A stretch of 46,915 nt of DNA, taken from positions 1 to 46,915 of IMG/VR virus record IMGVR_UViG_3300030012_002121; one strand, given 5' to 3'. Positions 1 through 46,915 of this stretch are shown piece after piece. Position numbers and translations under genes: made by a program. Origin of the DNA: a virus. Position 1 is the stretch's first letter; each line of letters starts with the position of its first letter. The notes beneath the pieces are model-generated. The model had not been told where the DNA came from. It did no database searches and worked only from the letters and a program-made list of their open reading frames with translations.

Positions 1-3000
1 GTAAACGTACCACCTTTAGCAGTTCCACCACCACCACCACCGTGGATTATATGACCATCAACAGTTATATTACCATCAAAAAATCCATTATCTACATATA
101 AATCACCCCATGGTTTTACAGCACTACCTATATTAATTCCGTTTTGACCACCATAAAATACAGTGGAAGAACTAGCACCTAGAGTTATTGTATTTGATCC
201 GTTTCCAGTAGTTTGATAACCTATAACAATTTCTTTCTCAGCATCAACCGCTCCTGCAACAACTAAAGGTCCTATGTAAATATTTTTATCTCCTGTAGTT
301 AAATTAATAGCAACTTGATTTCCTATTGCAACATTATTTGTAGAACTCGTTGATGCTTCTAACGCTTTACTTCCAATACCAACATTAGAACCATTTGTAT
401 TTGCTACTCCTGCTTCAGCTCCAATGAAAATATTATCACCTCCTGTGGTGACTGCTAACCCTGCATCTTTTCCAATTAAAACATTACCATCGCCAGAAGT
501 TAAAGCGTTACCAGCTCTGTAACCAATTATTATACAATCACTACCACCTGTTACATCTAAACCTGCTGGAATATTACCTAAAAATACAGAGTTATGTAAT
601 GTGCTAGCATTACTTAAATCATTTAAAGCAATTTGAGAACCACCTTTTTTATATATTCCAGTTATATTAAGATTACCAGAAATAGTAGCTTCAGTAGCAC
701 CTGCATTTTGTGATATAATAGAATCATCTAATGTAGACGTTGTTGCAAACATTGGTAAAGTATACTGAGTACCTGTTACCGCTGGTAAAAAAGGGAAATT
801 AGCTATAGTAGCTTTTTTAACACTATTTATAGCACTACCACCTGCTTGATCACCAAATATTAATAAATCACTACTTGTAGGGGTTGCTGTTGTTGCAGCC
901 TCTATAAAGTTTTTAATTGTACCAGAATTATCACTATCATCATATCTTAAAGCTGTTGAAACATCTTTAGTTGACAAAGTTTGTACAATACCAGCTCCAC
1001 TATTAAAACCTACTTGATCACCATCTGATATAGTTGCAGCAGTACCACCATCTACGTCTAATAACCAACTTTCAGCTGTAAATGTTTTTATAGAAGTTAA
1101 TGAAGCATTTTTAAGAGCATTACTATCCTCGCTATCGTTTATTAATATTGAGTCTGCACCTACTGGTGTAGCTTTTGTAGTAGCCTGGTTTATTAAGTTA
1201 TTTACGTCAGAAGTTACAGCTATTGTAGGAACAGCAGCTGTACCAGCTACAGTTATACCGTAATTACCTGTTATACTTGTAACCACACCTGTTGTAGGTG
1301 TTTCCCACGTAGGAGCAGTTCCTGATGCTCCGCTAGATGTTAAAACTTTTGTTCCATCTCCATATTCTGAACCATCTACAGCTGTACCTAATGCTAAACC
1401 TTTTTTAAACCTACCAGTTGATTCAAATGTAGTTGGACCATTTAATGTAACAGTATCAGTTGCAGCATCGTCACCAAGTATTGTATCACCTTGTACTGTT
1501 AAATTACCGTTAGTACCTATAGTTACTGTTGTACCATCATCAGATATAAGACCTGTACCTAAAGTATTTGTTGCTGTCCATTTAGCTATTTTATTAGCTG
1601 TACCAGATCCTAAAACTTCGTTTGATTGATCTAACTTTTGCCACTCGTCTGTAGCAGAACCATTTGCAACATATATAACCCAGTCACCTATTGCCCATGA
1701 GTTTGGTGTAGTACCATTACCATTTGGTGTACCAATACCAGCAGCACTACATATATAGAAATGACCGTTGACTTTATTACCTGCTAATCTTAGATCTGGA
1801 GTACCACCTGCATTAGCATTGTTTCCAGGATCCCATGTTCCTTCATAAGCTAAACCTGTTGTTGAAGTTATTTGGCCTTGTAATTTTGCCATTGCAGCAA
1901 GTATAGTATCTGAAGCTGTAATTGCTGAAGAAGTAGGGGTTGGTAAGTTAGTTAAAGCTTTTGCTGTTACTGTTGTATCTGCTAAAGTAGTTGTTAAAGT
2001 TATATCACCACCACTTGTATAAGTTACAGCATTACTACCTACACCTTGTGTTGCTCCAGAACCAGCATCAAGCTGTATTGTTCCAGCGGTAGCTAAAGCA
2101 GTTGCTGTACTAGCATTACCGGTTAAAGGTCCTACAAAAGCAGCTGATGTAATACTGACATAACCCGTATAAGTACCAGAAGATCCAGTGAATGTTCCGT
2201 CTGTAAGTACACCACCCACTTCTAATTCACCACCTATAGCTACTTTACCTGTTGCACCTCCTGCAAATGTAAATCCTGATGCACCGGTTATAGTATCTGC
2301 ATCTGACCAATATGTTACTTGATTAGCAGCACCAGATCCATCTGGATTACTACTACTAATTCTTAATTCTTTAGTAGCATTATCCCAAGCAGTTGATATA
2401 TTACCTATACCCACAAAATCAATTGTATCGCCTGAAGCAACAGTGTAAGGACTACCTGTTCCACTATCAGCTTCTATAATCCAAGTATACAAAGGAGCTT
2501 CTGTAACCCAATTTGTACCAGTACCTGTTGAAGATAATAATTGACCTGCATTACCTACATCACCACTTGAGTCTTGATAAGTACCAGAGTTTAATAAATT
2601 AACAAAAGTACCAGAGCCAGTTGCTTCAAAATCACCTGTTGTTTTAGCACCACCTGTTAGTACTTCGAATTTTTTCGTACTATTAAAATCTAATTCTACA
2701 CCCGCTACACCGTTTAATTCTACTTTTGTTGCGGTTGCTGATGTAGTTAATTTTATACTACCAGCGGCAGGAGTGTTTGTTAATTCAATATCACCATCTG
2801 TATTTGTTATTTTAAAATCTGTACCATCATGTGTTATTTCAGTATCACCTCCGGTACCTAGAATTACTTTTGAAGTATCTGTTAAAGTAATATCATCAGC
2901 GGCTGAAACAGCAATATCAGTTCCACTAGTTGTGTTACCAATAAGTAATGTAGCTGCTAAAGATTCAGCACCTGACGGGTTGCTATCAACATATGTTTTA

Positions 3001-3467
3001 ATTGCAAGTGTGCTTGCTATGTTTGTATTTGAAGCTCCAGCTAAAGTTGTACTTGTAATAACATTAGTTCCAGATATAGAACCATTTATTACCAAAGCAG
3101 TTAAAGCACCAAGAGAAGTTATATTTGGTTGAGCAGCTGTTTGAAGAGTACCTGTTATAGATGTAGATGTGAAAGATGTAAATCCAGTTCCTACACCACT
3201 TGATATAGACATTGTACCGTCTGCGAATGTACCTGCTGTAAAAGTACCTGTACCTTGAACATTTGTAAAGTTTGTTGCTGGCTGAGCAAGTGCATCACTA
3301 CTAATAGCAAGTACTGCACCCAGACCAGTTGCACCACCTTGCACAATGTCTACAATACTTTGTATAGTAAAGTTTTTTGTTGGTTTACCATCACCGTTTA
3401 TATCTGTTCCTAAAACTAAATCATCAGCTGAAGGCGTTACGGTGGGATATGAATATATTATTGCCAT
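1..3467 (-). CDS. Large tail-fibre/adhesin-like protein, 3' end beyond the window
   Basis: The minus frame is open from an ATG at 3467 to the left edge, giving 1155 residues without a stop. It is rich in Gly, Thr, Ser, Ala and Asn and has low complexity, as in marine phage fibres. The first ~45 residues (MAIIYSYPTVTP..., ending FTIQSIVDIVQ) resemble the start of the upstream gene and probably dock the protein on the tail. Near the visible C-terminal end (about residues 930-1110) are repeated N-x-x-IG / V-x-IG-x-x-A units, the pattern of the YadA-type trimeric adhesin head, then a Gly-rich stretch (HGGGGGG). It starts 1 nt after the stop of the preceding gene, so the two are co-transcribed. 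Function as a receptor-binding fibre is inferred from composition, repeats and position. A chaperone or peptidase domain could lie past the edge. Confidence 0.75.
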   Translation of the reverse strand, partial: MAIIYSYPTVTPSADDLVLGTDINGDGKPTKNFTIQSIVDIVQGGATGLGAVLAISSDALAQPATNFTNVQGTGTFTAGTFADGTMSISSGVGTGFTSFTSTSITGTLQTAAQPNITSLGALTALVINGSISGTNVITSTTLAGASNTNIASTLAIKTYVDSNPSGAESLAATLLIGNTTSGTDIAVSAADDITLTDTSKVILGTGGDTEITHDGTDFKITNTDGDIELTNTPAAGSIKLTTSATATKVELNGVAGVELDFNSTKKFEVLTGGAKTTGDFEATGSGTFVNLLNSGTYQDSSGDVGNAGQLLSSTGTGTNWVTEAPLYTWIIEADSGTGSPYTVASGDTIDFVGIGNISTAWDNATKELRISSSNPDGSGAANQVTYWSDADTITGASGFTFAGGATGKVAIGGELEVGGVLTDGTFTGSSGTYTGYVSITSAAFVGPLTGNASTATALATAGTIQLDAGSGATQGVGSNAVTYTSGGDITLTTTLADTTVTAKALTNLPTPTSSAITASDTILAAMAKLQGQITSTTGLAYEGTWDPGNNANAGGTPDLRLAGNKVNGHFYICSAAGIGTPNGNGTTPNSWAIGDWVIYVANGSATDEWQKLDQSNEVLGSGTANKIAKWTATNTLGTGLISDDGTTVTIGTNGNLTVQGDTILGDDAATDTVTLNGPTTFESTGRFKKGLALGTAVDGSEYGDGTKVLTSSGASGTAPTWETPTTGVVTSITGNYGITVAGTAAVPTIAVTSDVNNLINQATTKATPVGADSILINDSEDSNALKNASLTSIKTFTAESWLLDVDGGTAATISDGDQVGFNSGAGIVQTLSTKDVSTALRYDDSDNSGTIKNFIEAATTATPTSSDLLIFGDQAGGSAINSVKKATIANFPFLPAVTGTQYTLPMFATTSTLDDSIISQNAGATEATISGNLNITGIYKKGGSQIALNDLSNASTLHNSVFLGNIPAGLDVTGGSDCIIIGYRAGNALTSGDGNVLIGKDAGLAVTTGGDNIFIGAEAGVANTNGSNVGIGSKALEASTSSTNNVAIGNQVAINLTTGDKNIYIGPLVVAGAVDAEKEIVIGYQTTGNGSNTITLGASSSTVFYGGQNGINIGSAVKPWGDLYVDNGFFDGNITVDGHIIHGGGGGGTAKGGTF

Positions 3468-3468
3468 G

Positions 3469-4116
3469 TTATATTAGTTTTGAAATTGTTATTTGTGCAT
3501 TAGGTATAGTTGTCCAACTATTATTATTCTGTTTTTGATACAAAGTACCATCGTTAGCACCTGAAGCATCTCTTATCATTTGATAAACGTGGTATGTTCC
3601 AGCTAATGCTTCTGTTATATTTACCATTTGGTTTATTACAACCCTTGTTCTATCAGCACTTTCTTGTACTTTATACGATTCACCTACTGTAGGACCAACT
3701 TGGTTAGTACCATCATAGGTTCTAAATATAGTAAATAGGGTGTTATTTTGAGTACCACCCAAATAATACTCTTGAGTGACGTAATAAGTACCTGCTTTTA
3801 ACCATGTAACCTTGCCATCAGCACCAATAGTTACATTTAGTGATGTAGAATTGGCTTGGCCGAAAATTATTTGATGAACTGTGTTTGTCGCTACTGGACC
3901 TTGTGAAGCTGGGATGCCTGCAACACCACTATCGTTACTAGATGAGGTGAATTGCTCTGTGAACTGCTGATCTACCAGCGCTTTTATATCTGTGAAGTTA
4001 AATTGACATGTCGGATTTCCTGTTACTACATTTCCCGAGCTGTCATATAAGTTAGATCCTATTACTTTATCACCCAGTTTAGGTGTAAGCATAGGATAAG
4101 TGGAGATTTGTGCCAT
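3469..4116 (-). CDS. Short tail appendage protein sharing the fibre N-terminal module
   Basis: 215 residues. The N-terminus (MAQISTYPMLTPKLGDKVIGS, then FNFTDIKALVDQQ) follows the pattern M-A-x-I-x-x-Y-P-x-x-T-P-x-x-x-D-x-V-x-G seen in the next gene, so both probably attach to the same tail site. The rest looks like a small beta-rich domain (residues ~75-215) with many Thr, Asn and Gln and no enzyme motif. The ATG at 4116 follows an A/T tract and no Shine-Dalgarno. It is the first gene of the leftward block that starts in the divergent region. Likely a structural appendage; the exact role is unknown. Confidence 0.6.
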   Translation of the reverse strand: MAQISTYPMLTPKLGDKVIGSNLYDSSGNVVTGNPTCQFNFTDIKALVDQQFTEQFTSSSNDSGVAGIPASQGPVATNTVHQIIFGQANSTSLNVTIGADGKVTWLKAGTYYVTQEYYLGGTQNNTLFTIFRTYDGTNQVGPTVGESYKVQESADRTRVVINQMVNITEALAGTYHVYQMIRDASGANDGTLYQKQNNNSWTTIPNAQITISKLI

Positions 4117-4265
4117 ATTTTTTTTTATTTATATTCTGTCTACAAGGTAAACATGTGAATTTAGGTTATTTCTCTAGTGGACTTTTGTTGAAGCGCACTA
4201 TGATTAGTAATATTACACGTTTTTGATAAGGTTTACTCTTATATATAAAGCTATATTTTAGGAGT

Positions 4266-4310
4266 GTGACAATAGCCTGTTACTATTATACCTTTAATAG
4301 CTAATGTCAC
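4266..4310. promoter_or_regulatory. Long imperfect inverted repeat, copy A
   Basis: The left arm GTGACAATAGC and right arm GCTAATGTCAC are complementary except for one A-A mismatch (11-nt arms). A ~23-nt centre contains GTTACTATTAT. The same arms recur at 11120-11165, where the centre carries the reverse complement ATAATAGTAAC. Right after the right arm comes TATTTTTTG, so as RNA it could also act as a weak terminator. An operator for a phage regulator or an RNA hairpin are both possible. Confidence 0.6.
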
Positions 4311-4392
4311 TATTTTTTGTTGTGTATATAGAAGTATGGTGTTGCCACTATCCCCTGCACTCCGCCGCTATTAACCAAAATGACTTTGATTC

Positions 4393-4415
4393 ACAAGGCC
4401 TCCCCTTGTTTTTTT
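4393..4415 (+). terminator. Rho-independent terminator in the divergent region
   Basis: Stem ACAAGG/CCTTGT with loop CCTCC is followed directly by a T run (4409-4415). It points right, yet no gene precedes it on this strand. It therefore suggests a short transcript starting in 4117-4390 or an attenuator ahead of the early genes. Confidence 0.65.
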
Positions 4416-4498
4416 ACGTTTACCTGAAAGTTTTTAGGTTTTTCCTGTATTTCCCCAGACTATTCATGTTTTTCTAATTATAAACTAACTTTATATTA

Positions 4499-4531
4499 TT
4501 ACAAAGTAAATACGAAGTGATTTGGATAATA
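4499..4531 (+). promoter_or_regulatory. Phage promoter-like element, copy 1
   Basis: TTACAAAGTAAATACGA, then exactly 8 nt, then GGATAATA. It is the most upstream of six copies and lies about 95 nt before the first rightward gene (4627). The bipartite form with fixed spacing suggests a promoter. Which polymerase or sigma factor reads it is unknown. Confidence 0.75.
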
Positions 4532-4626
4532 TAAATGTAAGTAATTAAGTAATAATACTTATACATATTGAGATAGTGTGGTAAACCACTCAACTCATTT
4601 AACTAAATAAATAAATATACACTCTT

Positions 4627-4770
4627 ATGAATTACATATTAGAAACTTCAATAACAAATATCACTGAACAAATTAAAATAGAATTTCCATACGATAACAC
4701 TATGTGTAAAGATAAATATAAAGAAAGTGTACAAGATTATTTGTATGAAGTAATAACAAGTAATTTATAA
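4627..4770 (+). CDS. Small hypothetical protein (47 aa)
   Basis: ATG at 4627 after an AT-rich leader (AACTAAATAAATAAATATAC...). The product starts MNYILETSITNITEQIKIEF and ends YEVITSNL. It is acidic to neutral with no recognised domain. The stop at 4768-4770 is followed directly by promoter-like copy 2, which fits the compact layout here. Coding status rests on position, leader and codon use; no homology is recognised. Confidence 0.6.
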   Translation: MNYILETSITNITEQIKIEFPYDNTMCKDKYKESVQDYLYEVITSNL

Positions 4771-4772
4771 TA

Positions 4773-4805
4773 TTACAAACTAAATACGACTAAACTTGGA
4801 TAATA
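4773..4805 (+). promoter_or_regulatory. Phage promoter-like element, copy 2
   Basis: TTACAAACTAAATACGA, 8 nt, GGATAATA. It lies 33 nt upstream of the ATG at 4839 and just after the stop of the preceding gene. Confidence 0.75.
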
Positions 4806-4838
4806 TAATAAAGAAAACTAATAATAAATATTAATAAC

Positions 4839-5066
4839 ATGAGTAAAATAACATCAAAAAGATTTGTAATCAGAAAATCACTAATTGGAAAAAATGTAGT
4901 AATTGAATTTACTAACAAAAAAGGTATCACATACACTTATAATCACGACAAAGCGTTCAACATTATGAAAAGTAACTTAGAAAAAATGAATTGTTTTCAA
5001 AAGTACAAAAGTTATACCGCTACAAATAATATCCCAGTAGTGTTAAGAAATGTAGAATTAGTGTAA
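4839..5066 (+). CDS. Hypothetical protein (75 aa), basic
   Basis: 75 residues, Lys-rich, starting MSKITSKRFVIRKSLIGKNV. The N-terminal half looks like a short beta-hairpin (VVIEFTNKKGITYTYNH) followed by a helix. No domain recognised. It is driven by promoter-like copy 2 through an AT-rich leader ending AATATTAATAAC. Downstream to 5125 I see only non-coding sequence leading into the tRNA-like element. Confidence 0.7.
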   Translation: MSKITSKRFVIRKSLIGKNVVIEFTNKKGITYTYNHDKAFNIMKSNLEKMNCFQKYKSYTATNNIPVVLRNVELV

Positions 5067-5125
5067 CAACTAACTACACTGTGAGTTCCACTTGTTTCTA
5101 ACAGTATAAATTGCGAACAAGTACA

Positions 5126-5166
5126 AGACATAATGGTTAATGTGAGTTCGATTCTCACCATGTCTA
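5126..5166 (+). ncRNA. Minimal tRNA-like element: acceptor stem plus T arm
   Basis: AGACAT (5126-5131) pairs with ATGTCT (5160-5165). The 3' side carries a textbook T arm, GTGAG-TTCGATT-CTCAC (about 5142-5158), and A5166 sits at the discriminator position. Only ~10 nt (AATGGTTAAT, like a D loop) lie where the D and anticodon arms should be, so it is not a normal tRNA. It is followed by CTAAC, as are the true tRNAs here, and lies 20 nt before the ATG of the next gene. An upstream hairpin ACTTGTT/AACAAGT (5090-5122) could be part of the same RNA. It may be a tRNA remnant or an RNA-processing signal. Confidence 0.6.
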
Positions 5167-5186
5167 CTAACTATAAATAATTAAAT

Positions 5187-5294
5187 ATGAATAATAATAG
5201 AAACTTGAGTGACTTACAAAAGTCAAATGTAATCTTAACTTTAATAACAATAGTACTAATCTCTTACTATTTCGTAACTGTAATATCAATATGA
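5187..5294 (+). CDS. Small membrane protein (35 aa)
   Basis: ATG at 5187 follows an A/T leader that begins at the 3' end of the tRNA-like element. The product has a short polar N-terminus (MNNNRNLSDLQKS) and one hydrophobic segment to the end (NVILTLITIVLISYYFVTVIS), i.e. a single-pass membrane peptide. Its TGA overlaps the next ATG (ATGA, 5291-5294), a sign of coupled translation that supports it being real. Function unknown. Confidence 0.65.
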   Translation: MNNNRNLSDLQKSNVILTLITIVLISYYFVTVISI

Positions 5295-5551
5295 AATACA
5301 GAAATGTAAAATATAGTTATCATGAGTGGAAAACATTCGATGGTAAATTAGCAACAGGTTATCACTGTGAAGACAAAGCTTTACTAAAAGGTCTTAACAC
5401 GGTGTCATTTGGAACTAAAACTATCAATGAAATGCAAGAAACTATTGATGACTATGTTGATAACAGACAAGAACACCTTGACAATCAACAGCAATATGAC
5501 TTAGCTGAACAAGAATTTATGAATAAATACGGAACTTTAAACGCAGATTAA
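5291..5551 (+). CDS. Hypothetical protein (86 aa)
   Basis: Starts inside the ATGA overlap with the membrane peptide. N-terminal half: Tyr/His-containing segment KYSYHEWKTFDGKLATGYHC. C-terminal half: acidic, probably helical (TINEMQETIDDYVDNRQEHL...). It looks like a small soluble accessory protein. No known family is recognised with confidence. Confidence 0.7.
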   Translation: MKYRNVKYSYHEWKTFDGKLATGYHCEDKALLKGLNTVSFGTKTINEMQETIDDYVDNRQEHLDNQQQYDLAEQEFMNKYGTLNAD

Positions 5552-5553
5552 CT

Positions 5554-5976
5554 ATGAATAACAAATACACTTGGCAACAAGAAAATCAAATGCTAGAGGA
5601 TTCTTTCGCAAGAAGACTATTAATAGAGCATAATATCAAAGAAGTAACTACACAAAAACAAGCAATAAATGGTACAAGAGAGTTTGAATTCCCTGTACCA
5701 TCAAGAAAAACTTGGCCAAATGGCAAAAGATTAAGACTAGCTTGCTTTAAAACAGGTTATGTAAGAAACCAAAACTCTTGCTCATCTAACTATCAAATAA
5801 ATCCAGTGTACAAATCAGAAAGTAGACAAATGTTTCTAACAGATGATGGTATACTTAAAACATATATTTATAATGGTTATAATAGAGTAAAAATATGGAA
5901 TGGTCTTGCTAGAATGAAATTTATGTTAGACTTTTACTTAAGAAATTACAAACTAAATACGAATAATAAAGGATAA
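5554..5976 (+). CDS. Hypothetical protein (140 aa)
   Basis: Begins 2 nt after the previous stop. Basic, 140 residues, with a central segment FEFPVPSRKTWPNGKRLRLACFKTGYVRNQNSC holding two Cys, and a Tyr-rich second half (TYIYNGYNRVKIWNGLARMKF). No recognised domain. The last codons (NYKLNTNNKG) are encoded by promoter-like copy 3, so the 3' end of this gene and the promoter of the next share the same bases. Confidence 0.75.
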   Translation: MNNKYTWQQENQMLEDSFARRLLIEHNIKEVTTQKQAINGTREFEFPVPSRKTWPNGKRLRLACFKTGYVRNQNSCSSNYQINPVYKSESRQMFLTDDGILKTYIYNGYNRVKIWNGLARMKFMLDFYLRNYKLNTNNKG

Positions 5977-5978
5977 TA
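5946..5978 (+). promoter_or_regulatory. Phage promoter-like element, copy 3
   Basis: TTACAAACTAAATACGA, 8 nt (ATAATAAA), GGATAATA. It lies inside the 3' end of the 5554-5976 gene. The GGATAATA block ends 7 nt before the ATG at 5986, so if it is a -10 region the transcript would be nearly leaderless. Confidence 0.75.
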
Positions 5979-5985
5979 ATTATAT

Positions 5986-6132
5986 ATGAAAAAAATTAAA
6001 TTCAATCAAGAAACTGGCAATGCTATTATCGAAACAGATAATGGTTACAAAGTACTAAATAGACTAAATCAAAACGTAGAATACACCGACTATATCAACT
6101 GGTATACAATAAACGATAGAATCTATGTGTAA
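5986..6132 (+). CDS. Small hypothetical protein (48 aa)
   Basis: ATG just downstream of promoter-like copy 3. The product (MKKIKFNQETGNAIIETDNG..., ending YTINDRIYV) reads as a small all-beta fold with regular alternation of hydrophobic residues. Its stop overlaps the start of the next gene by 8 nt if that gene begins at 6125. Confidence 0.65.
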   Translation: MKKIKFNQETGNAIIETDNGYKVLNRLNQNVEYTDYINWYTINDRIYV

Positions 6133-6370
6133 AAATATGCGAGAATTACTACAATATGTAGAAAATAAACGAAAAAAGCGGGCTTTTCAACACTTTAAGC
6201 TCGCTAAAATCGAAGGTGAATGTGGTAGTTTCACTGATAAAGAGTATAAACAAGTAAAAACTTATCAAAAATCTAACTATAGTAAGTGTAAAAAGCATGT
6301 TTATACGAGTTACTGGCGTGAATATACACAAAAATATGACGTAAAACAATTAAAATTAATAAAATTATGA
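6125..6370 (+). CDS. Hypothetical basic protein (81 aa)
   Basis: Strongly basic, rich in Lys, Tyr and Cys (MRELLQYVENKRKKRAFQHF..., then KHVYTSYWREYTQKYDVKQL). The first ATG (6125) overlaps the upstream gene; the in-frame ATG at 6137 (MRELLQ) is an equally good start. A nucleic-acid-binding role would fit the charge but is not shown. The antisense ORF over the same bases is a shadow. Confidence 0.65.
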   Translation: MCKNMRELLQYVENKRKKRAFQHFKLAKIEGECGSFTDKEYKQVKTYQKSNYSKCKKHVYTSYWREYTQKYDVKQLKLIKL

Positions 6371-6576
6371 GTAAAATGAAAATTATAGATGAAATAGCAG
6401 ACGCACAATCATCTTATATTAAAGAAACATTGTACGATTCTGTACAGTGGGCCATTGACGGATCAGATTTAGATCACGACAAGCTAAATGGTGATGAATA
6501 TAATCAACTAATGCACATGATTATGTGTGCTACAATAGAAAAATTGCATACAGAATTAGATGATCACGAAGAATAA
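6367..6576 (+). CDS. Hypothetical acidic protein (69 aa)
   Basis: Overlaps the previous stop by 4 nt (ATGA). Acidic and probably all-helical: KIIDEIADAQSSYIKETLYD, then a DLDHDKLNGDEYNQLMHMIM segment. No recognised family. It overlaps the next small gene by 17 nt. Confidence 0.7.
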   Translation: MSKMKIIDEIADAQSSYIKETLYDSVQWAIDGSDLDHDKLNGDEYNQLMHMIMCATIEKLHTELDDHEE

Positions 6577-6697
6577 AAGAAGACATAAGCACGTTAAACT
6601 ACTTAAAATAACTAAGCAAGAAGCTGAACGTATAGAAATTGAGTGGTTTAAAAGATACAATTTACAAACTAAATACGAACATAACTGGATAATATAG
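6560..6697 (+). CDS. Small basic protein (45 aa)
   Basis: Starts MITKNKRRHKHVKLLKITKQ; 45 residues, highly basic N-terminus, helical middle (EAERIEIEWFKRY). The last ~12 codons (NLQTKYEHNWII) are encoded by promoter-like copy 4. The overlap at both ends and correct spacing to 6700 support it, but coding status is only likely. Confidence 0.55.
   Translation: MITKNKRRHKHVKLLKITKQEAERIEIEWFKRYNLQTKYEHNWII
6662..6694 (+). promoter_or_regulatory. Phage promoter-like element, copy 4
   Basis: TTACAAACTAAATACGA, 8 nt (ACATAACT), GGATAATA. It lies in the 3' end of the 6560-6697 ORF and 5 nt before the ATG at 6700. Confidence 0.75.
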
Positions 6698-6699
6698 TT

Positions 6700-6888
6700 A
6701 TGAAATGTAAATGTAACAACAAAATACCGGCAGGCAGACTAGCACTAGGTTATTCAACCTGTGTAAACTGTAGCGAAACAAAGCAATATAGTTATATACC
6801 TATTATTGCAAACAAACAAGTACTAGAAGTACAAATAGTAAGTCAAGAACTAAGTGACAGAGTTCATAAATCTTGGCGTAGAAAGTAA
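6700..6888 (+). CDS. Small zinc-ribbon protein, DksA/TraR-like C4 finger
   Basis: 62 residues. Residues 3-24 read C-x-C-x(15)-C-x2-C with IPAGRL between the pairs (KCKCNNKIPAGRL...STCVNC). This recalls the DksA/TraR zinc finger (C..C...IP..RL......C..C), with a shortened first pair (CKC). The C-terminal half (residues 30-62) is a short beta/helical tail. DksA/TraR proteins bind in the RNA polymerase secondary channel, but this one lacks the long coiled coil, so that role cannot be assumed. It sits directly behind promoter-like copy 4 and ahead of the RNA cluster. Confidence 0.6.
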   Translation: MKCKCNNKIPAGRLALGYSTCVNCSETKQYSYIPIIANKQVLEVQIVSQELSDRVHKSWRRK

Positions 6889-6894
6889 ATTAAG

Positions 6895-6971
6895 TAGCAG
6901 GACGAGTAGCTTAACTAGGTAAAGCAGGGCCTGATAAATCATCAGCTTTACACATAAGTGAATTGCCTGCT
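6895..6971 (+). ncRNA. Cloverleaf-like RNA without canonical T loop
   Basis: TAGCAGG (6895-6901) pairs perfectly with CCTGCTA near 6966-6972. Inside are a D-arm look-alike (GCTT-AACTAGGTA-AAGC), a hairpin CTGAT-AAATC-ATCAG, and a weak arm TTTAC/GTGAA. The general plan is a cloverleaf, but there is no TTCGA loop and position 33 of the middle loop is not T. It may be a degenerate tRNA or a different structured RNA. It lies 6 nt after the zinc-ribbon gene. Confidence 0.45.
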
Positions 6972-6976
6972 ACAAT

Positions 6977-7056
6977 GGACGTGAAGTAGGGTAGACAAGA
7001 AATAGGAGGCGAAAGCCACACTAACTTGGACGCAGGTTCGATTCCTGCCACGTCCA
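6977..7056 (+). ncRNA. tRNA-like RNA with acceptor and T arm but no clear anticodon arm
   Basis: GGACGTG (6977-6983) pairs with CACGTCC (7049-7055), with A7056 as discriminator. The T arm GCAGG-TTCGATT-CCTGC (7032-7048) is perfect. The 48-nt interior gives no standard D or anticodon arm. It can form a rod: AAGT/ACTT at its base and a GGC-GAAA-GCC tetraloop hairpin. The 3' part (TTGGACGCAGGTTCGATTCC) resembles the tRNA-like end of tmRNA, but the 5' signature and a tag frame are absent. CTA follows the discriminator, as in the real tRNAs nearby. Confidence 0.6.
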
Positions 7057-7059
7057 CTA

Positions 7060-7155
7060 GGGAGTGATAAGGTAAGTAAAGCATGCATGTGTGTCCTTAT
7101 GGAAAACGTAAGTGTATTGCAGCTTTAAACGGCGGTTCGACTCCGCCCACTTCCA
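7060..7155 (+). ncRNA. Second tRNA-like RNA with a rod in place of the anticodon arm
   Basis: GGGAGTG (7060-7066) pairs with CACTTCC (7148-7154, one G-T pair), with A7155 as discriminator. The T arm GGCGG-TTCGACT-CCGCC (7131-7147) is perfect. Between them AAAGC-A-TGCA (7078-7087) pairs with TGCA-GCTTT (7118-7126), making a long arm instead of D and anticodon arms. It begins 3 nt after the previous tRNA-like RNA, so the two form a tandem pair. CTAA follows the 3' end. Confidence 0.6.
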
Positions 7156-7162
7156 CTAAATA

Positions 7163-7223
7163 AGAGGCATTCATGCACCTGATATTGCAATGTTAAAGGT
7201 ACAAAGCAGATGTAAGTCCTCTA
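7163..7223 (+). other. Possible degenerate tRNA-like segment
   Basis: AGAGG (7163-7167) and CCTCT (7218-7222) can close a ~60-nt element just after the second tRNA-like RNA and just before tRNA-Met. There is no T loop and no clear anticodon. Reported because it fills the gap in the RNA cluster; the structure is weak. Confidence 0.25.
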
Positions 7224-7228
7224 AATAT

Positions 7229-7301
7229 AGCGCTGTAGAGCAGTGGCCAGCTCGCAAGGCTCATAACCTTGAGGTCGTCGGTTCGAATCCGGCCAGCGCA
7301 A
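7229..7301 (+). tRNA. tRNA-Met (CAT)
   Basis: 73-nt cloverleaf. The acceptor has six pairs (GCGCTG/CAGCGC) plus an A1-A72 mismatch. D arm GAGC-AGTGGCCA-GCTC; anticodon arm CAAGG-CTCATAA-CCTTG with anticodon CAT; T arm GTCGG-TTCGAAT-CCGGC; discriminator A7301; CCA not encoded. The anticodon stem lacks the three G-C pairs of initiators, so it is an elongator Met tRNA or a lysidine-type Ile tRNA. The 3' end is followed by CTAAC and then, after 20 nt in total, the ATG of the next gene. Confidence 0.9.
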
Positions 7302-7321
7302 CTAACATTAAATAATTAAAT

Positions 7322-7549
7322 ATGGCAAATATGAGTTATTGCAGGTTTGAAAATACTGCAAGAGATTTAGCAGACTGTGTTGAAGCTTTGCAAAACAATG
7401 ACTTAAATGAATACATGAGTGTTCATGAAGTTAATGGTTTAGCGGAATTACAACTATTAGCAATGGATATTGTAGCAATGCAAGATCACATTGGTGATAT
7501 AATAGACAAAGAAAGACAAAGATTTGAAGCACACGAACTTACAAACTAA
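7322..7549 (+). CDS. Conserved small phage protein (75 aa)
   Basis: Starts MANMSYCRFENTARDLADCV, a sequence style I recognise from many phage and flavobacterial small proteins of unknown function. The rest is acidic and helical (ALQNNDLNEYMSVHEVNGLA...). The leader is the 20 nt directly after tRNA-Met, nearly identical to the leader at 5167-5186. The stop TAA lies inside promoter-like copy 5 (acaaacTAAatacga). Function unknown. Confidence 0.75.
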   Translation: MANMSYCRFENTARDLADCVEALQNNDLNEYMSVHEVNGLAELQLLAMDIVAMQDHIGDIIDKERQRFEAHELTN

Positions 7550-7571
7550 ATACGACTTAATACGGATAATA
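7539..7571 (+). promoter_or_regulatory. Phage promoter-like element, copy 5
   Basis: TTACAAACTAAATACGA, 8 nt (CTTAATAC), GGATAATA. It contains the stop codon of the upstream gene and ends 5 nt before the ATG at 7577. Confidence 0.75.
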
Positions 7572-7576
7572 AAAAT

Positions 7577-7810
7577 ATGAGAATTAAAACAATTTATGAC
7601 AGGCTAAAACCAGGTTTTAAGTCGTCACTACAAAAAAATGCTAGACAATATTCTAGCGCTAAAAGACTTAAGTACACTCTTATGTCTAAAACTTCATGGC
7701 ATGACTTAACTGTTAGTAATTTAAATGATATGGCGGTATATTGTAATATACCAACTTACAAATTATCCGCTACAGATTTTATGTATGGAGACTATATAAT
7801 TAATAAATAA
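7577..7810 (+). CDS. Hypothetical basic protein (77 aa)
   Basis: 77 residues starting MRIKTIYDRLKPGFKSSLQK. Two predicted helices (SSLQKNARQYSSAKRLKYTL; SNLNDMAVYCNI) and a Tyr-rich end. The layout could suit a small DNA-binding protein, but no family is recognised. First gene after promoter-like copy 5; 1 nt separates it from the next gene. Confidence 0.7.
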   Translation: MRIKTIYDRLKPGFKSSLQKNARQYSSAKRLKYTLMSKTSWHDLTVSNLNDMAVYCNIPTYKLSATDFMYGDYIINK

Positions 7811-7811
7811 T

Positions 7812-8066
7812 ATGGAAAAAGATATAAAAAATAGAGCACACGATAAAGCTTTTGCTACTATACATGGTTTAGATAATGACATTAGCAGGTTAAAGCAAGA
7901 AATAAAAGATGATCAAACTCTTTTTATTACAAAAGAACAGCTTATAGGTGTGTTAGATCACACTAAAAGACAAAGAGAAGTTTGGAATTATATAGCTTCT
8001 TTAATAGAAAAAGATCATGAAAGAATAGATTACTTAGATTATGAAAAACAAAATGAAATTACCTAA
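7812..8066 (+). CDS. Hypothetical helical protein (84 aa)
   Basis: Acidic, Lys/Glu/Asp-rich, predicted coiled-coil-like helices (DNDISRLKQEIKDDQTLFIT; TKRQREVWNYIASLIEKDHE). No domain recognised. Its 3' end overlaps the next gene by 26 nt in another frame if the ATG at 8041 is used. Confidence 0.7.
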   Translation: MEKDIKNRAHDKAFATIHGLDNDISRLKQEIKDDQTLFITKEQLIGVLDHTKRQREVWNYIASLIEKDHERIDYLDYEKQNEIT

Positions 8067-8271
8067 ATGGTTTAATGGTACTATATATGAGAAAGGTGAT
8101 AAAGTAACAAATCCTTTTTCAGGAGATACTTATGAATTAAACAACTTAGAATTAAGTATGTATGACTTAATTATGGGTTCTCAAATGGTACAAAAATATG
8201 ATTTAACAAGAAAAGGTTTAGATTGGTTTAGAAAAGCTAACCCTAAAGCCTATATGGTATTACTTGATTAA
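8041..8271 (+). CDS. Conserved phage hypothetical protein (76 aa)
   Basis: Contains PKWFNGTIYEKGDKVTNPFS and ELNNLELSMYDLIMG, a pattern I have seen in small proteins of marine phages without known role. Starts are possible at 8041 (MKNKMKLPKW) or 8053 (MKLPKW); the second removes half of the overlap with the upstream gene. The stop is 6 nt before tRNA-Gln. Confidence 0.7.
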   Translation: MKNKMKLPKWFNGTIYEKGDKVTNPFSGDTYELNNLELSMYDLIMGSQMVQKYDLTRKGLDWFRKANPKAYMVLLD

Positions 8272-8277
8272 TCACAA

Positions 8278-8350
8278 TGACTCGTGGTGTAATTGGTAAC
8301 ACGTCTGGTTTTGGTCCAGAAGAGTTCAGGTTCGAGACCTGACGAGTCAA
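8278..8350 (+). tRNA. tRNA-Gln (TTG)
   Basis: 73-nt perfect cloverleaf: acceptor TGACTCG/CGAGTCA, D arm GTGT-AATTGGTA-ACAC, anticodon arm TCTGG-TTTTGGT-CCAGA with anticodon TTG, variable loop AGAGT, T arm TCAGG-TTCGAGA-CCTGA, discriminator A8350, no encoded CCA. CTAAT follows and the next ATG is 19 nt downstream. Its product could supply the phage's many CAA codons. Confidence 0.95.
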
Positions 8351-8369
8351 CTAATTTTAAATTAATAAT

Positions 8370-8837
8370 ATGGCAACTAGAAATATGACGCTTGTAGTCG
8401 ATAGATCACACGCGGAAGAATTTGACAAAGGCTTTGCTGTTAAACCTCAATTGGTTAGCGATAAAGCTTATGTCCATATGTACATGCATCACGATGGTTA
8501 TCCTGAGTGGAGAGGTGTAGAACTTGCTAATTGGATTCAACACATGCAAAATGATAGAGGTTTTACGCATTTTGGTGATGGATCAAGAATAGCATCACAT
8601 TTAGTACATGATTTTCACTACAACGGTCAGTATTTATACCCAAACGTTGATAGTGTTGATCATGAATACACTTGGATTATATGGACAGGTAAACCTGATG
8701 TATGGTTAAGTGCTTATAATCAGTACACTAACACTTGTAAATTTGTTGGTGGTGCACGAAAACTAATCGACAAATATAAGCAAAAAAATATGGGTTACAC
8801 TGATTGGAACGAAAAATACAAAGTAAATACGATATAA
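8370..8837 (+). CDS. Conserved phage hypothetical protein (155 aa)
   Basis: 155 residues, rich in His, Trp and Tyr. A central motif YMHHDGYPEWRGVELANWI recalls a group of phage proteins of unknown function that carry a (Q/H)xDGYP motif. Residues 60-130 look like an alpha/beta domain (YLYPNVDSVDHEYTWIIWTG). The leader starts at the 3' end of tRNA-Gln. The last codons (YKVNTI) are encoded by promoter-like copy 6. No catalytic role can be assigned. Confidence 0.75.
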   Translation: MATRNMTLVVDRSHAEEFDKGFAVKPQLVSDKAYVHMYMHHDGYPEWRGVELANWIQHMQNDRGFTHFGDGSRIASHLVHDFHYNGQYLYPNVDSVDHEYTWIIWTGKPDVWLSAYNQYTNTCKFVGGARKLIDKYKQKNMGYTDWNEKYKVNTI

Positions 8838-8848
8838 AATGGATAATA
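8817..8848 (+). promoter_or_regulatory. Phage promoter-like element, copy 6
   Basis: TACAAAGTAAATACGA (first T of the consensus missing), 8 nt (TATAAAAT), GGATAATA. It holds the stop of the 8370 gene and is the last copy before the long replication operon, so it may drive 8863 to 22489. Confidence 0.7.
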
Positions 8849-8862
8849 ATATAAAACAACCA

Positions 8863-9006
8863 ATGGATAAAGAAATTAAAGTAAAGTCTCACAGAGATGG
8901 TCAAGCTTATACTTTGAGAGAATTATTAGTTAGAATCGAAGAATTAGAAGATAAACAAATGGATATTAGATATCATTTAGCTAATCCAAAAACATTAAAC
9001 TACTAA
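8863..9006 (+). CDS. Small helical protein (47 aa)
   Basis: ATG at 8863 (an in-frame ATG at 8839 overlaps the GGATAATA block). The product has a helical core rich in Glu, Arg and Leu (LRELLVRIEELEDKQMDIRY). Its TAA overlaps the next ATG (TAATG at 9004-9008), a layout used through the whole operon, so it is probably real. Function unknown. Confidence 0.65.
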   Translation: MDKEIKVKSHRDGQAYTLRELLVRIEELEDKQMDIRYHLANPKTLNY

Positions 9007-9278
9007 TGACAGAAAAACAATATCAAAGACTATTAGATAGAATAAAATTCGATCTATATCAGGAGTTTATTAACCCTGAAACTGCATCTTATGGTATTAA
9101 ATACGTAGAAGACAAACCTATATATGAAGGTAAAATGTCTGAGCGTGAAATACTACAAGATGAACTTGGCAGATTATGTACACTTCAAAACAAATTTATT
9201 GATGATGAAGAGTATGAAAAAGCTGAGATAATGAAAAGAAAAATTAATGAAATACAAAATAAAATAGATAAATTATGA
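9006..9278 (+). CDS. Small protein with a UVR-motif-like helix pair
   Basis: 90 residues. The C-terminal part (residues ~50-90) reads LQDELGRLCTLQNKFIDDEEYEKAEIMKRKI, resembling the UvrB/UvrC interaction motif (paired helices with E-x-A at the turn). The N-terminal part is a short basic helix. It may bind a partner protein through this helix pair; that is inference. It overlaps the ligase start by 4 nt (ATGA). Confidence 0.5.
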   Translation: MTEKQYQRLLDRIKFDLYQEFINPETASYGIKYVEDKPIYEGKMSEREILQDELGRLCTLQNKFIDDEEYEKAEIMKRKINEIQNKIDKL

Positions 9279-10117
9279 TTAAACCAATGCTCGCATACAA
9301 AGTAGACAAAAAACCCGTCGACTGGTCCGAGAAGGTATACATTCAACCAAAGCTTGACGGCGTACGTTGTGTTATACACCTCGATGAAAAAGAAAACATT
9401 AGATGTTTTTCCAGAACAGGTAAAGAATTTCACAACCTTGAACACATTAAAGACTCACTAAAACCTTGGTTTGAGTTTAATGATGACGTTATTCTTGACG
9501 GTGAATTATACAACCATGATCTTAGAGATGACTTCGAAAAGATTATATCATTAGTTAGAAAACAAAAGCCAACTGATGCTGATAAATTAGAAGCTAAAAA
9601 ACTAGTACAATTTCATTGTTATGACTATATAGATCAAATAAACAATTACAGTACTAGAATGAACCAGCTTGTTACAAGCGATATGTATTCTTATTGTGTT
9701 AAATATGTAGAAACGTCTAGAGTTAGATCTAAGGATGCCGCAAAATTAAGACATCAATATAACTTAAATGAAGGTTATGAAGGCTCTATACTGCGTCTAG
9801 ATGCTCCTTATCAATGTAAAAGGTCTTACAATTTACAAAAGTTTAAAGATTTCCAAGATACAGAAGCTACAATTGTAGGTTATGAAGAAGGTAAAGGTAA
9901 AAGATTAGGTACTATTGGTAAGTTCTTTATGCAAGATGATGACGGTAATAAATTCGGTTGTCCTCCAGGTAAAGGTTATGACTACGCAGATCTTAAATGT
10001 ATGTTAAAGAATATTCATCAATATATGGGTCAAAGAGCTACGTTTACTTTCTTTGAAAGAACTCAAGCTGGTAGTTATAGACATCCATTGTTTAAAGGTT
10101 TAAGAAACTATGAGTAA
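9275..10117 (+). CDS. ATP-dependent DNA ligase
   Basis: 280 residues, a minimal ligase that seals nicks using ATP. Visible nucleotidyltransferase motifs: motif I K26-LDG-VR with the lysine that is adenylated, motif III DGEL (75-78), motif IV EGYEGSIL (~166-173), motif V LQKFK (187-191). The C-terminal part (residues 195-280: ATIVGYEEGKGKRLGTIG..., then ATFTFFERTQAGSYRHPLF) is the OB-fold. No extra DNA-binding domain, as in other small phage ligases. It starts in the ATGA overlap and belongs to the replication operon; likely joins Okazaki fragments and recombination products. High confidence. Confidence 0.95.
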   Translation: MIKPMLAYKVDKKPVDWSEKVYIQPKLDGVRCVIHLDEKENIRCFSRTGKEFHNLEHIKDSLKPWFEFNDDVILDGELYNHDLRDDFEKIISLVRKQKPTDADKLEAKKLVQFHCYDYIDQINNYSTRMNQLVTSDMYSYCVKYVETSRVRSKDAAKLRHQYNLNEGYEGSILRLDAPYQCKRSYNLQKFKDFQDTEATIVGYEEGKGKRLGTIGKFFMQDDDGNKFGCPPGKGYDYADLKCMLKNIHQYMGQRATFTFFERTQAGSYRHPLFKGLRNYE

Positions 10118-10211
10118 ATTAATATGGCAATTGTATAACGATAATATGATCAGCATAGAAGTTGCCAATATGCTACTTGATCAACACTATAATAGGGTAA
10201 ATAAAGCATGA
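10110..10211 (+). CDS. Very small hypothetical protein (33 aa)
   Basis: ATG at 10110 overlaps the ligase stop by 8 nt, and its TGA overlaps the next ATG (ATGA, 10208-10211). The product (MSKLIWQLYNDNMISIEVAN...) is one or two helices. The overlaps at both ends are the main evidence; it could be a linker ORF for translational coupling. Confidence 0.5.
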   Translation: MSKLIWQLYNDNMISIEVANMLLDQHYNRVNKA

Positions 10212-10777
10212 ACATATTTTATTTACACCCTAACCCGAATAAAGCTGCCGCTTATCACTATGATAAACACAAAGTCAAAATGATACTCGAAGCAGCCCAA
10301 ATGCTCTGTACAGCTCATCATCATTATGCTGAGTTGTATGAGTATGACGGTAGTTATATTCCTTACCGTAAAGCACATTATAATCACCCTTCAACGCAAT
10401 GGGCACGAGAAAATATGCAACAATATTTTTGGTTATATGATTATATGATGGCGCTTGGTGAGGAATATACTAAACGTTATAAGAAAAAGCACTTAAGCAT
10501 AACTAAATGTGCTAAAGTTTTGTTAAATCCCCCTGAAGGTATGCAAAATGGTCATTTTACAATGCCTCCACAATGTATGCCTGATGAATATAAAGTAACT
10601 TGGAACAGTTTAAAAGCTTATTGGAATTATTATATTAACGATAAAAAATCTATAATTAATAAAGATGAAAAACCTTATACTGAGTACCCTTTTGATGTCG
10701 ACGATATTGACGTCAGACTTGACAGTAACGGCAACTATATACCACGCTACCATCAAGCAAACAGACAGTACACCTGA
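10208..10777 (+). CDS. Pyr_excise-like phage protein (pyrimidine dimer glycosylase family resemblance)
   Basis: 189 residues. The N-terminal pattern NIFYLHPNPNKAAAYHYDKH and KVKMILEAAQML, then HYNHPSTQWARENMQQYFWL, is the layout of a phage family often annotated as pyrimidine-dimer DNA glycosylase (T4 endonuclease V-like, Pfam Pyr_excise). Members have conserved His and a W-x-R-x-x-x-x-N-Y-x-W-L stretch. The catalytic N-terminal Thr of T4 endonuclease V is not obvious, so a repair role is only suggested. The last 113 nt overlap the next gene in another frame. Confidence 0.7.
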   Translation: MNIFYLHPNPNKAAAYHYDKHKVKMILEAAQMLCTAHHHYAELYEYDGSYIPYRKAHYNHPSTQWARENMQQYFWLYDYMMALGEEYTKRYKKKHLSITKCAKVLLNPPEGMQNGHFTMPPQCMPDEYKVTWNSLKAYWNYYINDKKSIINKDEKPYTEYPFDVDDIDVRLDSNGNYIPRYHQANRQYT

Positions 10778-11039
10778 TAGAACTGCTACAAATTTTAAAA
10801 TAAATATGGAAAATCCTGAGTCACACAGAATAATAGCTGTGTCTAGGGATCTTGAATCTAAAGGTTTTAAAATGAACAGTATTGTTTTAATTAGTAATGC
10901 TGGAGATATGGATGGCCTTTGGGTCATAAGAGATAGAATGAATAAACGATGGACTAATAGAATAGATTTTCTTGTTGATGAAACAATGAAATATGGTAAA
11001 TGGGATAACGTAAAAATTAAATTATATGAACACAAGTAA
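10665..11039 (+). CDS. Exported 3D-domain protein
   Basis: 124 residues. Residues 1-24 form a signal peptide (MKNLILSTLLMSTILTSDLT). The rest fits the 3D (Asp-Asp-Asp) double-psi beta-barrel family found in cell-wall-active proteins: TIYHATIKQTDSTPDRTATN, RIIAVSRDL, then DGLWVIRDRMNKRWTNRIDF with the D-R-M-N-K-R-x-x-N-R-I-D-F motif. It may act on, or bind, host peptidoglycan in the periplasm, possibly in lysis. The first 38 codons overlap the upstream gene out of frame. The conserved DSTP segment lies partly in the overlap, so a start at 10806 is unlikely. Confidence 0.7.
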   Translation: MKNLILSTLLMSTILTSDLTVTATIYHATIKQTDSTPDRTATNFKINMENPESHRIIAVSRDLESKGFKMNSIVLISNAGDMDGLWVIRDRMNKRWTNRIDFLVDETMKYGKWDNVKIKLYEHK

Positions 11040-11145
11040 AAATATAAAACACCTTGTTAAAGTTGATTTCATGGGAATAAGAACGAAAATTAAGAATTTT
11101 CAAAAACCTAGAAAAAAACGTGACAATAGGGTATATAATAAATAA
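11026..11145 (+). CDS. Small basic protein (39 aa)
   Basis: ATG at 11026 overlaps the previous gene by 14 nt. The product starts MNTSKNIKHLVKVDFMGIRT and ends KPRKKRDNRVYNK; strongly basic, possibly nucleic-acid binding. The 3' end carries the left arm of inverted repeat B. Coding is likely but not certain. Confidence 0.5.
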   Translation: MNTSKNIKHLVKVDFMGIRTKIKNFQKPRKKRDNRVYNK

Positions 11146-11165
11146 TAGTAACTAGCTAATGTCAC
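11120..11165. promoter_or_regulatory. Long imperfect inverted repeat, copy B, covering the HTH gene start
   Basis: Left arm GTGACAATAG and right arm CTAATGTCAC pair except for one A-A mismatch. The right arm contains the ATG of the next gene (11159-11161). The arms are the same as at 4266-4310. As DNA it looks like an operator; as RNA the hairpin would hide the start codon. Either way it suggests control of the HTH gene. Confidence 0.6.
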
Positions 11166-11797
11166 ATGATAGAAACATAAAATGGTTGAATGATAGACGC
11201 GTGGTGTATAGACGCGAACCTATTAATGATAAACCAACTATCGATACAGATCAGTACAAATACTATGAAAATGGTACGTATGAAGCTTTTCATTTGTTTA
11301 ATAGTAAAGCTAAGATAACTACATACAAATCATTGAAATGGCACATGTTAGCTTTATATCATTTAAATAAAGATAGTAAATATAGTTTAAGTCCTTTCTT
11401 AGAGCATTTAGCTAGATTTATAGCTAATAAAGAAAATGGATTTGTAACATTTTTTATAAGTGAAAAAGTACTGAAAGATATGATAACTGATGTGTACAAA
11501 AGAGATAGTGAAGATATACCGAAAAATAGGTTACGTAAAGTAATATTTAAACCTAATTGTGGTTTATCATTAAGTGAAAAACTTAAAGTAGTAGGTAGTT
11601 TGATTGGAAGATCAAGTAAAATATATGAAGAAGATATTTACGATGTAATGCTTGATTTGAACGATCAAGGTAAAAAAATAACAATAAACCGTATAGCGGA
11701 TTTATTAGAATGTTCTACAAGAACTATACATAGAAATATGTCTCAACAATTAAAAAAAGAAAAAGTAATTTTAAATAAAGAAAATGAAAAAATATAA
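11159..11797 (+). CDS. Putative HTH regulator or replication initiator-like protein
   Basis: 212 residues, basic. The C-terminal third (about 160-205: IYDVMLDLNDQGKKITINRI, ADLLECSTRTIHRNM) is a helix-turn-helix, with ITINRIADLLECSTRTIHR as the recognition unit. The N-terminal part is helical (FLEHLARFIANKENGFVTFF). The start codon lies in inverted repeat B, and the same repeat occurs in the divergent region. That suggests it binds both sites as an autoregulated switch protein; this is inference. A role in replication start is the main alternative. It overlaps the sigma-factor gene by 14 nt. Confidence 0.6.
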   Translation: MSHDRNIKWLNDRRVVYRREPINDKPTIDTDQYKYYENGTYEAFHLFNSKAKITTYKSLKWHMLALYHLNKDSKYSLSPFLEHLARFIANKENGFVTFFISEKVLKDMITDVYKRDSEDIPKNRLRKVIFKPNCGLSLSEKLKVVGSLIGRSSKIYEEDIYDVMLDLNDQGKKITINRIADLLECSTRTIHRNMSQQLKKEKVILNKENEKI

Positions 11798-12551
11798 TAT
11801 ACCTAATTATATCCGTTATAAAAATGATTTATTAGTGCAATTAAAAAAGATAGAAGATAAGCCTATTGAAAGTTTAAACGAAGAACAATTGCAATGGAAA
11901 TTTATGCTTTTAGTAGAAAATATAGCTAGAAAATTTTCAACAACTCAACAGGCTTCTGGTGTTATGAGCATAAATGATCTTATACAAGAAGGTAATTTTA
12001 GTTTAACTAAAGCTATAAGAAAAATTGATTGGATAAGACTTAGTGAATCAGAAGATCAAGAGAAAACATTAAAATCTTTTTTATCTAAACGTATTAAAGG
12101 TGGTATAAGACGAGCTGTTGATATAAACAGAGGTGACATGCGTATACCAGAACATAAATTAAATGAAATACGTAAGAATAATGGTAAAGATAAAAAGATG
12201 GTGGCGATGTTTTTTAATAGTATGTTTTTATCAATTGATGATAAACCAAAGAATGCTGACGAAGAAGAATCTATGATTTATCAAATAGCAGATAAATCAG
12301 AGCCTTATAATATAGGTATTTTAAATATTTATTTAACTAGTTTATTAAAAACTCATTTAAATGAAAAAGAATATAATGTGTTAAGATTAAGCTATGGTTT
12401 AGACTGTGAAAAGCATTCAGCAAACAAAATAGCAGAGATCTTAAACATCGAGGGAAGCAGTGCTTATGTACGTGTTTCAGAGCTTAAAAAACAAGCTGTA
12501 GATAAACTAATTGATAATGTTGATCACTCGCAAGTGCTTGACTATCTGTAG
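11784..12551 (+). CDS. Phage-encoded sigma-70 family factor
   Basis: 255 residues. Region 2: residues ~43-112, with INDLIQEGNFSLTKAIRKID matching the sigma-70 DLIQEG-x-x-GL-x-x-A signature, then FLSKRIKGGIRRAV. Start of region 3: MRIPEHKLNEI (~119-129), like the RIP-x-H of housekeeping factors. Region 4: residues ~190-245, LNEKEYNVLRLSYGLDCEKH followed by an HTH (SANKIAEILNIEGSSAYVRV). Region 1.1 is absent. It should direct host RNA polymerase to phage promoters, either the six-copy element upstream or the late genes. It overlaps the HTH gene, so the two regulators are made together. Confidence 0.85.
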   Translation: MKKYNIPNYIRYKNDLLVQLKKIEDKPIESLNEEQLQWKFMLLVENIARKFSTTQQASGVMSINDLIQEGNFSLTKAIRKIDWIRLSESEDQEKTLKSFLSKRIKGGIRRAVDINRGDMRIPEHKLNEIRKNNGKDKKMVAMFFNSMFLSIDDKPKNADEEESMIYQIADKSEPYNIGILNIYLTSLLKTHLNEKEYNVLRLSYGLDCEKHSANKIAEILNIEGSSAYVRVSELKKQAVDKLIDNVDHSQVLDYL

Positions 12552-12594
12552 TTTACTAATGTAAAACTAATTTTTAATATGTAATTATATAACT

Positions 12595-13110
12595 ATGACC
12601 GTATACCAAAAGTTAACACAAATTCAAACAAGATTTAAATCGAAGAAAAGTAGATTTAACTCATTCGGCAAATATTACTTCAGATCAGCCGAAGACATTC
12701 TCGAAGCAATTAAACCCTATCTTTTAGAGTTAGGAGTATCAGTAAGGATTAAAGAAAAATTAATCTCACCTGCCCCTATGCCTATAATTAAAAGTATAGC
12801 TATTATTAAAGACGAAAAAGGTATGGAACTTAAAGCTACAGCATTAGTTGGTGTAGATTTAAATCAGAAAGGTATGCAAACTCCACAACAGTTTGGTACT
12901 GCATCGAGCTATGGTAAGAAGTATGCATTAGGAAATTTATTCCTAATTGATGATACGCAAGATAGTGACGCTATAAACACACATGGTAAACCTATGGATA
13001 AAATAGCTATTAAAAAAGCTAAAGACTATGTGCAAGCTGGTGGAACTTTAGATGCTATCAAAAAGAAATATAATGTAACCCCTGAAATTGAAAAACAAAT
13101 AACATTATAA
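12595..13110 (+). CDS. ERF-family single-strand annealing protein
   Basis: 171 residues. Typical ERF features: FNSFGKYYFRSAEDILEAIK near the N-terminus, followed by a predicted beta-strand region (SVRIKEKL..., PIIKSIAIIKDEKGMELKAT), and QQFGTASSYGKKYALGNLF (residues ~98-116), the core Q-x-x-G-x-A-x-SY-x-x-x-YAL motif. It pairs complementary single strands in phage recombination and end repair. The exonuclease that would make the single strands lies 1 nt downstream, giving a two-gene recombination module. The C-terminal tail (~130-171) is a short helical region. High confidence for family, moderate for exact mechanism. Confidence 0.9.
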   Translation: MTVYQKLTQIQTRFKSKKSRFNSFGKYYFRSAEDILEAIKPYLLELGVSVRIKEKLISPAPMPIIKSIAIIKDEKGMELKATALVGVDLNQKGMQTPQQFGTASSYGKKYALGNLFLIDDTQDSDAINTHGKPMDKIAIKKAKDYVQAGGTLDAIKKKYNVTPEIEKQITL

Positions 13111-13111
13111 T

Positions 13112-13843
13112 ATGACCAAACAAGAGGTGTTAGATAAGCTTAAAATTGATGAACATTATTACGGAGATTTTGGTAAACAATTTTTAAGTAACAGTGATAT
13201 TAGAGCTTTATTAAACAACCCTTTAGCACTTGGACAACAATCAAAACCATCAGCTGCATTTTTAGTTGGTGGTTATTTTCACACTGCTATTCTTGAACCT
13301 GATAAATTAGAAAAGTTTAAAATTGTAAAATCATCTACAAGAAATACTAAAGCTTATAAAGATGTATCAGGCGGAGAACTATGCTTATTACAACATGAAG
13401 TAGACGGTATCGAATTAATGAGAGATAAAATGATGTCTAACAACGTGTGTGAAGAATTAATTAGAACAGGTAATGTAGAATACGAACAACCTGGAGTTTT
13501 AGAACTCGAAGGTCAAATGTGGAAAGGTAAAGCTGATATTGTAAATCACGACGAAAAGTTGATTATTGATTTAAAAACTACAGCAGATCTTTCTAAATTT
13601 AAGAGTTCAGCTTATCGTTATAATTACGATTCACAAGCTTATATTTATAGCAGTTTATTTGGTTATGAGTTTATGTTTATTGTAATAGACAAAAACACAC
13701 ATCAAATAGGTATTTATGATTGTTCACCTGAATTTTATGAATCAGGTCAGGACAAGGTTAAAAGAGCCGCTGAGGCTTACGATCTGTTTTATAAGACAGA
13801 CAGTTTCGATCCGAAACAATATTTTATTAGTAAAACCCTTTAA
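13112..13843 (+). CDS. PD-(D/E)XK exonuclease (RecE/YqaJ-like)
   Basis: 243 residues. N-terminal part has FLSNSDIRALLNNP and GGYFHTAILEPDK (H57), as in RecE-type nucleases. Catalytic core: GKADIV with D142, IIDLKTT with D153 and K155, and QAYIYSSLFG with Q175. This is the PD-(D/E)XK plus downstream Q arrangement of processive 5'-3' exonucleases. It would resect double-strand ends to feed the ERF annealing protein just upstream. Starts 1 nt after the ERF stop. Confidence 0.9.
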   Translation: MTKQEVLDKLKIDEHYYGDFGKQFLSNSDIRALLNNPLALGQQSKPSAAFLVGGYFHTAILEPDKLEKFKIVKSSTRNTKAYKDVSGGELCLLQHEVDGIELMRDKMMSNNVCEELIRTGNVEYEQPGVLELEGQMWKGKADIVNHDEKLIIDLKTTADLSKFKSSAYRYNYDSQAYIYSSLFGYEFMFIVIDKNTHQIGIYDCSPEFYESGQDKVKRAAEAYDLFYKTDSFDPKQYFISKTL

Positions 13844-13855
13844 TTTTATTTTATT

Positions 13856-14059
13856 ATGGCAAGAAAGAGAAAAGTAACAACAAAACAATGTGCAATGACT
13901 GGAATGAACTTTCCTGTAACTGAATTTTATGTTAATAATAGTACTACAGATGGTCTACATCCGTACTCTAAAAAAGCAGATAATTTCAGAAGAAGAACTG
14001 GTGTAAACGCATCAGAGCTTAGAACTATGTTCACAAATCTTTTTAATACAACAATATAA
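13856..14059 (+). CDS. Conserved small hypothetical protein (67 aa)
   Basis: Basic N-terminus (MARKRKVTTKQC), then AMTGMNFPVTEFYVNNSTTD and KKADNFRRRTGVNASELRTM. It has two Cys-free lobes except for C12. I do not recognise the family; the position between the exonuclease and the SSB-like gene suggests a DNA-metabolism role. Its stop overlaps the next ATG (TAATG). Confidence 0.7.
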   Translation: MARKRKVTTKQCAMTGMNFPVTEFYVNNSTTDGLHPYSKKADNFRRRTGVNASELRTMFTNLFNTTI

Positions 14060-14370
14060 TGGCATTAATATTAGCAGCAAGCATTAACCTAAATGATATA
14101 CCAAAAGATAAGATTATTATTGGTAAGAAAGGTAAGTATTTACCTATCAGTATTACATTAAATGATGAGCTTGATCAGTTTGGTAATCAAGGTCCAATTA
14201 TCGTCTCTCAATCAAAAGAAGAAAGAGAAGCTAAAGAAGCTAAGACGTATTTAGGTAATGTTAAATTAGTATGGACCAACGGAGAAGTTAAAAAGTTCGA
14301 TAACCCACAGAAGCAACAAGCACCAGCTCCAACAGCTACAGCGGTTATTGAAGATGATTTACCCTTTTAA
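14059..14370 (+). CDS. SSB-like single-stranded DNA-binding protein
   Basis: 103 residues. Residues ~10-75 look like a small OB-fold (DIPKDKIIIGKKGKYLPISI, then TYLGNVKLVWTNGEVKKF). The C-terminus is a Gln/Pro/Ala-rich linker followed by EDDLPF, which matches the acidic tail of bacterial SSB proteins that recruits partners. It would coat single-stranded DNA at the fork and guide the ERF and exonuclease. Shorter than cellular SSB (about 170 aa). Placed directly before the primase-helicase. Confidence 0.75.
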   Translation: MALILAASINLNDIPKDKIIIGKKGKYLPISITLNDELDQFGNQGPIIVSQSKEEREAKEAKTYLGNVKLVWTNGEVKKFDNPQKQQAPAPTATAVIEDDLPF

Positions 14371-14380
14371 TTAATAATAA

Positions 14381-16105
14381 ATGCAAGTAAACAACACGGA
14401 GATTAACGGATTTTTAATCGACCAGTTTAACCAACATGATTTAGATGTAGGAAAAACGCAGGGGATTTGTCCCCTGTGTTCACATACCAGGCAGCCTAAA
14501 AACCAGAAAGCCAAATGCGCTAGTTATGATTGGGAAAGAGGTTTGGGTACTTGTCATCATTGTGATTCATCATTTCAATTACATACGTATCAACGTAAGG
14601 GATCGTCTGAGAAGACATATATACGTCCTGATGCGTTGAACGTTGTAGATCCAAAACAAATAACGTCTAGGGTCTCTAAATGGTTTCAATCACGTGGAAT
14701 ATCTCAGAAAACCCTCGACGACCTGATGGTCACAGAGGGTCCTGAGTTTATGCCACAGACCGGCAAACCCGAGAACACAATTCAGTTCAACTATATAATA
14801 GGTGATGAGCTCATTAATGTTAAATACAGAGATGGTCGTAAAAACTTTAAATTATATAAGGGAGCTGAAAAAATATTTTATAACATAAATAGTATAGTTG
14901 GGTATGACACTTGCGTTATAACTGAAGGCGAAATGGATGTGTTAGCATTACATGAAGCTGGAATTACTAATGCAATATCAGTACCTAATGGTGCTACTCT
15001 AAACTCTAATAATTTAGATTATTTAGATAACTGTATAGATTACTTTGAAGATAAAGAAAAAGTAATACTAGCTGTAGACAATGACGAACCGGGTCAAGCA
15101 TTACAACAAGAGCTTATTAGACGTCTTGGTGCTGAGGTTTGTTTCATGGCAAGTTTTGAAGATTGTAAAGATGCAAATGAATATTTAATTAAATACGGCA
15201 AGGAACAATTAAGAAATAAAATTAATGATGCAAGACCTGTTCCGTTAGAAAACGTAAAAACATTTAAAGATATTGAAGATGAAATTACAGACTTCGTTAA
15301 AAATGGTTTCAAACCTGGTTATCAAGTTGGGTTACCTAACTTTGATAATATTTTTAGTACTTATACTGGGCAGTTTATCACTGTTACTGGGATACCTAGT
15401 AGCGGAAAATCAGATTTCGTTGATCAGATGGTTGTAGGTTATAACCAAAGGTATCAATGGAAAACTGCTTTTGCATCACCAGAGAATGCTCCTACTTATT
15501 TACATGCTCATAAACTTATGCGTAAAATATGGCAGGATATGCCAACAAGAAATGATATACATACAGATAAATGGAATAAAGTTGCTGAACATTGTAACGA
15601 TAATTTTTTCCATATTGATATGGAAAGATATACTCTTGAATCTGTATTACGTAAAGGTGCTGAGCTTGTTAAACGTAAGGGTATTAAATGTCTTGTTATA
15701 GATCCTTTTAATAAGATAAGAGATGTTGATTGTAAAACCGAGGATGTAAATAGATATACAATGGAATATCTAACTAAGATTGAAATGTTTTGTAAGAAAT
15801 ATGATGTCTTGGTTTTTATTGTAGCACATCCGACTAAAATGTATAGAGATAAAGATGGTAAAATTGAAGAACCTACTATGTATAATATTAAAGGTGGTGG
15901 TGAATGGTATGATGCAAGTTATCATGGTATACTGGTACACAGAGATTATGAAGCTAAAACAGTTAAAGCAAAAGTACTTAAAGTAAAGTTTCAAAACTTA
16001 GGTGAGAACGGTGCTGAAGCTTATTTTAAATGGGAGCATAAATCAGGTTGTTTCATACCTCATCGAATGGCTGAGTTAGAAGAGGAATCAATGCCTTGGG
16101 ATTAA
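14381..16105 (+). CDS. Primase-helicase (T7 gp4-like)
   Basis: 574 residues. Zinc-binding domain with C30-x2-C33, C46, C58-x2-C61. TOPRIM primase core with EGEMD (182-186) and AVDNDEPG (~231-238). RecA-like DnaB-type helicase with Walker A GIPSSGKS (337-344) and Walker B LVIDPFN (around D441), then a late His motif VFIVAHPTKM. One protein would unwind DNA and lay down primers, as T7 gp4 does. No separate DnaB, DnaC or DNA polymerase is seen in the window. Its stop overlaps the next ATG (TAATG). High confidence. Confidence 0.95.
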   Translation: MQVNNTEINGFLIDQFNQHDLDVGKTQGICPLCSHTRQPKNQKAKCASYDWERGLGTCHHCDSSFQLHTYQRKGSSEKTYIRPDALNVVDPKQITSRVSKWFQSRGISQKTLDDLMVTEGPEFMPQTGKPENTIQFNYIIGDELINVKYRDGRKNFKLYKGAEKIFYNINSIVGYDTCVITEGEMDVLALHEAGITNAISVPNGATLNSNNLDYLDNCIDYFEDKEKVILAVDNDEPGQALQQELIRRLGAEVCFMASFEDCKDANEYLIKYGKEQLRNKINDARPVPLENVKTFKDIEDEITDFVKNGFKPGYQVGLPNFDNIFSTYTGQFITVTGIPSSGKSDFVDQMVVGYNQRYQWKTAFASPENAPTYLHAHKLMRKIWQDMPTRNDIHTDKWNKVAEHCNDNFFHIDMERYTLESVLRKGAELVKRKGIKCLVIDPFNKIRDVDCKTEDVNRYTMEYLTKIEMFCKKYDVLVFIVAHPTKMYRDKDGKIEEPTMYNIKGGGEWYDASYHGILVHRDYEAKTVKAKVLKVKFQNLGENGAEAYFKWEHKSGCFIPHRMAELEEESMPWD

Positions 16106-16377
16106 TGAGCGCGGCTTGGAAGAAGAAAAAGGTTAATATTGTAGGTCCTGATTGGACTGATGAAAATAGAAAAGCCTATAGTTGGTGTATAAACAATGGA
16201 ATTAAAATATCTCCATGGGCAGCAAGTAGTGATAGAGATAATTATTTTTGGTGGATAGATGTAGATGTTAATGGAGCTAAAAAAAGATCACCATATAAAT
16301 ATAACGGAAAACAAATCAACGCTAAAATATTTGAATTATATAGATTTTATTATGATAAAAACAAAAAGAAACTTTGA
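16105..16377 (+). CDS. Conserved hypothetical protein (90 aa), Trp-rich
   Basis: Start chosen at 16105, where TAATG overlaps the helicase stop, rather than the TTG upstream. The product has WTDENRKAYSWCINNGIKIS and a FWWIDVDVNGAKKRSPYKYN segment, looking like a compact alpha/beta fold rich in Trp. No family recognised. The 3' end overlaps the thymidylate synthase-like gene by 26 nt. Confidence 0.7.
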   Translation: MSAAWKKKKVNIVGPDWTDENRKAYSWCINNGIKISPWAASSDRDNYFWWIDVDVNGAKKRSPYKYNGKQINAKIFELYRFYYDKNKKKL

Positions 16378-17005
16378 TACAGCAAGTGATGCTTTTGATT
16401 ATTTTTATAAAAAAATAAACAACGATGGTTTAAAGTTTGATAATACAAAAGCTTTATTTAATGTAGGTTTTTATATTAAAAATCCTTTAAACAATCACAT
16501 ATTAGATGAAGACAGACAGTGGAACTGGGAATATGCAGATGCTGAATGGAAATGGTACCTATCAGGAGATCCTAACATAATTAAGTTAGGCCAAATATAC
16601 GGTAAGATACCACCAATATGGGAACGAATGGCAGATAGCAATGGTAATGTAAATAGTAATTACGGTTATCAATGGGAACGTAATCATCAATTAGATTATG
16701 TTGTAGCTAAATTAAAAGATAATCCTAATACTAGACATGCGGCTATAAGTATTTATGATGCTAAAGAATGGAAAAAATATCGTAAAGATACTCCTTGTAC
16801 TTATGCAGTTCAATTTACTGTATTAAATAAAAAGCTTTATATGTCTGTTGTAATGCGTTCTAATGATCTCTGGTACGGTTTCTGCAATGATCAGTACTGT
16901 TTTTCAAAGCTACAAGAATTAGTTGCAGAGAGAACAGGATATAAGGTTGGTACATATTTTCATTATGCGCACAACCTACATTTGTATAACGATAAATTAA
17001 AATAA
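16352..17005 (+). CDS. Thymidylate synthase-family enzyme (dUMP or dCMP C5 methyl/hydroxymethyl transferase)
   Basis: 217 residues from ATG 16352; the longer frame from 16265 would overlap the previous gene by 113 nt and adds no family sequence. Family features: WEYADAEWKWYLSGDPN, a GYQWER stretch, catalytic Cys in KDTPCT (C149), RSND (169-172) with the phosphate-binding Arg, and HNLHLY near the end. By ungapped comparison with E. coli ThyA (RSCDVFLGLPFN), the Asn that selects dUMP is Asp here (D180, GFCND). Asp at that site is typical of dCMP hydroxymethylase. The substrate may therefore be dCMP. About 45 residues shorter than ThyA (264 aa). Confidence 0.85.
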   Translation: MIKTKRNFDTASDAFDYFYKKINNDGLKFDNTKALFNVGFYIKNPLNNHILDEDRQWNWEYADAEWKWYLSGDPNIIKLGQIYGKIPPIWERMADSNGNVNSNYGYQWERNHQLDYVVAKLKDNPNTRHAAISIYDAKEWKKYRKDTPCTYAVQFTVLNKKLYMSVVMRSNDLWYGFCNDQYCFSKLQELVAERTGYKVGTYFHYAHNLHLYNDKLK

Positions 17006-17006
17006 T

Positions 17007-17774
17007 ATGTATTATTTATACCACATACCGGGTAAAAAGATTGGTGTAACACGTAATCTTAATAATCGTGTTACGTTAATTCAGGGCTATGGCCCTAGTG
17101 AATATGAAGTTCTTGATCGATCGAATGATATAGATTATATATCAGACAAAGAGATAGAACTTCAAAAGTCTTACGGCTATAAGGTCGATAGAAAGAAATA
17201 TAAAAATTTATTTAAGAAAATGAAAATAAACGTAACAGAACAAACTTCAACTTTTGCAGTTCCTTTAAACAAATTAAAAGAACATCTAGTAGACAACATA
17301 GGAATGTCCTGGGAAACATCTCACGGCATTTTTGAATTAGATATGCAAACAATCACATGGATAACAGAAAATGCGATAACGTCAATGTATAACGATCAGA
17401 GATCGTATATTTATAATAAAGCTTTTGCTAATTATTTTAAAGCTGTAAGAGACTTTAAACCTTGTAGTAAAAAACCTTTAAAGATGTTTGAGCAAATAAG
17501 AGATTGGGCTAGAGAAAGAGGTCTTTATGAAAAAGGAGATGTAAACACTCAATATATCAAGCTTCAAGAAGAAGCTGGTGAGCTTGCTAAAGCTTTATTA
17601 AAAGACGATCAACCAGAAGTTATAGATGCTATCGGAGATATGGTAGTTGTATTAACTAACTTAGCTCATCAAAGAGGTGTACATATAGAAACTTGTATAG
17701 CTGAAGCTTATAAAGTGATTAGTAAAAGAACAGGTAAAATGATTAACGGAACATTTGTAAAAGATGAAAATTAA
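17007..17774 (+). CDS. Fusion: GIY-YIG-like nuclease domain plus MazG-like pyrophosphohydrolase
   Basis: 255 residues. Residues 1-65 resemble a GIY-YIG nuclease: YYLYH (2-6), KIGVTRNLNNRV (11-22) with R16/R21, and a later Glu-rich turn (DKEIELQKSYG). Residues ~75-150 are a linker region of unknown type. Residues ~158-250 are MazG-like: KLQEEAGELAKALL with the E-x2-E metal site and PEVIDAIGDMVVVLTNLAHQ with the E-x3-D pair. MazG hydrolyses NTPs/dNTPs to NMP and PPi. It sits among nucleotide-pool genes. The nuclease domain may be inactive; only its pattern is seen. Confidence 0.7.
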   Translation: MYYLYHIPGKKIGVTRNLNNRVTLIQGYGPSEYEVLDRSNDIDYISDKEIELQKSYGYKVDRKKYKNLFKKMKINVTEQTSTFAVPLNKLKEHLVDNIGMSWETSHGIFELDMQTITWITENAITSMYNDQRSYIYNKAFANYFKAVRDFKPCSKKPLKMFEQIRDWARERGLYEKGDVNTQYIKLQEEAGELAKALLKDDQPEVIDAIGDMVVVLTNLAHQRGVHIETCIAEAYKVISKRTGKMINGTFVKDEN

Positions 17775-18051
17775 AACAAAAGATAAAATCGTTCAACAAG
17801 TCTTAAGAAAGATGGATGAACGAAGCCTTGTAGGTCAGAAAAAATATGGGGCTACGATGATGCAAGAAATAGAAGGTCAAGAAAAAGATCTTAACCGATT
17901 CCTAGTTGATGTACAAGAGGAATTAATGGATGCATTATTATATATTGAAGCGGCTAAAAGATGTTTACAAGATGAAATAGAAGAGGTTGTTTACAATAGG
18001 TTTACTAAAGATGTAACTAATATAAAAGTAAATGAAGAAGAAATACTCTAA
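17764..18051 (+). CDS. Small all-alpha NTP pyrophosphatase-like protein
   Basis: 95 residues. RSLVGQKKYGATMMQ followed by FLVDVQEELMDALLYIEAAK is the pattern of short phage proteins related to MazG/dUTPase-type all-alpha pyrophosphohydrolases (KYG-x-T ... EELMDA-x-x-Y). It overlaps the upstream fusion by 11 nt, so two pyrophosphatase-like proteins are made side by side. Probably cleans or reshapes the nucleotide pool; the substrate is unknown. Confidence 0.65.
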   Translation: MKIKTKDKIVQQVLRKMDERSLVGQKKYGATMMQEIEGQEKDLNRFLVDVQEELMDALLYIEAAKRCLQDEIEEVVYNRFTKDVTNIKVNEEEIL

Positions 18052-18514
18052 AAAACGCGGTCCAGTCCGATCTAAGAAAACTAATTACGATGGTATTCAG
18101 TTTGCTTCAGGACTAGAAGTTTATATGTATAAAGCTTTAAAAGAAGCTAATATAGTAGCGGAATACGAACCCACAAGTTATACTTTAATGGAAGGGTTTG
18201 ATTTTGAAGGCGCATCATATGAAAGATGTAGTAATGGTAAAGGAGAATTTAAAAACAGAGGATGTAAGAAGATATTACCTATAACATATAAACCAGATTT
18301 CGTAGGTAGAGATTTTGTAATTGAATGTAAAGGAAGAGCTAATGAGTCTTTTCCTTTACGTTGGAAATTATTTAAATCTTGGATGTCTTTACACGCGAAC
18401 AAAATGACTTTGTTTAAACCTCAAAACCAAGCTGAATGTGATCTTACTATAAGATACATTAAAGAGATGAGAAAAAACCATAGAAAAAATGCAAAGAAAC
18501 AAACAGGCCTCTAA
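18032..18514 (+). CDS. Phage endonuclease of the PD-(D/E)XK fold (DUF1064/T7 endonuclease I-like)
   Basis: 160 residues, basic at both ends. FASGLEVYMYKALKEANIVA (E near 29), then ITYKPDFVG (D ~90) and FVIECKGR (E-x-K ~99-101) give the E...D...ExK nuclease core; PLRWKLFKSW follows. The pattern fits DUF1064-type phage nucleases and T7 endonuclease I, which resolve branched DNA. Role in Holliday-junction or concatemer processing is inferred. It overlaps the upstream gene by 20 nt and the downstream gene by 26 nt. Confidence 0.8.
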   Translation: MKKKYSKKRGPVRSKKTNYDGIQFASGLEVYMYKALKEANIVAEYEPTSYTLMEGFDFEGASYERCSNGKGEFKNRGCKKILPITYKPDFVGRDFVIECKGRANESFPLRWKLFKSWMSLHANKMTLFKPQNQAECDLTIRYIKEMRKNHRKNAKKQTGL

Positions 18515-18650
18515 ACATTTAGCTAGAACTAAATATAAGGAACGTAAAATAGAATCTTATATTAAATGGACGGTAAATAAAAGAGGTTATTTAAAATGGA
18601 AAGATCTTGTTAGGATACACGATCAATATAATATTAAATGTTATGATTAA
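18489..18650 (+). CDS. Small basic protein (53 aa)
   Basis: Frame from ATG 18489: MQRNKQASKHLARTKYKERK..., with two Trp-Lys segments (IKWTVNKRGYLKWKDLV). Highly basic. It overlaps the endonuclease by 26 nt and the next gene by 8 nt, consistent with the operon style. Nucleic-acid binding is plausible; no family is known to me. Confidence 0.6.
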   Translation: MQRNKQASKHLARTKYKERKIESYIKWTVNKRGYLKWKDLVRIHDQYNIKCYD

Positions 18651-18798
18651 AAAACATACAGGATGGGAAATGTCAGCCGGAGTATTTCCTGGTATATTAT
18701 TCGGCATTAGAACCTATGAAGAGGGTGATAAACAAGTAGATCACGTTTTATATTTAGGTTTTATAGATATTTGTTTAACTTTATATTACGATGAATAA
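18643..18798 (+). CDS. Conserved small phage protein (51 aa)
   Basis: ATG at 18643 (MIKKHTGWEMSAGVFPGILF). The stretch FGIRTYEEGD...HVLYLGFIDICLTLYYDE resembles short proteins seen near ribonucleotide reductase genes in marine phages. Mixed beta fold, no catalytic motif. Its stop overlaps the next ATG (TAATG). The longer frame from 18607 starts at a non-ATG codon inside the previous gene and is less likely. Confidence 0.65.
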   Translation: MIKKHTGWEMSAGVFPGILFGIRTYEEGDKQVDHVLYLGFIDICLTLYYDE

Positions 18799-18926
18799 TG
18801 GCAAAAAGAATAGCAATATCAACATACATAATTAAACATAAGAAAAGAAGACCTGGTGTTCATTCAAAAAATGCCTCTAAAGGACAAACAGGTTATAAAA
18901 AACCATATAGAGGCCAAGGAAAATAA
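18798..18926 (+). CDS. Small very basic protein (42 aa)
   Basis: MAKRIAISTYIIKHKKRRPG, then HSKNASKGQTGYKKPYRGQG: rich in Lys, Arg and Gly, ending RGQGK. Similar short basic proteins are common in flavobacterial phages; the function is unknown. TAATG overlaps at both ends link it to its neighbours. Confidence 0.65.
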   Translation: MAKRIAISTYIIKHKKRRPGVHSKNASKGQTGYKKPYRGQGK

Positions 18927-19897
18927 TGGGATTATTTGATGAAAGAATACCATATAAACCTTTTGAGTACCCTGATTACTATACAGAAGGTTGGTTAAAA
19001 CAAGCACAGGCATTTTGGTTACACACAGAAATACCCATGTCAGGTGATGTAAAAGACTGGAACGAAAAATTAACTCCAGCTGAAAAAAATTTAGTAGGTA
19101 ATATACTATTAGGTTTTGCTCAAACTGAGTGTGCAGTATCTGATTATTGGACACAGAAAGTCGTATCATGGTTTCCTAAACATGAGATACAGCAAATGGC
19201 TATGATGTTCGGCTCACAAGAAACAATACACGCTGTAGCTTACAGTTATTTAAATGAAACACTTGGACTTGAAAACTTTGAAGCCTTTTTACATGAGCCA
19301 GCTACGGCTGAGCGTTTTGATAATCTCGTTGCATATGATGGCACCGATACTATTGGAATTGGTAAATCATTGGCTATTTTTAGTGCTTTCGCTGAAGGAG
19401 TTTCTTTATACTCTGCTTTTGCAGTACTTTATAGTTTTCAGTTACGTAATCTTCTTAAAGGTATTGGACAGCAGATGAAATGGTCTGTTAGAGATGAATC
19501 ATTACACAGTAAAATGGGTTGTCAATTATTTAGACATATGTGTGAAGAAGATAAAGACTTGTTAGAAAAATGTAGAAAAGACATTATACAAGCAGCAGAA
19601 ATAATGATAAAATTAGAAGAACATTATATAGATAAAATGTTTGAGATGGGTGATGTAGAGGGTATTTCAGCTCATGATTTAAAACAATTTATAAGAAAAA
19701 GAACAAATGAAAAGCTTACAGAACTGGGTTATATCGATTTGGGATCATACTTCTCATATGAAGACTCATCAGCGAGTAATCTCGACTGGTTTTATCATCT
19801 TACTGGCGGTCATACCCATACCGACTTTTTCGCTATTCGTCCCACTGATTATAGCAAAGCAAATGAAGGAGAAGATTTTGAAGATATTTGGGAATGA
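18926..19897 (+). CDS. nrdB: Ribonucleotide reductase class I, small (radical) subunit
   Basis: 323 residues. Metal ligands of the ferritin-like fold: E68 (in place of Asp84 of E. coli), E99 and H102 (QETIH), E157 (FAEGVS), E191 and H194 (RDESLH). The radical Tyr106 sits four residues after H102, as Tyr122 does in E. coli. The acidic C-terminal tail (EGEDFEDIWE) should dock on NrdA. It supplies the radical for reduction of ribonucleotides to deoxyribonucleotides. It is upstream of nrdA, separated by two small genes. High confidence. Confidence 0.95.
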   Translation: MGLFDERIPYKPFEYPDYYTEGWLKQAQAFWLHTEIPMSGDVKDWNEKLTPAEKNLVGNILLGFAQTECAVSDYWTQKVVSWFPKHEIQQMAMMFGSQETIHAVAYSYLNETLGLENFEAFLHEPATAERFDNLVAYDGTDTIGIGKSLAIFSAFAEGVSLYSAFAVLYSFQLRNLLKGIGQQMKWSVRDESLHSKMGCQLFRHMCEEDKDLLEKCRKDIIQAAEIMIKLEEHYIDKMFEMGDVEGISAHDLKQFIRKRTNEKLTELGYIDLGSYFSYEDSSASNLDWFYHLTGGHTHTDFFAIRPTDYSKANEGEDFEDIWE

Positions 19898-20139
19898 AAA
19901 GAAGATTACTAAAACTAATAGCGACAACTAAAAAACTGACGCCACTTGAAAAAATGTCAACTCGTATAGGATATATGGGTGCTGGTTTTCTAGTGGCTGC
20001 TCAGTGGACTATAGAACCCATGTTATATATAGCTGGTTTTATATGTGTTATGATACAAACAGCTGCTAGAAAACAATGGAACTTAGTAGCTTTAAATATT
20101 AATGGCTTATTTGCCTGGACAAAACATTTAATATCATGA
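19894..20139 (+). CDS. Small membrane protein between nrdB and nrdA
   Basis: 81 residues from ATG 19894, in a 4-nt ATGA overlap with nrdB. Basic N-terminus (MKRRLLKLIATTKKLTP), then two hydrophobic segments (IGYMGAGFLVAAQW; PMLYIAGFICVMIQTAA) forming a hairpin in the membrane, and a third weak segment. No family recognised. It might be a holin-like or membrane-anchoring protein; the position inside the reductase cluster does not explain it. Confidence 0.65.
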   Translation: MKRRLLKLIATTKKLTPLEKMSTRIGYMGAGFLVAAQWTIEPMLYIAGFICVMIQTAARKQWNLVALNINGLFAWTKHLIS

Positions 20140-20363
20140 AAGAAAATAAATTAATTTTAATGCAAAAAAAAATAGATAAATTAACAAATGTTGTTAATAC
20201 TTTAATACATAAATTACAACAAGTAGATATGATGTCTAAAGGTACTTTAACTGCTTTTCAATTACATATAGGTGAAGATACTTGGAAAAAGTTAGTTGAA
20301 GAATTACAAGATGTAGAAAAAAGAACTCAACCCGAAAAAAAGTTTGAAACAGATGTGGAATAA
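20136..20363 (+). CDS. Coiled-coil protein (75 aa)
   Basis: Overlaps the membrane gene by 4 nt (ATGA). Heptad-like helix MQKKIDKLTNVVNTLIHKLQ, then a second helix (DTWKKLVEELQDVEKRTQPE). Lys/Glu-rich and soluble. It may pair with the membrane protein just upstream. Overlaps nrdA by 11 nt. Confidence 0.65.
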   Translation: MKENKLILMQKKIDKLTNVVNTLIHKLQQVDMMSKGTLTAFQLHIGEDTWKKLVEELQDVEKRTQPEKKFETDVE

Positions 20364-22077
20364 TGAATGGAAAAAAGGAGTTGATTACCCAAGTTGGGGA
20401 GACACTGATGTATACAGAAAAACTATAGGTGGAGGTTATTTATATAACGGTGAAACACCTAAAGAAGCTTATGAACGTGTTTGTTATCACGTTGCGAGAC
20501 GTTTAGAGCGTCCAGAATTAGCTAAAACTTTCTTTGATTACATATGGAAAGGTTGGTTGTGTTTAGCTTCTCCTGTGTTATCTAATACAGGTACAGACAG
20601 AGGTTTACCTATATCTTGTTTTGGAATTGATGTTGCGGATAGTATATGGGACATTGGCCAGAAAAATTTAGAAATGATGCTATTAGCAAAACACGGAGGC
20701 GGGGTTGGTATTGGTATTAATCAAATTCGTCCTGCCGGAGCAAATATAAAAGGAAATGGAACATCTGATGGAGTTGTGCCTTTTTGTAAGATCTACGACT
20801 CAACTATACTTGCAACGAATCAAGGATCTGTCCGAAGAGGAGCTGCAAGCGTTAATATTAATATTGAACACCCCGATTTTGAAGAGTGGTTGGAAATACG
20901 AGAACCTAAAGGAGACGTTAATCGTCAATCCCTCAACTTACACCAGTGCGCTGTGGTCGGCGACAAGTTTATGCGAAGAGTTGAAAACGGAGATAAAGCA
21001 GCGAGAAGATTATGGGGAAAGTTATTACAAAAACGTAAAGCAACTGGAGAACCTTATATTTTATTTAAGGGAAATACAAACAAAAGTAACCCAACAGCTT
21101 ATAAAAAACATGGGTTAAAAGTACATATGACAAACATATGTTCTGAGATTGTATTACATACAGACGAATCTCATAGTTTTGTTTGTTGTTTATCATCATT
21201 AAACTTAGCTAAGTACGATGAGTGGAAAGGAACAAATTTAATATATGATTCAATCTGGTTTTTAGACGGTGTCTTAGAAGAATTTATACAAAAATCAAAA
21301 GGTAAAGTTGGATTTCATAATTCAGTTAGATCAGCAGAAAAAGGAAGAGCATTAGGTTTAGGTGTTTTAGGTTGGCATACTTATTTGCAGGAAAAAGGTT
21401 TACCATTTGAAGGATTATTATCACAATATGAAACAAGAAAAATATTTAGTCAAATTAAAATCGAGTCTGAAAGAGCTTCAATGGCTCTCGCAGAAACTTT
21501 TGGAGAACCTCTTTGGTGTGTTGGTACTGGTTTACGTAACACCCATTTACGCGCTATTGCTCCTACTGTTAGTAATTCTAAGCTTAGTGGAAACGTTAGT
21601 CCAGGTATTGAGCCGTGGGCCGCTAATGTATTTACAGAGCAAAGTGCTAAAGGAACTTTTATTAGAAAAAATCCAACTCTTAAAAAACTATTACGCAAAA
21701 ACAAAATAGATAATGAAAAGATATGGAATAAAATATTAAAAGACGGAGGATCAGTACAAGGAGTAAAAGAACTTAATAAAGTTATGGTTGGACCTTATAA
21801 TGATATACCAGCTAAAGATGTTTTTAAAACATTTAAAGAGATTAATCAATTAGAATTAATTAATCAAGCAGGTATTAGACAGCAATACATAGATCAATCA
21901 GTTAGTTTAAACTTAGCTTTTCCTAGTGTTGCTACACCTAAATGGATTAATAAAGTACATTTTGAAGCTTGGAAGAAAGGTATTAAAACTCTTTATTATA
22001 CTAGAACTGAATCAGTATTAAGAGGTGATATTGCTGAACAAGCAATGGATGATGGGTGTGTTAGTTGCGATGGATAA
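20353..22077 (+). CDS. nrdA: Ribonucleotide reductase class I, large (catalytic) subunit
   Basis: 574 residues from ATG 20353 (a TTG 9 nt upstream is less likely). Active-site residues: C89 in PISCFG, the N261-x-C263-x-E265 triad in NICSE, and C278/C279 (CCLSSLNL) as the second redox Cys. HGGGVGIGINQIRP and QGSVRRGAA segments are typical. It lacks the N-terminal ATP-cone (E. coli NrdA is 761 aa), so it should not be shut off by dATP in the usual way. It ends CVSCDG, a C-x2-C tail for re-reduction by thioredoxin or glutaredoxin. It works with NrdB upstream. High confidence. Confidence 0.95.
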   Translation: MWNNEWKKGVDYPSWGDTDVYRKTIGGGYLYNGETPKEAYERVCYHVARRLERPELAKTFFDYIWKGWLCLASPVLSNTGTDRGLPISCFGIDVADSIWDIGQKNLEMMLLAKHGGGVGIGINQIRPAGANIKGNGTSDGVVPFCKIYDSTILATNQGSVRRGAASVNINIEHPDFEEWLEIREPKGDVNRQSLNLHQCAVVGDKFMRRVENGDKAARRLWGKLLQKRKATGEPYILFKGNTNKSNPTAYKKHGLKVHMTNICSEIVLHTDESHSFVCCLSSLNLAKYDEWKGTNLIYDSIWFLDGVLEEFIQKSKGKVGFHNSVRSAEKGRALGLGVLGWHTYLQEKGLPFEGLLSQYETRKIFSQIKIESERASMALAETFGEPLWCVGTGLRNTHLRAIAPTVSNSKLSGNVSPGIEPWAANVFTEQSAKGTFIRKNPTLKKLLRKNKIDNEKIWNKILKDGGSVQGVKELNKVMVGPYNDIPAKDVFKTFKEINQLELINQAGIRQQYIDQSVSLNLAFPSVATPKWINKVHFEAWKKGIKTLYYTRTESVLRGDIAEQAMDDGCVSCDG

Positions 22078-22489
22078 GATATTATATATATTATTGTTAA
22101 CCTGTTCTATAATTAGTGGACAAGAATTCGATGGCTTTACTATTACAAAGAATAAAAAGAGTGTAGTTATAAATTATACTGATGTTACAAGAGATAAATT
22201 ATATCAAAATACAGAGAATGGATTAGAAATAGTATATGTTCCTAAAGGTGAAATAGAACTTACTAATAAAGAATATAAACTACTTGTTAAAGATCTAAAG
22301 AAAGCAGGGAAATATAAAAATGAAACTTTATATGAACAAGGGGAGAAATATGGTACAATAGGATCTGAAGAAATAATAAGGGAAAAATATGTAGTACATC
22401 ATTGGAGTTTTATAACTCATGCAATATACTTTACTAACTCAGATAATGAAACATGTGAAGTTAAATTAGAAGATATAGAAAAACTATAA
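22070..22489 (+). CDS. Exported hypothetical protein (139 aa), last early gene
   Basis: Start at ATG 22070, overlapping the nrdA stop by 8 nt; the ORF start at 22025 would lie inside nrdA. Residues 1-18 form a signal peptide (MDKILYILLLTCSIISGQ). The mature part is acidic and beta-rich (EFDGFTITKNKKSVVINYTD), with a WSFITHAIYFTNSDNE region near the end. No known domain. Probably periplasmic. It is followed by the convergent terminators. Confidence 0.7.
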   Translation: MDKILYILLLTCSIISGQEFDGFTITKNKKSVVINYTDVTRDKLYQNTENGLEIVYVPKGEIELTNKEYKLLVKDLKKAGKYKNETLYEQGEKYGTIGSEEIIREKYVVHHWSFITHAIYFTNSDNETCEVKLEDIEKL

Positions 22490-22495
22490 ATAAAA

Positions 22496-22523
22496 AAAGG
22501 GGGCTATTTTCATAGCTCCCTTT
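22496..22523. terminator. Bidirectional terminator between early and late operons
   Basis: Stem AAAGGGGGCTAT/ATAGCTCCCTTT (12 bp with one G-T pair), loop TTTC. An A run precedes and a T-rich run follows, so it can stop transcription from both sides. It lies between convergent genes ending at 22489 and 22572. Confidence 0.85.
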
Positions 22524-22540
22524 CTTGTTACAGGAATTTT

Positions 22541-22563
22541 TGGGTATGGTGCCCATTTTTTTT
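22541..22563 (+). terminator. Second rightward terminator
   Basis: Short stem TGGGTA/TGCCCA with loop TGG followed by eight T. It backs up the first terminator for the rightward operon. Confidence 0.7.
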
Positions 22564-22571
22564 ATTCCTAG

Positions 22572-22895
22572 TTATTTTTGAGATATTAAAAAATATATTC
22601 TATTTTGAATTTCTTCTTTTGTTGCTGTTATTTTAAAACTTAAATCAGCTTTCCATTGACCCCTTGGTTTACCATTCTTATCTAATAATATAATTAAAGG
22701 AACTGATTTTATTTGTTCTTTTAAAGCAGGCGCTTGGTCTTCTAATAATGCGTATTGTATTTTTGCTTCTTTTATACCTCTTAAATCAAAATTATTCGAT
22801 TCATTCCATTTAGCATTTATATGCATTAAAGTGTACTCTTGTGCTGTCGCTATAAAAGCAAACAACAATAATATAATTGTAATTAAATTTTTCAT
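22572..22895 (-). CDS. Exported thioredoxin-fold protein lacking CxxC
   Basis: 107 residues. Signal peptide at 1-18 (MKNLITIILLLFAFIATA). Then YTLMHINAKWNESNNFDL where a thioredoxin has its W-C-x-x-C loop, a middle strand IQYALLEDQAPALKEQ, and KSVPLIILLDKNGKPRGQWK with the cis-Pro strand of the fold. Both redox Cys are missing (AKWNESN), so it is not an oxidoreductase; it may bind a host or virion protein in the periplasm. Last gene of the leftward late operon; it overlaps the next upstream gene by 4 nt. Confidence 0.65.
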   Translation of the reverse strand: MKNLITIILLLFAFIATAQEYTLMHINAKWNESNNFDLRGIKEAKIQYALLEDQAPALKEQIKSVPLIILLDKNGKPRGQWKADLSFKITATKEEIQNRIYFLISQK

Positions 22896-23191
22896 TTGTT
22901 ATAAACTTTATCTTCTAATTTTTCTATTGATTCTTTATTCTCTAAAATATCTTCTTTTAGTCCTTCTGTGGATTTTTCTATTTGTAGAATAGTCGAACGT
23001 ATCAACTCATCTTTAAGTTGAAATTCCATTTGTTTTACGAATTCCTCAGGTGCTACCTGATTTTTTAATTGTTCAATATCACCTTGTAGAGTAAACCACA
23101 TGCTTGCTAAAGCTATTACACCTCCAACTATCATCCCAATAGTTTTAAGGTCTAGTTGTACTTGAGTGTCTTCTCCTATTTGTGTTGCCAT
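22892..23191 (-). CDS. Single-pass membrane/coiled-coil protein, paralogue 1
   Basis: 99 residues: polar N-terminus (MATQIGEDTQVQLDLKT), transmembrane segment IGMIVGGVIALASMWFTLQ (~18-36), then a long charged coiled coil ending KLEDKVYNK. Its layout and end match the next gene upstream (LDLKTI...G..I......TL......KIEDKIYRR). Such proteins near the end of a late operon are often lysis-related or virion-anchored, but no family is recognised. Confidence 0.65.
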   Translation of the reverse strand: MATQIGEDTQVQLDLKTIGMIVGGVIALASMWFTLQGDIEQLKNQVAPEEFVKQMEFQLKDELIRSTILQIEKSTEGLKEDILENKESIEKLEDKVYNK

Positions 23192-23194
23192 ATT

Positions 23195-23494
23195 TTATCT
23201 TCTATAAATTTTATCTTCTATTTTATCTAAACGTTTATCATGATCTTCAGCAAGTTTATCCATCATTTCTTCAAGATACACTAGCTTTTGTTCTATAATC
23301 TCATGCGATTGTGCCGGAGGTAATTTTTTTGCTTCTTCAATACCAGCTTTATTCAACTGAATCTGCTCAGTTAAAGTAGTATAAGTCATTGTTATAGATA
23401 TTAAACCACCTAAAATTAAAATAATAGTTTTTAAATCTAAATTTAAGTCTGGCTTTCCATCGCCGTCTATATCTACACCTACTTCTTTTTTCAT
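23195..23494 (-). CDS. Single-pass membrane/coiled-coil protein, paralogue 2
   Basis: 99 residues: N-terminal VDIDGDGKPDLNLDLKT (a calcium-binding-like DxDGDG turn), transmembrane segment IILILGGLISITMTYTTL, then a coiled coil ending DKRLDKIEDKIYRR. Same length and plan as its downstream neighbour, so the pair probably arose by tandem duplication. May form a hetero-complex; a role in lysis (holin-like) is only a guess. Confidence 0.65.
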   Translation of the reverse strand: MKKEVGVDIDGDGKPDLNLDLKTIILILGGLISITMTYTTLTEQIQLNKAGIEEAKKLPPAQSHEIIEQKLVYLEEMMDKLAEDHDKRLDKIEDKIYRR

Positions 23495-23505
23495 ATTTAA
23501 CCCAT

Positions 23506-24192
23506 TTATTTTTTGCTCTTTAATAAAATACTACCAGATGGTCGAGCGGTTATATCTGGAGCTGATCTTGAGTTGTTATTTGTAAAATTATTATTTATAC
23601 TACGTCCTTTATTAGGATCTATTCTTGGTGTAAATCTAGGTTCGCTATAGTTACGTTTACTATTATTGTTGCGACCCTTGTTTATAGTAATATTAGGATT
23701 TTCTTTTACTATAGTTTTTAATTTATTATAAACTTTATCTATATTACTTTTTCTTTTTTTAATCACTACAGTATTTGATAACCTTCTTCCATTCATAAAT
23801 GCAACATCCCCATGCCAAGCATAAGTTCTTGGCCAATAAGAATAATAACTAGGCACATACCATTTATATCCCCACCAATTATACGAATTAAATCCCCAAT
23901 CCCACCAAATCTCATGTCTATTCCAATAAAAGTCAAAGCTAGAAAAGTTTGTTTTAAACATATAGTTTTGGCTATAATATTCATTATACCAAGATCTAGA
24001 TTGATTTACAGCAAAAGTTATATAGTTTTGTCTAAATAACCAATCTGTTTGCATCTTACGTTTTAATTCATAAGATGATGTAATAGTTTGAAAATAATTT
24101 TTTTGTGGTTCGTATGATGATAATTTATAAGTTCCACAACTAGCACCAACAAGCGCTACCGTTACAAAAAGGACAATTTTCCATAGTTTCAT
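23506..24192 (-). CDS. Lipoprotein, Trp/Tyr-rich
   Basis: 228 residues. Residues 1-19 are a lipoprotein signal (MKLWKIVLFVTVALVGASC) with the modified Cys at 19. Residues ~60-130 are unusually rich in Trp and Tyr (EIWWDWGFNSYNWWGYKWYV), then a basic Asn/Arg/Ser-rich tail. It should be anchored in a membrane facing the periplasm or cell surface. It could be a superinfection-exclusion or lysis protein, or act at the outer membrane; the sequence does not decide. Confidence 0.65.
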   Translation of the reverse strand: MKLWKIVLFVTVALVGASCGTYKLSSYEPQKNYFQTITSSYELKRKMQTDWLFRQNYITFAVNQSRSWYNEYYSQNYMFKTNFSSFDFYWNRHEIWWDWGFNSYNWWGYKWYVPSYYSYWPRTYAWHGDVAFMNGRRLSNTVVIKKRKSNIDKVYNKLKTIVKENPNITINKGRNNNSKRNYSEPRFTPRIDPNKGRSINNNFTNNNSRSAPDITARPSGSILLKSKK

Positions 24193-24223
24193 TTTTTATT
24201 AGTTAAAGAAGATTTTGAAATCA

Positions 24224-24361
24224 TTAGCACTTACCTTTACCTTGTTGTTTTGAAGCCCACATATTAGCATAAGCTGATGGGTATACTTTAAACTTTCTCT
24301 TAGCTGCAGCTTTGCAACTAGCACTTAATTTTCTAGCTAATGGTGATTTTGATTTTTCCAT
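24224..24361 (-). CDS. Small basic protein (45 aa), phage-conserved pattern
   Basis: ATG at 24361 (minus), stop at 24224. The product starts MEKSKSPLARKLSASCKAAA and contains KFKVYPSAYANMWAS and KQQGKGKC. The YPSAYAN-x-WA motif is common in tiny proteins of marine phages. Placed between the lipoprotein and the largest virion gene, 3 nt from the latter's stop. Function unknown. Confidence 0.75.
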   Translation of the reverse strand: MEKSKSPLARKLSASCKAAAKRKFKVYPSAYANMWASKQQGKGKC

Positions 24362-24364
24362 ATT

Positions 24365-27300
24365 TTAAAATTTTGGTAGAGCTATTTTTGGTATGTTAAT
24401 TTTAGGCGTTTTAAAAAATGATTTAGTTTTTCCTTTTTTTGGTTTATCTTTTGTCCATTCAAGCTCCCACTTTTGCCAACCAAGTGCGTTAGCAACTCTC
24501 ATCCACTCTTCATTTTCAGCATCAGAAGCATCCTTTAAGTTGGTTAGTTTTCTTATACCTCTATCAAGTGGTATATTAGTAGCAGCACTAATCACCTGTC
24601 CACTAGCAAGCCAAGCTGGATTATCTAGTGACCAACCTTTTTCTCTTATTTCTTTTTTATTCCAATCCCATGTTCTACCAGCAGATTTTAATTTACCTAT
24701 TTTAGAAGATATGGGAGGTGAAATATCTAACATTTCAATAGCAGCATCTTGAGCTTCCTTACCTTCAGCAAGTTTCATTATAGCGTTTTTAAGAGTAGAA
24801 ACTGCAGCTCCATGAAAACCAACTCCTCTTAATAGCGAGTCAGCCATACCGTTTACAATACTAGTATATTTTTTATTTTTCTTTTCTTCATCTGGTTCTT
24901 CATCAGCAAATGCCATAGCAAATAAAGCTTGTTGTAAGGCGTTAAACATTACATTTTGTATGAAACCATAATATAATATCTTAGATATATTAGTTTTATC
25001 ATCTCCTCGGCGATTCTTAAGATCGCTAGCGGCTTTTTGCATTAATCTTGCATACTGTGCTGGGGTGTTTGCAAAAGCTAATATAATACGTCCCATTGGA
25101 CCCGCTTGTTGAGCACTAATTCTATCAGGTCTACTTGATTGTTGGTTTTCTTCTGCTATTTCTCTAAAATCTTGGAATGCTTGAGCCTCAGCTTCTTTGT
25201 CTGACAAACCTTCTTTCTTTAAACTTTTGTATCTATTTCTATAAAATGTAGCACCACCTGAAGCAATAGCAAAACTATCTGCTATTTGTGTAGGTAAAAA
25301 ACCTAACTTTAATATTTTACTAACAAAAGCTTTAGCTTTATTTTTAGATTCAGCAGCGATCTCAGCAATATCAGCTTCACTAACATTTATTTTTAAACCA
25401 TTACGTCTTTCAACTAGGTAATCAGAGTTCATAAGTTTAATTACATCACTCCAATATTGTGGTTGATTACCAAATGCAGCCGCTGCTTTTAATGGATTAT
25501 TATCAGACCAGTTCACAAAGTTAACAGCCGATATAGTTTGTAACACAGCAGACCTCATGTTAAAGAACATAATAGCTCCAACAGAATTATTTATCCAATC
25601 AATAAATCTACCGGTTAATGTATCACCTTTAAAACCTCTATTGCTACCAGTTTTCATACGGCCAAGCATGTTTTCTAAAGCATCTCTATAACCTTTACCA
25701 TAAGCCGCTTCAAGCTTATTCATATTAGTTTCGTTAAACACTTCATCAACATTGTTTTGCCATTGTTTTAAATACTTAGCTCTAACAACAGTATTTAAAC
25801 CTGATAATAAATCAGTTGTAATAGTACCAGCTAACCAACCTTCAGTAGGTTTAGGATAGCCATTGTCTTTGTTTATAGCTATAAGTTCATTAGCAAATAA
25901 TTGTAAATTTTCATCTGCAGTAACATAATCTTCTAATATTTTTTGATCAGTCTTAGACAAGCCTGGTATACTCATACCTTGTTGTCCCCATGTATATACT
26001 CTAATAGCATTACCTACAGTATAAGGTTCACCAGTTATTTTTTTATTTAAATCTTTAGGACTAACGCCTAATAACTTTTTTAAAGCTTTGAAGTCATTAG
26101 CTAAAGCAACCCTAGCGTTTGATATGTCTATATTAGCTCTAGCAAATGGATCTAAAAAGTTTTCTTTTACCCAAGCTATTGTTTTATCACCTTGTTTACC
26201 TTTACCAGCAAAATATCTAGTTAAACCAACAAAATCTTGTGCTGATGGTGGTATACCTAGTAAATCAAACTTACCTTTATCAGCACCTACAGCTCTCGCT
26301 TTGGTTCTACCATATTGTTTTTCTTTACCAATACCCGTAGCTCTTTCAATTATTTCATTAAAATCTTTATTAAGATCTTTTGATTTACTAAATTTAATTC
26401 TAGCATCTGAAGCCTCTTTATCAAGTTTTTCCATTTCACCTAAAACTTGATCATTAGTTGTATTTTTATCAAACTTTTTGTCTATAACAGGTGGTAATAT
26501 TTTTTCATTATAAACTTTAGCTTTACTAAAAGCTTTTTCAGCCGCAACCCATTTTTCACCAATAACTTTTCCATTATCCTTAGGATCTATACTTTTTATA
26601 GCAACTACACCTGGAGCTCCAAAGGTTTTTATATTATAATATCTTTTATAAGAAGGATCACCATCAAAATAGTTAACAGGCATAACATCTGTTAATTTCA
26701 TTTTTTCTAAAACTTGATCCATACTTTTAGGAATAACAGCAACTGTATATTGTTCAAACAATTTATCTACATTAGAATTTCTAACAGAACCTTTAGTGTT
26801 CATGTAAAAATCTAGTAATTTTAAAAGAACATAGTTTGTAGGTATCATATGTTCGTATCTAAGATCTTTAACATTTACTCTTTTACCTTCATATATATAT
26901 TTTAAATTAGCAGCTCTTTTAATAGGACCCTGCATATTGCTTTTCATAGACGCCATAAGCATCGCTAAATCTTCTTTAGTATATATAGATTTTTTATCTA
27001 AAACTTTATCAACCATAAAACTCATCATTAAGTCTATAGATTTTCTAGCTTCTTTAGCTTGTTTTTTTCTACCAGCAAAATTTTTATCTTGTATTGCAGA
27101 CTTAGATGTTTCACTAAAAAGATTAAAATCTACAATAACACCTCCAATATTTTGTTTATTTTTAACTTGACCAGAAGCTGTCAGTTGGATGTTTTCTAAA
27201 CCTTTAATCTGCTTAATAACATTGTTAACAAAATCATTGACATTGGAAAATGATTGATACCTTGGTGTTCCAATATTTTTTTCGTTTCCTTTAATAACAT

Positions 27301-30300
27301 TACCTTGTTTATCTACAATAATTCCTCCATTACCTATTTTACTACTTGTGGCATACATACCTTTGTAATAAGATACAAATAACTTAGCAACTTCAGCGGG
27401 TTTCATTCCCGTATTTATTAAATGATTACCTAATTCTTTAGCAAACAATCTTTGTTTAATAATATTATCTACATTATTAAATAAAGTAGTCATTTTTACG
27501 CTACCTAATTCTAATAATTTTATAATATTAGTATTTGTTTCAGCGGCTTTAGTTTCATTAAACAAAAACTCATCTAAACTTTGTTCTGGTAATGTATCTA
27601 AATTTTTATAATTTTCTTTAACTTCGGAGTATTGCTTAATGTATTTTTGTAAGTCTTGAGAAACCTCACTTAATTTAGGAAAATCCTTTCCAAGAATAGG
27701 TGATACAATGCTTTTTATTTCTTTCCAAGAGTTTTTATCTTTAAAATTAACATTACTAGCTTCAATAGCTTTTGCTATTTCTGGTAGTTTTTGATAAAAA
27801 TCTTGTTTGTATGAAAGATCTAGTTTAGCTATTTTACTAAATTTTAAATCAATAGGTCTTTTAATTGCTTCAGAAACTTTTTTAGTAGTTTGTGTTTTAT
27901 CTACAAACTCTCTTTTTTCTATAACCTCTGGTTTTTGTATAGTTTCCATTGTAGCATCAAAAGCAAACTCTTCTGCTAACGCTTCTGCTAACGCATCTTT
28001 TCTAGTACCTTTAGTCGATGTACCCACATCTCTACCTAAAAAGTAATTAATAAATTCAGCTTTAGTAATATCTTTTTTCTTAAATATCTTTTTACCTTCT
28101 TTAGTTTTTTCTCTTTTACCAGTGTCTTCTGCAAACGGTCTAAATCTTTTATTTATAATATCTTGAGGTATAGCTTCGTAAATATTTTCAAAGTTATCTC
28201 TTAAAAAAGTTTCGTAAGCAGCTCTTGATCCTAAAACATCTTTAGCTATGGTAGTTTTAAGTTCTGTTCTAAATGCTTTTTGTAAAGCTTTTTTAAACTG
28301 AGGTGAGTCTACAGGTGGTAGTTTAGTACCAAATGTTTTTACTACAGCATCAACTACCTTTTGCGTGGTAGCTTTATCTAACTTAATTTTCTTTCTTAAA
28401 CTTTCTTTTGCTTTAGTAGGTTTTTCTAAAACAGTTTCTGTAACCTTTTCTGTTGTTGTATCTGTAACACCTCTAGCCTCTGTTACATCTAACTTAAATT
28501 CAGTATCTAAAACTCTGTTAGAAGCTTCTATAGCTCTTGCTGGTAAAAACTTATTTATATAAGCGGCTAATGGCACGCCTTTACTAGCATCATATTCATT
28601 TATTAAATCTATAATACCTCGCTTACCAGTCTCTATTTCATCAGTCAATAATTGTCTATCAAAACCAGGAGCTTCACTTCTTCTTTGTACAATTCTATTT
28701 GTAATAGGTTTAAACTTTTCTATTATTTCAAATGCACCTTCTTTACCTTTTTGTTCAAATATAGCTTGAACAGCATCAGAATCAGATTTAGATTCTTTTA
28801 TAATAGTTTCAATTTCCTGTTCTTGTTGCTTAGGCGTAACTAATTTACCTTCAACTCCTCTAGCCGCAGCTTTAACTTGAGCTAAACTTAAATCTCCTTT
28901 CGCAATACTAGCGTTATAATCTTTTACAAAGTTATATACATCTCTACCATTGTTAAATTTAATGTTAACACCTAATTTTTGTAAAGATCTTCTTATAACA
29001 TCACCCATTTTAGTGAATACGTTTTCGCTGAATTTAATATCACCTGTAGCTATAGCATCAGAAAATAAAGTTAAAGCCTCTTCCATTTGAACTTCTTTGC
29101 TTTGATCAGCATATTGTTCCATTCGTTTTTTAAACTTACTATCTTTTATTTTGCTTGCATCTATTTTATTTAACTCGTTTAACAATGCATTACCTAAGTT
29201 TATAGAAGTTTCAGGACTATCTTTAACCGTTTTATATAGTATAGCATGTAAAAACTCGTGAGCGGCAACGTTAACAGCTTTTTCTTGTTTAGCAACTTCT
29301 TTATTAATAACTATAGTTTGTTCTCCAGTATTAGGATTTTGAACTATAAAACCCTGTTGTTCAGAAGCTTTAGTAGTGTCTTGATCAGGGTTTTGTTGTT
29401 TAACAAAGTCTTCAACTTCTTTTGTTGTTTCAAAATCTTTAACTTGAACTCCTTTTATTTCTGTAGCTTTTTCTTTTATTGTTTCAGTTGATTGAGTTAT
29501 TTTTTCAGCTGTGTTTCTTATATCGTAACTATCTTGCTTAGCTTTTTCTATTTCCTTATTTAAACTTTTAATTATAATGTTTTTATTCTCTTGGGTATAT
29601 TTATCTGAATTTATAACGCTTTGAATTTCTTTTTGTGAATTTTCAATTGTATTTAAGTTTAAATTAATTTGATTTATTTCACTTTCATTTAAAACATTTA
29701 CTAATTCTTGGTTTTTATTATAACCAACCATTAAATCAGCTCGCAACTCATTTTGAGCTTTGTTTATTCTACCTATATCTTCTGGTGTTAAGTTTTTTCT
29801 ATATTTACTAATTTCTAAATCAGCAATTTCGTTTATTGTATTTTGTATGTTTTCATTTTCTGTAGATGTTCTTAAACCTACCGCTGCTTTTAAATTTCTA
29901 CCCGAAGTTGTAACTACAGCAGAACCAAAAGCACCTTTTAATAAAGCTTCTAATCCGACAGGACTGAACATTGTGTTAAACGCTTTTTTTCCTGCTTCTA
30001 AAACACTTTTATCTTTCCCTAACTCTGTGTTAAAAGTTTCTATACCGAGCTGTGCAAATTCTGTTCCACCTTCAAACGTACTAGCTAACAACCATTGGTA
30101 AAATTGTTTTTTACTACCATAAGACATGGCATTAATATACTTCATTTGCCTATTTAAACCAATTTTTTCTAAAGCAAACCCAAATGTTCCTAATGCTGCA
30201 GGAATAGCAACTTCAGCTTCACCTTGATCAATAAGCTCAGCACTATTTAAACCTAATCTTTGTGCTTTTTCAGAATTATAATCTTGTACCGATCTAGTTA

Positions 30301-31168
30301 TCATTTCTGCACCTAAACCTATACCTAAAGTAGGAGCTGAAATAAGTAGAGATGAAACTACATTTGCAGCACCGTCTATTACAGCGGCGGCGCCATACGT
30401 TAATTTTTTAACACCTTTTTTTTCTCCTAAACCAGTAAATTCAGCAACAGGAGCAGCGTATGAATTAACTCTTTCTATTTCTGCTTCAGCCTCGCCTAAT
30501 TTAGTATCCCAATAATCTTTATCATAATCAGACGCATATATATCATAACCATTAGTTTGTTTACCTAACCAAGCCCAAGCCCATTTCATGGTATCATCAA
30601 AAGTTGTTAATCTTCCTAGTTGATTACCTAAAGTATTTGTAACAAGTTCTAATTCACTTAACTCTTTTTCTCCTAAAGCAACTTCTTCTGCTTCTTTTAC
30701 CCTTTTTTCTCTTGCTTCTATTTCACTTTTAGAAATTCTTTTAGTTTCTTCAAAAGCTGTTGTTTCAGTTAATTCACCTTCATCTCTACCGGCTAATTCA
30801 GGTTGTATTCCTTTTTCTAATAAAAATGTATTTATAAAATCTCTAGCTACTTGGTTTTCGTTTTCTCTTTCTAACTTTATTTCTTCTTCAGCTGTTTTAG
30901 CAGCTTCAGGGCTTTCAAAAGGAACAAAACTTGTATCAGGTTCTGGAATTTCACTTGGACCTACTAAATCCGATAAACCAGGATCCGAAGGTAATGCCAT
31001 ATCGGATGCTATCTCTTCTCCTGCAACCGCATCCGGAACTACAGGTGTTGTCTTTACTAGTTCTTGTGACTCTATAATAACAGCGTTAGGAAACTGCATT
31101 TTAAAATCTTCAACCCTTGTTTCATGAACCTCAACAATAGATCCATCTTGTTTTTTAAATCTTACCAT
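24365..31168 (-). CDS. Giant internal virion protein with metallopeptidase motif and sigma-like segment
   Basis: 2267 residues, the largest gene here. Acidic N-terminal ~150 residues; hydrophobic segments at ~255-300 (AAAVIDGAANVVSSLLISAP); long coiled coil at ~440-570. Residues ~625-700 look like a zincin: H637-E-F-L-H641 in NVAAHEFLHAIL with a candidate third ligand E696/697 (MEEALTLF). Residues ~815-895 resemble sigma region 2 (GIIDLINEYDASKGVPLAAY, INKFLPARAIEASNR). The C-terminal 700 residues resemble large polyvalent phage proteins. It is probably packed in the head and ejected into the cell with the DNA; the enzyme activity is inference. Confidence 0.7.
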   Translation of the reverse strand: MVRFKKQDGSIVEVHETRVEDFKMQFPNAVIIESQELVKTTPVVPDAVAGEEIASDMALPSDPGLSDLVGPSEIPEPDTSFVPFESPEAAKTAEEEIKLERENENQVARDFINTFLLEKGIQPELAGRDEGELTETTAFEETKRISKSEIEAREKRVKEAEEVALGEKELSELELVTNTLGNQLGRLTTFDDTMKWAWAWLGKQTNGYDIYASDYDKDYWDTKLGEAEAEIERVNSYAAPVAEFTGLGEKKGVKKLTYGAAAVIDGAANVVSSLLISAPTLGIGLGAEMITRSVQDYNSEKAQRLGLNSAELIDQGEAEVAIPAALGTFGFALEKIGLNRQMKYINAMSYGSKKQFYQWLLASTFEGGTEFAQLGIETFNTELGKDKSVLEAGKKAFNTMFSPVGLEALLKGAFGSAVVTTSGRNLKAAVGLRTSTENENIQNTINEIADLEISKYRKNLTPEDIGRINKAQNELRADLMVGYNKNQELVNVLNESEINQINLNLNTIENSQKEIQSVINSDKYTQENKNIIIKSLNKEIEKAKQDSYDIRNTAEKITQSTETIKEKATEIKGVQVKDFETTKEVEDFVKQQNPDQDTTKASEQQGFIVQNPNTGEQTIVINKEVAKQEKAVNVAAHEFLHAILYKTVKDSPETSINLGNALLNELNKIDASKIKDSKFKKRMEQYADQSKEVQMEEALTLFSDAIATGDIKFSENVFTKMGDVIRRSLQKLGVNIKFNNGRDVYNFVKDYNASIAKGDLSLAQVKAAARGVEGKLVTPKQQEQEIETIIKESKSDSDAVQAIFEQKGKEGAFEIIEKFKPITNRIVQRRSEAPGFDRQLLTDEIETGKRGIIDLINEYDASKGVPLAAYINKFLPARAIEASNRVLDTEFKLDVTEARGVTDTTTEKVTETVLEKPTKAKESLRKKIKLDKATTQKVVDAVVKTFGTKLPPVDSPQFKKALQKAFRTELKTTIAKDVLGSRAAYETFLRDNFENIYEAIPQDIINKRFRPFAEDTGKREKTKEGKKIFKKKDITKAEFINYFLGRDVGTSTKGTRKDALAEALAEEFAFDATMETIQKPEVIEKREFVDKTQTTKKVSEAIKRPIDLKFSKIAKLDLSYKQDFYQKLPEIAKAIEASNVNFKDKNSWKEIKSIVSPILGKDFPKLSEVSQDLQKYIKQYSEVKENYKNLDTLPEQSLDEFLFNETKAAETNTNIIKLLELGSVKMTTLFNNVDNIIKQRLFAKELGNHLINTGMKPAEVAKLFVSYYKGMYATSSKIGNGGIIVDKQGNVIKGNEKNIGTPRYQSFSNVNDFVNNVIKQIKGLENIQLTASGQVKNKQNIGGVIVDFNLFSETSKSAIQDKNFAGRKKQAKEARKSIDLMMSFMVDKVLDKKSIYTKEDLAMLMASMKSNMQGPIKRAANLKYIYEGKRVNVKDLRYEHMIPTNYVLLKLLDFYMNTKGSVRNSNVDKLFEQYTVAVIPKSMDQVLEKMKLTDVMPVNYFDGDPSYKRYYNIKTFGAPGVVAIKSIDPKDNGKVIGEKWVAAEKAFSKAKVYNEKILPPVIDKKFDKNTTNDQVLGEMEKLDKEASDARIKFSKSKDLNKDFNEIIERATGIGKEKQYGRTKARAVGADKGKFDLLGIPPSAQDFVGLTRYFAGKGKQGDKTIAWVKENFLDPFARANIDISNARVALANDFKALKKLLGVSPKDLNKKITGEPYTVGNAIRVYTWGQQGMSIPGLSKTDQKILEDYVTADENLQLFANELIAINKDNGYPKPTEGWLAGTITTDLLSGLNTVVRAKYLKQWQNNVDEVFNETNMNKLEAAYGKGYRDALENMLGRMKTGSNRGFKGDTLTGRFIDWINNSVGAIMFFNMRSAVLQTISAVNFVNWSDNNPLKAAAAFGNQPQYWSDVIKLMNSDYLVERRNGLKINVSEADIAEIAAESKNKAKAFVSKILKLGFLPTQIADSFAIASGGATFYRNRYKSLKKEGLSDKEAEAQAFQDFREIAEENQQSSRPDRISAQQAGPMGRIILAFANTPAQYARLMQKAASDLKNRRGDDKTNISKILYYGFIQNVMFNALQQALFAMAFADEEPDEEKKNKKYTSIVNGMADSLLRGVGFHGAAVSTLKNAIMKLAEGKEAQDAAIEMLDISPPISSKIGKLKSAGRTWDWNKKEIREKGWSLDNPAWLASGQVISAATNIPLDRGIRKLTNLKDASDAENEEWMRVANALGWQKWELEWTKDKPKKGKTKSFFKTPKINIPKIALPKF

Positions 31169-31177
31169 AATAGATTT

Positions 31178-32944
31178 TTAATTTTTTTGTGAACTCCAAT
31201 CTATACTATCTATAGCACTTATTCTTTCTTTTGTTTTGCTCCCAAAACCACCATATTCATTTAATATAGGTAATAAGCTTTCGTTGCTTTCAGGGTTGTA
31301 ACTAGGTAGTTCATATTGTTTTTTATTTTCTGCGTCATAAACATATAAATTTTGAGCTCTACTTTTAAACGCATTTATATAATCATCATCTACTACTTTA
31401 CCGTCACCATCTTGATTTTGTGGTGAAGGAAGTGTTTTCATTTTTTCTAGTTGACTAACTAACTCAGCTTTAGATTTAGCGTTTATACCTTTAGATCTTA
31501 AATATTTTTTGTGTTTTTCTATATTAGCGTTTCTTACTCTATCTGCATTTGTTTTATCTTTTGCTTCATCACCTTGTAAACTACTAACTGTTTGTATAGG
31601 TGTTATTTTAATTTTCATAACTTCATTAACAATTTTATCGCCTAATGTTGCTACATATTCATTAGATTTTAAATTTTCAGCTTTACCAGCTTGTTCTAAA
31701 TAAACGGGTTGACCTACTTTAATATCTATTCCTAACCTTTTAAGATTAACAACGTCTTTAGAAGTAGCATTTCTTTTTATAAGATCTTGTAGTTTAACTC
31801 TTTTAAAATCTTCTGTTATAGCATTTTTTATTTCTTTCAATTGCTCTGGTTGTGTTAATTCTTTAAATTTACTAACATCAAATTCCCCTTTCAGCATTTT
31901 GTATCTCATGTAAGAACTTATTTGACCTTCTCCTCTTCTATTTATTCCAGCAGCTTTACCATCAATATCACCCTGAAAAGCAGGGCCATTTAAAAAACCA
32001 TCTACATTAATATATCTCACCGGAACATTTTTACCGCCGTATTCTATATTTTGTATAGAGTTTTCTTTTCCATAAACATAATCTGGTGATATTTGTCCTT
32101 TCTGTGTAGTACCAGATCCATCAGATATAAAACCTAAATTTTGAGCTATTTCATCATAATTAGCTTTCTTTGGTATTTCGTCTATTAAACCTTCGTTCCA
32201 TTTATTTATATTTCTTTTCCAAGTTAATTCATAATTATTGCTCTGTAAAGATGCTTGAGTTTCAGGATCAAGACTTTTAAATAATTCAGAATTTTTATCT
32301 ATTTTAGACTTAACACTAACTATCATAGATCCATCGTCGTCAGATTCTAAATCTGAAACACCTGTTAATCCATCTGGCATTTTATTACTTAAAGTGTAAT
32401 ATGTTAACATAGAAGTATCAGCTTGTAAACCAGGCTTTCCTGCCCAAGCGTGAGTAGTTGCTATACCACCGGCATCAATACCATCAATTTCTTGTAAATC
32501 AGATATTATTTTACCACCACCTTCAACAGCTGATATTTGAAAAGCTTCAGCTTTTTGAACAATATTTCTATAACGTTGTCTTTCTTCTTTTGTAAGATCG
32601 GTTTTTATCTCTAACAAAGTAGCTGCTTCAATTGCTCCTAAGTTTTTATCGGTTCCATTTAGCATTTCTCCTACTTTTATTTTAAATTTATCGACTAGCG
32701 AAGGATCTTTAGCGCTTAATTTAGCGTAGTTTCTATTAGCCTGTTGATACATTTTATCCTCAACACTGTATGCTATTCTTTGTTGTCTTTCTATTTCTTT
32801 TCTAGCTTTTTCTTTTTCAACTTCTTCTTTAGCGAAAGCTTTAGTTAAACCAGCTCCTATCTGTTGACCTAAGTTAGCTATAGCTTGACCATAAATTTGT
32901 CCGGATGTGTCTCGTATTATTCTTGGATTATCGTATGCTCCCAT
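31178..32944 (-). CDS. Internal virion protein
   Basis: 588 residues, starting MGAYDNPRIIRDTSGQIYGQ. N-terminal amphipathic helical part (AIANLGQQIGAGLTKAFAKE, then a Lys/Glu-rich helix), followed by a mixed region with many short charged motifs. The position between the giant protein and the Ala/Gln-rich gene matches the internal core protein set of T7-like phages (gp14-gp16). No enzyme motif seen. Probably part of the ejected core. Confidence 0.6.
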   Translation of the reverse strand: MGAYDNPRIIRDTSGQIYGQAIANLGQQIGAGLTKAFAKEEVEKEKARKEIERQQRIAYSVEDKMYQQANRNYAKLSAKDPSLVDKFKIKVGEMLNGTDKNLGAIEAATLLEIKTDLTKEERQRYRNIVQKAEAFQISAVEGGGKIISDLQEIDGIDAGGIATTHAWAGKPGLQADTSMLTYYTLSNKMPDGLTGVSDLESDDDGSMIVSVKSKIDKNSELFKSLDPETQASLQSNNYELTWKRNINKWNEGLIDEIPKKANYDEIAQNLGFISDGSGTTQKGQISPDYVYGKENSIQNIEYGGKNVPVRYINVDGFLNGPAFQGDIDGKAAGINRRGEGQISSYMRYKMLKGEFDVSKFKELTQPEQLKEIKNAITEDFKRVKLQDLIKRNATSKDVVNLKRLGIDIKVGQPVYLEQAGKAENLKSNEYVATLGDKIVNEVMKIKITPIQTVSSLQGDEAKDKTNADRVRNANIEKHKKYLRSKGINAKSKAELVSQLEKMKTLPSPQNQDGDGKVVDDDYINAFKSRAQNLYVYDAENKKQYELPSYNPESNESLLPILNEYGGFGSKTKERISAIDSIDWSSQKN

Positions 32945-32946
32945 AA

Positions 32947-33792
32947 TTAATTATTTCTTTTATATGCTCTATAAGCTCTTCCACTAAAATCATAACCTCC
33001 TTGTTGACTCATTGTTTTAAATTGTGATCTACTCATTAAATCTCCACTTGCTTGTGCTCCTGACTGTGCACCTCCTATATAAGCTGAAGCAACTGATCCA
33101 ACAGCACTAATACCTCCAGCTATAGCACTTGCTTTCGCAGCATTAGCATCGGCTTCTGCTTGCATAGCTTGTTGCTGTTGTCCAGCAGCTCTATTTAGAT
33201 CCATATTAGTTCTATTTTCTCTTGTAGTAAACTCAAATTGTTTACCAGCTGCTTGAGCCGCTTGAACTCTTTGCCCTTCTGATATAGCGATACTTTGTAA
33301 TCTTTGTTGTTCAGAGATTTTCATCTGATTCAACTGTTGTTCACCTTGTGCTCTCAATTTTTCATTTTGAGCTTCTTGCTGTTCTATATTAGCGGCAACT
33401 CCTTTTTTACTTTGTAATGCGGCTTGAGCTAACGCAGTAGCACCACCAGCGCTAGCACCGGTAGCTCTTAATGTATCTAAAGTATTTGCTAAAGCTATAT
33501 CTGCTTCTTCAATTTGTATTTCAGCTGCACTAGTAGCGACACCTAAACTTGCAAAAGGATTAGACATTTGACCAGATAAATCTTTAGCTAAACCACTTAA
33601 ATCAGAAGTTCCTTCATAAGGATTTATTATTGTTTGTCTAGATTCTTTTAACCTGTCTATTTCTGCTTGTGCGGCGCTTTGATTGCGCCTAGCTCTTCTT
33701 GCGTTTTTAGCTGCCCCAGCAGCTCCTACTGCTCCACCTATCAAACCTGTTGCTGCTCCAACGCCAGCTGCTATTGCTGTAAATGCTGCCAT
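32947..33792 (-). CDS. Internal core protein, T7 gp14-like
   Basis: 281 residues. N-terminal Gly/Ala hydrophobic segment (MAAFTAIAAGVGAATGLIGG), a long Ala/Gln-rich helix (~60-205: QQEAQNEKLRAQGEQQLNQM...), a second small hydrophobic segment (ASAIAGGISAVGSVASAYIG), and a basic tail (YRAYKRNN). This plan is typical of the small internal virion protein that forms a channel across the outer membrane in T7-like phages. Family placement by composition and order, not by a diagnostic motif. Confidence 0.6.
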   Translation of the reverse strand: MAAFTAIAAGVGAATGLIGGAVGAAGAAKNARRARRNQSAAQAEIDRLKESRQTIINPYEGTSDLSGLAKDLSGQMSNPFASLGVATSAAEIQIEEADIALANTLDTLRATGASAGGATALAQAALQSKKGVAANIEQQEAQNEKLRAQGEQQLNQMKISEQQRLQSIAISEGQRVQAAQAAGKQFEFTTRENRTNMDLNRAAGQQQQAMQAEADANAAKASAIAGGISAVGSVASAYIGGAQSGAQASGDLMSRSQFKTMSQQGGYDFSGRAYRAYKRNN

Positions 33793-33793
33793 A

Positions 33794-34201
33794 TTATAAT
33801 GTTTTTGTTATTTCATATGAAGGTTTATCATCAATATGATAACCTAGTTTTTTATGTGTATTTATTAAGTGTTTGTTTCTACCAATACTAAATATATATT
33901 TTATACCTTGTTTTTTACAAACACTTTCTGCTCCTTCAATTAAAAGCTCTATAGCTTTACCTCTATCATTTTCTCTATATTTAGGATTAGAAACAATCCA
34001 TTCAAGTAAAGCTGCTTTAGAGTTTGTTGTATACAAAAATCCAGCAACTATTGGTTGATCTTGTTTTTCAACCATAAAACCTCCTTTACCATTATCAGGT
34101 AAAAATTCTTTAGGTGGATTAACCCAATTCGGCCAAGCATCCCACCATTCTACTAAAGTATCCCAATCAGAATCTTTTAGCATGCGTATGTTTAATTCCA
34201 T
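33794..34201 (-). CDS. GNAT-family N-acetyltransferase in the late operon
   Basis: 135 residues. The acetyl-CoA-binding part is visible: LLEWIVSNPKYRENDRGKAI then ELLIEGAE (beta4, the R-x-x-x-x-G/A pyrophosphate loop and alpha3). The last helices (GIKYIFSIGRNKHLINTHKK-LGY) follow the GNAT fold. An acetyltransferase among tail genes may modify a virion or host protein. The substrate is unknown. The gene lies 1 nt from its downstream neighbour and 5 nt after its upstream neighbour. Confidence 0.7.
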   Translation of the reverse strand: MELNIRMLKDSDWDTLVEWWDAWPNWVNPPKEFLPDNGKGGFMVEKQDQPIVAGFLYTTNSKAALLEWIVSNPKYRENDRGKAIELLIEGAESVCKKQGIKYIFSIGRNKHLINTHKKLGYHIDDKPSYEITKTL

Positions 34202-34206
34202 TTAAT

Positions 34207-35799
34207 TTAATATGATGATTCTACAACGTCTGATGACACTGAAAATAATTCTTTTTTAGTTGTTTGATAGTCTAAATTTACTAATTTCATTTTAACTGTC
34301 GAAAAGAAACCTTTTATACCAGTTGATTCTTGCCCAAACAATATTTCACCAGCGGTTTCAGTTGAATTATTTATCAAGTTTGCAAAAAATTTGTTTTCTT
34401 TTCTTTTAAAATTGTTAGCAAAAATATTTGATTCTAATGCTAACAAATTATCTAAACTATTAGTTGCTGGTGATACGTATTTTGTTATAGGCACTGTAAC
34501 ATCTCCAGAGCTAGCTAACATACTTTCTAATTCCCATCCGTCACCACCTTCATAATTAATTGTTTTAAAGTTTTTAACAACCGAAGGTTCATTGTTTAAT
34601 ATTATCGTTACATCTGAATTATAACAAATACCGTAATATTTTCCATAATCACCCGTGTTTTGTTTGTAAATTCTAGTATTGTAAAAGCTATAAAAATCAT
34701 TTACTAAACTAGTTATAAAAACAGGTTCATAGCTATAAAAGCTAGTCCAACCTAAAACACTTTCATCAAACGATACTGTTTTGTACCCTCCTGTTTGTGT
34801 CCAAAATATAACCGGTTGATTACCTGGTATTTCAGTTCCTATGTTACAAATAAAAGAAGCTGGGTTTGCAGTTTGTATAACAGATAAAACCTCCCCGTAT
34901 AAAGTTCCTGTTACTTGACCGCTTGGTGTATAAGAATATACCCGCATACCAGGAACTATATTTGTATTACCAGCATTAAGTGTTAAAAGCACGTTATTAC
35001 CAGCATTAGTTACATCATTGTTTGTTTGAGCAACTTGACCTGTTCCAGTTCTATATTGTGTGTTTTGTAAAGATAATACATAGTTTTTATTATATGAATC
35101 CCAAGCTCCAATTATTCTTGTAGAATCTTTTAATTCATCTCTAAAAAAATCATGCATACCATATGATGATATTTCTGTCATACCATCTCTTGATAATCTT
35201 AATACTACACCCCGTTTTTTATCTGTAAAATATTTTCTATAACCATACACGGCAAAACTAAAAGGATCATTAGATATTCCATATTCTCCAGCATAAGGAA
35301 CTATTTGACCTATAACTAGGTTGGTACTTGTTACGGCAGCATTACCTTCAGCTGAATATATAGCGTCTTTATCTATTAAAGCTCTATTAACCTTACTTTC
35401 TTGAAAAATTATTAAATTTGTATCTTCAGCATATAGTTTTTGTATACTACCATTAGTAGGATCTAAACTTCTTGTTATATCCTCGCCGACAGAAAACTGA
35501 TTAGTATCGTTAACACCAGTTCTTGAATTAAATATACCTGAGTATATTAAAGTATTAAACCTATTTTGCTGTAATGGATCTTTTTCATCTAAATAAGCTT
35601 TGACACCAAAATCAACTGACGTATTGTTATAACCTCCCTTTATTCTTGATTCTTCTATATACCAATCATCTGTAGTGTTTGCAGCATAAGAACCTGGCAC
35701 ACTAGCAAAAGGCGCAGTTGGTTGTGGGTTAGCAGAGACAACACTCGCTATCTTTTTAATTAAAAAAGTATTAAAATATTTTACTTCTATTACTGCCAT
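34207..35799 (-). CDS. Tail structural protein (nozzle/stabiliser-like, second part)
   Basis: 530 residues, beta-rich. Segments such as YGYRKYFTDKKRGVVLRLSR and WESYNK-like repeats fit beta-propeller-type tail proteins of podoviruses. Residues ~269-335 hold a ~65-residue module (GMRVYSYTPSGQVTG...LYGEVLS...FICNIGTEI) that recurs in the two adjacent tail proteins. It may form the nozzle together with the 1340-residue protein upstream. Starts MAVIEVKYFNTFLIKK; 18 nt from its neighbour. Confidence 0.6.
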   Translation of the reverse strand: MAVIEVKYFNTFLIKKIASVVSANPQPTAPFASVPGSYAANTTDDWYIEESRIKGGYNNTSVDFGVKAYLDEKDPLQQNRFNTLIYSGIFNSRTGVNDTNQFSVGEDITRSLDPTNGSIQKLYAEDTNLIIFQESKVNRALIDKDAIYSAEGNAAVTSTNLVIGQIVPYAGEYGISNDPFSFAVYGYRKYFTDKKRGVVLRLSRDGMTEISSYGMHDFFRDELKDSTRIIGAWDSYNKNYVLSLQNTQYRTGTGQVAQTNNDVTNAGNNVLLTLNAGNTNIVPGMRVYSYTPSGQVTGTLYGEVLSVIQTANPASFICNIGTEIPGNQPVIFWTQTGGYKTVSFDESVLGWTSFYSYEPVFITSLVNDFYSFYNTRIYKQNTGDYGKYYGICYNSDVTIILNNEPSVVKNFKTINYEGGDGWELESMLASSGDVTVPITKYVSPATNSLDNLLALESNIFANNFKRKENKFFANLINNSTETAGEILFGQESTGIKGFFSTVKMKLVNLDYQTTKKELFSVSSDVVESSY

Positions 35800-35817
35800 A
35801 ATTTATTATCACTTATT

Positions 35818-38800
35818 TTAACAAGTACTTACCTGTGTTATCTTACCATCATTTCCAGCTATTCTAAAATATTTTCTATTACCAACTCCAGTACTGCTAC
35901 AATCATATGAATAATACCCCGAAGATGCTAAAGGTGATGATGCCCCATTTGGTCCTTGTCTTATAATATCGTTTACTGTTGGTGTTGCTGATGTTTGATT
36001 ATAATATTGATTAGTTCCACAGTTAGGGTTTATCGAACCATTAAAATTACAAGATTGATTAAGGGTTCCTGATGGTGAAGCTGTAAAAGCAGTTCCTATA
36101 GCGCTAGAATTAACAACAACTTGTTGCGTTGCTGTTTGGTTTAGAGATCCAGAGCTTAAACTTGTACCGTTCCAAGCGTCTTCTAGTTTTATAGTTAAAT
36201 TATGTGTTCCAACTGAATTTATTGTACCGTCAGTTTTTGACAAAACACCTGTTGTTTCGTTTATACTAAAATAGTTGTTTGTGTTTCCAGCAGATATACT
36301 AAATTTCAATTGTTGTAATTTTAAAGTAGCATTAGCAGCTCCATTTTCACCAGTTATAGTAGTTAAAGCTCCTGTAAAAGCTTGGTTTACATTTGTTATT
36401 GGTGATAAAGCAACGCCGCCATTTATAATAGGTTGAACATTTTGTAAAGAAACATCTAAGGTTAAAGCACCTGAAACAACACTGTTAGCTAAATTTGTAA
36501 TTACTAATGAAATACTATACGTTCTTAAGGATGAATTATAATTATAAACAAACTGATCTCCAACTTTTGCTAAATTATATAAATATGGATCTACATTTGT
36601 TCCAGCTCCAGTTCTAGTAATACTAAACTGAGTAGAGACATCATTTCCAGCTCCATCTAAAACAGTTAAAGCTGACGAAGAAGTGTTTACTAAATTATTA
36701 CCTAATTGATCTACTGGTGATAAACCTGTTATAAAATTACCACTCATACTTTCTGTAAAAGCAGTTGAGTTATAAGAAGAGAAACCAACAGCACCTTCAT
36801 AACTCGTGTTTACAGCATCGTTTAATGTAGATATTAGACCAGCACTACTTGTTTCCCAAAATATATCTAATAAAGACTCTTGTGGTTCAGTTTCGTAAAT
36901 AGCTAGAGTAGGTTCCATTAAGGTAAAATCTTCTAATTTAGATCTTCCACTTGGTGATCCTATTGTTTTGGTAAATTTTAAAACGGGACTACCACTTATA
37001 TCTTCAGCTAATCTGCAAACAAAAGATGTTGTATTTGTAATAGAAGTTACTACACCATAAACAACACCCGTGGTATTATTTGTAATAATCATGTCTACTT
37101 CAACAGGAACAGTAGGTGGTGCTGATATAGTAACTGTTACAGCTGCACCTGGGCCTGGTGAATTTGAAGAGGTTGCTGTTGTAGAAATCTGTGTAGTAGT
37201 TTCTATTCTAGCTATTAATGGATTTGTATCTAGCTGATAAATATTAATATAATTTTGATCTAAAATATTTCCAAAAGTAAAATTAGAATCTTCAGCTGTA
37301 GAAATACTAACAGCCGTATCATTTATTATTCCTGGAAAATATTGTTTATTATTGTTATAAGAATCATTTGATACTCTACCAAAAAGCTCAACAGAGCTTC
37401 TAAATTGTTTTTGTTCAGGACCAACTTCTGATAAATCTCTAGGAACTTTGTTTATATTGTCGTTTATTAAAACTATGTTAGCTGTTTTACCTATTTCACC
37501 AGAAGGAAACAACGGAACATCATAAGGCATAGTATAAAGAATAAGTTCATCTACAGCTATAGTAACTTGTTTGCTAAATGTAAATTTATTAGCACTTTCT
37601 TTAGTTGCGATAGTAATAAATTCTTGTATTTCCGCTGGATCATCACTTTTAGCAATCATCCCAACTTGAATTAAATCATTAGATTTACTTGATCCAGCAC
37701 CTAAATCCCAATTTATACCTGAAGAAGTTAAATTTTCAAAAGTAGTAGTGTCTAATGGTTGACCTGGGTATCCAGCTAAAATACCAGGAAGATATACGTT
37801 GTAATAGTCTTGTTCCGTTTGCTTTACTACTATTTTATAAGAATACCAACCTTTAGAATTTATACTATAAGAATATTTTATATCAGGAGTTGTGGGTGGT
37901 TGTTGTAGGTAATTAGAACTTACTTGCCCGTCTGTAGTAATTGTATATTTTCCAGCTGTAGGTGTGTCTGCTTGTACGTTTGTTACTTTTACATAGTCTG
38001 TAAATTCTCCTTCTAAATTTGAATTTAAAGTTGGAATATCTGTTTGATTTGCAGCTAATTTAAAAATATAAGTGTTTCCTGAAATAGTAGGTTGATCACT
38101 TGCTGAAGCTTGAAAAGTATTATATCCATTACCTATTTGTATAGCATATAAACCAGGTGTTCCCTGCGAAGAATTAATTAATGAAGTTATTGGTTCTCTT
38201 AAATCTATTTTTAAAGCATCACCAAACCAATCTCGTATTGTTCCTTGAGATGTACTACTATGGTAAGGGTTGTATACGGTATCACCTCCATATACAATAC
38301 CATCTGTTGTAGTTGTTGTTGTTTTAACTTGAGATAATATAACATCTGATTGTCTTCCAAATTTATCAGCTAACACAAAACCAACTTGATAGTTTCTGTT
38401 TTGTTTAACAGAATGATTAGGGTATTCAGCCCAGTTATAATAATCAATACTTTCAAATTTAGGTCCAACACCTACTATGTAATTTAAAAAAGCGGGTGGA
38501 CTATATTTATCTAAAAAATTACCATATATAATTCTATTACCGGCGCTTTCTTGAGCTAAAGCTGTTACAGGTACCTTATCATAAACACGTGTGGTTTGTG
38601 CTGGAGGAAGGGTTCTAAATGGTTTTCTAGACTGATAGTTATAACTATATATGTTTGTAGAACTAGTAGCTGTCCAGTTATTCCCATTTTCGTCAGCTTC
38701 ATCATAATAAATATTATCAACAATTTTAACAGCGTTAGAGTCTGATTCTTTATATAATATTTCTAATGATCTTATTTTATATGAAGCACCTACAGAAGGT

Positions 38801-39840
38801 TGTACTTTATTTAATGTGTCCGGAAAAGGTATTAATAATTCAATGTTTTGAACACCATTTTCCATAAAATCTACTATAGTACTTCTATAAGCAGCATCTT
38901 CGTCTCCTTCTAAAAAATAACCTTTTTGCTTAGGTATAAAACATATTTGAGTAAAAGGTGCCATTAAAGAATATTCACCGTCGTCAAATTCAAATCTATA
39001 ACTTAATCTTACAAATTTTGTTTCTAAAAAATCAGGATCCCCAGGCCAAGTAGCAGCGTTACCATCGTTAAAATTAAAAGTAATTTCTTCACCAGTCATG
39101 GTTGTAGATAAAAAATGTATTGTATCACCATTAGCCACGCCTGTTACTGACGAACTTAAGGTTACGGAAGTGTTAGCAACTATATTTGTTACATATACAT
39201 AGTCTTGAGGTTCTATAGCGCTATTTCCATACTCTACAACAGCCATACCTTTTTCTATACCAGTTGTGTCGGCTATGTTTAAAGTAGATGTAGGTGATGT
39301 AGAAGTTGTTGTTGCACTAACTTTTTTTAATAAACTTATAGGTTGATAAGGATTATATTTAGCTACAGAAATATGATTTTCTTCAGTGTAATATGTTCCG
39401 TTTGCCGCTAAATCTATATTTATTTTTCTAGGTTGGTTTCTATTATCTGTCCAAAACAAAAGACTTTCTATAACATTTATACCTGTTATAGGATTATTTT
39501 TTGAAAAATTTAAAAAAGCTCCTGTTACTAAAAGAGTAGCACTAGCTTGTCCAGGTGTATAACTATAAATATAATTATCTGTATTATTAGTTAAAAAAAC
39601 TATTATAATATTTCTTGAATCAACACTTTTATGACCTATAACTTCTACATCATTTTGACTTAAACCAAAATTCAACACCAATTCATTTCCTCTTGTGGTT
39701 TCTAAAGCACCAATATCATCAGCCTCTGATTTACCTACAGATATGTTCTGCGCATCTCTATATTCTCCGTTAGGTATTAATCTATCATCCAAGTCTTTAT
39801 TCATCTTGGATCTTAGAAAACTGTTTTTAATTTCAGCCAT
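35818..39840 (-). CDS. Large tail nozzle/stabilisation-like protein with Ig/cadherin-like C-terminus
   Basis: 1340 residues. N-terminal segment RLIPNGEYRDAQNISVGKSE and GALETTRGNELV is typical of podoviral tail tubular/stabilisation proteins (T7 gp12/P22 gp10-like). The module found in the flanking proteins occurs at ~898-960 (DMIITNNTTGVVYGVVTSIT...FVCRLAEDI) and a weaker copy at ~186-245. Residues ~1130-1260 look like cadherin/Ig-like repeats (FSISAGNTNNYFSINETTGV with LTIKLEDAWN). It ends in a Cys-containing domain (SYDCSSTGVGNRKYFRIAGN). Probably the tail tip; the C-terminus may contact the host. Confidence 0.65.
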   Translation of the reverse strand: MAEIKNSFLRSKMNKDLDDRLIPNGEYRDAQNISVGKSEADDIGALETTRGNELVLNFGLSQNDVEVIGHKSVDSRNIIIVFLTNNTDNYIYSYTPGQASATLLVTGAFLNFSKNNPITGINVIESLLFWTDNRNQPRKINIDLAANGTYYTEENHISVAKYNPYQPISLLKKVSATTTSTSPTSTLNIADTTGIEKGMAVVEYGNSAIEPQDYVYVTNIVANTSVTLSSSVTGVANGDTIHFLSTTMTGEEITFNFNDGNAATWPGDPDFLETKFVRLSYRFEFDDGEYSLMAPFTQICFIPKQKGYFLEGDEDAAYRSTIVDFMENGVQNIELLIPFPDTLNKVQPSVGASYKIRSLEILYKESDSNAVKIVDNIYYDEADENGNNWTATSSTNIYSYNYQSRKPFRTLPPAQTTRVYDKVPVTALAQESAGNRIIYGNFLDKYSPPAFLNYIVGVGPKFESIDYYNWAEYPNHSVKQNRNYQVGFVLADKFGRQSDVILSQVKTTTTTTDGIVYGGDTVYNPYHSSTSQGTIRDWFGDALKIDLREPITSLINSSQGTPGLYAIQIGNGYNTFQASASDQPTISGNTYIFKLAANQTDIPTLNSNLEGEFTDYVKVTNVQADTPTAGKYTITTDGQVSSNYLQQPPTTPDIKYSYSINSKGWYSYKIVVKQTEQDYYNVYLPGILAGYPGQPLDTTTFENLTSSGINWDLGAGSSKSNDLIQVGMIAKSDDPAEIQEFITIATKESANKFTFSKQVTIAVDELILYTMPYDVPLFPSGEIGKTANIVLINDNINKVPRDLSEVGPEQKQFRSSVELFGRVSNDSYNNNKQYFPGIINDTAVSISTAEDSNFTFGNILDQNYINIYQLDTNPLIARIETTTQISTTATSSNSPGPGAAVTVTISAPPTVPVEVDMIITNNTTGVVYGVVTSITNTTSFVCRLAEDISGSPVLKFTKTIGSPSGRSKLEDFTLMEPTLAIYETEPQESLLDIFWETSSAGLISTLNDAVNTSYEGAVGFSSYNSTAFTESMSGNFITGLSPVDQLGNNLVNTSSSALTVLDGAGNDVSTQFSITRTGAGTNVDPYLYNLAKVGDQFVYNYNSSLRTYSISLVITNLANSVVSGALTLDVSLQNVQPIINGGVALSPITNVNQAFTGALTTITGENGAANATLKLQQLKFSISAGNTNNYFSINETTGVLSKTDGTINSVGTHNLTIKLEDAWNGTSLSSGSLNQTATQQVVVNSSAIGTAFTASPSGTLNQSCNFNGSINPNCGTNQYYNQTSATPTVNDIIRQGPNGASSPLASSGYYSYDCSSTGVGNRKYFRIAGNDGKITQVSTC

Positions 39841-39842
39841 AT

Positions 39843-41270
39843 TTAGTGTTTAATCCATTTAGATTTACCCCTCATAACTTGAACTATTTGATCAAGTTTA
39901 ATATTAGATAATCTTATTTTAGCATTTCTTAATTTAGCACTTCTCTCTTGTTTAAATCTTCTTACAATATACTCTTGTATACCAACTCTTGTAGATAGTA
40001 TAGAATATAATATATGTGAATATAAAGCTTCTTCAGCTAATTTAGGAATTCTAGCATCAAGATCATAAGCATTTCCATCAGATATATATTCCAATAAAAT
40101 AAGTTTTTCTGATAAGTTACTAGTAAAGTTAAAAGTACCTTTTCTGTGATCAATTTTAAACCATCCATTTTTTTGACTTGTTTGTGGTTCTAAACCATAT
40201 CTTTGACCTAAAAACGCATCATAATAACTACGATCTAAAACATTCGCATTATTTAAATCATTTTTAAAACCTCCGCTTATAAACCTAGGGTTTGTTTTAT
40301 CCCATCTATCATCAATTTCCGATGTAACTTCTGTATTTGAATCGCTGGCATCTTGTATAGGTTTACCTTCGTTATCTTGAGTAAACGTATAATAAGGTGA
40401 TTGATTTAAGTTGTTCGTAGGATATATAGTATGTAAAACACCTAAACTATCAACCCAAGATAAATTAACGTAATTAACATAATCTTGAGGTATAATTAAA
40501 CTCAATGTAGTTGGAACCGTAAGTTCTTGAGATTTTATACTTTTTAAAGTATCATAACTAAACTCTTGTAAACCACGTCTTGCGTGAAAAATAACATCAG
40601 TTCTTTTTACACTAGGTATTAATTTACCCGCTCCAACATAAGCTATAAGAAAATTATCAATAACATCATTTAATCTTGTATATTCATAATCACCGTGTAC
40701 ATCATCTAGAGTATTTTCGTTTAGTTGTATTTTTAAATAAGTGTTAATAGTTAAAGAAGCAGCAACTGTAATTATATTCTGACTAGACATCGTCCAAGGA
40801 CTAGCAAATTGAAATCTTAAATCTGTAGACGGGGGAATTTGAGTTGTTATATTACAAGTTACATTAGTGTTTCCAATAGGAAGATCTGCTAAAACAGTTC
40901 CATAAACTGCTCCTGTAGAAGCATTTACAACAGTCATATCTTTTAACACATTTGGATTAGTTACCGTTAAAGGTAAAGCTGTTGGATTACCCACGTTTAC
41001 AGCTACAGCTGTATTCTTACCTGTAGTTGAAGATACAGCTGATGTTGGTGTTAATTCAGTCCAAACTTGAGCGTCAGGACTTGTAAATATTTTAAAATTG
41101 TTTAAATTATAACCTAACGATGCTGGATCTGATCCACCAAAAACCAAATTAGTATTAAATGTACTTGTAAAAGTTTGATTAATAGCAGTAGCTGGTACTG
41201 TAAACTGCTGTGCTCCAGCGTAATATTGTCTGTTAGTTTCGGTTATTAAACCTCCATTTGGTACTGGCAT
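39843..41270 (-). CDS. Head-tail adaptor / tail tubular protein A-like
   Basis: 475 residues. Two parts: residues 1-160 are beta-rich and contain the shared tail module (~88-155, VLKDMTVVNASTGAVYGTVL...VTCNITTQI). Residues ~175-475 are the adaptor-like part: DVIDNFLIAYVGAGKLIPSV, VIFHARRGLQEFSYDTL and a helical C-terminus (AEEALYSHILYSILSTRVGI). The last part fits the helical ring formers below the portal (T7 gp11-like). The inserted N-terminal module is unusual for that family. Confidence 0.6.
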   Translation of the reverse strand: MPVPNGGLITETNRQYYAGAQQFTVPATAINQTFTSTFNTNLVFGGSDPASLGYNLNNFKIFTSPDAQVWTELTPTSAVSSTTGKNTAVAVNVGNPTALPLTVTNPNVLKDMTVVNASTGAVYGTVLADLPIGNTNVTCNITTQIPPSTDLRFQFASPWTMSSQNIITVAASLTINTYLKIQLNENTLDDVHGDYEYTRLNDVIDNFLIAYVGAGKLIPSVKRTDVIFHARRGLQEFSYDTLKSIKSQELTVPTTLSLIIPQDYVNYVNLSWVDSLGVLHTIYPTNNLNQSPYYTFTQDNEGKPIQDASDSNTEVTSEIDDRWDKTNPRFISGGFKNDLNNANVLDRSYYDAFLGQRYGLEPQTSQKNGWFKIDHRKGTFNFTSNLSEKLILLEYISDGNAYDLDARIPKLAEEALYSHILYSILSTRVGIQEYIVRRFKQERSAKLRNAKIRLSNIKLDQIVQVMRGKSKWIKH

Positions 41271-41276
41271 AATTTA

Positions 41277-42260
41277 TTATCTTTGTTGATTTATATTTTC
41301 TTGAGCAATTTGTTGAGCTGCTACTTGTACAATTTGAGGATTTTTAACTACAACACCAGCGTATAATAATATTTTTAATATTAATTCTGTTTGATCAGCT
41401 GGATGTATTTCAAAGTTAAATGAAGTAGATGCATCAAAAGTATAAGCATAATTATTTACAGCCACTGGAGTTGGAAAATTCCAAACTGGTGGTATAGGTT
41501 TTCTTATATATGATAAACTTATATTGTTGTTTATAGTAGTAGGGTAAATAGTTATTTGATTATTTTTATAAGTATATATAGGATATGTAGTTGTAGGTTT
41601 TGTTAAATTAGAACTTAACAAATGATACAAATCTTTTGCACCTACTAATTCTACTTCTTGAGCAGGTAAAGCTCCATTTGTGTAAAATATATCTCCTAGT
41701 CTATAAAATTCCTTAGGATAATAATTTACAATTAAAGTTAAACCTGTAGTTGGTTGAGCATGAAAATCTATATTTAAACCATTTATACTATATTCCGATG
41801 GGCTAATTAAGTTACCATCACCAAAAACTTCAACAACTCCATTTTGAATTTGATCAGATGTAACAGTAATACCATCACCATTATTACCAATAGCATACTG
41901 AGTGGTAGCGCCAGCTGTAGCAGTGGGATTTGTCACCATTCCTATAACAGAGGCTTTACCTGTGTTATGACCTAATTGTTGTGGTAAATTAAAAACGTTA
42001 CTTGAAGATATTGATGTAGCGTTTCCAAACTCTTTAAATATAGAGAGTTTTTCATTTATATTGACTATTCTATCAGAATAATCTACGTCGGCTTGGGGAA
42101 CACGTAACTGCTGATTTAAACTATCAAAATATGTTTCAAATATTTCTAATTGAGATTGAGCACCTATCTTATTAAATTCAACAGGTGTCATATAACCTCT
42201 CTGTTCTTTGTTTAATATTAATAAAACGGTTTGGTATACAGTATTTACGTTTATTGCCAT
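41277..42260 (-). CDS. Tail/neck structural protein
   Basis: 327 residues. N-terminal helix pair (INVNTVYQTVLLILNKEQRG, PVEFNKIGAQSQLEIFETYF) then beta-rich segments with YYPKEFYRLGDIFYTNGALP and a C-terminal helix (KILLYAGVVVKNPQIVQVAA). The combination recalls small adaptor/stopper proteins at the neck of podoviruses. No diagnostic motif; assigned from position between the adaptor and the capsid genes. Confidence 0.5.
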   Translation of the reverse strand: MAINVNTVYQTVLLILNKEQRGYMTPVEFNKIGAQSQLEIFETYFDSLNQQLRVPQADVDYSDRIVNINEKLSIFKEFGNATSISSSNVFNLPQQLGHNTGKASVIGMVTNPTATAGATTQYAIGNNGDGITVTSDQIQNGVVEVFGDGNLISPSEYSINGLNIDFHAQPTTGLTLIVNYYPKEFYRLGDIFYTNGALPAQEVELVGAKDLYHLLSSNLTKPTTTYPIYTYKNNQITIYPTTINNNISLSYIRKPIPPVWNFPTPVAVNNYAYTFDASTSFNFEIHPADQTELILKILLYAGVVVKNPQIVQVAAQQIAQENINQQR

Positions 42261-42279
42261 TTTAATATTTTATGTTAAT

Positions 42280-42311
42280 AGTGATAAGGGCCACAATAGT
42301 GACCCTTCACT
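42280..42311 (-). other. Intercistronic hairpin
   Basis: AGTGA...AAGGG-C-CAC-AATA-GTG-A-CCCTT...ACT can fold into a long imperfect hairpin between two late genes. It may stop part of the transcripts or set an RNA end after the 254-residue gene. No long T run on the minus strand. Confidence 0.45.
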
Positions 42312-42327
42312 ATATTATAGTTACATA

Positions 42328-43092
42328 TTATTGCAACTTTTTCTGAATTGTTTTATAAACCTCTACACCTTCATCAGTTTTAAACCAAGCGGCTAAAGCT
42401 GAATATGGATTTTCATCAAATGGTATATTCATTAATTTTCTATTATTAGATCCCCAATGAAAACTTCTTTGATCTTGAGATAGTTTAATAATACCTCTTT
42501 CTTCAGCTACGATTCCACTGTTTCTTAATCCAACATTTTCATCAGCAGCTATAGCCATAAAAGACTTTGGGTTTTTCTTTGCCATTATAAGTAGATCTCT
42601 TTTTAGTTCTTTAGAGGTTAAACTGTTAACTTTAGAACCTTGTTCTACTCTTAATACTGCTTCAGCGTGATCTATATCCATTTCTTTAGCAGTTAATAAA
42701 GCATCTATTTCTAAATTAATATCTACTAATTCATCTTCTGCTATTACCTCTGCTTCCCATTCAGCATATACAGCATTTTTTCTTGGATGATATAATGATA
42801 ATAATTTTTGTAAGTTTTGTTTTTCTTTAGGCACAGCTAATACACCATCTTCAAATATAATATGGCCTAAAATGATTTCACCTTTTTGTTCATCTACAAG
42901 TGGTGAATTTTGATTAGTTGCATATCTTAATTCTCTTTGTTCTCCTTTTGCTTCATCAAACCACATTAATGGTGATCTTCTTGAATTTTTTGAGTGCAAC
43001 GTAAAAGTTAATGGCTCTGCACCATTTAAAAGATAATATCTTCTATCTTTTATCTCCCATTTTGGGGTTTTTAATTCTTTAGTTTTTGACAT
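42328..43092 (-). CDS. Conserved late protein of unknown function (254 aa)
   Basis: 254 residues. N-terminal part WEIKDRRYYLLNGAEPLTFT and RRSPLMWFDEAKGEQRELRY with beta character, then a helical acidic part (EAEVIAEDELVDINLEIDAL, LTSKELKRDLLIMAKK). The gene sits directly downstream of the major capsid gene, so it may be a head-assembly or decoration protein. No family recognised. The leader is AT-rich (TTAATTATATTATATTATATC) behind a hairpin. Confidence 0.7.
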   Translation of the reverse strand: MSKTKELKTPKWEIKDRRYYLLNGAEPLTFTLHSKNSRRSPLMWFDEAKGEQRELRYATNQNSPLVDEQKGEIILGHIIFEDGVLAVPKEKQNLQKLLSLYHPRKNAVYAEWEAEVIAEDELVDINLEIDALLTAKEMDIDHAEAVLRVEQGSKVNSLTSKELKRDLLIMAKKNPKSFMAIAADENVGLRNSGIVAEERGIIKLSQDQRSFHWGSNNRKLMNIPFDENPYSALAAWFKTDEGVEVYKTIQKKLQ

Positions 43093-43124
43093 GATATAAT
43101 ATAATATAATTAATAAATAAAGAA

Positions 43125-43149
43125 TATCTCCGCCATTAAGACGGAGATA
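43125..43149 (-). terminator. Hairpin after the major capsid gene
   Basis: TATCTCCG/CGGAGATA, 8-bp stem with a 9-nt loop, lies 16 nt after the capsid stop. On the minus strand it is followed by TTCTTTATTT, a weak U-rich tract. It probably gives partial termination or protects the 3' end of capsid transcripts so that capsid is made in excess. Confidence 0.55.
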
Positions 43150-43164
43150 AACTTTAAAGCAATT

Positions 43165-44649
43165 TTACTGTTGGAATAATACGAAGTTATTCGCAGCTTG
43201 AGTAACCAAACATCTTTCAGACAACCAGTTAACTTGCATAGCATCTAAGTTAGTAGTGTAAGCACCACCAGCAGATCCTGTGATCCAGTTTTTGTATCGT
43301 CTATCTTCAGTTTGTGAAGCTCTATATCTTACGTGCAAGAAAGGTCTTCTAATGTTAGTACCAAGTTGTTGGTCATAAACAGTTGAAGTTCCAGCAGGTA
43401 TTAATACACCTTCGATGTTACTTACAGCAACAGCACCTCTCGTAGAAGCGTCATTTAAGTATTTCCAGCTAGTTTTGTAGAAGTCATAAGAACCTCTTCT
43501 GAAACCAGAGAAACCAAGGTTAAGTGCCATATCTTCAGAGTTTTCAAACAAACCATAAGCAACACCACCAGCTATACCACCGGAGATTTGTCCTAGCATG
43601 TCATCAAAATCTAAATCTAAGTCTCTATTTAAGAAAAGCATGTTTTCTTCGATAGCACCTTGAGTATCTAAGTTTTTAAGTACTTGATCAAAGTCAGATA
43701 AACCTGTACCAGCAGAGAAGCCAGACATAATATTACCTCTTGCTTGAATAGCAGCAAAAAGACCTTGAGTACCTAGAGCAGCAGCACCAGCAAAAGTAAA
43801 TCCTGGTATGTTAGCTACCTGAGCAGCAAAACTTGAACCACCAGCACCTGTAGCTAGTTCACCTTCAACCATTGCCATTTCTAAATAGTCATCAAATCTT
43901 AGTCTTGTTTCAGACTCAGACTTTAAATACCAAAGGTATCCTGATGTACCATCTTCAGTAGCAACTTCTACCCAACCAATCTGAGCCATATCAGAACCAT
44001 TGATTTCAAAAGAATCTTTGATTATAATAGGGTTGTTTGAATATTGAGTAAATGTTGGTTGTATAGACTTATAAGTTCCTGCATTACCAGCAGCATCTAT
44101 AGGTCCATTAGATCCTTTAGCGAATAAAGAACCATAAACAAACATTTTTAAGTTTGTAGCTCCAACTCCTAAAGCATCAAAGTTAGCAGCAGTAAAAGGA
44201 TAAGCAATTACTCTTTGTCCTATACCAGCAGCTACACTACTTCTAACAACAGCTTTAATTGTAACACCAGTAGATGGGTTCATAACAACTATTGTGTCGT
44301 TAGGAAAAATAGCGTTGGCAACCGCAGGGGTACCACCTAATGCAAATTCTAATTGAACAGAACCTGCACCACCAGTTTGGTTTACATTGTCATAAGAAAT
44401 GTGTAATCTATTTTGCTCAGACCAGATAACCTGATCAGATGTCATTGGCATTTCAGCGCCAACCATTCTAAGGAAACCGTTTAACGTTCTGTTTCCATAT
44501 CTTTCTACCTCTTGTTCGTAAACTTCAGGTAGGTACTGCTGGATAAAATCATTTGCACCACCAGTATTAAACGCTAAGTAGTTACCCTGTAGCGCTAATT
44601 GTTGTTGAGAAGGTACTATACTTCCAAACACAGGAGAAATTTGTCCCAT
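43165..44649 (-). CDS. Major capsid protein
   Basis: 494 residues, starting MGQISPVFGSIVPSQQQLAL. It lies directly after the scaffold gene, has low Cys and is Ala/Gly-rich, and the codon use is more G/C-rich than its neighbours, as for a highly expressed gene. Segments YLPEVYEQEVERYGNRTLNG (N-arm and E-loop area), RLRFDDYLEMAMVEGELATG and DFDDMLGQISGGIAGG fit an HK97-fold phage capsid of the kind found in marine podoviruses. Residues ~105-170 carry a weak match to the tail module (DTIVVMNPSTGV). High confidence on role, moderate on sub-family. Confidence 0.85.
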   Translation of the reverse strand: MGQISPVFGSIVPSQQQLALQGNYLAFNTGGANDFIQQYLPEVYEQEVERYGNRTLNGFLRMVGAEMPMTSDQVIWSEQNRLHISYDNVNQTGGAGSVQLEFALGGTPAVANAIFPNDTIVVMNPSTGVTIKAVVRSSVAAGIGQRVIAYPFTAANFDALGVGATNLKMFVYGSLFAKGSNGPIDAAGNAGTYKSIQPTFTQYSNNPIIIKDSFEINGSDMAQIGWVEVATEDGTSGYLWYLKSESETRLRFDDYLEMAMVEGELATGAGGSSFAAQVANIPGFTFAGAAALGTQGLFAAIQARGNIMSGFSAGTGLSDFDQVLKNLDTQGAIEENMLFLNRDLDLDFDDMLGQISGGIAGGVAYGLFENSEDMALNLGFSGFRRGSYDFYKTSWKYLNDASTRGAVAVSNIEGVLIPAGTSTVYDQQLGTNIRRPFLHVRYRASQTEDRRYKNWITGSAGGAYTTNLDAMQVNWLSERCLVTQAANNFVLFQQ

Positions 44650-44667
44650 AATTAATAATTTTTAGTT

Positions 44668-45864
44668 TTAGTTAAATTTTCTTGTTTTAATCTTCAATTT
44701 TGAAGAATCAAGACCGCTTACACTTTTAACTTTAAACCCTCCAACCATAACTTCTCCAGTGGGCGATGGCCTACTGTCTTGTGTTATATTTTTGGATTTA
44801 GCAACAAGATCTTTAGTAGCATCGGATTTACCTTGCTCATAAAAATGTTGCGCAATTTTGTCAACATTGTCTGCGGCATACATAGCTTTGTGATAACCTT
44901 TAACATCTTTTACATTACCTTTTGAATCTAAGAACTTCTTAATTGTGTTTGTAATATTTGATTGTTTAGTTGCAACCTCATCAGGGTTTTTAACTCCGTA
45001 TCTAAATTTCTTTTCACCGACTTGGAAATCAAAACCTTTGAAATCATCAGTAAAATATTTTTTAGTATTAGATTTAAAATCTTCATGTTGTTGTTGAGCT
45101 GTGTTTTGCTCTTCATTATAGCGGTTAAAAAAGTCCATAGCTTTTTGTTGGTCTTGTGTAATACCAGGTCTCAACTTGATTTCCTCGTAATATTTACTTT
45201 TTAAACCTTCTAAATGCTGTTTTGCTTTTGCAACCTCTTCTTTATAAGCGAGTTTTTTCTTACGAATATCTCGCTCCTCGTCTACTTCTTCATCAAAAGA
45301 AAAATTATCTTCAATCATAAAGTTAACTTCTTCTGATGTTAAGTGTGACTTGGCTTGTTTATAATATTCTCTTAATAGAGAATCATTATCTACGTTAGAA
45401 TAATCCGCATTAAGTCTAACATAGTCTTCTAATGTACCACCTGTTTCTTTCATAAAGTCTACGACTTTTTCGATATTTTCAGGTAGTTTAGCTATTTCTC
45501 TTGACTCTTCTGGAGTAGGAGCAATAACTTTTTCTTCAATTTTTTCACCTAATTCTACAATATCTTCTTCTATTTTTTCTTCTGTAGGCTTTTCTTCTTC
45601 AACAACCTCTTCGATTATTGGCTTTTCTTCTTTATCTTCAGGAACCTTTTCGGGCTCTGATATTGGTTTGTCCACTTGAGGGCTATTTCCGGTTTGTTCT
45701 TCCATAGCCACCTCCTTTGTTTCTCCGACTTGAACGGCATCTTTTTGTTCTTCTTTTGGTTGGTTAATTTTAGATAAATCTACTTTAATAGGTCCATCTT
45801 TTTTCACTAGTTTTCTAGGCCTTTTAACTTTAAAAGTACCCTCTTGTTTAACTTGTTCTGACAT
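44668..45864 (-). CDS. Scaffolding protein
   Basis: 398 residues. Acidic Glu/Pro-rich region at ~40-125 (EEKPIIEEVVEEEKPTEEKI), a long charged coiled coil in the middle (~175-265), and a basic C-terminus (GFKVKSVSGLDSSKLKIKTR) that could bind capsid. This composition and the place between portal and capsid are typical of podoviral scaffolds, which guide head assembly and then leave. Begins after an unusual ATATTATATTATATT leader. Confidence 0.75.
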   Translation of the reverse strand: MSEQVKQEGTFKVKRPRKLVKKDGPIKVDLSKINQPKEEQKDAVQVGETKEVAMEEQTGNSPQVDKPISEPEKVPEDKEEKPIIEEVVEEEKPTEEKIEEDIVELGEKIEEKVIAPTPEESREIAKLPENIEKVVDFMKETGGTLEDYVRLNADYSNVDNDSLLREYYKQAKSHLTSEEVNFMIEDNFSFDEEVDEERDIRKKKLAYKEEVAKAKQHLEGLKSKYYEEIKLRPGITQDQQKAMDFFNRYNEEQNTAQQQHEDFKSNTKKYFTDDFKGFDFQVGEKKFRYGVKNPDEVATKQSNITNTIKKFLDSKGNVKDVKGYHKAMYAADNVDKIAQHFYEQGKSDATKDLVAKSKNITQDSRPSPTGEVMVGGFKVKSVSGLDSSKLKIKTRKFN

Positions 45865-45894
45865 AATATAATATAATATAAATTAATAAATAGT

Positions 45895-46915
45895 TTATTG
45901 CGGTTCAAACTGCTCTAAACCAAATCCGCCTAAATTATCATTTCCAGCAGATTCAAAATCTGTAGGTAATAAATCATTTTGACGTTGTTCAATCATTTTT
46001 GATTGTTGTGTTGCTTGTATTTTTGTTCTTTTATCTTTACGATCTTCTATAAATTGTTCTTTTTCTCTCATCTTAGAAGCGTCTGCTTGAGCTAATTGTA
46101 ATTGATAATTAAACTCTTCAGCCATTAATTGCTTTTTAATTAATGCTTCTTGTTCCATTCTTTGTATTTCAAACTGAGATTTTGCTTGTTCAATTTGTAT
46201 TTTTGTATTAGCTAAAGCTTCCTGTTTTTGAACTTCGTTCATAGCCGCTTGTTCAGAAGCTTGAGCATTAGCTTGAGCCTGAGCTTGAATTTGTTGTTGT
46301 TGAGCAGCTTGATCTTGTTTTTGCTTTTGTATTCTTCTGTATTTTAATATTTGATTAGCTAATTGAATGTTTTTAACTTCTCTTATATCAATAGCATCTT
46401 CTAAGTATATTTGGCCACTTTGTAAAGCTACTTGTATATTTTGTTCTAATTTAGCTTTTTCCTCATCATCAGGCTCTAATTCCATATAAATACCAAAATC
46501 ATATAAATGAAGATTTTTTAATTCTTCTAAATTTTGAGTATTAGTTAATGATATACTCTGCATTAAAGCTTGTTTAGTTAAATCAAATTCTAAAGCATCT
46601 GCTAATCTTAAAGAAATATTTTCACAAGTTCTCAATGTTAAATATAAACTAGCATCTAATATATGTTTAGTTGCAATATTTGAAGCGTTAGCTGCCATCT
46701 TCTGTAAACCAACTAAAGAATCTTTATCTGGTAAACTACCATCTCGCGCTTCATTAAGTCCGGTTACATCTCTTATCATTTGTAAATAATACTGATAAGT
46801 ATTTATTAAAGATGCAATTTTACCATTAGCACTCGATGTTTGTAATTCTTGAATAGGTACTTTACCTCTGTTAGGATCACCATCTTGAGTTAAAGATCTA
46901 CCAACTATACTACCA
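45895..46915 (-). CDS. Portal protein, 5' part beyond the window
   Basis: The minus frame stays open to the right edge; 339 residues are visible. Upstream of the first internal Met (46779) the frame reads through GKVPIQELQTSSANGKIASL and YQYYLQMIRDVTGLNEARDG, which resembles the stem region of podovirus portals. The rest is a Gln/Ala/Lys-rich helical barrel (QAAQQQQIQAQAQANAQASE), and it ends NDNLGGFGLEQFEPQ. The portal is the dodecameric DNA entry ring. Gene order portal-scaffold-capsid supports the call. Confidence 0.8.
   Translation of the reverse strand, partial: GSIVGRSLTQDGDPNRGKVPIQELQTSSANGKIASLINTYQYYLQMIRDVTGLNEARDGSLPDKDSLVGLQKMAANASNIATKHILDASLYLTLRTCENISLRLADALEFDLTKQALMQSISLTNTQNLEELKNLHLYDFGIYMELEPDDEEKAKLEQNIQVALQSGQIYLEDAIDIREVKNIQLANQILKYRRIQKQKQDQAAQQQQIQAQAQANAQASEQAAMNEVQKQEALANTKIQIEQAKSQFEIQRMEQEALIKKQLMAEEFNYQLQLAQADASKMREKEQFIEDRKDKRTKIQATQQSKMIEQRQNDLLPTDFESAGNDNLGGFGLEQFEPQ

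Follow-up and report, generated by a model that had tools for sequence, protein, structure and literature searches.

A two-part element recurs six times ahead of small rightward genes in a 46,915-bp virus record (hereafter the window, meaning the whole stretch of DNA that was analysed), and the question raised by this locus is what the element does and which polymerase reads it. The nearest named structural relatives of the window are Maribacter phage Panino, the Flavobacterium 'elemo' phages and Cellulophaga phages; its early genes run rightward from ~4.5 kb and its structural genes leftward, with all six elements confined to the small-gene portion of the early unit. The initial annotation took these elements for a phage promoter family, and the sequence comparisons presented here support that reading: the six are very probably transcription start sites in front of early genes. 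All six of the copies that it listed were recovered (Table 1), the last starting at 8816 with A replacing the first T, against 0 expected in 100 shuffles. It had also found no copy elsewhere in the window, and indeed no seventh appears there at ≤3 mismatches, while a weighted scan of the window added one weak site only (34644, minus strand), which lies in a structural gene, has GGAAAATA as its -10 and is probably accidental.

Table 1. Predicted promoter copies and associated features of the window.
Feature	Position	Strand	Remarks
Promoter copy 1 (predicted)	4499..4537	+	TTACAAAGTAAATACGA at 4499-4515, 9-nt gap, GATAATAT at 4525-4532; predicted start G4537, long leader
Promoter copy 2 (predicted)	4773..4811	+	Predicted start A4811; ORF 4839-5066 downstream
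Promoter copy 3 (predicted)	5946..5984	+	ORF 5554-5976 ends within it; predicted start A5984; ATG at 5986
Promoter copy 4 (predicted)	6662..6700	+	Predicted start A6700, first base of the ATG that opens ORF 6700-6888; predicted leaderless
Promoter copy 5 (predicted)	7539..7577	+	Overlaps stop of ORF 7322-7549; predicted start A7577, first base of the ATG that opens ORF 7577-7810; predicted leaderless
Promoter copy 6 (predicted)	8816..8854	+	First T replaced by A; overlaps end of ORF 8370-8837; predicted start A8854
Divergent region separating leftward late genes from rightward early genes	4117..4498	.	Conserved blocks in an alignment of four relatives
HTH protein, 212 aa	11159..11797	+	HTH_11 match at 6e-5, below cut-off; model pLDDT 86.6; possible partner
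Phage sigma factor, 255 aa	11784..12551	+	sigma2 and sigma4; RIKG(A/G)I in region 2.4; proposed promoter reader

The element is widespread beyond the window. Scanning viral contigs for AAATACGA-N8-GGATAATA gave at least 117 stretches. Among the matches listed, 111 encode proteins of the window's phage family; of the remaining six, four or more appear to be chance matches in which the rest of the motif is absent. In an independent set of 64 loci, each encoding a relative of the window's sigma gene, all 99 exact half-site pairs had a gap of 8 (to GGATAAT) when gaps of 0-19 were allowed, and 98 of the 99 lay on the sigma strand; a position-weight scan of the relatives found 279 sites in the forward direction, 6 on the other strand and 0 in the reversed control sequence. 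Where relatives could be scanned over their whole length (five, of 66-71 kb), the sites were confined to the early region. A divergent relative (L170) carries three copies in which the upstream block is altered (TCACCNATTAAATAATT), with the 9-nt gap and GATAATAT unchanged. A motif search over the genome and relatives was proposed in the initial annotation as a check; run over the window and related marine phage contigs, it shows the element recurring with fixed spacing, and almost exclusively on the strand of the early genes, in more than 110 stretches of those contigs. A literature search with the motif letters turned up no phage paper among the results listed, and by these comparisons the promoter family appears to be real, widespread and undescribed within the open literature searched.

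Re-estimating the matrix without requiring the exact core changed the anatomy of the element. The first G of GGATAATA proved to be free (A83 C44 G122 T17) and the next G present in 266 of 266 sites, with GATAATA invariant or nearly so and a following T common. Because that first G is not conserved, the gap is better given as 9 nt before GATAATAT, and the corrected core would read TACAAACTAAATACGA, 9 nt, GATAATAT; what stands of the fixed 8-nt gap first described is its strictly fixed length and the two-part site, while the number itself gives way to 9. The distance from CAAACT to GATAAT is 17 bp, which is the standard spacing for the sigma70 family. Accordingly, the earlier statement that the element matches no flavobacterial or sigma-70 promoter holds for its letters, which are unlike TAnnTTTG and are not those of sigma-70, but not for its architecture, which is sigma70-family-like. 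We propose that GATAATAT acts as the -10 box and CAAACT with its flanks as the -35 region at 17-bp spacing, with AAATACGA forming an additional conserved block directly downstream of the -35.

This arrangement also predicts where transcripts would begin. If the first G is numbered 0, position +13 holds a purine in 98% of the 184 non-redundant sites that were picked without reference to downstream letters; G makes up 39% at +13, against 2-8% at most other nearby positions, and is never found at +12. Reading GATAAT as -12 to -7 therefore places the predicted +1 at the +13 purine, that is, 7 nt past the last T of GATAAT at a near-invariant purine, and all six predicted starts in the window are purines (Table 1). 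The start had been expected 5-9 nt after GGATAATA, and the +13 purine, as the sixth base after it, falls in that range. Among relatives, 49 of 277 sites have the ATG of an ORF of at least 40 codons exactly at +13, compared with 8, 1, 6 and 14 at +11, +12, +14 and +15. These counts support leaderless mRNAs for a subset of sites; the median element-to-ATG distance is 29 nt. In the window the distances from GGATAATA to the ATG in copies 3-5 are 7, 5 and 5 nt, as first reported, and in copies 4 and 5 the predicted start would be the A of the ATG itself, which supports the suggestion of near-leaderless messages. One gene start may need correction: the ORF called from 8839 probably begins at its next in-frame ATG, since 8839 lies upstream of the predicted transcript start at 8854. 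Where the ATG is distant, 44 of 204 sites carry ATGTAA after the -10 box, at positions +11 to +16; by the start-site model the ATG of this hexamer would not be a start codon, and its G would be +1.

The overlap of the element with upstream genes does not reflect coding. As the initial annotation observed, the stops or last codons of upstream ORFs fall inside copies 3, 5 and 6 (Table 1), and across the relatives 106 of 286 sites overlap an upstream ORF. These ORFs occupy all three frames (45, 44 and 17), on which grounds a coding explanation was rejected and the constraint assigned to the DNA. Seventy-five of the 106 end on the element's own TAA triplets, so that the stop-codon overlap is a by-product of the TAA lying inside the element.

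A candidate reader is encoded downstream. The product of 11784-12551 matches phrog_351 (1.9e-15) and has PDB profile matches to SigA and to the sigma28 factor FliA; the predicted fold of its region 2 can be superposed on sigma domain 2 (Z 12.5, 98 residues, 2.2 A), and it aligns with FliA across regions 2 to 4, sharing RIKGAI of region 2.4 with Aquifex FliA. Among the matches listed, 21 of 21 motif-bearing contigs of at least 60 kb encode the sigma factor, with a sigma28-like RIKGAI in region 2.4. The gene is present in 28 of 35 such contigs of at least 48 kb. Seven motif contigs lack it: six of these are 49-59 kb long with genes of the family and are probably fragments, and the seventh (L029) is a chance match. 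Two named outgroup relatives, MW202828 and Panino, have neither sigma nor motif. (GroEL and GroES are annotated in MW202828 and GroES in Panino, and GroEL- and GroES-like genes are recognizable by sequence at L189 5608-7408 in the relative G001, in a part of the genome that is missing from the window.) Between phages, motif distance correlates with sigma distance at r 0.34-0.44, highest in whole-motif comparisons, with primase nearly as good (r 0.41) and the adjacent HTH (r 0.19-0.26), Erf and exonuclease genes all below sigma; motif variation may thus follow the sigma gene a little more closely than the genes around it, a modest effect. Single-residue covariation between sigma and motif was set aside, as the strong pairs look like clade effects and controls did about equally well, and the -10 box cannot covary because it hardly varies. 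In two relatives the sigma gene is interrupted, being split between frames in G050 and carrying in-frame stops in G032, through sequencing error, frameshift or decay.

The sigma28 resemblance extends, in part, to the DNA. The sigma28 consensus is TAAAGTTT-n11-GCCGATAA (PMC2859248), and the GATAA of our -10 stands in the same register as that of sigma28/FliA promoters, with CAAA near the position of TAAA. However, the element has CAAA-N19 rather than TAAA-N18 and is thus one bp longer, it has no GCC extension, the base before GATAA is free, and the AAATACGA block is added in the spacer; the sigma28-type skeleton TAAA-N18-GATAA with GCC before GATAA is accordingly absent from it, and the system is phage-encoded and almost phage-restricted. 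A phage sigma with RIKGAI and a sigma28-like -10 would nonetheless make a coherent, if inferential, match.

The reading that we favour, and consider probable, is that these are promoters for early/middle genes at which host core RNA polymerase works with the phage sigma factor of 11784-12551. From the sequence patterns we infer a loop in which host polymerase would first transcribe part of the early unit, presumably from the divergent region (Table 1), so that sigma is made; sigma would then steer core polymerase to the promoter repeats that lie ahead of its own gene and, in some relatives, would also serve promoters just downstream of it. With the sigma gene inside the same transcription unit, this loop would amplify early/middle expression after the host-driven round. 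A counterpoint is that the sigma gene lies downstream of the very promoters it would read. Scans of the divergent region for a host promoter (TTG-N17-23-TAnnTTTG and sigma70) gave nothing convincing. The region does hold a conserved inverted pair at 4260-4312 (GTGTGACA.TAGCCTGTTA ... AGCTAATGTCAC), possibly an operator or an origin, and a terminator-like hairpin with a T-run at 4393-4415, ahead of copy 1. Within the early unit, 6900-7059 (plus strand) resembles a tRNA with a large insert (RF00005, 37.5 bits). Its ends are also tmRNA-like (RF00023, 38.1 bits, below cut-off), and a message part would have hardly any room there; more tRNA-like ends occur near 7108-7155. A late promoter motif picked by eye, TRTGTRAYTAT, was dropped, being not clearly commoner than in reversed sequence.

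The conserved block containing AAATACGA is longer than a sigma factor would normally read and may leave space for another protein. The HTH gene and the start of the sigma gene share 14 nt in the window and in most relatives, and the HTH product, the natural candidate, might bind the long upstream block near -30 while phage or host sigma reads GATAATAT, as MotA does with sigma70. T4 middle promoters combine a MotA box centred at about -30 with a stringent sigma70 -10 (PMC2988021), and the present element resembles them on both counts: its -10 box is likewise stringent, and its own phage-specific block runs from about -38 to -22, is centred at -30 and is longer than the usual -35 box. The conserved overlap of the two genes and the altered upstream block of L170, with GATAATAT and spacing retained, also fit such a composite promoter. 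In contrast to T4 middle promoters, spacing in the window's element never varies and a phage sigma gene is present instead. Furthermore, motif distance tracks the HTH protein less well than sigma, with no link left once sigma is accounted for (partial r 0.01 to -0.12), and fold matches to the N-terminal portion of the HTH protein are weak (Z ~5), with no structural relatives among the matches listed. We regard a composite promoter of this kind as rather unlikely. A more elaborate proposal, in which three obligatory parts (a -35, an 8-bp spacer block and a sigma28-like GATAATAT -10) at fixed spacing would be read by sigma and a translationally coupled HTH partner, giving leaderless early transcription and, across a large group of ocean phages, re-targeting the RNA polymerase of Bacteroidota, is tentative at best, and we would sooner doubt it than accept it.

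Alternatively, the early promoters might be read by host polymerase with a host sigma or activator, so that no phage factor would be needed. The copies do stand ahead of the genes that open the early unit, a place where one would expect host-read promoters, and single perfect copies occur in two sequences without a sigma homologue, leaving room for a host-encoded reader. One, in a 1.39-Mb Flavobacteriales MAG contig (L213, 322-355), lies in a bacterial chromosome contig ~110 nt ahead of a 293-aa ORF and near parA/parB-like genes; that genome has no second perfect copy, and this one could be chance or could belong to a host gene responding to phage infection. The other, near 3107 (minus strand) of a 63,985-bp contig binned as Prochlorococcus (L212) that looks like an unrelated phage, stands 21 nt before a 132-aa ORF. 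Yet the element bears no likeness to TAnnTTTG, the flavobacterial promoter, and is missing from two related phages, one of which has a flavobacterial host. It also co-occurs with the phage sigma, and the flavobacterial genome that has a perfect copy has just one. A host-encoded reader is on balance improbable.

By eye the element also suggests promoters that start at GG and serve a T7-like or virion RNA polymerase encoded by the phage, as AATACGA followed by 8 nt and GG resembles the T7 promoter TAATACGA...GGG, and the early location would suit an injected polymerase. Nevertheless, 20 long relatives gave no PF00940 match in a search in which T7 itself was positive, the first G is dispensable (G in 122 of 266), the initiator-like purine places the inferred start 13 nt further on, and the giant virion proteins show no known polymerase motif; we rejected this reading as very improbable, although a polymerase too divergent in sequence to be recognised could have escaped these searches. 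A 2267-aa protein of the virion region (24365-31168, minus strand) has no confident family assignment and carries an HEFLH metalloprotease-like motif; a sigma-like stretch suspected in it by eye had no sigma match. Least probable of all, and hardly credible, is an RNA-level signal (a translation start context or processing site) or a non-promoter protein-binding repeat: the elements are always gene-oriented and often near ATGs, as are the start-associated sequences of cluster K mycobacteriophages, but they share no consensus RNA fold across sites, stand at some early genes only, and keep the +13 purine and box spacing fixed while the ATG distance varies, as befits a transcription start.

On the sigma-dependent reading, the closest known parallels are phages 7-11 (gp47) and phiEco32 (gp36), which likewise pair a sigma factor of their own with a repeated phage-specific promoter. 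The gp47 promoters of 7-11 are bipartite (GTAAtg-16-aCTA), with starts 6-9 bp away (PMC8948821). The window's family differs from these in its sequence, in having sites in the early region and not at late genes, in its longer conserved upstream block and in its frequent predicted leaderless starts. Phage sigma-dependent promoters are thus a kind already known, and our best reading by analogy is that this family would be new to it.

The family offers a testable transcription map, comprising predicted starts, a predicted reader and a predicted cascade, of a large set of marine flavobacterial phages that have yet to be cultured. The motif flags family members and their early regions in metagenomes and corrects gene starts, and the proposed pairing of promoter and sigma could be put to the test in Bacteroidota, a group with few known phage transcription systems.
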